Source: a virus
Strand: one strand, 5' to 3'
DNA: 27,670 nucleotides
IMG/VR virus record: IMGVR_UViG_3300037248_000299
Location: 1-27,670 of that record
A model generated the notes under the pieces. That model was given only the letters and a program-made list of their open reading frames with translations, did not search any database and was not told the DNA's origin. Positions 1 to 27,670 of the stretch are shown piece after piece (within the stretch, counting starts at the first letter, position 1; each line of letters starts with the position of its first letter). Both the position numbers and the translations under genes were made by a program.

Positions 1-612
1 CCAGAAACCCATCGGCGGGACGTTTATCTTGTAGTTGTCCACGTCTATATCGACGGCCTCGATCAGCCAACGCGGCGTCGAGGCTTGGGTCTGGCCGATT
101 GTGACGTTGACTTGGTGCCAGTTATTATCTACCGACGATAGCATATCGGGAATTAAGTAATTAAAGTAAGCGGCGTTGGGATTCTCGGAATTGGCCGTAG
201 CGAATACCTGAAGGACAGGGCTCGTTGTTAGAGATATGCCTGGTCTCGGAGGAAGCATCCTGATGTCGAAGCTCTCGTTACCGAGCAGGGAGCCGGTTCC
301 GATAAGCGTCTGATAGCCAGGATAGTTCACATCCATGATGAGCCCCTGCTTGATAAAGAGACTCACGACGGCATTATGGGTTGTTAGAGGTAGCGGATTT
401 AGGGGCGGCACAACTTGAGCGAGAGTCTTAGTATTGAGAACGACAGCGGTGCCGAGTTTGGTTGGCGTACCCTGGAAGAACTCGACTGCTTGTATTGCAT
501 TCTCGGCCGCGAATAACCGAGGGCGCGGTAACGTTAGTAGAGCTGCTGACGCGCCGGCGCTCTTGAGTAAAGCACGGCGCGTCAGGCTTGACTTGGTGCT
601 TATTAAGCTCAT
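1..612 (-). CDS. Tat-signal exported or virion-associated protein, C-terminus cut by the window edge
   Basis: An open frame of 204 codons runs from ATG at 612 to the left edge with no stop, so the C-terminus is missing. Residues 11-17 read TRRALLK, a good twin-arginine (Tat) motif. A weakly hydrophobic stretch (18-29) and a candidate cleavage site near LFAA (33-36) follow. The rest is beta-rich, and a segment near residue 165 (NNWHQVNVTI) resembles strands of LamG/concanavalin-like jelly rolls; that fold is a weak guess. Its ATG overlaps the stop of the upstream gene by four bases (ATGA), indicating translational coupling. The signal predicts export of a folded protein; a carbohydrate-binding or particle role is inference. 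A Tat signal on a phage-encoded protein is unusual. Confidence 0.75.
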   Translation of the reverse strand, partial: MSLISTKSSLTRRALLKSAGASAALLTLPRPRLFAAENAIQAVEFFQGTPTKLGTAVVLNTKTLAQVVPPLNPLPLTTHNAVVSLFIKQGLIMDVNYPGYQTLIGTGSLLGNESFDIRMLPPRPGISLTTSPVLQVFATANSENPNAAYFNYLIPDMLSSVDNNWHQVNVTIGQTQASTPRWLIEAVDIDVDNYKINVPPMGFW

Positions 613-1049
613 ACTGATTTTCCTTCTCTTAACATTTCGCTAGCGGCTTTGAGCTTAGCTTCGACAATGGTTCTTGCTCGCGTTCGTATGTCTGAGCTGG
701 CGCGGACTAGCTCTATAGCGTGTAGGTTGATGTTATTTGGTGTTGGTAAGTTGAGCTTGGCTAGCTTGAGTTCGATCTGTTCGCGGGCGATAGCTAGAGC
801 TTCGGTAGCTATTGGATCTTCGACTTCGTTTAGTTCTATTTCTAAACTAGACTCTAGTCTAGCTGCTTCGTTTAGGAGCTCGGCTTGGCTGGCGTTCGGA
901 TTTCGCGCGCTCCAGTAGTTTAGTCTAGAGAAGAAGCGCTTGAGCCAGATGCTGTTTAGGACTTGAGCTTCGACTGAGCTTAGCTTGGCTCCACTGGAAA
1001 AGCGATCTTGAATGTCGATTAGATAGGAGCTTATTAGTAGGGTTGGCAT
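609..1049 (-). CDS. Hypothetical helical phage protein
   Basis: 146 residues from ATG at 1049. I do not recognise the family. It is strongly helical and charged, with a Leu/Glu-rich centre (around residues 50-100, rich in E, L and A) that could form coiled coils or helical bundles. There are no cysteines, signal peptide or membrane segment. The Shine-Dalgarno is weak and the start lies one base after the stop of the upstream gene, so translation probably depends on coupling. The stop overlaps the start of the Tat-signal gene by four bases, so the two are co-translated and may work together, for example as chaperone or partner; this is inference from layout only. Confidence 0.7.
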   Translation of the reverse strand: MPTLLISSYLIDIQDRFSSGAKLSSVEAQVLNSIWLKRFFSRLNYWSARNPNASQAELLNEAARLESSLEIELNEVEDPIATEALAIAREQIELKLAKLNLPTPNNINLHAIELVRASSDIRTRARTIVEAKLKAASEMLREGKSV

Positions 1050-1050
1050 T

Positions 1051-1269
1051 TTACTTTGCTTCTAAGTCGTCGTAAGCTAGTAGAACCATCTTTACTGCTA
1101 TTGCTTTTGATACTTTAAGAGTAAAAGCTAGTGCTGATGCTGCACCGAATATGATTGATAAACAAAGGGCGAGAGGTAAGTCGCTGGTTTGTTCTTGTAG
1201 AAGATCAAGTAGCTGCTGGCTGATAGCGTTGCAGCGGCGTTTGAGTTCTTGTTCTGTGTTTGAAGTCAT
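1051..1269 (-). CDS. Small hypothetical protein with a hydrophobic helix
   Basis: 72 residues. ATG at 1269 follows GGAGCGCTAACAA, a good ribosome-binding site. The N-terminus is charged and helical (residues 1-28). Residues 31-60 are hydrophobic and Ala-rich, enough for one membrane helix or a buried helix, and the end is LAYDDLEAK. No known family is recognised. It ends one base before the next gene in the same leftward run. A membrane location is possible but not certain, because the hydrophobic stretch contains Lys and Ser. Confidence 0.65.
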   Translation of the reverse strand: MTSNTEQELKRRCNAISQQLLDLLQEQTSDLPLALCLSIIFGAASALAFTLKVSKAIAVKMVLLAYDDLEAK

Positions 1270-1283
1270 TTGTTAGCGCTCCT

Positions 1284-1568
1284 TTAGATATGTCTCGTTA
1301 TTTCGAAGACGGGGGTTTTCATGATTATTACTTCGTAAGAGGCTTGAGCTTGTTCTTGATCTTGATCAGAGCCATTAGAGTTTGTTTCGTCTAGGATGAA
1401 GCTTAGGCCCTTGCCGATGCCTGTTCTTTTTCTTAAGTTATAGCAAGCGAAACGGAACTTTCGAGCCTCGTCTAGCGAGCTGAATTTTATTCGCGCTTCG
1501 CCGAGCTCGCTAGCGGGCAAGATTATCTGGCTTAGCTCGTCTTGGCTCCAACTAGCACGTAGGGACAA
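1284..1568 (-). CDS. Small alpha/beta phage protein, paralogue of the 4542-4835 product
   Basis: 94 residues from TTG at 1568. The TTG is preceded by AAGGAAAG with about five bases of spacing, which supports this non-ATG start. The pattern is a strand (ARIKFSS), a basic helix (ARKFRFACYNLRKRTG), a second strand (LSFILDE), an acidic Gln/Asp-rich linker, and a final strand (YEVIIMKT). The same strand-helix-strand-linker-strand order, with a Y-x-[LI]-[RK] helix end and a final -KT strand, is found in the protein at 4542-4835. I read the two as paralogues of a small phage orphan family of unknown function. It overlaps the upstream short gene by 17 bases. Confidence 0.65.
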   Translation of the reverse strand: MSLRASWSQDELSQIILPASELGEARIKFSSLDEARKFRFACYNLRKRTGIGKGLSFILDETNSNGSDQDQEQAQASYEVIIMKTPVFEITRHI

Positions 1569-1725
1569 GAAACTTTCCTTTTCTTAGCTTGATTTGAAGC
1601 GCGACGCGACGAGAGGCGGCTTCTAGAGAGATGTTAAGGGACTTGGCGTATTTGTCTAGCGTGACGAGATAGTTCTGATAGCGTTCTTCAAAGAGCCAGG
1701 CTTCTTGATCAGCTAGGTGAGGCAA
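1552..1725 (-). CDS. Short hypothetical gene with TTG start
   Basis: 57 codons open between a TGA at 1738-1740 and TAG at 1552-1554. There is no ATG or GTG, only TTG at 1725. The peptide begins LPHLADQEAWLFEERYQNYL, continues as an amphipathic helix with a serine/alanine and arginine middle, and ends KFLVPTC. It fills what would otherwise be a 180-base gap in a cluster with almost no gaps. Its ribosome-binding site is weak (GAGAG about ten bases upstream), so the start is uncertain. The following gene uses an AAGGAAAG site inside this frame. Confidence 0.45.
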   Translation of the reverse strand: MPHLADQEAWLFEERYQNYLVTLDKYAKSLNISLEAASRRVALQIKLRKGKFLVPTC

Positions 1726-1747
1726 AAAAGCTAGCTCTCAGCTTAAG

Positions 1748-1975
1748 TTAAAGAGCACTTTGAAGATCAGCTATGACTTCGCTACGTGTTTTCATAACGG
1801 CTATAGTAGCTCCGTCGGAAAAGGTAATGGCACAGCAATTATCAGAGTGGGGAAACGTATAGCCTGGGTCACTGACGCGAATGACCATTGCTGGGTCGAA
1901 AGTTACTAATGTTTGTGGCTCCCACTTCTGGAGGTTGATTATACTGCCAACTTCGTAAGTGAGCCAATTCTTCAT
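1748..1975 (-). CDS. Small FlbD-like beta protein
   Basis: 75 residues from ATG at 1975, preceded by AGGAACAGAATC. The second half (ITFSDGATIAVMKTRSEVIADL) resembles small FlbD-like proteins, in which a beta hairpin ending DG..y.V is followed by a helix containing S.EEV. In those families the fold is a short beta sheet plus one helix; this protein has two vicinal cysteines at about residues 47-48. Similar proteins occur as orphans in phages and are not necessarily connected with flagella. The assignment is by pattern only. It sits between the HIRAN gene and a short TTG-start gene. Confidence 0.65.
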   Translation of the reverse strand: MKNWLTYEVGSIINLQKWEPQTLVTFDPAMVIRVSDPGYTFPHSDNCCAITFSDGATIAVMKTRSEVIADLQSAL

Positions 1976-1985
1976 GATTCTGTTC

Positions 1986-2393
1986 CTATAAGTTAAAGAT
2001 TACGCTAGCTCGCCCGTCGAGGCTAGTCGTGAACTTGGCTGGTGTGTCGGAATTGAGCTTGATCTTAGCGGCGATAGCGCGCGGAATATAGCCTAAGTGA
2101 TAGCTAGAGGCGTTAGATAAGATGTCGTCGAGCGAGATACCGCTATTGAGCGCTTTGCTGGCGAGTAGCTTTTCGGCCGCTTCGTTAGCGACGATAGTTT
2201 TGATTTCGCTTGTTTCGATATAGACCGCGATCGCGTTAGGATCGAATTCGTTAGTTGGTTCGGCCTTCAAAGTCAGCTTGGTTCCTACAGGGAGGACGCC
2301 AAGTATCGCGCTAGCTGGCGGTCTGTAAAACGCGCCGACTATGGGATAGGTATGAGACTGGAGTTGAGTTAGCTTGGCTTTATCTTCTTTCAT
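1986..2393 (-). CDS. Stand-alone HIRAN domain protein
   Basis: I choose ATG at 2393, giving 135 residues, because it follows AAGGACTCCTAAA and overlaps the stop of the upstream short gene (ATGA). A longer frame to a TTG at 2471 has no ribosome-binding site. Hallmarks of the HIRAN domain (first seen in HIP116/HLTF and Rad5) are visible: IVGAFYRPP at 18-26, LPVGTKLTLKAEP at 34-46, FDPNAIAVY at 50-58 and HLGYIPRAIA at 99-108. In HLTF the domain binds 3-prime ends of single-stranded DNA. In bacteria and phages it often occurs alone. A role in sensing damaged or stalled DNA during phage replication is inference from the family. Confidence 0.85.
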   Translation of the reverse strand: MKEDKAKLTQLQSHTYPIVGAFYRPPASAILGVLPVGTKLTLKAEPTNEFDPNAIAVYIETSEIKTIVANEAAEKLLASKALNSGISLDDILSNASSYHLGYIPRAIAAKIKLNSDTPAKFTTSLDGRASVIFNL

Positions 2394-2554
2394 TTTAGGA
2401 GTCCTTTTCGAAGCTGTTCGGTATCGTACTTGGCTAAAGTCGGGAAAAGACTTCGGCTCGGCGCGGCGCAACGGAACGTGCTGCCGTTGTTCTTGGTGTT
2501 CTTGGGTAGGGCGTTGTTTAACAGAAGTCTAGATGTAGCTCCGCGGCGTTTCAC
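2390..2554 (-). CDS. Short basic protein coupled on both sides
   Basis: A 54-residue frame from GTG at 2554 to TGA at 2390-2392. The GTG follows AAAAAGGACCAGCATC, a strong ribosome-binding site. The gene overlaps the preceding gene by GTGA and the HIRAN gene by ATGA, the same four-base coupling used across this cluster. The product starts MKRRGATSRLLLNNALPK and is rich in Lys, Arg, Asn and Ser, with one cysteine. No family is recognised. The double overlap and ribosome-binding site are the reasons for calling it real despite its length. Confidence 0.6.
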   Translation of the reverse strand: MKRRGATSRLLLNNALPKNTKNNGSTFRCAAPSRSLFPTLAKYDTEQLRKGLLK

Positions 2555-2781
2555 GATGCTGGTCCTTTTTCGGTTTCGTCTTTGTCGATGTTGATGTCGC
2601 GCCAGAACTGAGCCGCGTCGCGAAAGGCAATGCGCTTGGCACTGGCGATGCTCTTTTCACGAAGGGTCTTAGCGAGACTTTCTTCGGTCTCGCAGCGCGT
2701 GGCTTGTTCGTCGAGCCATTCGGCGAATTCGCTTCGGAGGTCTTCAAGAGAGCTTACTTTAACGTGAAAGATGCTTTTCAT
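2551..2781 (-). CDS. Small hypothetical acidic/helical protein
   Basis: 76 residues from ATG at 2781, with GGAGCACCAAAC in front. The start MKSIFHVKVSSLEDLRSEFAE suggests a strand followed by a long charged helix; the rest (residues 25-60) is mixed-charge helix with two aromatic-rich turns (FRDAAQFWRDI). No known domain is recognised. A second frame over the same bases (2529-2747) is Ser/Pro/Arg-rich, has no ribosome-binding site and is taken as a shadow. The stop overlaps the next start as GTGA. Confidence 0.7.
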   Translation of the reverse strand: MKSIFHVKVSSLEDLRSEFAEWLDEQATRCETEESLAKTLREKSIASAKRIAFRDAAQFWRDINIDKDETEKGPAS

Positions 2782-2811
2782 GTTTGGTGCTCCTAAAGCT
2801 GGTTTTCATCT

Positions 2812-3207
2812 TTAGAGCTCGATGCTGGCGATCTGATCGTCGAGGGAGCCGATATTAGTATAGCTGCGCTTGGAGCTAGTATTGGAGTAGTCTTTTCTTA
2901 TGCTTCTAGCCAAGTCTTCTGAGCTTGGTTCTAGAGCGATTAGGCTGATGTTGAAGAGCGTCTCTAGCGTGTTCTCCGGGTCGTCTCGATAAGCGTCGAG
3001 GACTTTAGATAAGTCGCTTGTGTCTATAATGCGCGAGACTTGACGGGACTCGAACTTGCGTGTTCCGCTGGGGATCATAGCTATTAGGCGCGTCTTGTCT
3101 AGCTCGCGTTCTGGTAGCGCGCAGAGATTCGGCACGATATGAGCGAAGTTGCCGATCAAGACGGGTCGGTCGTTTACGTAACGTCTAGCTGGGTCGTATA
3201 GCTTCAA
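2812..3207 (-). CDS. Hypothetical protein with IASIxL C-terminal tail
   Basis: 131 residues from TTG at 3207. The TTG has AAAAGGAGCTTTTATC in front, so the non-ATG start is well supported. No family is recognised. The protein is charged throughout, with a helical segment around 65-100 and a Ser/Thr-rich linker before the tail. Its last ten residues are LDDQIASIEL. The protein at 12840-13235, also 131 residues, ends LDKAIASIQL, while the rest of the two sequences looks unrelated. A shared tail on otherwise different proteins suggests a binding motif for a common partner; this is inference. Confidence 0.7.
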   Translation of the reverse strand: MKLYDPARRYVNDRPVLIGNFAHIVPNLCALPERELDKTRLIAMIPSGTRKFESRQVSRIIDTSDLSKVLDAYRDDPENTLETLFNISLIALEPSSEDLARSIRKDYSNTSSKRSYTNIGSLDDQIASIEL

Positions 3208-3226
3208 GATAAAAGCTCCTTTTCTT

Positions 3227-3295
3227 TTAGCGCGGCGTTACGATGCCGACGAAGAGGAAGAAAGCTATTACTATTAACATAATGTCAATAAACAT
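3227..3295 (-). CDS. Single-helix membrane micropeptide (22 residues)
   Basis: ATG at 3295 to TAA at 3227. The product has MFIDIM, then an uninterrupted hydrophobic helix (LIVIAFFLFVGIV), then TPR. This is enough for one transmembrane helix with a positive end predicted to stay in the cytoplasm. GGAACTCAGATT lies in front of the ATG, and the gene overlaps the upstream stop by eleven bases. The following gene's AAAAGGAG site starts right at its stop. It fills an otherwise empty stretch. A small inner-membrane role (holin-like, inhibitor of a host membrane protein, or superinfection exclusion) is possible but unproven. Confidence 0.5.
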   Translation of the reverse strand: MFIDIMLIVIAFFLFVGIVTPR

Positions 3296-3623
3296 AATCT
3301 GAGTTCCTTGTCGTGAGGCCGTTGCGCTTTCGATTAGCTGATTCTCGCGCGCGGATATTTCTAGCGCGCGTTAGTCTAAAGTGCTCGCGCTCGCGGGCTA
3401 GAGTTTCTATACTCGTTGGGCTTAGATAGGGCTCGTTAGCTAAAGCCTCGGCTGACTGTAGGTGAGCTAAGATGCTCGCGACTGAAGTTGCGCCGAGCTG
3501 GTGATACTCGGCCGTGGCTTCTTGTGTTTCTTGGGAGATCAGCCCGCGAAGTCTAGTATGCGCGCCTAGTACTTCGTCTACGATGCTGATTAGAGCTAAG
3601 AGTCTGTCTTGAGAGATGGGCAA
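3285..3623 (-). CDS. Hypothetical helical protein
   Basis: 112 residues from TTG at 3623. The first part (residues 1-60) is helical with heptad-like leucines; the second part (75-105) is very basic, with REREHFRLTRARNIRAR. There is no known family. The start follows an AAGGAAAG site that has been duplicated with 20 bases of flanking sequence (3622-3661). Spacing from the nearest copy to the TTG is about 11 bases, rather long. The basic C-terminus could bind nucleic acid; this is a guess from charge only. Confidence 0.65.
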   Translation of the reverse strand: MPISQDRLLALISIVDEVLGAHTRLRGLISQETQEATAEYHQLGATSVASILAHLQSAEALANEPYLSPTSIETLAREREHFRLTRARNIRARESANRKRNGLTTRNSDYVY

Positions 3624-3661
3624 AGCTGGAGTTCTTTCCTTAAAGCTGGAGTTCTTTCCTT
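3622..3661. repeat. Tandem 20-bp duplication of a ribosome-binding region
   Basis: The plus-strand unit aaagctggagttctttcctt occurs twice in perfect tandem (3622-3641 and 3642-3661). On the coding minus strand each unit carries AAGGAAAG. The upstream copy contains the stop of the 3660-3941 gene and the downstream copy leads directly into the TTG start at 3623. It looks like a recent slip duplication of a stop/ribosome-binding segment. Confidence 0.95.
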
Positions 3662-3941
3662 AGTGCTTCGGAAAAGAAGGTTCGGTATTCTTTGTGCTTA
3701 ATTCGTCAGAATAGAAGCCGAATCTGACCGCGAGTGAGTCGCGTATAGATTCTGCTTCGTCGTCGGTCTTGCAGTCGAGAACGTGCGTGATCTGCTGATT
3801 AGCAATGGTGCTGATTATGACGACAGCAGATGTCGTTGTTAGCTGATCGGTTTTCGCGCTCTTGCGTAGGAAGATGGCGCCGATTTTGCTTACTTCTGGG
3901 TCGATATAATCGCCCGTTATGGGGAGTTTCTGAAGGGTCAT
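3660..3941 (-). CDS. Small beta-rich hypothetical protein
   Basis: 93 residues from ATG at 3941, with TAGGAAATATCTATC in front. The first two thirds alternate hydrophobic and polar residues (IGAIFLRK, AVVIIST, ITHVLDCK), which fits a small beta sheet, followed by a helix (TDDEAESIRDSLAVRFG). The layout is similar to the FlbD-like orphan at 1748-1975, a beta hairpin then an acidic helix, but sequence identity is not obvious. It has a single cysteine. Function unknown. Confidence 0.7.
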   Translation of the reverse strand: MTLQKLPITGDYIDPEVSKIGAIFLRKSAKTDQLTTTSAVVIISTIANQQITHVLDCKTDDEAESIRDSLAVRFGFYSDELSTKNTEPSFPKH

Positions 3942-3957
3942 GATAGATATTTCCTAT

Positions 3958-4314
3958 TTAGAACGCTGGCTCGTTGTCGTCGTCTTCGTATAGCTCGTCT
4001 TCGTCTTCTTCTGGACTGTTGAATACGCTATCTTGGCAAGACTGACACATGGCACTTATGTAGTATTCTCGGGCGCTTAGTTCATCAGAGAACATGAATG
4101 CTTCGGGAAGGTCGTTTCGGTCGGTTTTGGTTGCTGGCTTGCCGCACGTGGCGCAAACTGTTAGGCCGAGCTTGTTTGCGCCAGGAACTTTACCGAAAGG
4201 AAATTTTTCAATATCGAATGCGTCTGCTTCTGGGGCTTGTTTGTCTTTAGCTTGTTTGTCTTTCCGTATTTCTTCTGAGACTGATTGCTGGAGGTCGATT
4301 AGTGGGTTTGTCAT
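3958..4314 (-). CDS. Zinc-binding conserved phage protein (FSDELSxxEYxIS...CQxCQD type)
   Basis: 118 residues from ATG at 4314, after AAGGACACTAAAAG. Residues 54-57 (CATC) and 90-93 (CQSC) form two CxxC pairs of a probable zinc ribbon. The stretch FSDELSAREYYISAMCQSCQD at 75-95 is the hallmark of a widespread small phage family that I know only as conserved hypothetical. The C-terminus is a highly acidic tail (EEDEDELYEDDDNE) and the first 35 residues are a charged linker; both are additions to the usual compact core. Structural zinc binding is likely. The function is unknown; such ribbons often contact nucleic acid or host proteins. Confidence 0.8.
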   Translation of the reverse strand: MTNPLIDLQQSVSEEIRKDKQAKDKQAPEADAFDIEKFPFGKVPGANKLGLTVCATCGKPATKTDRNDLPEAFMFSDELSAREYYISAMCQSCQDSVFNSPEEDEDELYEDDDNEPAF

Positions 4315-4317
4315 CTT

Positions 4318-4545
4318 TTAGTGTCCTTCTCTTACGCCGGCGTGTTTGCCGATGCCGTGCCAAGTTGGGTTAGCTTTGTTATTGCTACGCTGGCGATTTG
4401 TTTCGGCTCTGTTCCGGTGGTTTTCTTCGTGGGCGCGCTTTTTACGCAGTAATCTGGCTCGCGGCTGCCTGTCAGGATGAATCGAGCTTTGAGGTGCGCC
4501 GGAGCTTGAGTTGAGCTTAGTCTGGGCTTGTATTTGGGTTCTCAT
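4318..4545 (-). CDS. Small Arg/Asn-rich basic protein
   Basis: 75 residues from ATG at 4545, whose ATGA overlaps the stop of the upstream gene. The protein is strongly basic and low in hydrophobic residues; it probably has no stable core in the first 50 residues. The C-terminus (WHGIGKHAGVREGH) has a conserved, histidine-rich look, but I cannot place it in a family. Such composition can come from an out-of-frame shadow, yet the coupling overlap and exact fit between neighbours argue for a real gene. Nucleic-acid binding is a guess from charge. Confidence 0.55.
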   Translation of the reverse strand: MRTQIQAQTKLNSSSGAPQSSIHPDRQPRARLLRKKRAHEENHRNRAETNRQRSNNKANPTWHGIGKHAGVREGH

Positions 4546-4835
4546 AGGATTATTCCTGTTTCTGGGTCGGGTTCGGGTGCTTGAGATTCGTTATCTTGAG
4601 CTTCGCTAGTCTCGCTTGTTTTTAAGAGCCAGATTTCATTATCAGGACTCGTTGGGGAGAACTTGATCGCGATGTTAGATAAGCTAGGGTCGTTTAGTTC
4701 GCTTTTGATCTTGTAAAGTAGGGTTCGAGCCCGCTGAGGATCGTTCGTGAGTATGGTTAGGCCGATTTTGGAGCTAAGGGCCGCGTATAAGCTACTTATA
4801 GCTATCTCGTTGAGCGGGCTCGAAGTCAGGGACAT
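4542..4835 (-). CDS. Small alpha/beta phage protein, paralogue of the 1284-1568 product
   Basis: 97 residues from ATG at 4835. The order is strand (IGLTILTN), helix (QRARTLLYKIKSELNDPS), strand (NIAIKFSP), strand (NEIWLLKT), then an acidic low-complexity tail rich in Glu, Asp and Pro. The order and the key Y-K-I-K and L-K-T positions mirror the protein at 1284-1568. No Shine-Dalgarno is visible: the 30 bases in front are six copies of AGCCA (minus strand), so translation may depend on the copy number of the repeat or on coupling. It is followed by an ATGA overlap with the basic protein gene. Confidence 0.7.
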   Translation of the reverse strand: MSLTSSPLNEIAISSLYAALSSKIGLTILTNDPQRARTLLYKIKSELNDPSLSNIAIKFSPTSPDNEIWLLKTSETSEAQDNESQAPEPDPETGIIL

Positions 4836-4840
4836 AAGCT

Positions 4841-4870
4841 TGGCTTGGCTTGGCTTGGCTTGGCTTGGCT
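4841..4870. repeat. Pentanucleotide simple repeat, six TGGCT units
   Basis: Plus strand TGGCT repeated six times without error (AGCCA on the coding strand). It lies between the stop of the PEP-CTERM gene (4877) and the ATG at 4835, ending five bases before that ATG where a ribosome-binding site would normally be. Simple repeats of this kind change length by strand slippage. Confidence 0.95.
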
Positions 4871-4876
4871 TGATCG

Positions 4877-5566
4877 TTAGAGGCCGATATTGTAGCGAAG
4901 AGCTAGTTTTGTCTTGCGGCGCAAGAAGAAACCTAAACCGAGTAAAGAAGCTCCTAGAAGGGCTAAGCTACCGGGCTCTGCTACGTCTCGCGGCTCTAAA
5001 GGGCCGTAGGAGAATTGCTTTGTAATCTGAGATAAGTCTTCGACGCCAATCAGAAGAAGATCGTCGCTAGCGGCCAGGCTGGGTTCGTCAGTAAAGTCGA
5101 TTGTCGTCGTGGGGTTAGAGTCTGTTACTTCTAGCCCGCCGACGAAGCTAGGAGGAAAGCTTGTCGAGAATAAATCTAGCGTGTCGCTGTAGCTACCGAG
5201 CGCGCCCGTGGAGCCGACTAGTGTTACTGTAGCGTCGTTTATCGGCAGAGCTAGAGCTGTTACGTTGAAGTCGAGCAGAGCGTCTTTGGTCTGACCTGGA
5301 GTTGAGATAGAGAAATCGCCGCTGAAGGTTAGACCGGCGTCACCGGAGATGTTGTCTGGTGTTACGAAGATATCGCTAGCTGGTAAAGCCATAGAGCCGG
5401 TTTCGGCGTATTGCATATTAGAGAAGCTTAGATCGACTACAGAACAAGTCGAGTTAGAACCGCCAGATAAGTAAGTCGTAAGAGAGGCTGACGAACACGC
5501 GCCGGCGTGGGCGAGAGAGCTAGATAGAGCTAGAGTAGCGAGGCTAGGTAAGAGAGTGTTTCTCAT
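4877..5566 (-). CDS. PEP-CTERM surface protein (host-type), moron-like
   Basis: 229 residues from ATG at 5566, after AAAGGAAACTCTCA. Residues 1-21 form a Sec signal peptide ending AHA. The mature start, with Cys24 and Cys41 framing ACSSASLTTYLSGG...CSVVDLSFSNMQY, matches the look of a bacterial extracellular PEP-CTERM family (C..sLa.Yl..g..C.v.dl.Fsn..Y). The C-terminus has EPGS at 197-200, a hydrophobic segment at 201-215 and RRK at 216-218, the exosortase sorting signal, followed by an 11-residue extension that is longer than usual. In known systems exosortase cuts such tails during export to the exopolysaccharide matrix. A near-consensus sigma-70 promoter lies directly upstream. Codon and CTAG use match the phage, so it is not a very recent arrival. 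Its role on infected cells is unknown. Confidence 0.85.
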   Translation of the reverse strand: MRNTLLPSLATLALSSSLAHAGACSSASLTTYLSGGSNSTCSVVDLSFSNMQYAETGSMALPASDIFVTPDNISGDAGLTFSGDFSISTPGQTKDALLDFNVTALALPINDATVTLVGSTGALGSYSDTLDLFSTSFPPSFVGGLEVTDSNPTTTIDFTDEPSLAASDDLLLIGVEDLSQITKQFSYGPLEPRDVAEPGSLALLGASLLGLGFFLRRKTKLALRYNIGL

Positions 5567-5581
5567 TGAGAGTTTCCTTTT

Positions 5582-5607
5582 GTTGGCGAAGTTGGTTGGC
5601 GAAGTTG
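5582..5607. repeat. Tandem 13-bp duplication in the 5-prime leader of the PEP-CTERM gene
   Basis: GTTGGCGAAGTTG occurs twice back to back on the plus strand (5582-5594, 5595-5607). It lies between the -10 box and the ribosome-binding site of the 4877-5566 gene, so it lengthens the mRNA leader. Confidence 0.9.
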
Positions 5608-5625
5608 CTGATGGACTGAGGGTGA

Positions 5626-5654
5626 AGTATAGCGCGGCGTTGTTTCGTTGTCAA
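5626..5654 (-). promoter_or_regulatory. Near-consensus sigma-70 promoter for the PEP-CTERM gene
   Basis: On the minus strand TTGACA (5654-5649) is followed by a 17-base spacer and TATACT (5631-5626). The -35 is a perfect match, the -10 matches five of six positions and the spacing is optimal. The box lies about 60 bases upstream of the ATG at 5566. It is among the best promoter matches in the window and would let this gene be expressed independently of the leftward cluster. Confidence 0.8.
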
Positions 5655-5694
5655 GGGAAAATCGCGCGGATTAGCTAAGCATGTCTCTGGGAGT

Positions 5695-5898
5695 TTAAGG
5701 CTCGCCGACAGTGTAGTCTCCACTTGGAGCCGTTATTGTAAAGGACTTTGGACATAAAATATTTACTGTTAAATAAGTTGGTTTGCCAAGCTCGCGGAGC
5801 TTTTCTGGAGATTGCCATGTTAGAAAGTACGGATAGAAGTGTCGTTCTGAGCGAGTTCTTCTCTCGTCTTGCTTGTTCTTGGCTTCTTCTTCGGTCAT
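5695..5898 (-). CDS. Small hypothetical protein
   Basis: 67 residues from ATG at 5898, preceded by AAGGAAAACCCAACT and overlapping the upstream stop by ATGA. The first 20 residues are highly charged (MTEEEAKNKQDERRTRSERH), followed by a Tyr/Phe-rich middle (FYPYFLTWQS) and a beta-like end (YLTVNILCP, FTITAPSGDY). Family not recognised. It is the last gene before the promoter of the PEP-CTERM gene, so the cluster transcript may run through into that gene too. Confidence 0.65.
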   Translation of the reverse strand: MTEEEAKNKQDERRTRSERHFYPYFLTWQSPEKLRELGKPTYLTVNILCPKSFTITAPSGDYTVGEP

Positions 5899-6167
5899 AG
5901 TTGGGTTTTCCTTCTTTGAGACCAGCGGGCTTTAGCGGCGCTAGAAGCTATGCTGGAGCGCGTGTTAGTGTTAAGTACTTGAGCGCGCTTAGTTCCGCCG
6001 GCTTGGCCGCGGGAGACGACGGACTGGTGGAGCTTGGCTTGTTTAGCGAGTTCGCGCTCGTGAGTTCCGTCGAATCTAGCTGGACAGAGATAGCTTAGCG
6101 CAGAGTCGTCCCAGAAGAGCTCTAATGAGCAGATGGGACAAAGCTGAGCGGATTCTAACTTGCTCAT
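5895..6167 (-). CDS. Zinc-ribbon protein with GGxxRA...IAxxAAxARW tail
   Basis: 90 residues from ATG at 6167, after AAAAGGAGTTTAAAG. Residues 10-13 are CPIC and another Cys lies at 28 (LCPARFDG). The C-terminal half (GQAGGTKRAQVLN, SSIASSAAKARWSQRRK) resembles a short motif common in plasmid and phage proteins, GG..RA......R..IA..AA..RW, which is usually found at basic, probably DNA-contacting tails. Zinc binding is likely but the ligand set looks incomplete (three cysteines plus nearby His). Function unknown. A copy of TTAAGTACTTGA lies inside the frame (5971-5982); see the central dyads. Confidence 0.65.
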   Translation of the reverse strand: MSKLESAQLCPICSLELFWDDSALSYLCPARFDGTHERELAKQAKLHQSVVSRGQAGGTKRAQVLNTNTRSSIASSAAKARWSQRRKTQL

Positions 6168-6169
6168 CT

Positions 6170-6412
6170 TTAAACTCCTTTTGAATTCTTACGCTTCGGG
6201 AACTTAACGATCTTATCTGTTTCGTAGTTAGTTAAGTGTCTATAGCGTTTTGATATTCGAGGCCAATTTGCTTGTTGTCCGCGTACACTTTCGACCATAG
6301 CCATGATCCTGACGGCGTTTTGGCGAACGACGCTTAGTTTGAAGTTAAGCTGGTAGAGTTCGCGGCCGATCGCGAATAGGGCGTTGTAGTCAGTACCGTT
6401 GAAGCTACTCAT
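6170..6412 (-). CDS. Small hypothetical helical protein
   Basis: 80 residues from ATG at 6412, after AAAAGGTTTAGCT. Residues 8-45 are mainly helical (LFAIGRELYQLNFKLSVVRQ, then IMAMVESVR), with a basic C-terminus (VKFPKRKNSKGV). No family recognised. The AAGGAG site for the following gene lies in the last codons, which is typical of this cluster. Confidence 0.65.
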   Translation of the reverse strand: MSSFNGTDYNALFAIGRELYQLNFKLSVVRQNAVRIMAMVESVRGQQANWPRISKRYRHLTNYETDKIVKFPKRKNSKGV

Positions 6413-6414
6413 AG

Positions 6415-7146
6415 CTAAACCTTTTGCTTGAAGGTGATTGTTAGTAGGAAAGTTAGAGCTATTAGGAAGATTGCGATTGAGCTTGGCTCGGGTGTGCTTG
6501 AGTTTGGGCTTGAGCTTGGTGTGACTGGTGTTTCAAACGAGATTAGCTCGCTTGATGGGGCTTGGCTGAATAGCTCGTTGTTAGATGAGCTATTCTGAGA
6601 GCTATTTTGTAAGCTATTATTTTGATTGTTATTATTGTTTGCTAGCTCGTTGCCGAGACCGAGACTATTTAAGCCGCTACTTAAGTCACCTTCGCCGAAG
6701 TCGCTTGGGCTTTCGCCTTCGCTTTCTGGTAGATTTTCGGCGCTCCAATTTTGGCCGTAGGGCGGTGTGTTCCAGGCTGGAAAAGGGCTTATTCTTTCGT
6801 AGAAGATGTTGCCACATACTACTGGCACGCCTATGGCGTTGCCGAGGCCGTCGGTGCATTCTGAGACTAGACGCGAAGCTGAACTTGGCCAGTCGTTTAC
6901 GTCTACCAGCACGTTAGTAGCTACGCGGGCTTTGCCGTAAACCATTGCGTTTACGAGTTCGCCTTGCTGGAAGAAGCGAAGCCGGCAGAAGCCGTTTGTT
7001 TCGATCCGAGCAAAGACGGAGTAGGGTAGATATGGTCTGGCGCTTGGATACAGTAGTCTTAGAGCCTTTTCGTTTGTTCCGCGATAAGGATCGGCGCCAG
7101 GATGCTGGTAGATAAAAGCCGGCGGTGTATTAGCAGCCATTAACAT
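6415..7146 (-). CDS. PEP-CTERM-like protein without visible signal peptide
   Basis: 243 residues. ATG at 7146; the alternative ATG (M3) at 7140 changes little. Residues 1-130 look like one compact domain (IYQHPGADPYRG near the start; AMVYGKARVATNVLV; VVCGN) with a few conserved-looking cysteines. A long Ser/Asn-rich low-complexity linker follows (about 140-215). The end is PEPSS at 219-223, a hydrophobic helix at 224-239 and FKQKV, which fits a PEP-CTERM-type sorting tail. There is no Sec or Tat signal, unlike classical exosortase substrates, so the tail could instead act as a plain tail anchor. The linker and tail layout suggests surface or membrane display. Homology was judged by eye only. 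Confidence 0.7.
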   Translation of the reverse strand: MLMAANTPPAFIYQHPGADPYRGTNEKALRLLYPSARPYLPYSVFARIETNGFCRLRFFQQGELVNAMVYGKARVATNVLVDVNDWPSSASRLVSECTDGLGNAIGVPVVCGNIFYERISPFPAWNTPPYGQNWSAENLPESEGESPSDFGEGDLSSGLNSLGLGNELANNNNNQNNSLQNSSQNSSSNNELFSQAPSSELISFETPVTPSSSPNSSTPEPSSIAIFLIALTFLLTITFKQKV

Positions 7147-7148
7147 CG

Positions 7149-7631
7149 TTAAGACTCCTTATCTTCGCGTTCGTAAAAGTAATTATCGAAGCGATCGTCC
7201 AAAATATTGTCCAAAATATCTAGGTCAGCCTGTAATAATGAATGACGATTGCATTCGTCTGGATCATTACGGCAAGCTTGAACGTATTCTTCAGCCTTGT
7301 ATTTGGTATTGAAAATTAAGTGCTGGTTGTTGTTACTGTCGCCTAATCCTAAGTCGTTGAGATAAGCATGCTGATTGTCTATTATAATGAAGTCTTGGTT
7401 TATTATTTCGCACTTTTTAATACAAGCGGAGTTGATTACCATTTCGTAGACAAACGAGCTTTTACCTAAGCAGTAGGCTTCATAATATACTTGTCCTTCG
7501 ACTATGTCATCGACAGACGTGATAGCCCACTTACGAAAGGTCTTGTAGCGATCGTTCTGATGTATGTTTGACATTAACTTGCTCCGATACTGGTAAATTA
7601 GCTCCGGCGGTTGGGCTGAGGCTAGTAGCAT
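7149..7631 (-). CDS. Hypothetical acidic protein; leader-fused N-terminus
   Basis: 160 residues from ATG at 7631 (AAGGGATCAAAGCT in front); an equally good ATG lies at 7574 (CGGAGCAAGTTA in front), giving 141 residues. The first 15 residues (MLLASAQPPELIYQY) resemble the start of the next protein (MLMAANTPPAFIYQH) and the 13-residue leader at 7889-7930. This suggests a duplicated leader joined to an older gene that started at 7574. The body is Asp/Asn/Tyr-rich, with a cysteine cluster (SACIKKCE) and an acidic tail (DILDNILDDRFDNYFYERED). No family is recognised. Confidence 0.65.
   Translation of the reverse strand: MLLASAQPPELIYQYRSKLMSNIHQNDRYKTFRKWAITSVDDIVEGQVYYEAYCLGKSSFVYEMVINSACIKKCEIINQDFIIIDNQHAYLNDLGLGDSNNNQHLIFNTKYKAEEYVQACRNDPDECNRHSLLQADLDILDNILDDRFDNYFYEREDKES
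7610..7631. repeat. Leader repeat copy A (22 bp, dispersed)
   Basis: The 22 bases at 7610-7631 match those at 7909-7930 at 21 of 22 positions. On the minus strand both begin ATGCTACTA and encode MLL[AT]SAQ. Both are followed by ATCGGAG, which serves as ribosome-binding site for a downstream ATG, and the second copy has a deletion between the two blocks. Confidence 0.9.
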
Positions 7632-7643
7632 AGCTTTGATCCC

Positions 7644-7892
7644 TTATCTTAGCTTTTCTAAGTCGAAGGGCTTAGAAAATCGCGCGCAGAGTTCGTTGTA
7701 GACTTCTATTTGAAAGATGAAGATTAGATCGTTAATTCGATGATCTTTTATAAAGACAGAACAAGATGACATATTGGTTCCATTTAAGTTGTGGTCTATT
7801 CTAAAGCCCTTGTCGGCTGAACCACAATGAAGCCCTTGTAAGTTATCGTAGAGCTTAGCCAGATCAGTGTGAGATAACTCGTTTAGGTTCAT
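7644..7892 (-). CDS. Small hypothetical protein
   Basis: 82 residues from ATG at 7892, after CGGAGACGAGTC, and overlapping the stop of a 13-codon leader frame (ATGA). It starts with a short helix (LNELSHTDLAKLYDNLQGL), has a Cys/His-containing middle (LHCGSADKGFRIDH), and ends in a hydrophobic strand-helix segment (LIFIFQIEVYNELCARF). No known family. The upstream leader probably couples its translation to that of the preceding gene. Confidence 0.65.
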   Translation of the reverse strand: MNLNELSHTDLAKLYDNLQGLHCGSADKGFRIDHNLNGTNMSSCSVFIKDHRINDLIFIFQIEVYNELCARFSKPFDLEKLR

Positions 7893-7930
7893 GACTCGTC
7901 TCCGATGCGTTGGGCTGAGGTTAGTAGCAT
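7889..7930 (-). CDS. 13-residue leader peptide frame
   Basis: ATG at 7930 with GAGGAATAAACAA in front, product MLLTSAQRIGDES, stop TGA overlapping the next ATG. The start codon has a better ribosome-binding site than many longer genes here. Its first 22 bases are the dispersed leader repeat. It may act as a coupling device rather than make a functional peptide. Confidence 0.4.
   Translation of the reverse strand: MLLTSAQRIGDES
7909..7930. repeat. Leader repeat copy B (22 bp, dispersed)
   Basis: Second copy of the 22-bp element at 7610-7631, with one mismatch. Here the reading frame is closed after 13 codons instead of being fused to the following gene. Confidence 0.9.
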
Positions 7931-7934
7931 TTGT

Positions 7935-8135
7935 TTATTCCTCTGGTTCGACTTCGTTTATTAGATTAACCAGGCGCCGAATTTTGCGTAGCCCAGTAAG
8001 AAGCCGATCTAGAAGCAGGGCGGCTTCTTCTTTTTCTTCCCATTCTTGTAGAAGCTTAGTACGGCGCTCGTTAGCGAGCTTAGTGTAGCCGTCAATTATG
8101 TTGAGGAAGTTCATCTCGTTATCTTTGTCTGACAT
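7935..8135 (-). CDS. Small acidic coiled-coil-like protein
   Basis: 66 residues from ATG at 8135, which follows GGAGGCTTAACT. A longer version of the frame to 8255 would cover the membrane micropeptide gene in another frame and is rejected. The protein is almost all helix, with strong heptad-like Leu spacing (TKLANERRTKLLQEWEEK, then LLLDRLLTGLRKIRRLVNLI) and an acidic end (EVEPEE). A dimeric coiled coil is plausible. No family recognised. Confidence 0.7.
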   Translation of the reverse strand: MSDKDNEMNFLNIIDGYTKLANERRTKLLQEWEEKEEAALLLDRLLTGLRKIRRLVNLINEVEPEE

Positions 8136-8149
8136 AGTTAAGCCTCCGG

Positions 8150-8242
8150 TCAAGCTAGGATTGCGATTAGGAGAACGAAGATGGCTGAGAAGCCCAGATA
8201 GAGGAAGAGGAACGTAATGAGCTCGCGTAAGAGGATTTTCAT
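8150..8242 (-). CDS. Single-helix membrane micropeptide (30 residues)
   Basis: ATG at 8242, TGA at 8150-8152. The product starts MKILLRELITFLFLY and continues with a hydrophobic helix to the end (residues 9-30, rich in Leu, Ile and Phe), with two basic residues only at the N-terminus. It starts three bases after the stop of the upstream gene and ends 14 bases before the next ATG, exactly filling the gap. This is a good one-pass inner-membrane peptide. The ribosome-binding site is weak (GTGAG), so coupling is likely. Function unknown; compare the 22-residue micropeptide at 3227-3295. Confidence 0.6.
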   Translation of the reverse strand: MKILLRELITFLFLYLGFSAIFVLLIAILA

Positions 8243-8244
8243 AG

Positions 8245-8487
8245 TCAAGTCTCACTGCTGTTCGGTGGAGATTCTTTTTCTTCTCCGTAGAAGTTTGCTA
8301 TAATTTTTTGTGCTGCTCTAATTTCTTTGTCTGTTTGATCTTGATTTAGTATGTTTCGTAGTAGCTTTAGGGTATCTCTGTTTAAGAAGATGGTGTCTGT
8401 GTCTCCTGTGCTCTCTAATATGCTTTGAATTACATTTAGTTTGGCTTCGTAGAGGCCGCAGAGGTAAATTGGATCGTCGCGAAACAT
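8245..8487 (-). CDS. Small hypothetical helical protein
   Basis: 80 residues from ATG at 8487, after AAGGAGCCTTCATC, an excellent ribosome-binding site. It is mainly helical (LYEAKLNVIQSILEST, TLKLLRNILNQD, EIRAAQKIIANFYG), with an unstructured Ser/Glu/Pro tail. No family recognised. The Arg/His-rich frame on the same strand over 8318-8509 is an out-of-frame shadow. Confidence 0.7.
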   Translation of the reverse strand: MFRDDPIYLCGLYEAKLNVIQSILESTGDTDTIFLNRDTLKLLRNILNQDQTDKEIRAAQKIIANFYGEEKESPPNSSET

Positions 8488-8536
8488 GATGAAGGCTCCT
8501 TTCTGGCAAGTCGCTAGCTAGCTAAGCTCCTTCTGC

Positions 8537-9427
8537 TTAGAGCGGCCGGCGGCACGTTGGGCAGACTTTGATTTCGTCTTCTTTGTTGAAGCGTTTTCTT
8601 ACGCTGCTGTGTACGCTTAGGGGTTTGTCTTGGGCTAGTCTTTGAGCTATCTTGGTCCAAGTCTGACTGCGGTCTGAATATATATAGTCGTAATCGAGGC
8701 GGGCTTCCATGTTCGTGTCTGGCGCGCTTAGTATTGTCTCTAGGATTGGTTCGTTATCTAGCGCGGCTAGGTTTCTGACGATAATCGGGTCGGTGCTCCA
8801 GGAGCCGGCGGTTCGGTCTTCGGTTAGATATAGCTGCTCGGTTATGTTGTAAGTGAAGAGACTTGGTTTGCTAAGATGCTGAATAGCTATGTTGCGGTAG
8901 AATATCTTGTAGCTTGGTCCGCCGTGTATCTCTAGGCCGTCTGTCTTGACGATTGGTACTCGGTTTTCTAACAGGAACTCGTTGCGGGCTTTGTGAGCTC
9001 CTTCGATCTTAGTTCCGCTTACGATTACGCGCGTTATGCCCGCTGTTGGCTCAGGCTTTCGTGTTGATTCGCAAATAAAGGTACCTGGCTCGTCTTTGGC
9101 GTTGGACCATAGCTCGCGATAGACCATCCAGGGTTCCCAATGTTTGCCAAGTTCGGTCGTGAAGCCTAGCTGGGTTCGATCGTATTTGCCGCATAAGCTG
9201 ATGATGCCGAACTCTTTGTTGCGGATATTTACGCTCTCGCAAGAAAAGGTAAATTCAGCTAGGCCACTTTGGAGGGTTATTGTTTCGTTCCAGCGGCTTA
9301 AACAAGCTATGGCGTACTTGAGGCCGGTTCCGAAGAAGCCGATCGCGCTGGCGTTTTCCTTTACGTTGACGCCAATTAGCATCGCTAGTCTGGGGTCTAT
9401 TTCGCCGTCGTTCTCGAAGATAATCAT
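8537..9427 (-). CDS. GHKL-type ATPase-like protein with C-terminal CxxC
   Basis: 296 residues from ATG at 9427, after AAGGAGCTTTCATC. The N-terminus has ENDGEID (5-11) and IGFFGTGLKYAIACL (29-43), which resemble the glycine-rich nucleotide-binding loop of GHKL ATPases (GyrB/Hsp90/MutL/histidine kinase fold). LGKHWEPWMVYRELWSNAKDE at 93-113 resembles the acidic helix with Asn that holds Mg-ATP in that fold, in a circularly different order. I recall a phage and plasmid family with the phrase G.FG.GLKYA and annotated as ATP-binding. The end (CPTCRRPL, 289-296) is a lone CxxC, possibly half of a shared zinc site. Its target is unknown. Confidence 0.6.
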   Translation of the reverse strand: MIIFENDGEIDPRLAMLIGVNVKENASAIGFFGTGLKYAIACLSRWNETITLQSGLAEFTFSCESVNIRNKEFGIISLCGKYDRTQLGFTTELGKHWEPWMVYRELWSNAKDEPGTFICESTRKPEPTAGITRVIVSGTKIEGAHKARNEFLLENRVPIVKTDGLEIHGGPSYKIFYRNIAIQHLSKPSLFTYNITEQLYLTEDRTAGSWSTDPIIVRNLAALDNEPILETILSAPDTNMEARLDYDYIYSDRSQTWTKIAQRLAQDKPLSVHSSVRKRFNKEDEIKVCPTCRRPL

Positions 9428-9451
9428 GATGAAAGCTCCTTAGTTGCTTGG

Positions 9452-9709
9452 CTAGAGGTCGATTTCTAGTTCTTTGGCTTTGCTTTTAGCTTGGCGTGGC
9501 GTGCGTAGAGCTGAAGTTGGTTGGCTTAGTTTTGTTTCGTCTTGATTAGTTTCGTCTCGCGTTGTTGAGTTTCGTCTTGTTAGCTGATCTAGATAGAGAT
9601 CGCGTTCGAGTTCGGCGCGGTTGCGCTGGTCGTACATGGCTGAGAAGAGCGAGATTAAGGGCTCGACTTGCTGACTAGCTACGTAGGTTCTGATTAGATC
9701 TTCGTTCAT
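9452..9709 (-). CDS. Small hypothetical protein with Thr/Gln-rich linker
   Basis: 85 residues from ATG at 9709 (MNEDLIRTYVASQQ). A longer frame to 9793 would lie inside the preceding gene and lacks a ribosome-binding site. Residues 1-40 are helical; 41-75 are a low-complexity Thr/Arg/Asp/Gln region (RRNSTTRDETNQDETK); the end is basic then acidic (KSKAKELEIDL). No family. The start region (ATGAACGAAGATCTA) is duplicated at 9938-9952, where it makes only a nine-residue leader. Confidence 0.6.
   Translation of the reverse strand: MNEDLIRTYVASQQVEPLISLFSAMYDQRNRAELERDLYLDQLTRRNSTTRDETNQDETKLSQPTSALRTPRQAKSKAKELEIDL
9695..9709. repeat. Start-region repeat, copy A
   Basis: Plus-strand TAGATCTTCGTTCAT at 9695-9709 recurs exactly at 9938-9952, and the flanking 20 bases are also similar (ending CTTTTTTA...AAAG in both). 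Each copy places ATGAACGAAGATCTA at the start of a frame. Confidence 0.85.
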
Positions 9710-9725
9710 GAGCGAGCTTTCTTTT

Positions 9726-9926
9726 TTAGAAAGTGCAGCGGGTATTATCCAACTTTCCATTGCAAGCTGCGGCGTGCATGATGCAAGCACCAAGCTCTAG
9801 AGCTGCTTTCTCGTATGAGAGTCCATCCTTGATTTGCAAGCCGTATGTGACCTTGAACTTGAGGGTTTTGCGATTCTGTTCAAGTTTTATCGGAAACGCG
9901 AAGTTGTCGGCTTGAAAGCAGATCAT
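9726..9926 (-). CDS. Conserved small phage protein of unknown function
   Basis: 66 residues from ATG at 9926. AAGGAGATCACT in front is a perfect Shine-Dalgarno. The phrase FKVTYGLQIKDGLSYEKAALELGACIMHAAACNGKL looks like a conserved orphan family in phages (VTYG...GLsy.eAa.elG.c.MHa.ac.GkL), known to me only as hypothetical. It has three cysteines in the second half; zinc or disulphide use is open. A nine-residue leader frame ends at its ATG. Confidence 0.75.
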   Translation of the reverse strand: MICFQADNFAFPIKLEQNRKTLKFKVTYGLQIKDGLSYEKAALELGACIMHAAACNGKLDNTRCTF

Positions 9927-9952
9927 AGTGATCTCCTTAGATCTTCGTTCAT
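9923..9952 (-). CDS. Nine-residue leader frame, duplicated gene start
   Basis: ATG at 9952 after AAAAAAGGAGTCTAGCTT, product MNEDLRRSL, stop TGA overlapping the next ATG. Its first codons repeat those of the gene at 9452-9709. It is probably a duplicated gene start that now serves as a short leader. Confidence 0.35.
   Translation of the reverse strand: MNEDLRRSL
9938..9952. repeat. Start-region repeat, copy B
   Basis: Exact second copy of the 15 bases at 9695-9709, located in front of the 9726-9926 gene. Confidence 0.85.
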
Positions 9953-9993
9953 AAGCTAGACTCCTTTTTTAAAGCTCGCGCTTTGGCGTAGAG

Positions 9994-10040
9994 TTAAGAA
10001 GTCTGGTTGATATTATGATTCTTGTCTCCAGGCTTCTTAA
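9994..10040. other. Long inverted repeat (13-bp arms) after the DUF932 gene
   Basis: TTAAGAAGTCTGG (9994-10006) pairs with CCAGGCTTCTTAA (10028-10040) with a single mismatch, around a 21-base loop. It sits in the 107-base gap after the DUF932 stop. There is no U-tract on either strand, so an RNA-processing site, attenuator or protein-binding site fits better than an intrinsic terminator. Confidence 0.75.
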
Positions 10041-10058
10041 TCTAAGTCAATGCTCTAG

Positions 10059-11204
10059 TTAGAGGCTGATTAGCTCAGCTTTGTTCGGAACGAGCTTAGC
10101 TAGTATTGCGCCTGCTTCGCGTTCGATTTTAACTCTAGCGTCGATGTAGACTAGCTCGCGCGCGTAAGCTGTGGCGCCGACGATGGCGTCCCAGACTGTT
10201 TCGATGGGCTTTCCTTCTTCGAGCATGTGCGTGCTTTTGATCGCACTTGAGATGCCGAAGCGCGAGCTAAGGAAGCTGTCTACGTCTTCTTTGAGCTTAG
10301 TCCGTTGCGCTTCTCGTATGGCTTCGGTCATCGGGGCTGGCGAGCTGTTTTTGAGCGTCTTTAAGACGGGTTTGACTTCCTCTAGCCAACGGTGCGGGGC
10401 CGCGCTAGTATGTCTGATGCTGATCTCTGAGCTATCTCGCGCGCCCCAAATCATTCGATTGCAACAGACGTAATCGAAAAGGAAAGTTCCGAGGGTTAAG
10501 CGTTTGGCGCCAACTTCGCTGTTGCCGATGTAGAAGCCGCGAGCTAAGCTGGAGCTCTTACCGGCTCGCCGGTCTTGTATTTCGATGCGATTTGTTTCGT
10601 CGGCTAAGAAGACCCACATATCTCTATCGCTTGCGTAGAGAGTTGTGTTTTCTTTTGTTACGCTAGTTAGCTTTTTGCTGAACTCACCCGGTACGCTCCA
10701 GTCGCCGGTTACGCCGTCGCCAAACTCGCTGACGAGAGTTTCGACGATTTCGCTGTCCCAGACTGGGCCGTAGTTGGGGCCGTTTAGAGCGCCGAGCCAA
10801 ACGGATTTGTCTTCTCGCTGGCGGAGTAGAACCGATACCGATTCGGCTGTTCGCGCGTGGTGTAAACCCCAATTGAAGTTGTCTGCGGCGAGAGCACCGG
10901 GCATTTTGCTCCTGACGATATATTCGCCCGGAACGCCACTTAACGAGCTTAGCTGATTATAGCTCCAGTTAGTTAAGCTGGCTGGGTTTCCGTTCGGCCC
11001 CGTTACAGCGATGTCGAATACGTCCGTCGTACTAGGAACGATCGTTAAGTCTCGATTAGCGAGCGTTCGTCGCCGACTATGTTCGCGCTCGTAGTTCTTG
11101 TAAGCGGCGAGAGCGTGTAGACTGGTAAAGCGCTCGTCGGCCGGCCGGGTTGACCACTCGCGGCTGGCTACGGTTAGTGTTGAGCTTGGGCTTGAGCTTG
11201 GCAT
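10059..11204 (-). CDS. DUF932 family protein
   Basis: 381 residues from ATG at 11204, after GGAGAACGCATC. Features of the DUF932 family (plasmid and phage proteins of unknown function) appear in order: REWSTRPADERFTSL (15-29), NWSYNQLSSLSGVPGEYI (79-96), LNGPNYGPVWDSEIVETL (140-157), WSVPGEF (169-175), ASDRDMWVFLADE (191-203), ARGFYIGNSEVGAKRLTLGTFLFDYVCCNRMIWG (221-254). It is the largest protein of the leftward cluster. The family is often found on conjugative plasmids and large phages, where genes for DNA protection or anti-defence also lie, but no activity has been shown that I can name. The N-terminal ten residues are Ser/Pro-rich and probably disordered. Confidence 0.85.
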   Translation of the reverse strand: MPSSSPSSTLTVASREWSTRPADERFTSLHALAAYKNYEREHSRRRTLANRDLTIVPSTTDVFDIAVTGPNGNPASLTNWSYNQLSSLSGVPGEYIVRSKMPGALAADNFNWGLHHARTAESVSVLLRQREDKSVWLGALNGPNYGPVWDSEIVETLVSEFGDGVTGDWSVPGEFSKKLTSVTKENTTLYASDRDMWVFLADETNRIEIQDRRAGKSSSLARGFYIGNSEVGAKRLTLGTFLFDYVCCNRMIWGARDSSEISIRHTSAAPHRWLEEVKPVLKTLKNSSPAPMTEAIREAQRTKLKEDVDSFLSSRFGISSAIKSTHMLEEGKPIETVWDAIVGATAYARELVYIDARVKIEREAGAILAKLVPNKAELISL

Positions 11205-11509
11205 GATGCGTTCTCCGCTAGGGAATTTGAGCTAGTCATGTCGTCTAGTAGAAAATCGTTAGCTAGTATGCGCCAAGCAGCTTCTCTGTAACTTGCACGT
11301 TGCTTTATCTCGTTGGCGCGATAATCGTGTATAATACCTGCTAGGATAGAATTAGTCACTTGGGACGTTTCTTCGAGTATCTGCAAGAATCCGGCCCACA
11401 TGAGTAAGTTATTCTGGGCTGATATTACGTAAAGTTTATGTAATCTTGGATTAGTTATGGTGAAGTCTTCAATCGTGTTGCTGGGTTCGATACTGTGTGA
11501 GCCTGTCAT
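11174..11509 (-). CDS. Hypothetical helical protein with QAQAQA tail
   Basis: 111 residues from ATG at 11509, after CTGGAGTAAAGCATC and overlapping the previous stop (ATGA). The centre (residues 28-90) is helical (LLMWAGFLQILEETSQVTNSILAGII; ASYREAAWRILANDFLL). The last eight residues, AQAQAQAQH-like, come from an AGCTCAAGCCCAAGCTCA direct repeat that also encodes the Ser/Pro-rich start of the overlapping DUF932 gene. No family recognised. The two genes share 31 bases. Confidence 0.65.
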   Translation of the reverse strand: MTGSHSIEPSNTIEDFTITNPRLHKLYVISAQNNLLMWAGFLQILEETSQVTNSILAGIIHDYRANEIKQRASYREAAWRILANDFLLDDMTSSNSLAENASCQAQAQAQH

Positions 11510-11820
11510 GATGCTTTACTCCAGGAGTAGTGAGTTTCAGTGTTCTGTCGTCTAGTTAAGTTCCAACGCTTTTGGCGTTTGGTAAAGAAATCTACGGCGA
11601 TGCTGAAGTCAGCAAAATAAGTTGTGCAGTGACTGTCGTCGTTGAAACTGATCATTACTTCTGCTGAACTAGCTTCCGGTATTGAATAGCCTTCTGGGGC
11701 TTTTCCCGTTGCTTGTATGGCTAGAAAGCGCACGCCGATTTTGTTTTGGCGTGTTATGATACCGCGTAGGTTTTTACTGTGCGATATTATTTTGCCGTCG
11801 CGTTTGATTTCTATTGTCAT
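11506..11820 (-). CDS. Conserved small phage protein (NLRGI type)
   Basis: 104 residues from ATG at 11820 (MTIEIKRDGKIISHSKNLRGI), chosen over a longer frame to 11904 because AAAAAAGGATCAGCATC lies in front and the ATGA overlaps the upstream stop. The pattern is beta-rich with a SKNLRGI loop near residue 15-20, two central strands (VRFLAIQATG; AEVMISFNDDSHCTTYF), then a helix (FSIAVDFFTKRQKRW). I know similar small phage proteins (NLRGI... F.DG... F.sF.v...f) only as hypothetical. Function unknown. Confidence 0.7.
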   Translation of the reverse strand: MTIEIKRDGKIISHSKNLRGIITRQNKIGVRFLAIQATGKAPEGYSIPEASSAEVMISFNDDSHCTTYFADFSIAVDFFTKRQKRWNLTRRQNTETHYSWSKAS

Positions 11821-12242
11821 GATGCTGATCCTTTTTTGTGATAGAGACCGATATAGTAGCCGTCTTGTTCTTGACCGTCGAGGAAGTGCATTCCTTCTGA
11901 GCATTGTATATATAGGCCGGTTTCGTGCGACTTGACTACTCGAAGGGAGCTTGGTGCTAAGCAGCTAAAGCCCGCGTCGCATTCGAGAATGTCGCCGGGT
12001 TTAGTATCTGATACTCGCGCCCAAGGCCGGCCGAAGTTGTCGACAGGGCCTATCTTGTCTTTGCTCATGGCGAGTTCCTCTTTGGCTTCACGTTTCAGGA
12101 TGTTGCTTAGTACTCTTAAATGTTCGGGAGTTCCTAGTAGTCCTGGTCTACTTATGAGAAGCTTATTAAGGAACTCGCGTTGTAAGCTACTTGGAAGCGT
12201 CACTAAGAGGCGCGCTTGTTCGTGGTTGGTTAGTTTTTTCAT
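11817..12242 (-). CDS. Conserved phage protein, possible dual start
   Basis: The 141-residue frame starts at ATG 12242 with no clear ribosome-binding site. An internal in-frame ATG at 12068 is preceded by GAGGAACTCGCC and would make 83 residues. The C-terminal part (RPWARVSDTKPGDILECDAG, SGLYIQC-like ETGLYIQCSEGMHFLDGQEQDGYYIGLY) resembles a conserved small phage protein of unknown function with GD..e.D.gF.C and CSEG.H.LDGQ. The first 58 residues are an independent helical segment. Either both forms are made, or two ancestral genes were fused. The stop overlaps the next start as ATGA. Confidence 0.7.
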   Translation of the reverse strand: MKKLTNHEQARLLVTLPSSLQREFLNKLLISRPGLLGTPEHLRVLSNILKREAKEELAMSKDKIGPVDNFGRPWARVSDTKPGDILECDAGFSCLAPSSLRVVKSHETGLYIQCSEGMHFLDGQEQDGYYIGLYHKKGSAS

Positions 12243-12248
12243 GTCAGT

Positions 12249-12617
12249 TTACTTGGCTGAGCTGATTAGGAGTTTTTCGAGCTCGCGGGAGACCATTTCT
12301 GGTGTTATGTTCTGCCAGTCGTCGCCGACGCGGTAGTTGTCGTGGCGATTATAGAAAACTCTTCCGACTGTATAGTCGTCGAGACCTGTGAAAGTAGTTA
12401 TTTCATCGCGGCTGTAGTCTGGTGTTAGCTCATTGGCGAATGCGAGGCCGACTAAGCAGCCGACTGAGCCACAGCCTATCGAGCCTTTTGGCTCGATAGT
12501 AGTACTGAAATCCCAGGTGAATTTGCCCTTCTTTGTCTGCCATGTATTTTCGCCGTTCTCGCTCACTTTACGTGAGGCGATGAGCTTGATTAGCTTTCTG
12601 ATGTTATTCGCGTTCAT
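12249..12617 (-). CDS. Conserved phage protein (CGSVGCLVG type)
   Basis: 122 residues from ATG at 12617, after GAGGAGAGCTAAGATC. Residues around 48-58 read IGCGSVGCLVGLA, the core of a phage/plasmid orphan family with C-G-[TS]-x-[AG]-C-[IVL]-x-G, whose function I do not know. The N-terminus is a basic helix (IRKLIKLIASRKV) and the remainder contains Tyr/Asp-rich turns. The two cysteines four residues apart could form a metal or catalytic site, but that is open. Confidence 0.7.
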   Translation of the reverse strand: MNANNIRKLIKLIASRKVSENGENTWQTKKGKFTWDFSTTIEPKGSIGCGSVGCLVGLAFANELTPDYSRDEITTFTGLDDYTVGRVFYNRHDNYRVGDDWQNITPEMVSRELEKLLISSAK

Positions 12618-12621
12618 GATC

Positions 12622-12819
12622 TTAGCTCTCCTCTTTGCGTAGGTTGTAGGTTATGGTTATTTCGTAGCCGGCGCGAGACCAGTTTGGACCGAGCTCTACG
12701 AAACTTTGCATGTCTTGGATTTCGTCGAAATCGCCGTCTATGGCGGCTGTTTCTTCGACACCGGGTTCGATGTGGATGTGCCAGCGTGGCGGGCGCGAGG
12801 GGCGCGACTTGTTTATCAT
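12622..12819 (-). CDS. Conserved small phage protein (FVELGPNW type)
   Basis: 65 residues from ATG at 12819. A weak site (GAGCACCAAGTC) precedes it. The phrase IQDMQSFVELGPNWSRAGYEITITYNL (residues 34-60) looks like a small orphan family in phages with f.ELGPNW....I.I..N, function unknown. The N-terminus is basic and Pro/Arg-rich. No membrane or metal features. Confidence 0.65.
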   Translation of the reverse strand: MINKSRPSRPPRWHIHIEPGVEETAAIDGDFDEIQDMQSFVELGPNWSRAGYEITITYNLRKEES

Positions 12820-12839
12820 GACTTGGTGCTCGCTCTTGG

Positions 12840-13235
12840 TTAGAGTTGGATACTAGCTATGGCTTTGTCTAGATCGGTCTTGACTAGACGGGCTTTTTTG
12901 CTGGTAGATTTCGCGCCTGATTTCGCGCCTTTGTCGCTTTCGTTGGCGATGTACTTAAGGGCGCTAGGGTAGTTCAAGCTCGTGTACGCTATGATGCGCT
13001 TGTGCGTGGCTTCGCGCTCCGCGTCTAGTCTCGCGCGCTCCTCTTTGGCGCGCTCGCGCTCGCTTGCTTGCTGCTCGATTAGGTCGCTATAGAGCTCGTA
13101 AGGCAAGCTTAGCTCATCGAAAGCTATCTTTCGGCGGGAGCCATTCTTTCCGGCTGCTTCGGCGTGTACTTGGCCGGCAGCGTCGAGGAAGAGAGTTATC
13201 TGGGGCGCGCGCGGTGCGAGACTTGAGCTTGACAT
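12840..13235 (-). CDS. Coiled-coil protein with IASIxL C-terminal tail
   Basis: 131 residues from ATG at 13235. GAGAGATCAACAACCA in front is a moderate ribosome-binding site. Domains: a short beta-rich start (QITLFLDAAGQVHAEAAGKN, 13-32) with a KIAFDELSLPYELYSDLIEQ segment, then a long charged helix (about 53-80, EQQASERERAKEERARLD), and a Lys/Ser-rich linker. The last ten residues, LDKAIASIQL, match those of the protein at 2812-3207 at seven of ten positions. Family unknown. The charged helix suggests a dimer. Confidence 0.7.
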   Translation of the reverse strand: MSSSSLAPRAPQITLFLDAAGQVHAEAAGKNGSRRKIAFDELSLPYELYSDLIEQQASERERAKEERARLDAEREATHKRIIAYTSLNYPSALKYIANESDKGAKSGAKSTSKKARLVKTDLDKAIASIQL

Positions 13236-13397
13236 TGGTTGTTGATCTCTCGTTTCATGACGTAAGAATAAACGTGTAGTTGTAGCACGGCGAGAGGGGT
13301 TGGTCTAGGGAGGGTTGTGGCGTTGGACGTGAACGGATAGGGAACGTGTACGATTTTTGGCGACCGTGATATTTGGGCAACACTCTACTTGGGGTTG

Positions 13398-13416
13398 CTA
13401 CACGCCCTGAGTGTAG
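13398..13416. other. Small inverted repeat in the 13236-13432 gap
   Basis: CTACAC, seven-base loop, GTGTAG. On the plus strand it is followed by ATTGTTTT, so it could end transcripts moving rightward, but no rightward gene precedes it. On the minus strand (the coding direction here) no T-tract follows. The remaining 190-base gap shows no gene and no convincing promoter. Confidence 0.5.
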
Positions 13417-13432
13417 ATTGTTTTACTCGGCT

Positions 13433-14062
13433 TTATTTAGCATCGTACCTCTTTAGTACCTTGCCAGTTCCAAAGTTTGATCTGGTTTGCATTTTTTGTA
13501 GATTGATTTTGCTTTGTTCAGTCTGGACTAGATCGGCGCATTGTTTGCTACAGAATTGTTCTACTCCCGTTTTGGGCCAAAATAGTGAATTACATTTGAC
13601 GCAGTATTTTTGGCCCTTTTGCAAGCTGTGATCTATTGTTTCGTTCTCGACCTCGGCGTTTGTCCAGGCTAAGCGCGCTAGTAAGTGAGCTTTGTTTAGC
13701 TTATCTCGCGGGCTGAGCTTGTACTCGGGCTTGTTAAGTAAGACACCAGCGTAGCGAGATTTTAGGTGCTTTTGAATAGCTTGGCGCTTTAGCGCGACTG
13801 TCTTGCAGATACTAAGTAGGGTTGAGCTTGAGCTTAAGACTTTACATTCGATGCAACATGGTATTAGTAATAGCAGATTTTCTTCGCGAAGTGAGACTAT
13901 TTCTTCATCGGAGCATGTAGATATATAAGATATTGGTATAAGTTCATCGTAATTGTTATGATTAGCTGTGGCACTTGCGGCACTTGCGACGTTGCCGCAG
14001 TAGTAGCAGAAGCCAAAATGTTCTTGCTTGGCGAAAAGCTTTCGGAGCTCTCTTTTGGTCAT
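13433..14062 (-). CDS. HNH endonuclease-like protein with C-terminal zinc ribbon
   Basis: 209 residues from ATG at 14062, after AAAGGACAACTACCA. The N-terminal half has CYYC (19-22), NHNNYDELIPISYI (34-47), a helix-strand ENLLLLIPCC (61-70), and a further C-x2-C (70-73, CIEC), matching the layout of HNH nucleases with a structural zinc: CxxC...xH...P.S...N....CxxC. The H of NHNN is the likely general base. After a helical linker, residues 154-175 (CVKC...C...C) form a second zinc ribbon. It is the first gene of the leftward cluster. Phage HNH proteins often support packaging, homing or replication; which applies here is open, and the canonical DH of the first motif is NH. Confidence 0.7.
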   Translation of the reverse strand: MTKRELRKLFAKQEHFGFCYYCGNVASAASATANHNNYDELIPISYISTCSDEEIVSLREENLLLLIPCCIECKVLSSSSTLLSICKTVALKRQAIQKHLKSRYAGVLLNKPEYKLSPRDKLNKAHLLARLAWTNAEVENETIDHSLQKGQKYCVKCNSLFWPKTGVEQFCSKQCADLVQTEQSKINLQKMQTRSNFGTGKVLKRYDAK

Positions 14063-14233
14063 TGGTAGTTGTCCTTTTGTTGCTGGTGGAACTCGGGCCG
14101 GGTGCTCGGGCCGGTATTGGAGCGCGTATTGAGCTAGGATGTTGATTTGGGATTAAGTCTATGATTTTGTTGGAACTTGGGCGATAATAGGCGATTTTTG
14201 GGCCGTTGTCTAGGGGCGAAAAAGCTAGGCTTT

Positions 14234-14245
14234 TCAAGGACTTAA
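14234..14245. promoter_or_regulatory. TTAAGTnCTTGA dyad, site 1
   Basis: TCAAGGACTTAA on the plus strand (minus TTAAGTCCTTGA). It lies six bases after the -10 box of the leftward promoter, over the expected start of transcription. On the minus strand the flanks CTTAAGTnCTTGAAAAG are shared with site 3. Confidence 0.7.
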
Positions 14246-14251
14246 GGCTAT

Positions 14252-14281
14252 ATTTTATGCTATATACGACTAGTATGGCAA
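14252..14281 (-). promoter_or_regulatory. Leftward promoter of the early/accessory cluster
   Basis: Minus strand TTGCCA (14281-14276), 18-base spacer, TAAAAT (14257-14252). Five of six -35 positions and five of six -10 positions match the sigma-70 consensus. It faces the HNH gene (ATG at 14062) and the whole leftward cluster. The dyad at 14234-14245 overlaps its expected start point. Confidence 0.65.
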
Positions 14282-14380
14282 AAACGCGCACGGACCCGTC
14301 TCCGAAAGTGTGTCTAGCTGCTTGTCTGTCTGTCTTGGTCTCTCTAGCTGGTCCTTAGTATGTCTTACTGACTTTCTGTG

Positions 14381-14400
14381 TTTATATAAAAAAAAAATAT
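14381..14400. other. AT-only tract beside iteron-like repeats
   Basis: Twenty bases with no G or C (TTTATATA, ten A, then TAT). It lies 21 bases before three tandem repeats, the arrangement of a DNA unwinding element next to initiator-binding iterons. Confidence 0.6.
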
Positions 14401-14421
14401 CTAACTAAAGGGACGAATTTA

Positions 14422-14464
14422 CCAGCAACCTAAGTCCCAGGAACATAGTCCCAGCAACACAGAC
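14422..14464. repeat. Three iteron-like tandem repeats
   Basis: Units: CCAGCAACCTAAGTC (14422-14436), CCAGGAACATAGTC (14437-14450), CCAGCAACACAGAC (14451-14464). Consensus CCAGsAACnyAGwC with 14-15 base period. A further CCAGAC follows at 14469. Tandem units of this kind next to an AT tract resemble a replication origin, but they could also bind a regulator. Confidence 0.65.
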
Positions 14465-14494
14465 ATATCCAGACTGGGGGGTAGGTGTCCGTTT

Positions 14495-14524
14495 TTGTGA
14501 TAATAGGCTTATATAGCGTATAAT
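14495..14524 (+). promoter_or_regulatory. Rightward promoter with downstream dyad
   Basis: TTGTGA (14495-14500), 18-base spacer, TATAAT (14519-14524). The -10 is perfect, the -35 matches four of six. The dyad TTAAGTGCTTGA starts seven bases after the -10. It would transcribe the hub toward 15130. Confidence 0.6.
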
Positions 14525-14531
14525 ATAGGGG

Positions 14532-14543
14532 TTAAGTGCTTGA
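14532..14543. promoter_or_regulatory. TTAAGTnCTTGA dyad, site 2
   Basis: TTAAGTGCTTGA, seven bases after the TATAAT of the rightward promoter. Orientation and distance to the promoter are the same as for site 1 relative to the leftward promoter (ATAGCC or ATAGGGG between -10 and dyad). Confidence 0.7.
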
Positions 14544-14606
14544 TATACTTGGCTTAATAGAGCTAAATTGGGGTCGGAATTTTAGTAACGAATTAGCAAA
14601 AGCTAG

Positions 14607-14622
14607 AAGATAAGCTTATCTT
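14607..14622. promoter_or_regulatory. Perfect 16-bp palindrome adjoining dyad site 3
   Basis: AAGATAAGCTTATCTT is a perfect palindrome. It ends two bases before the third TTAAGT-type dyad. It could bind a dimeric regulator; its use is unknown. Confidence 0.6.
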
Positions 14623-14623
14623 T

Positions 14624-14635
14624 TCAAGTACTTAA
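14624..14635. promoter_or_regulatory. TTAAGTnCTTGA dyad, site 3
   Basis: TCAAGTACTTAA (minus strand TTAAGTACTTGA). It shares extended flanks with site 1 but has no good -10 box in front on either strand. Confidence 0.65.
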
Positions 14636-14777
14636 GGGCCGAAAGTTGCGCGAACAGCAAGATGGATCAATATCAATGCTATTAGCTTAGTTCGGCCCGA
14701 AATTTTGCTTAGCTTACTGTATAGGCAGACTAGAGCCGGTCGAGACCGGGCGCGAGATTAGCAGCAACGTGGCGCGT

Positions 14778-14798
14778 TAGCTCATTAGGTGGGCCGAA
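14778..14798. repeat. 21-bp dispersed repeat, copy 1
   Basis: The 21 bases here, containing CTCATTAGGTGGGCC, recur exactly at 18823-18843. Both copies are in gene-free DNA. Confidence 0.9.
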
Positions 14799-14827
14799 TA
14801 TGGGGATCGTAATGTGGGTGGAATTTG

Positions 14828-14861
14828 CGATTTGGGGTCGATTTTCAAAATCGATTTGGGG
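14828..14861. repeat. Direct repeat framing a 17-bp palindrome
   Basis: CGATTTGGGG occurs at 14828-14837 and 14852-14861. Between and overlapping them is TCGATTTTCAAAATCGA (14838-14854), a perfect palindrome around a central C. This compound layout is typical of an operator. Confidence 0.75.
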
Positions 14862-15050
14862 CAATAGGTATTGGCGAGAATGAGGGGTTAGCCTTTTTCC
14901 TCGTCTATGGGCGGGGTCGGAGCTAGTGCTCGCGTACGGCCTTCCTAGCGGCCCAATGCCGCCGCGCCGTTGTTCCATTGACCGCTCTGCTAGCTCGCGG
15001 CCCGGTTCAGCCCTAGCTCGAAAATAATTCGCCCGCTCGCGAGATTTTTG

Positions 15051-15079
15051 TTGACGCACGCGCGCTAGCGTGCGATAAA
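15051..15079 (+). promoter_or_regulatory. Rightward promoter with an inverted repeat in the spacer
   Basis: TTGACG (15051-15056), 17-base spacer, GATAAA (15074-15079). CGCACGC (15055-15061) and GCGTGCG (15068-15074) form a perfect inverted repeat with a six-base centre that fills the spacer. The expected start is near 15086, about 45 bases before the ATG at 15130. Confidence 0.65.
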
Positions 15080-15085
15080 GATCGT

Positions 15086-15107
15086 GGTTAGTCGATGTTG
15101 TCTAACC
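15086..15107 (+). promoter_or_regulatory. Stem-loop at the 5-prime end of the 15130 transcript
   Basis: GGTTAG, ten-base loop, CTAACC. It starts at the expected transcription start of the promoter at 15051-15079, so it would form the very 5-prime end of the mRNA (stabiliser) or serve as an operator. The AGGAAGGAAG ribosome-binding region follows. Confidence 0.5.
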
Positions 15108-15129
15108 GACCTAGGAAGGAAGCTAAGAC

Positions 15130-15744
15130 ATGGCACAAGGTTCAACCGCTCGCGTTCATGAAGTTAGCGAGCACTCGTCTTCATCGGATAACGTGATGTC
15201 GCGCCTCGCCGAGCACGCGGCGCGCTATGTCAAGATCGTCGCCGGCTATACCGTCGCGGTCAAAGCGCCTTATGCGGCCGGTCACGTTTGTTCCGACAAG
15301 GACGCCCGCGCGCTCAATTGGGCTTACACCAATCGCGCCGGGAGTGTCGCGAATTCGGCCGTTACTCGCGGCAAGGAAAGCAAGCTCGACGACGCTGGCA
15401 AAATGGCTTACTTGACAAGTTATCTTAATGGCGGTTATTCGTTCACCGACGACCTTGGAAGCGAATTTAGCGCGAGCCTGCTTGAGACAGCCTGCGATCG
15501 GCTCGTCTTTGAGCTCGGCGTCAAGCAAGGCAAGCTTAGCGGCGTCTATTCGGATCACGATACTACCGTAGAGCGCAACAAGCGCGCTGGCGTCGTCAAG
15601 AAAGTCCTTACTGATCCGAGTTTAGCCGACAAGTATGAAGGCCAGGTTCGTGACATGATCGGAACAATCCTTAGCGAACGCCATGCTATCCAGACGCGCA
15701 CGGCTAGGGGTAACGAAGTGGAGCTCGAGATCGAACTCGCGTAA
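15130..15744 (+). CDS. Unknown phage protein, probably highly expressed
   Basis: 204 residues from ATG at 15130, with AGGAAGGAAGCTAAGAC in front. I do not recognise the family. The protein is soluble and mostly helical, with a Ser/His-rich first 20 residues, a centre containing two aromatic-rich segments (ALNWAYTNRAGSVANSAV; LTSYLNGGYSFTDDLG), and a charged C-terminus (VELEIEL). Codons are richer in C-ending forms (GTC, GCC, CGC) than neighbours, and it is flanked by its own strong promoter and a terminator, so a single abundant transcript is likely. Its position, directly before the packaging genes, suggests a virion, scaffold or DNA-binding role, but nothing in the sequence settles which. 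Confidence 0.75.
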   Translation: MAQGSTARVHEVSEHSSSSDNVMSRLAEHAARYVKIVAGYTVAVKAPYAAGHVCSDKDARALNWAYTNRAGSVANSAVTRGKESKLDDAGKMAYLTSYLNGGYSFTDDLGSEFSASLLETACDRLVFELGVKQGKLSGVYSDHDTTVERNKRAGVVKKVLTDPSLADKYEGQVRDMIGTILSERHAIQTRTARGNEVELEIELA

Positions 15745-15781
15745 GCGCGGCGCGTTACGACAAGTCGTCTAGCGCAAACTA

Positions 15782-15814
15782 AGAGCGGCGGTCATAACTA
15801 ACCCGCCGCTCTTT
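15782..15814 (+). terminator. Intrinsic terminator-like hairpin after the 15130 gene
   Basis: AGAGCGGCGG (15782-15791) and CCGCCGCTCT (15803-15812) form a perfect 10-bp GC-rich stem with an 11-base loop. Only three T follow (15812-15814), so termination may be partial, letting some transcripts reach 15836. Confidence 0.75.
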
Positions 15815-15835
15815 ACCTAAAGGGAAGCCAAGTTC

Positions 15836-16021
15836 ATGTTCGATGTTTACGACGCTGGCGATAAGGTTATCGCGCGGCACGCTTTATTGCGCGATGCAAT
15901 CGGGGTGCTTGTCGCTGTCGATCTAGCCGCCTACCTTATCGAGCGCGAGACTAACATCACGCTCACGATAGACAACCAAGCTAGTAAGCTCCGGTTCATG
16001 CTCGGCGCGAAAGGTACATGA
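15836..16021 (+). CDS. Small hypothetical protein
   Basis: 61 residues from ATG at 15836, after AAGGGAAGCCAAGTTC. Residues 18-37 are a hydrophobic, Val/Ala/Leu-rich helix (LLRDAIGVLVAVDLAAYLIE), followed by strands (NITLTIDN; KLRFMLG). It is probably soluble alpha/beta. No family recognised. It lies between two hairpin terminators and overlaps the next frame by ATGA. Confidence 0.65.
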   Translation: MFDVYDAGDKVIARHALLRDAIGVLVAVDLAAYLIERETNITLTIDNQASKLRFMLGAKGT

Positions 16022-16089
16022 GCGACCGCCTTATTGGCTCGCCACTTGACGCCATGTTCGCGCGCGGGAGGGAGTTAAAGCTAAGCTAA
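16018..16089 (+). CDS. 23-residue coupled peptide
   Basis: ATG at 16018 overlaps the previous stop (ATGA); product starts MSDRLIGSPLDAMFARGREL; TAA at 16087-16089. A terminator hairpin follows within 17 bases. Coupling and the nearby terminator are the only support for it. No function can be suggested. Confidence 0.4.
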   Translation: MSDRLIGSPLDAMFARGRELKLS

Positions 16090-16105
16090 AGTAATCGTCT
16101 AGTAT

Positions 16106-16140
16106 AGAGCAAGTAAGCTAAGCTGGTTTACTTGCTCTTT
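16106..16140 (+). terminator. Intrinsic terminator
   Basis: AGAGCAAGTAA (16106-16116) pairs perfectly with TTACTTGCTCT (16128-16138), loop 11 bases, followed by TTTA. Loop size and the AGAGC...GCTCTTTA frame are the same as in the hairpin at 15782-15814. Confidence 0.75.
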
Positions 16141-16154
16141 ACTACAAGCTGCTA

Positions 16155-16221
16155 GAGATTCGATCTCCCCACAGAGAAGACCCCCACCCTGGCGCCAGCC
16201 CAAACCAGGATGGCGCGCCAG
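16155..16221. other. Two small inverted repeats in the gap before 16260
   Basis: GAGAT-TCG-ATCTC at 16155-16167, and CTGGCGC (16189-16195) with GCGCCAG (16215-16221), the latter containing a TGGCGCGCCA palindrome. The rest of the 16141-16259 stretch shows nothing I can name. Confidence 0.4.
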
Positions 16222-16259
16222 AAATATCCTTCGAGCAAAATCAATCAAAGGTCTATCTG

Positions 16260-16466
16260 ATGAGCAAAATCAACCTAAAGTGCGGGCCGAATCTTAAGTC
16301 CTGGTCCACCAGCCCAACAGAAACCGAACTAACTGACCCACTCTTCGATGCAATATGGGAAACAATAAAGACCTGGGATATTAACGTTCCGGGCGTGTAT
16401 AATGGTTACTGTAGCGCAACAGGTAATCACGTAAAAGCTATTCTAGACGCGATAAAAAAGGTCTAA
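16260..16466 (+). CDS. Conserved small phage protein (GNHVxAILDA type)
   Basis: 68 residues from ATG at 16260, after AAAGGTCTATCTG. The phrase DPLFDAIWETIKTWDINVPGVYNGYCSATGNHVKAILDAI (26-65) matches the look of a small orphan family found in many phages (iW..ik.WDi.....Y.GY..atGNHV..ILdAl); its function is not known to me. It is probably a helical pair with a central loop. Its first bases resemble a stretch just upstream (GAGCAAAATCAA at 16233 and 16261). Confidence 0.75.
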   Translation: MSKINLKCGPNLKSWSTSPTETELTDPLFDAIWETIKTWDINVPGVYNGYCSATGNHVKAILDAIKKV

Positions 16467-16501
16467 TCGGGGCTAATTAGGGCTTGAAATCGGCTCGGGG
16501 C

Positions 16502-16530
16502 TTGATTATACGCGCGTGCGCGCGTATCTA
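16502..16530 (+). promoter_or_regulatory. Possible TerS promoter with a palindromic spacer
   Basis: TTGATT (16502-16507), 17-base spacer, TATCTA (16525-16530). The match to consensus is weak. The spacer is almost entirely ATACGCGCGTGCGCGCGTAT (16508-16527), a palindrome with 9-base arms around TG. It stands 36 bases before the TerS ATG, so the palindrome could instead be a packaging (pac/cos) or operator site. Confidence 0.4.
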
Positions 16531-16562
16531 TAAGGCAAAGCTAAGTACAAGGACGCCACGCC

Positions 16563-17195
16563 ATGCCCTACGGCCGCTCAAAGGGCCTAAACTCGCCGCC
16601 GGCCCATCTTCTACCCCCTGGCGTCGAGGCCGGCGCGGTTCGGCCTCTGTTCATCGAAGCCGGGCGCGAGTTAACAGACGAAGACCTAGTAGCTCTCTCT
16701 ATCGCTCCAACACGCGCGATCTTCCCGACGAAGCACGTTCGGGCGATACATCATCGCCAAGCCCAGCTGGTCGCCCTCGGCCGGCCCGATAACGAAGTAG
16801 CAGCAATCTGTGGCACGAGCTCGGCGCGAGTGCGAGACTTAAGGACGAATCCGGCTTTTGCTGATCTGGTCTCCTACTATCAAGAACAGAGAATCGAGCT
16901 CGATTACGAGACGCACTTACGTATTCAAGGCAAGCTCGTAGACATACTTGAGCTAACCACGAACGAGATTCAAGAGCGCCTCGACGACGACGCTAAGCGA
17001 GCGGCGATCTCTCTCAGTGAGCTACGTAAGACGGCCGAATTCGCAGCAGATAGAACTATCGCGCCGCCGCGGGCGACGCAGCAAGGCAACGTCACGCCGC
17101 CGACTAAGATAAGCTTGAACTTCGGTTGGGCGCCGAAAAAGGACCAGCAAGCCGAAGCTCAGACCATCGACGTAACACCGGAGACAAGCTCATGA
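16563..17195 (+). CDS. terS: Terminase small subunit
   Basis: 210 residues from ATG at 16563, after AAGGACGCCACGCC. TerS recognises the packaging site and loads the large subunit. Residues 64-100 (HRQAQLVALGRPDNEVAAICGTSSARVRDLRTNPAFADLV) have the helix-turn-helix plus L..dP.F pattern of small terminases. A long helical stretch (about 105-150) could form the oligomer core, and the Pro/Gln/Lys-rich end (170-205) could touch TerL or portal. The first 50 residues are a non-conserved extension. The stop overlaps the next start as ATGA. TerL is 4.4 kb downstream, an unusually long distance. Identification is by pattern. Confidence 0.7.
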   Translation: MPYGRSKGLNSPPAHLLPPGVEAGAVRPLFIEAGRELTDEDLVALSIAPTRAIFPTKHVRAIHHRQAQLVALGRPDNEVAAICGTSSARVRDLRTNPAFADLVSYYQEQRIELDYETHLRIQGKLVDILELTTNEIQERLDDDAKRAAISLSELRKTAEFAADRTIAPPRATQQGNVTPPTKISLNFGWAPKKDQQAEAQTIDVTPETSS

Positions 17196-17404
17196 ACATC
17201 AAGATAGTAGAGCTGCTAGAACACATGCTGCTAGAAGCTCGGCGCGGCGAAATAGCCAGTATAGCTATCGCAACTGTCAAACCCGACTTGTCTACTGGTA
17301 GCACGTTTCTTCTTGGTGACAGTTCTTTTTGCGAACTTGTAGGTTCAGTATCTCTACTTAATCATAGATTAATAACGAGCGGCTTCAAAAGCGAGCTAGA
17401 CTAA
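17192..17404 (+). CDS. Conserved small phage protein
   Basis: 70 residues from ATG at 17192, chosen because GGAGACAAGCTC precedes it and ATGA overlaps the TerS stop; a longer frame to 17126 would lie inside TerS. The start (IKIVELLEHMLLEARRGEIASIAIATVKPDLS) resembles an orphan family in phages with a helix, R.G.i..iAia.v.PdG, then a loop and helix L.G....L. Function unknown. It is probably a small alpha/beta protein. Confidence 0.7.
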   Translation: MNIKIVELLEHMLLEARRGEIASIAIATVKPDLSTGSTFLLGDSSFCELVGSVSLLNHRLITSGFKSELD

Positions 17405-17420
17405 TAAGAGGATCAGTTCT

Positions 17421-17834
17421 ATGCCAGACGACACTGACGTTGATCCCGAAATACAGAAGCTGAAAGACAATTACGCCCGTAATCGAGCATGGTCCACGCG
17501 AGGGAGGTATCAGACTAAACTGTCTCCAAAACAAGAGCAGGAGTTTCAAGGTTGGGTGTGGAAAAACAAGATTCCATACTATCTGCACTTTCCGCCCGAT
17601 CAGTCTATGCAAGATTACGACATGCGCGGCTATTGGAAAGCAATGCAATCGGGCGATCCTTTAGCAGTACGAGATCAAGAAACTATGCACTTTCCTGATA
17701 AATACAAGACGCCCTATCACGAGAGCTTTAGCAACCAGAGTATGTACGCGACTAAAGACGCGCCGACTTGGACGGGCGATTACCTCTTCGACAAAGATAA
17801 CAATCTTGTCTACCCTCAAGATCCCGGCATGTAA
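17421..17834 (+). CDS. Conserved phage protein (YDMRGYWKA...HFPDKYKTPYH type)
   Basis: 137 residues from ATG at 17421, after AGAGGATCAGTTCT. The centre and end (QDYDMRGYWKAMQSGDP, residues 64-80; HFPDKYKTPYHESFSNQSMYA, 90-110; APTWTGDYLFDKDNNLVYPQ) match a recurrent phage family I know from packaging and tail neighbourhoods, known only as hypothetical. It is rich in Tyr, Trp, Pro and His, with few predicted helices after residue 60. A virion-linked role is likely from the company it keeps. No catalytic motif is visible. Confidence 0.8.
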   Translation: MPDDTDVDPEIQKLKDNYARNRAWSTRGRYQTKLSPKQEQEFQGWVWKNKIPYYLHFPPDQSMQDYDMRGYWKAMQSGDPLAVRDQETMHFPDKYKTPYHESFSNQSMYATKDAPTWTGDYLFDKDNNLVYPQDPGM

Positions 17835-17840
17835 GCTGCT

Positions 17841-18359
17841 ATGGCCGCTCTTCCAGATACCTTCAAGCCAGCCCGGAACCTTCGCTGGTCTCGTCACGTC
17901 TCGACAAGGCCGATTCCTAAACCTAGCTCTACCTGGAGCAAAGTCGGCCTGGCTTACGAGCGGCGCGTTGTTAGCAGCTTGGCTGAAGCAGGTATCCGGC
18001 TCCTGCATAACCCCGGCTTCGAGTTCGAGGACGACAGCGGCTCTAGCTATTGCGTTCCGGATATAATCTTACCTAACTACGACAACAAGCTAATTATCAT
18101 CGAAGTTAAGCTAACATATAAGGTCGAAGCTATCTTGAAGCTAAGGAATCTTTACGCGCCGGTCGTCAGCCTGGCTCTATCGCGCCCCGTTGTCTGTCTC
18201 GTGATAGCTAAGAACGTTACGCCGAACTCGCCTGAACCAGAGCTAACCTTGGAGTCAGCGATATGCCAGAGCGCGCGGAGCGAAATAGCAGCGGCGGGCC
18301 GGCCGGGCGTGGGCTTTCTAGTTCAGTGGCTCGGTCGCGGGATGTTCCCGATCAGATAG
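17841..18359 (+). CDS. PD-(D/E)XK nuclease-like protein
   Basis: 172 residues from ATG at 17841; the ribosome-binding site is weak, and it begins six bases after the previous stop. Residues 36-50 (GLAYERRVVSSLAEA) carry a Glu at 40. CVPDIIL (71-77) provides the Asp at 74. LIIIEVKLTY (84-93) provides E88 and K90, completing E...PD...ExK. ILKLRNLYAPVV (98-109) fits the helix that follows. Together these are a full active-site set for a restriction-endonuclease-fold nuclease. In phages such enzymes act as resolvases, exonucleases or packaging helpers. The position near TerS suggests DNA processing before or during packaging; this is inference. Confidence 0.75.
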   Translation: MAALPDTFKPARNLRWSRHVSTRPIPKPSSTWSKVGLAYERRVVSSLAEAGIRLLHNPGFEFEDDSGSSYCVPDIILPNYDNKLIIIEVKLTYKVEAILKLRNLYAPVVSLALSRPVVCLVIAKNVTPNSPEPELTLESAICQSARSEIAAAGRPGVGFLVQWLGRGMFPIR

Positions 18360-18817
18360 CCTCCAGTCACGTTCTCGTCCGGGCTAATCCGGAGATGATC
18401 GTCGCTTGTCTGGAGTGGGCCGGATCGGTTTTGCTCAGCATGAATATACGCTCACCAAAGCCAGCTGACTATAGAGTCTTCTGGCCCGAGTTTCCCAGCG
18501 ATCCTAACGAGGCTTACGGCTATACGAACGAGCGGTTACGTATAGCAACGCCAAGAGCGACTGATATTGAGCTCATGGAAAACATCTTCACATGGCTAAG
18601 TTTAATAGATAACGTAGTCGCTCGGCGTATCGTGTGTATTAGAAGCCTAGTTACGCCCGTAAGCGAGCGCTATGTATATCATTGGTCTAAGATAGCTATC
18701 TTGCTGCACATGGATCGGCGCGGCGTAAAAAGGCTTCATAACTTAGGTATTCAAGACTTATCTAATAAGCTAACACTCTTCAGTGTTCAACAGATTGTTT
18801 CGGAGATAACTAGCTAG
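18263..18817 (+). CDS. DUF6362-like protein, possible HTH
   Basis: 184 residues from ATG at 18263, after GGAGTCAGCGAT. The first 32 residues are translated from bases that also encode the end of the nuclease (97-base overlap) and have low complexity (Ser/Gly/Arg/Pro). A later start at 18395 has no ribosome-binding site. From residue 45 the pattern WPEFP...Y.....RIATPRATDIELMENIFTWLSLI...ARRIVCIRSLV...W.KIAILLHMDRRGVKRLHNLG resembles DUF6362, a phage family that ends in a helix-turn-helix (AILLHMDRRGVKRL). DNA binding, perhaps in packaging or late regulation, is inference. The transcription unit ends after this gene. Confidence 0.6.
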   Translation: MPERAERNSSGGPAGRGLSSSVARSRDVPDQIASSHVLVRANPEMIVACLEWAGSVLLSMNIRSPKPADYRVFWPEFPSDPNEAYGYTNERLRIATPRATDIELMENIFTWLSLIDNVVARRIVCIRSLVTPVSERYVYHWSKIAILLHMDRRGVKRLHNLGIQDLSNKLTLFSVQQIVSEITS

Positions 18818-18822
18818 TTAGC

Positions 18823-18843
18823 TAGCTCATTAGGTGGGCCGAA
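18823..18843. repeat. 21-bp dispersed repeat, copy 2
   Basis: Exact copy of 14778-14798, six bases after the stop of the DUF6362-like gene. The distance between the copies is 4045 bases. Confidence 0.9.
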
Positions 18844-18866
18844 ATCGCGCCTTCGTAAAAAAGCCC

Positions 18867-18889
18867 TTGACACGATGCCCAAGATCGTG
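18867..18889 (+). promoter_or_regulatory. TTGACA box with an inverted repeat in spacer position
   Basis: TTGACA (18867-18872) is a perfect -35. CACGAT (18871-18876) and ATCGTG (18884-18889) form an inverted repeat filling the place of a spacer, like the promoters at 15051 and 16502. No good -10 stands at 17-base spacing (CAAGCC). TACAAT is 29 bases away, too far. It is therefore either an activator-dependent promoter or a pure protein-binding site. Confidence 0.35.
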
Positions 18890-19061
18890 CAAGCCTTAGC
18901 GTACAATCGGCGCGAGTTTACGACAGGTACGCGATCGCGATGCTCCGGCCGAATACGGTCTAGTTCCCCCTGGGACTGCGTTTCAGCAAGTAGCTAGCTT
19001 GATCCGCTTCCTTCCTTGTCGGTCTCGCGCCGATTGTTCCGGTGCTTGGTGCGAAACTAAA

Positions 19062-19096
19062 GGAGTGCTGCTTCGGTGGCACTCCTTCTTTTTATT
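19062..19096 (+). terminator. Intrinsic terminator with UUCG tetraloop
   Basis: GGAGTGC...GCACTCC (7 bp) continues with two G-U pairs onto CTTCGG, giving a UUCG-capped stem (19062-19085), followed by TTCTTTTTATT. It is the best intrinsic terminator in the window. It ends transcripts coming from the TerS unit and lies 30 bases before the first gene of the structural cluster. Confidence 0.9.
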
Positions 19097-19125
19097 CGAA
19101 CCGGAGACTATTGGAGGCTTAAATT

Positions 19126-19470
19126 ATGAACAGCGCGCAAACAACCAGCAACCAAGGATTTCACAACATGGCCGAGCAAGGACTTAGCTATACTCCTAAT
19201 AGCGCGCCAAGTCAGACGCGCTTGCTAGCGAGTATTGTAAATCAAATTCAGCAACACACCGGGCACGTTCGAGAACTAACTAATCGCGTTCGAATGTTTG
19301 CTGACGAACTATTTGGCGCGCCGCCGAGTTCCGGCTCGACAGTACTAGCGCCTAATTCCGGCCCGAAGCAAGTATATCCCATTATCGATCAGCTACAAGA
19401 ATCTCTGAACGAGCACACTTCAGCCCTGTCGGAACTAGAATCGCAGCTCACAAGGATGAGCAATCTCTAG
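19126..19470 (+). CDS. Hypothetical protein with two helical segments
   Basis: 114 residues from ATG at 19126, after TTGGAGGCTTAAATT, a very good ribosome-binding site. The first 30 residues are Ser/Asn/Gln-rich and probably disordered. Residues 32-63 form a helix (LLASIVNQIQQHTGHVRELTNRVRMFADELFG), residues 65-82 a Pro/Ser/Gly linker, and 85-112 a second helix (IIDQLQESLNEHTSALSELESQL). Its two-helix layout would suit a coiled-coil assembly factor. I recognise the VRM.ADELFG phrase only from hypothetical phage proteins. It opens the structural cluster, just after the terminator. Confidence 0.7.
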   Translation: MNSAQTTSNQGFHNMAEQGLSYTPNSAPSQTRLLASIVNQIQQHTGHVRELTNRVRMFADELFGAPPSSGSTVLAPNSGPKQVYPIIDQLQESLNEHTSALSELESQLTRMSNL

Positions 19471-19485
19471 CAAAGTAGAGCGAGC

Positions 19486-20292
19486 TTGATAGAGTTCTCC
19501 CAGCCTAATCTGCCGGACAAGATAGCCCAAAGCGTCTTCAACGACGCGAGTATAAGCGCGGCTGAGTGGTGCTCGCCACGTAGCTTCAGACTCGAAGCCG
19601 GCTTGGCTTGGCTAGCGAGCCGAGCTTTTGTTGGCGAAAAAGATCAGCAATTCTGGTTTATCGGCCCCGATTTCGGCGCCTGCGTAAGCGCGATGAACAC
19701 CCTCAAGGGCGCGCTAACACCAGGTAGCTTTACTCCAGCCCAACGCGCGCCGGCGTTCAACTTGATTAACGGTTCTAGTCTCTTCTTTAAGAGCGCCGAA
19801 AACATAAACGCCCTCTTTGCTGACGCGGTTTTCGCCGCCGTGATCGACCAGGCTATTCACGTACCGGAGAAAGCCTGGAGTGCACTGCAGAGAACTTTCG
19901 CCAACACACATACGCCGCTTCGCATTTTGTCGACCGTGGCTGGTAGAGCGAACTGGTTCTACGATTTCGCGCGCCAGGTCGAGCGCGACAATACTAGCGA
20001 GCCCGAGCGCTACTTCTTTTCGCGCTTCTCGTGCTATGACGCACTTGAAGCCGAGCTGATCGAGCAAGAAGACATCGACTATGCCCGGGCGACTTTGCCA
20101 GATCACGTGTTTAGAGCGCTTTACCTAGCAGAAGCCTATGACGACAGAATCGAAGCCGCGCATAAAGCCGCTGACGCGAGGCTTATGACCGACACTGAGC
20201 TCGCGATCATAGCTAATATCGATCCTAACGAACTCGACGCGATCAGTGACGAAGAGCTAGCTAGTTTAGCTCAGGAAAGATCCTTTTCTTAA
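19486..20292 (+). CDS. Terminase-like protein with degenerate ATPase motifs
   Basis: 268 residues from TTG at 19486; no ATG exists before residue 70 and no strong ribosome-binding site is visible. The order of segments follows the ATPase half of large terminases: LAWLASRAF (40-48), QFWFIGPDFGACVSAMNTLKGAL (55-77), INGSSLFFKSAENINALFADAVFAAVIDQA (94-123), TPLRILSTVAGRANWFYDF (143-161), FRALYLAEAYDD (near 208-219). Catalytic residues are lost: the P-loop place reads SPRSFRL (30-36) instead of G-x-x-x-GK-[ST], and Walker B reads VIDQA (119-123) instead of DEA. No nuclease domain follows. The frame is intact, so the protein is kept. It could be a structural partner of packaging or an inhibitor; function unknown. 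Confidence 0.7.
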   Translation: MIEFSQPNLPDKIAQSVFNDASISAAEWCSPRSFRLEAGLAWLASRAFVGEKDQQFWFIGPDFGACVSAMNTLKGALTPGSFTPAQRAPAFNLINGSSLFFKSAENINALFADAVFAAVIDQAIHVPEKAWSALQRTFANTHTPLRILSTVAGRANWFYDFARQVERDNTSEPERYFFSRFSCYDALEAELIEQEDIDYARATLPDHVFRALYLAEAYDDRIEAAHKAADARLMTDTELAIIANIDPNELDAISDEELASLAQERSFS

Positions 20293-20309
20293 CCCAAGGA
20301 GTCTAGACT

Positions 20310-20534
20310 ATGGACGACAAAGGTATTACTAACTCGAATATGCGCGGCAAGATGAAGGGCGGCTCGATCTTCTCCGACGCGCCGAGTATGCCCCAGGAAC
20401 ACGGCGACAGCGCTATGCAAAACACGGCCGTCGGCAGCGGATCGAGGCCGACTAAATCTAAGTTCATGATCGACACTACGGCGCCGGAAGACCCGCATAC
20501 GCAAGGGCGCGACGTACCAGGTAGCTTGAAGTAA
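20310..20534 (+). CDS. Small Ser/Gly/Pro-rich hypothetical protein
   Basis: 74 residues from ATG at 20310, with AAGGAGTCTAGACT in front. It is low in hydrophobic residues and rich in Gly, Ser, Met and Pro (NMRGKMKGGSIFSDAPSMPQEHG; TTAPEDPHTQGRDVPG), so it is probably disordered. Its composition, with the PSMPQ and TAP phrases, is close to the next gene product (PTMPQDNSLPMS), and both may be small flexible particle proteins. No family recognised. Confidence 0.6.
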   Translation: MDDKGITNSNMRGKMKGGSIFSDAPSMPQEHGDSAMQNTAVGSGSRPTKSKFMIDTTAPEDPHTQGRDVPGSLK

Positions 20535-20546
20535 AGGGGCCTGGTT

Positions 20547-20726
20547 ATGCCACAAGGCTGCGACTGGGATTGCTATGACTCCAAGAACAAGATGACACCG
20601 GTATCGTCGGCGAGCTTGGCTAAAGAGAGCGCCAAAGTTGGAGCGAATAACGGCTCTTCTTCTGCTATACGCGCGCCGACTATGCCACAAGATAACTCGC
20701 TTCCCATGTCTAAGCCTACAAGGTAA
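20547..20726 (+). CDS. Small hypothetical protein, likely relative of the previous one
   Basis: 59 residues from ATG at 20547, after AAAGGGGCCTGGTT. It starts MPQGCDWDCYDSKNKMTPVS and ends IRAPTMPQDNSLPMSKPTR. The PTMPQ tail resembles PSMPQ in the upstream product. It is Ser/Ala-rich and probably flexible, with two cysteines near the start. A larger minus-strand frame over these bases is a shadow. Confidence 0.6.
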   Translation: MPQGCDWDCYDSKNKMTPVSSASLAKESAKVGANNGSSSAIRAPTMPQDNSLPMSKPTR

Positions 20727-20731
20727 TTATC

Positions 20732-21016
20732 ATGAGCGAAAAGTTCCATCAGGTCACGCCGCTTTTCTGGTACATAAACGCCGATCTTAACGGCACCGTG
20801 GCGTTACCGAATCCAGCTGCTAGCGGCGGCCCCGTAGCGCCGATCGGCCTCCAGGTAGCCGTGCTCGATAACATGGGCGTAGCGGCGACGACGAACATTA
20901 CTATTACGGGGCCGATCAATGGCGGCTCTAGCGGAACCAGCTTGACGACTAATTACGCCTGGGCGCTCTTTATCTGGCAGGGCGCGACCTGGATGCAACT
21001 CGGCCCGGCGGTCTAA
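20732..21016 (+). CDS. Beta-sandwich-like structural protein
   Basis: 94 residues from ATG at 20732, after AAGGTAATTATC. It is beta-rich: QVAVLDNMGVAATTNITITGP, then GG-rich turn, then TSLTTNYAWALFIWQGATWMQLG. This pattern (strand-rich, ending LiW.G..W..l) is common in short decorating or fibre-base proteins of tailed phages. There is no signal peptide. A virion role is inferred from composition and neighbours, not from a known family. Confidence 0.65.
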   Translation: MSEKFHQVTPLFWYINADLNGTVALPNPAASGGPVAPIGLQVAVLDNMGVAATTNITITGPINGGSSGTSLTTNYAWALFIWQGATWMQLGPAV

Positions 21017-21027
21017 TCTCCAGTAAC

Positions 21028-21180
21028 ATGAATTTCGCCGGTCGCTGCTACGCGGGCTTTGTCTCGACAACGGCAGCGACTTTGTCTCAACCCCTAAGCC
21101 CAAAGGACGGCAGAGGAGAGTGGTCCCCTCCAGCAGGCCATCGTGTCTGTAGCGCGAGCTCTTTGTGTGCTACGAGCTAG
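21028..21180 (+). CDS. Doubtful 50-residue frame
   Basis: ATG at 21028 to TAG at 21178-21180. It has no ribosome-binding site, and the product (starting MNFAGRCYAGFVSTTAATLS, Ser/Pro-rich with four Cys) has no recognised features. It occupies most of the 21017-21270 gap, where nothing else is visible except the inverted repeat at 21197. It may be chance. Confidence 0.2.
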   Translation: MNFAGRCYAGFVSTTAATLSQPLSPKDGRGEWSPPAGHRVCSASSLCATS

Positions 21181-21196
21181 TGTCGCAAAGTCGAGC

Positions 21197-21257
21197 GTTG
21201 GCGTACTTGATTCGGATGTGCAAGTTGTTTGTAAACTCATTCAAGTACGACGCCAAC
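21197..21257. other. Long inverted repeat in front of the 21271 gene
   Basis: GTTGGCGTACTTGA (21197-21210) pairs with TCAAGTA-CGA-CGCCAAC (21241-21257), 14 base pairs with a three-base bulge, around a 30-base loop. The AAGGAG site of the next gene begins a few bases after the right arm. An RNA structure here could gate translation; as DNA it could be a binding site. The arm contains CAAGTA, as in the central dyads. Confidence 0.75.
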
Positions 21258-21270
21258 TTAAGGAGTTCAA

Positions 21271-21570
21271 GTGGGGTATTCCAGAGCTTGTCAAGATATA
21301 CGTGAGGAACTGATGGCGGTTCAGACTGTTGATATACTTGGAGAGCTCATCGAGACTGGGATTCATTTCTATGTATTTCGGCCCGATGTTGATCTCAAGG
21401 ATCGATGGATTCCGAAGCGTTATACTGAATATAACTATGCTTCGCGAACTCTTAACATGCCGGTTTTTGTAGCCAGTAAGTATGGTCTAGCTGGTCAAGC
21501 CACGTATAGAGTATGTTCTTCAGGTGGTATAGAATGGATACCGCCAGATAGTTATGTTGTAAAGCAGTGA
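21271..21570 (+). CDS. Small hypothetical protein upstream of TerL
   Basis: 99 residues from GTG at 21271, directly after TTAAGGAGTTCAA. A second start, ATG at 21313 with GAGGAACTG in front, would remove 14 residues. The centre is beta-rich with many aromatic residues (IHFYVFRPDVDLKDRWIPKRYTEYNYASR), and it ends GGIEWIPPDSYVVKQ. No family recognised. The stop overlaps the TerL start as GTGA, so TerL translation is coupled to this gene. Confidence 0.65.
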   Translation: MGYSRACQDIREELMAVQTVDILGELIETGIHFYVFRPDVDLKDRWIPKRYTEYNYASRTLNMPVFVASKYGLAGQATYRVCSSGGIEWIPPDSYVVKQ

Positions 21571-23006
21571 ATCTGATTACGCCTTCGGCCGCGGCTGAGC
21601 TTCTCTTAACTCGGCGCTTAGCTAAGCGAAATATGGTCGATTACGTTGAGTATCTTGACCTGGGTTTCGTTCCGGCTCGTCATCATAAGTTCATGTGTGA
21701 CAAGCTCGACGCCGTTGAACGTGGCGAGATAGATAAGCTTATGTTATTCTTGCCGCCAGGATCAGCAAAGAGTAAGTACTCGTCAGAGCTGTTCCCGGCT
21801 CGCTATCTAGGACTTAATCCGACTAAAGCTATTTTGGCTTGCTCGCATACTCAGCCACTCGCAGAGCGTTTCGGCCGCCGAGTTAGGAATCTTTTTTCGC
21901 AACCAGAACACGCCGCGCTCTTTTCTGTCAGCATAGCCAAGGATGAAAAAGCCGCGTCGCACTGGTCAACCGAGCAGGAGGGCGAGTATCTCGCAGCTGG
22001 CGTCGGTGTTGCTATTTCAGGTCGAAGAGCTGATCTAGGCTTGATTGACGACCCGGTTAAGAATCGCGAAGACGCCGATAGCTTGAGATCGCAAGAAGCG
22101 ACTTGGGACTGGTATGTAAATGACTTCTTGCCGCGCTTGAAGCCTCACGCCGCGCAGATTCTTATCCAGACTCGCTGGAGTGAAGGTGATTTAGCGGGCC
22201 GAATTCTTGATCGCGAGGCATCAGAGTGGACCGTTGTTGAGCTCCCGATGGAAGCTCGCGAGGATGATCCGCTAGGGCGCGAGCTTGGCGAGCGCTTGTG
22301 GCCGGAATGGTTCACGGAGAAGCAGGTCGAGACAGCTAAGTTAGACGCCCGTTCCTGGTCAGCTCTTTATCAACAGAGACCCGTCTCGGAAGAAGGCGAG
22401 TACTTTAAGCTAGCCTGGTTCGGGACCGAATACGACGCGATTCCAGATAACGCTCACTTCTATGGCGCGAGCGATTACGCAGTTACGGAAGGCCACGGCG
22501 ACTTTACGGAACACGGCGTATTCGCGTTAGATGCTTTCGGTAATCTTTACGTCGTTGATTGGTGGCGTGGGCAAACTACCTCTGACGTTTGGATCGAGCA
22601 TCAGTGTGATTTGATTCATCAGTACGAGCCGCTAAGGTGGTTTGGAGAATCTGGGCCGATTCGGCGCTCGATTGAGCCGTATTTGACTAATAGAATGACG
22701 CAACGCAATGCGAACGTCTGGATCGAGTGGTTAGCTAGCGTTAATGATAAAGCTACGCGCTTAAGATCGTTTCAAGCCCTAGCCTCTCGCGGTAAAGTTT
22801 TTTTGCCACGATACGCCTCTTGGAAAGCCGAGCTTCTTACGCAGCTTACACACTTCCCAGCTGGCAAGCACGACGACGGCGTTGATGTGTGCTCACTAAT
22901 AGGTCGCGGCCTTGATCTTGTTCAGGCGCCGAAAATGAAGCGCTGGACGACGAATAGTAATCTAAATACTTCCGAGTCGAATGAACTAGGTTGGCTAGCA
23001 AGCTAA
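21567..23006 (+). CDS. terL: Terminase large subunit
   Basis: 479 residues from GTG at 21567, coupled to the upstream gene by GTGA. This is the DNA-packaging motor and the head-filling or site-cutting nuclease. Motifs: PPGSAKS (63-69, Walker A), LGLIDDP (157-163, Walker B with catalytic acid), QTRW (201-204, coupling motif), then the RNase H-like nuclease with D303 in GASDYAV, D331 in VVDWWRG and D436/D437/D440 in KHDDGVDV. All key acids are present, so it should be active. Length is normal for the family. It works with TerS (16563) and the portal (25826). The stop shares one base with the tailspike ATG (TAATG). Confidence 0.95.
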   Translation: MNLITPSAAAELLLTRRLAKRNMVDYVEYLDLGFVPARHHKFMCDKLDAVERGEIDKLMLFLPPGSAKSKYSSELFPARYLGLNPTKAILACSHTQPLAERFGRRVRNLFSQPEHAALFSVSIAKDEKAASHWSTEQEGEYLAAGVGVAISGRRADLGLIDDPVKNREDADSLRSQEATWDWYVNDFLPRLKPHAAQILIQTRWSEGDLAGRILDREASEWTVVELPMEAREDDPLGRELGERLWPEWFTEKQVETAKLDARSWSALYQQRPVSEEGEYFKLAWFGTEYDAIPDNAHFYGASDYAVTEGHGDFTEHGVFALDAFGNLYVVDWWRGQTTSDVWIEHQCDLIHQYEPLRWFGESGPIRRSIEPYLTNRMTQRNANVWIEWLASVNDKATRLRSFQALASRGKVFLPRYASWKAELLTQLTHFPAGKHDDGVDVCSLIGRGLDLVQAPKMKRWTTNSNLNTSESNELGWLAS

Positions 23007-25177
23007 TGAAAGTTCTTTTTGTCTTAACTCTTTTAGCCGCACTTATTTTTTTGGTTCCTGAAAGCCAAGCTCAAGGTGTTATTCAGCAGTATGGCTCGTT
23101 ATTCGCCGGCGATAGTATTATGTCGCAAGGTAATAACCGGGCTGTTGACGCAGGCAATAGCTCTGTCCCGACGCTTCCAGGAACGCGCCCGGTCGGTTTC
23201 GGCGTAGTCAACTCTGGCCTTGGTTTCTGCCAGTGGAGCCCTGATCCAGGAGCCAATACAGCCTGGAACCAGTTATGTTGGGGCTTTAATAGTTCTGGAG
23301 CAGGGGTTATTAATTATAGTAATATCAATACTGCTACTAATAGTCTTCTTCTTCAGGTCAATGGTAATACTGATTTGACACTTAGTAATATTGGCGTTAC
23401 TGGAACTACTCAGCCTTGTTCGGACAATAGTGCTCTATTAGCTACTGATGCTTACACACATAATTGCGTTTCTATTACTGGCGGTATTACAGCGGCTAGT
23501 AATTCTGTTTTAGAAACTATTCCATCGACAGCCACAACTTCTGTAGTACGGCTCGGCTTTACTACTGCTGGGGACGCACCGCCACTTCAGTTTATATCTA
23601 GTAATTCAGCATGCTCGCTGAACTCCGGTGCTGGTGATGGCGGCTCACAAGTCCCATCAGCTGACGGCAAATGTTGGCTCGCGCAGTTTTCCGCAACAGG
23701 AGCAGATTGGCGCGAGTGGGGAGTCAAGTTTGATAACTCGACTAACAATTCCGCCGCGCTTCAGGCAGCAGACACTTGGGCACCAGCCAATGCAGGCACA
23801 CTAGTGGGGCCGGCAGGTATTGCGCGGTTCAGCACGCCATTGGTGGTTGATGCCGCAGGCAATGGTAACTGGTCATGGCGTGGGTCGCAAAAATCAACGA
23901 CAGAGTTCCTCTATACCGGCGGTTCTTCTGACATCATCACCGCCGGAAATAGCGGTGGCACATTTATGAATTATGTGAATATTTCTGATATCTACGTCGA
24001 TAGCATCAATCAGCTTTCTTCCGGGTATGCGCTGCACTTAAATTACACGAACTTTTCGACGCTGCATAACATCAGGATTGGAGGCCAACAAGGAAATGGC
24101 AATCTGTGGAATTCCATTTATTTCGATGGTTACTATAACGACACCATTTCCGGCAACTCGGATATCAGCGGACAGAATGTCGGGATCAGTGTCGCCGGCC
24201 TCGGCTCCGAGGGAGCGAATCTGCTGATCGAAGACAACACCAATATCGTCCCGCCGGTCAGCAAAAACGGCTGCATTAACAACGCAGCGGTCTGTGAGAA
24301 GATCGGCCTGTTGATGGGCGGCGGCGCGGGCGGGGTCGTGTGCTCTGGAGCCAACTTCGAGGCAAACGGAGTCAACTGGCAGGTTGACGAAAGCTTGACC
24401 GGAACCGCTAACCGGGAATTTTCCCTAGTCGGCGGCTGTATCATCGACAGCACCCGCGGCGGCGATGATGTCTTGCTGAATGACGCCAATGCCGGCGATG
24501 CCGCGCAGGCGATCTTTGCGAACTGGTGGATCGCCTCAGCATGTTCTAGCTCGGCCACGATCACTCCGGCTTGCTCGGGCTCAGGCGTCCACGTCGAAAA
24601 TTACCTAAATGGCAATGTCGCCATCAAAACAGGCGTCATTTGGAATATCGCGAATGGTGACGCGATCCGAATTGACGATGCTACGACCAAGGTCAAAATT
24701 GATCCCGGAACATTGCTGCACGATTTTACTGGGTACGGCATTAACTGCACAGTCTCAACGACCAATGTTTATCCGGGCTCGTTCCCGCATGATGACGGCC
24801 GATCTTGGACTGGCATGTATGCGCCAGACTGCAATCTCGCGAGCGGTCTCGGTACTAACAACGGCTATTTACGAAACCCAGACGGCACGTATCGAGAGTG
24901 GCAGCAAGTCACCTTTGCCTCGGGACAATTGGCCAATACCCAGTTGCTGCCGACCGGAGGCACAGGTTCGCCACCCGTGATGGTCGCGTTGCCGCTACCA
25001 TTCCCGAATGGGTGGAACGGGCAACCCGTATGCACCGTGTCATCGGCGACCAGCAGCACTGGGCTCGCTGCTTTGTATGCTTCGTCTAGCGGGTCGTCAG
25101 CTTTCAATCTGTATGGGGTTTCTAATGTGAATCTGACGAACCCAATGACCGCAAGTTGCGATTCGTTTGGGTATTGA
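23006..25177 (+). CDS. Beta-helix tailspike with N-terminal signal peptide
   Basis: 723 residues from ATG at 23006 (TAATG with the TerL stop; an upstream TTG at 22991 is in frame but adds only five residues). Residues 1-22 are a Sec signal: MK, a hydrophobic core (VLFVLTLLAALIFLV), PESQA. Residues 23-170 are Asn/Ser/Thr-rich and beta-like. Near 245, NNSAALQAADTWAPANAGTLVGPAG starts a pectate-lyase-like right-handed beta helix (to about 560). From about 620, NPDGTYREWQQVTF and VALPLPFPNGWN...SFGY resemble a gp53-like trimer tip. Such spikes bind or cut host polysaccharide; no catalytic set is identified. Base composition changes near 23560, suggesting a transferred distal part. A signal peptide on a virion spike, and its place between TerL and portal, are odd. 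Confidence 0.85.
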   Translation: MKVLFVLTLLAALIFLVPESQAQGVIQQYGSLFAGDSIMSQGNNRAVDAGNSSVPTLPGTRPVGFGVVNSGLGFCQWSPDPGANTAWNQLCWGFNSSGAGVINYSNINTATNSLLLQVNGNTDLTLSNIGVTGTTQPCSDNSALLATDAYTHNCVSITGGITAASNSVLETIPSTATTSVVRLGFTTAGDAPPLQFISSNSACSLNSGAGDGGSQVPSADGKCWLAQFSATGADWREWGVKFDNSTNNSAALQAADTWAPANAGTLVGPAGIARFSTPLVVDAAGNGNWSWRGSQKSTTEFLYTGGSSDIITAGNSGGTFMNYVNISDIYVDSINQLSSGYALHLNYTNFSTLHNIRIGGQQGNGNLWNSIYFDGYYNDTISGNSDISGQNVGISVAGLGSEGANLLIEDNTNIVPPVSKNGCINNAAVCEKIGLLMGGGAGGVVCSGANFEANGVNWQVDESLTGTANREFSLVGGCIIDSTRGGDDVLLNDANAGDAAQAIFANWWIASACSSSATITPACSGSGVHVENYLNGNVAIKTGVIWNIANGDAIRIDDATTKVKIDPGTLLHDFTGYGINCTVSTTNVYPGSFPHDDGRSWTGMYAPDCNLASGLGTNNGYLRNPDGTYREWQQVTFASGQLANTQLLPTGGTGSPPVMVALPLPFPNGWNGQPVCTVSSATSSTGLAALYASSSGSSAFNLYGVSNVNLTNPMTASCDSFGY

Positions 25178-25243
25178 ATGACCTACGAAGAGAATCTTCG
25201 CGTCCTTGCTGAGTTAACTGACGATAGCATTCGAGGTATGTAG
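25178..25243 (+). CDS. 21-residue coupled peptide
   Basis: ATG at 25178 abuts the tailspike stop (TGA-ATG); product MTYEENLRVLAELTDDSIRG plus Met; stop TAG at 25241. The GAGGT site of the next gene lies in its last codons. Helical and acidic. It exactly fills the space between two genes; there is no other support. Confidence 0.4.
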   Translation: MTYEENLRVLAELTDDSIRGM

Positions 25244-25244
25244 T

Positions 25245-25433
25245 ATGCCAGCTAAACATGAAGAAATCTCGTTCAAGACTTACCCTGGACGGTCTAGACC
25301 TAAGGAGATTGAGGATCGACCAGAAGAGAAGCATGGCCGATCTCTTATGACACAGCATGATCCTCAGCCTGATTGGGGACGAGATACAGAAAACAAGCTC
25401 GCGGCTAAGAGGCGGCTTACTAGAACGCCATGA
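25245..25433 (+). CDS. Small charged hypothetical protein
   Basis: 62 residues from ATG at 25245, after GAGGTATGTAGT. It is highly charged and Pro/Arg/Glu-rich (KTYPGRSRPKEIEDRPEEKHG), with the basic end AAKRRLTRTP; probably disordered, nucleic-acid or protein binding by charge. No family. The stop overlaps the next ATG by ATGA. Confidence 0.65.
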   Translation: MPAKHEEISFKTYPGRSRPKEIEDRPEEKHGRSLMTQHDPQPDWGRDTENKLAAKRRLTRTP

Positions 25434-25675
25434 GTGAGATCAAGAAAAGCACGTTCAGCGAGTATTCGTTCTATTCGATCTTGCTCGACTCGGACGCACT
25501 TAGGATCAGCGTCAGCGATGGTCGAACGGGCGAGTACTTCGCGATTGTTCCTAAGCCGAGCTCCGGTAAGTCACTTAGTAAAGTTCGTGAAGCAACTCTT
25601 AATACTATTGAAGCGTATATGGACGCCGGTTATCCTCCCGGCGAAGTTAAGGTTGACTTGAAGGTAGACTTGTGA
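25430..25675 (+). CDS. Small alpha/beta hypothetical protein
   Basis: 81 residues from ATG at 25430 (ATGA overlap). The pattern is strand (YSFYSILLDSDALRISVSD), turn (GRTGEYFAIVPKP), helix (LSKVREATLNTIEAYMDAGYP), strand (EVKVDLKVDL), an alpha/beta sandwich fold as seen in small phage orphans. Another frame at 25434-25661 is a basic shadow. The ribosome-binding site is weak, so coupling is likely. Function unknown. Confidence 0.65.
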   Translation: MSEIKKSTFSEYSFYSILLDSDALRISVSDGRTGEYFAIVPKPSSGKSLSKVREATLNTIEAYMDAGYPPGEVKVDLKVDL

Positions 25676-25824
25676 AGACGATTAAAGAAGCTAAGCTTAA
25701 GATAGATAAAGCTCCGAAGCTTAAGGAAGTTAAGCTTCCTAAGACACCAGCTATGCTGAGAACTCGCGTTTCTAGATCGGGTTCGTCTAGCAAGGGCTCT
25801 GGGGGCGGTAAAAAAGGCTACTAG
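25672..25824 (+). CDS. Lys-rich 50-residue protein
   Basis: GTG at 25672 overlaps the previous stop (GTGA) and has AAGGTAGACTT in front; TAG at 25822-25824. The product starts MKTIKEAKLKIDKAPKLKEV and ends SGSSSKGSGGGKKGY. It is very basic, with a repeated AKLKIDKAPKLKEVKLPK rhythm and a Gly/Ser tail. DNA or portal-associated binding is possible; nothing more can be said. It lies directly before the portal. Confidence 0.6.
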   Translation: MKTIKEAKLKIDKAPKLKEVKLPKTPAMLRTRVSRSGSSSKGSGGGKKGY

Positions 25825-25825
25825 A

Positions 25826-27670
25826 GTGCAAGATCCTGAAAAGCCCTTGAACGACGGCGCGATAAGGTTGCCGACAGTCACGCCAGGTATGAATCGTATT
25901 GCCCCAACTTCGCTTAATGATAGTCAAGACGGTAAAGTCAGATTTCTTAGAGCCGAGACTAAAGATCAAGTCGAAGAAGATAACGAAATCTTGGGGCGCG
26001 GGCGAAAACGTCTTGAGCGCTGTATCTCGGCAGAAGCCGATAATCGCCGCGACGGTCTTGATGATGACAAGTTCTATTCTGGCGATCAATGGCCCGCTGA
26101 CGTTCGCGCGAGACGTAATTCCGAGAAGCGCCCGTGCTTGACTATGAACAAGCTTCCGGTGCTTGTCAAACAAGTTACTAATGATCAGCGACAGAATCGA
26201 CCGACTATAGATTATCATCCTATTGGCGATCGCGGCGACATTGATGTTGCCAGGATTTATCGCGGTCTTGTTCGTGATATAGAACGCCAGTCTAGAGCCG
26301 ATAGGGCTTATGATACTGGTTATGAGTCGGCCGCGCGAAAAGGCTGGGGTTATTGGCGGATCATAACCGAGTACGAGTCGCCCGATACTTTCGATCAGGT
26401 AATTCGCGTTAAGAGAATTCGCAATGCTTATTCGGTTTATCTCGACCCGGATAATACCGAGATCGACGGCTCTGATGCCAAGTTCGGCTTCATAACCGAA
26501 ATGATCGAGCGTGATGAGTTTAAGCTTAAGTGGCCGAAAGCTGATCCTATGCCCTGGGTTATGGGCGGTTTCGGCGATAGCTTAAAGAATTGGGTCGATC
26601 AATACGCGGTTAGGATAGCTGAGTATTATGAGATTATTCAAGAAGAGCGCGAGCTTGTTTTGCTTGAGAACGGCTTCGAAGGTTGGCGCGATGAACTTAA
26701 GAAAGAAGTCCTAGACAAGTTCTCGATAGTTAGCTCGCGCCGGTCGCTTGTTCCGAAGATTTGGTGGTATAAGATAACCGCTAAGGATATTTTAGAGCGA
26801 ACAGAGTGGCCCGGTAGGTGGATTCCGATCGTCAAATGTATTGGAGATGAGATTGATATTGAGGGCCGAGTTAAGCTCTGGGGTATTATACGTCAAGCCA
26901 AAGATGCGCAGCGTATGTATAACTATCATAGGACTTCAGAAACTGAACGTATTGCATTAGCTCCGAAAGCGCCATTTATTATAGCAGAGGGTCAGCTGGA
27001 AGGTTACGAGGGCTCTTGGAAGGAAGCCAATAATAAGAGCTTTGCTTTCTTACCTTATAAGGCTACCGAGATACACGGCCATATGGTTCCGCCGCCGCAG
27101 CGTCAGCCGCCTGTTGAGATTCCAGCAGGCATAGTAAACGCTGCTCAAGGTGCCGCACAAGATATGCTCACGACGACTGGGGTTAGATTTGACGCGACTC
27201 TTAACGAGCGCACTTACGATGAGTCGGGTCGTGCCCTTAGAGAGCTTAGGCGCTCTGGCGATATAGGTAGCTTTAACTTAATTGATAATCTTATGCACAG
27301 TCTTCGTCATACGGGCGAGATTTTTGCTGATCTAATTCCTAAGATTTATAATCGCCCCAATCGTGTCCTTACGATCTTGCGCGATGACGATACTGATGAG
27401 CAAGTTAGAGTCGATCCGTTTGGCTCTAAGCCCGTTCATGAGGATCAGAATCCTGAGACGCAGCGCGTTATGCGCGCGTTCGACCCGACTTATGGTAAGT
27501 ACGCCGTCGCGGTTACGATTGGCCCGAGTTATGCGACAAGGCGTATCGAGACAGCCGAAAGTATGATGGATTTCTTGAGAGCTATTCCGACTAGCGCGCC
27601 GCTTATAGCTGATCTCGTCGCCAAGAATCAAGATTGGGAAGGCTCAGAAGAAATCGCTACTCGTCTCGCT
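25826..27670 (+). CDS. P22-type portal protein, C-terminus cut by window edge
   Basis: GTG at 25826, 615 codons to the edge with no stop. The portal forms the ring at the special vertex through which TerL pumps DNA. Hallmarks of the P22-like portal family appear early: FYSGDQWPADVRARRNSEKRPCLTMNKLPVLVKQVTNDQRQNRP (around 80-125), followed by wing and stem domains: YDTGYESAARKGWGYWRI, VYLDPDNTEIDGSDA, KIWWYKIT, PFIIAEGQLEGY, SFAFLPY and GIVNAAQGAAQDML. The GTG has AAAGG about ten bases upstream; a later ATG (residue 22) is possible. Length already fits that family (P22 portal is about 725). No frame break is seen. The upstream gene is two bases away. Confidence 0.95.
   Translation, partial: MQDPEKPLNDGAIRLPTVTPGMNRIAPTSLNDSQDGKVRFLRAETKDQVEEDNEILGRGRKRLERCISAEADNRRDGLDDDKFYSGDQWPADVRARRNSEKRPCLTMNKLPVLVKQVTNDQRQNRPTIDYHPIGDRGDIDVARIYRGLVRDIERQSRADRAYDTGYESAARKGWGYWRIITEYESPDTFDQVIRVKRIRNAYSVYLDPDNTEIDGSDAKFGFITEMIERDEFKLKWPKADPMPWVMGGFGDSLKNWVDQYAVRIAEYYEIIQEERELVLLENGFEGWRDELKKEVLDKFSIVSSRRSLVPKIWWYKITAKDILERTEWPGRWIPIVKCIGDEIDIEGRVKLWGIIRQAKDAQRMYNYHRTSETERIALAPKAPFIIAEGQLEGYEGSWKEANNKSFAFLPYKATEIHGHMVPPPQRQPPVEIPAGIVNAAQGAAQDMLTTTGVRFDATLNERTYDESGRALRELRRSGDIGSFNLIDNLMHSLRHTGEIFADLIPKIYNRPNRVLTILRDDDTDEQVRVDPFGSKPVHEDQNPETQRVMRAFDPTYGKYAVAVTIGPSYATRRIETAESMMDFLRAIPTSAPLIADLVAKNQDWEGSEEIATRLA

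Follow-up and report, generated by a model that had tools for sequence, protein, structure and literature searches.

In phages lambda and P22, the C-termini of the small terminase subunits (TerS) bind the large subunits (TerL) (review PMC9611059). The TerL ATPase domain of P74-26 is represented in the PDB, and the titles of two P74-26 TerL entries (4znl and 7ks4) name a bound nucleotide. The PICI protein Rpp, which is satellite-encoded and resembles TerS, binds TerS and alters the choice of DNA (PMC6739421). In the literature searched, no account was found of a selected, catalytically dead TerL lying beside a working TerL of another family. Here we describe an apparent case in a window of 27,670 nucleotides, which is the whole stretch of viral DNA analysed (IMG/VR record IMGVR_UViG_3300037248_000299).

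Results

The ORF at 19486..20292 (+ strand) has a TTG start and an open, intact frame of 268 amino acids, and is referred to below as pseudo-TerL-A or pseudo-TerL, a putatively dead TerL ATPase domain followed by a TerS-like tail. The same frame was intact in three other viral contigs (96-100% identity), with the same TerL downstream in each. A Pfam scan of the protein found nothing, and a weak match to SidE_mART (E 0.21) was dismissed as chance. Matches to the PHROG TerL families were weak and fell in the second half of the domain (phrog_7579, E 1.3e-5; phrog_2, E 1e-3). Searching viral contigs and bacterial genomes with profiles recovered a family, here called TerL-A, whose full-length terminases have a nuclease and the motifs EASTKxGKT and VIDEAS; a representative is of the phrog_2 type. 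Intact members of this family were 31-41% identical to pseudo-TerL over residues 1-220 (tblastn, E down to 2e-38), and the start of pseudo-TerL aligned with their N-termini. A profile combining pseudo-TerL with 14 TerL-A ATPase domains scored the former at 289 bits (E 1.5e-86); as this profile includes pseudo-TerL itself, the independent support for homology is given by the tblastn figures. The closest relatives of pseudo-TerL are TerL-A proteins that occupy this gene slot in other phages, and pseudo-TerL is a nuclease-less TerL ATPase domain of the TerL-A lineage (phrog_2 type).

The preliminary description of this DNA had reported an intact frame of 268 residues whose sequence tracks the ATPase half of a terminase, and this agrees with the open frame, the TerL-A homology and the predicted fold (see below). 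It had also called the protein a paralogue of the adjoining TerL. Pseudo-TerL is nearest to TerL-A (phrog_2), not to the resident TerL, which is of the phrog_38 type. The term is wrong if taken to mean a duplicate, and a recent duplication of the resident TerL was ruled out, because the two TerLs belong to different families.

The place of the lost Walker A motif (19570..19599, + strand; residues 29-38) reads CSPRSFRLEA, against ASTKxGKT in the family; CSPRSFRL, which corresponds to ASTKSGKT in relatives, retains none of the three residues of GKT. At Walker B (19840..19854, + strand; residues 119-123, VIDQA), the catalytic Glu is replaced by Gln, which is also present in a diverged homologue (L203). 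Changes also affect SLYGED, RSTLTAT and, close to the N-terminus, the YPKQ segment. When 120 TerL ATPase domains were aligned, Walker B was DE in all 116 non-pseudo rows and GK[TS] was present in 114 of the 116, the exceptions being one intein-interrupted row and one GKN. An intein-like sequence breaks the P-loop of one TerL-A frame (L256). BLASTP aligned GSTKSGKT of a 109-residue Bradyrhizobium TerL fragment with CSPRSFRL, and a misalignment of the motifs was ruled out by pairwise and multiple alignments. The readings SPRSFRL and VIDQA given earlier for these two places were thus confirmed. The absence of a nuclease domain, also noted earlier, was borne out, as pseudo-TerL departs from TerL-A at the linker AE-x-x-DD and has no RNase H-like nuclease domain. 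Judged by these motifs, pseudo-TerL presumably neither binds nor hydrolyses ATP.

An AlphaFold2 model of pseudo-TerL built from 22 sequences had a pLDDT of 86.5 (about 90 for residues 11-210 and about 55-75 for the tail), against 37.6 when the input was four near-identical sequences. The model has the ASCE/TerL ATPase fold, which was the outcome that the preliminary description had set as a check on its reading. The top Foldseek matches in the PDB were all TerL, in the order P74-26 TerL ATPase, Sf6, T4, D6E and HK97 TerL. The best structural match was the P74-26 ATPase domain (PDB 4znk, 4zni, 4znl; E 3.3e-12, TM about 0.6).

The dN/dS ratio, another check proposed earlier, was calculated by counting on local DNA alignments against two related contigs (L002 and L067). 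Values for pseudo-TerL were 0.01 and 0.04 respectively, similar to those for the resident TerL (TerL-B; 0.05 and 0.03). A full-length position-by-position count for pseudo-TerL gave more nonsynonymous differences without altering the conclusion (Fisher p 7.5e-12 and 4.9e-23). The low ratios indicate that pseudo-TerL is under strong purifying selection and is not decaying.

A pseudo-TerL of a second lineage (L203:7995-8816) was 60% identical to that of the window; its P-loop reads CSPKSARV, its Walker B VLDQA, and its tail is of the same kind. At this degree of divergence, the two lineages have the same D-Q change and the same loss of GKT. The 91-kb contig of this second hybrid (L203/L284) also carries a TerL-B, 77% identical to that of the window, and both phages have the order TerS-A, nuclease, pseudo-TerL, 74-aa gene, 94-aa gene, TerL-B and portal. 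A TerL-A-derived pseudo-TerL was found together with TerL-B in only these two phage lineages, and the last scan of viral contigs found no pseudo-TerL beyond them. The two pseudo-TerLs were 61% identical over residues 1-222. Their identity peaked, at 0.81, over residues 196-243, which cover the domain end and the first tail motif; the segments before these had 0.51-0.62. In a tree, the four pseudo-TerLs grouped together with support 1.0; the stem of their clade is long, and its tips lie at about twice the median depth. This topology fits fast change after a loss of function, with constraint setting in later.

The C-terminal tail of pseudo-TerL (20152..20289, + strand; residues 223-268) stands in the place of the nuclease and was absent from the preliminary description. 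It comprises about 46 residues, begins at the domain boundary and carries TDxEL motifs resembling those of TerS-B, the small subunits that precede TerL-B (DARLMTDTELAIIA and SDEELASLAQ). After the linker AExxDD, TerL-A continues into its nuclease, whereas pseudo-TerL continues as EAAHKAADARLMTDTELAIIAN...ISDEELASLAQERSFS. The ORF directly 5' of TerL-B usually ends in a TDxEL-type motif, for example RRDARELTDDELVSIAS in L011; the strict motif was found in this leading ORF at 29 of the 41 TerL-B loci that have one, versus 3 of 205 window frames. With a profile made from 31 TerS-B tails, pseudo-TerL left out, pseudo-TerL was the top match among 689 frames of the window and the G003 contig (E 4e-4), and none of 18,740 scored shuffles reached as high. 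The match is short, its two copies giving 15.3 bits. When 8,015 frames from the first loci were scored, pseudo-TerL was the best match outside the TerS slot, only just ahead of one unrelated frame at 14.9 bits, and none of 6,956 ORFs from TerL-A/phrog_2-type loci (L070-L193) scored as high as 10 bits. The tail of the L203 pseudo-TerL scored lower (8.9 bits), yet was the best frame of its stretch; it ends in LVH and many TerS-B proteins end in VH, a likeness that is only suggestive. These statistics are post hoc in one respect, because the motif was spotted by eye before the profile was built, and the similarity of the tail to TerS-B could have arisen by convergence. Searching the frames of the window, G003 and L284 with the tail profile, together with PHROG scans of selected ORFs, found no TerS-B in the hybrid phages, for which all records are fragments.

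The genes to the left of pseudo-TerL correspond to an A-type module. The ORF at 16563..17195 (+ strand) is a candidate small subunit (TerS-A) by weak homology and position; it is 28% identical (E 5e-6) to a protein of Caulobacter phage Kuura annotated as small terminase, and its counterparts head the TerL-A module in L196-L198. An initial idea that the window has no TerS was abandoned on account of this ORF. The TerS-A proteins (window 16563-17195 and L196-L199) have in common an N-terminal RELTxxDL motif resembling the C-terminal motif of TerS-B. A nuclease-like gene (17841..18359, + strand; weak Hjc match, E 0.024) and a DUF6362 gene (18263..18817, + strand) belong to the same module. The Kuura "putative small terminase" (L194:750-2045) is a TerS-A-like protein fused to the nuclease, and the two are separate genes in the window. 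Two genes adjoining the packaging block (window 17421-17834 and 19126-19470) had no match in L002 and L067, although these contigs are similar in other respects.

To the right lie a 74-aa gene of B-module type (20310..20534, + strand), with a 78% identical homologue in L284 and one that precedes TerS-B/TerL-B in L011, and a 94-aa gene (20732..21016, + strand) shared with the second hybrid, at 48% in L284. TerL-B, the working large terminase (21567..23006, + strand; phrog_38 type, E 1e-97), begins 1,275 bp 3' of pseudo-TerL, matching the true TerL that had been placed about 1.3 kb downstream. The portal gene (25826..27670, + strand) is cut by the window end and was assigned to phrog_156 via homology to L011 and L068. 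Between TerL-B and the portal lie genes for large proteins whose starts resemble signal peptides (window 22991-25177; L011:13165-17189); in L284, a stretch of such genes precedes TerL-B instead. The portal of the L003 contig (L068:2127-5354) has an intein-like insert (residues 369-710) that matches terminase families bearing such inserts, and the L284 portal is uninterrupted.

In L196, L197 and L198, TerS-A, nuclease and DUF6362 genes are followed by an intact TerL-A, the same order as in the window, and pseudo-TerL therefore occupies the TerL-A slot. TerL-B was not found in the L196-L198 contigs, nor TerL-A in seven B-type contigs, all of these being fragments. By its gene content, the phage family of the window is evidently a hybrid, with the A module on the left and the B module (74-aa gene, TerL-B and portal) on the right. 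TerL-B is, on the same comparison, apparently a second, foreign motor, with pseudo-TerL in the slot that intact TerL-A holds in A-type phages. In Kuura, L199 and L200, relatives of TerS-A lie beside other TerL types and no pseudo-TerL-A was detected there, so TerS-A may pair directly with foreign TerLs. In the last two (L199:11182-12734 and L200:4145-5697), TerL is split into abutting ATPase and nuclease ORFs, downstream of the TerS-A homologue.

Discussion

The union of a TerL-A body with a TerS-B-like tail, the presence of TerS-A alongside TerL-B and the failure to find TerS-B suggest an adaptor or substitute small subunit. The best explanation, to which we give an even chance, is that a dead motor domain now serves TerL-B as an adaptor or as a recruiter resembling a small subunit. 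The ancestral TerL-A of the A-type module would have lost its motor function as the phage acquired TerL-B, the portal and head genes. The ATPase fold would have been kept with changed active-site segments, unable to bind or hydrolyse ATP, and the nuclease would have been swapped at the domain boundary for a TerS-B-like tail. The TerL-A surface may still contact the TerS-A of the module, or pseudo-TerL may replace the small subunit, and the tail would engage TerL-B in the manner of a TerS-B tail. In this way, a motor from one lineage would be brought to DNA that the other lineage recognises. We infer both protein contacts, the order of the evolutionary events and the role in packaging. The main doubt about the adaptor arises because TerS-A relatives sit beside other TerL types without a pseudo-TerL-A. 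It is possible, though we hold this more tentatively, that the dead TerL-A motor with its TerS-B tail amounts to a third terminase subunit, through which a foreign motor runs with the old DNA-recognition module.

A related but rather improbable arrangement dispenses with contact to TerS-A, the protein replacing the small subunit and acting through its tail on TerL-B, whose ATPase or nuclease it would regulate. For other phages, TerS is described as modulating the activities of TerL (PMC9611059), and in these hybrids TerS-B was not found and the tail occurs only on pseudo-TerL; the TerL-A body is, however, itself conserved across the lineages over residues 1-222 (61%), which exceeds the needs of a mere tail carrier. 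The dead domain might instead take a place in the TerL-B ring, as a spacer or a subunit that does not fire, or cap that ring at the portal. Inactive subunits have been reported in T4 TerL pentamers (PMC9611059), the TerL ATPase fold is predicted to be retained and D-Q is kept in two lineages. We consider this unlikely, as a mixed ring of subunits as distant as phrog_2 and phrog_38 types is improbable, and it leaves the TerS-like tail unexplained. The preliminary description had proposed a pseudo-enzyme possibly repurposed in packaging or assembly, such as a motor spacer or a regulator. Its general idea is strengthened by the catalytic loss in two lineages, the low dN/dS and the conserved packaging block; the spacer is made less likely by the different families of the two TerLs, a regulator is compatible with the data, and the TerS-like tail suggests that the protein acts as an adaptor or small subunit, a role that had not been considered.

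A decoy against competitors or host defence, poisoning A-type terminases or occupying TerL sensors such as Avs3, is very unlikely. The structure of Avs3 with a phage terminase has been solved, and its terminase chain (8dgc_E) matches the pseudo-TerL model (E 5.7e-5). However, pseudo-TerL lies inside the packaging block and is selected like TerL-B, its identity to known A-type TerLs (about 33-40%) is too low for easy subunit poisoning, and the tail again goes unexplained. A functionless, decaying relic of the replaced terminase is scarcely credible: the protein is truncated, lacks its motifs and sits at the position of the gene that was replaced, but the dN/dS and Fisher values, and the retention of frame, tail and D-Q between lineages only 60% identical, rule out a pseudogene.

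The adaptor, if true, would show how phages can exchange packaging motors and yet keep DNA recognition. It makes testable which contacts pair small with large terminases; for TerLs of the phrog_38 type, the TDxEL tail offers a concrete candidate contact.

Compared with known systems, pseudo-TerL has in common with TerLs of the phrog_2 type (e.g. L196:2885-4387 and L150-L165) the N-terminus, ATPase fold and gene slot, but it lacks Walker A, the catalytic Glu and the nuclease domain, and has a new tail. The split TerLs of L199 and L200 likewise include an ATPase-half polypeptide, although theirs keeps GKT and has its nuclease partner directly 3'. Pseudo-TerL lacks the GKT and Glu of the nucleotide-bound P74-26 TerL. 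It resembles TerS (phrog_309 and others preceding TerL-B) in its C-terminal TDxEL-type tail and also has a place in the packaging block, but its body is a TerL ATPase fold without a helix-turn-helix DNA-binding domain. Rpp is not a dead TerL, but offers a conceptual precedent, as a terminase-derived protein that forms a heterocomplex redirecting the packaging machine.
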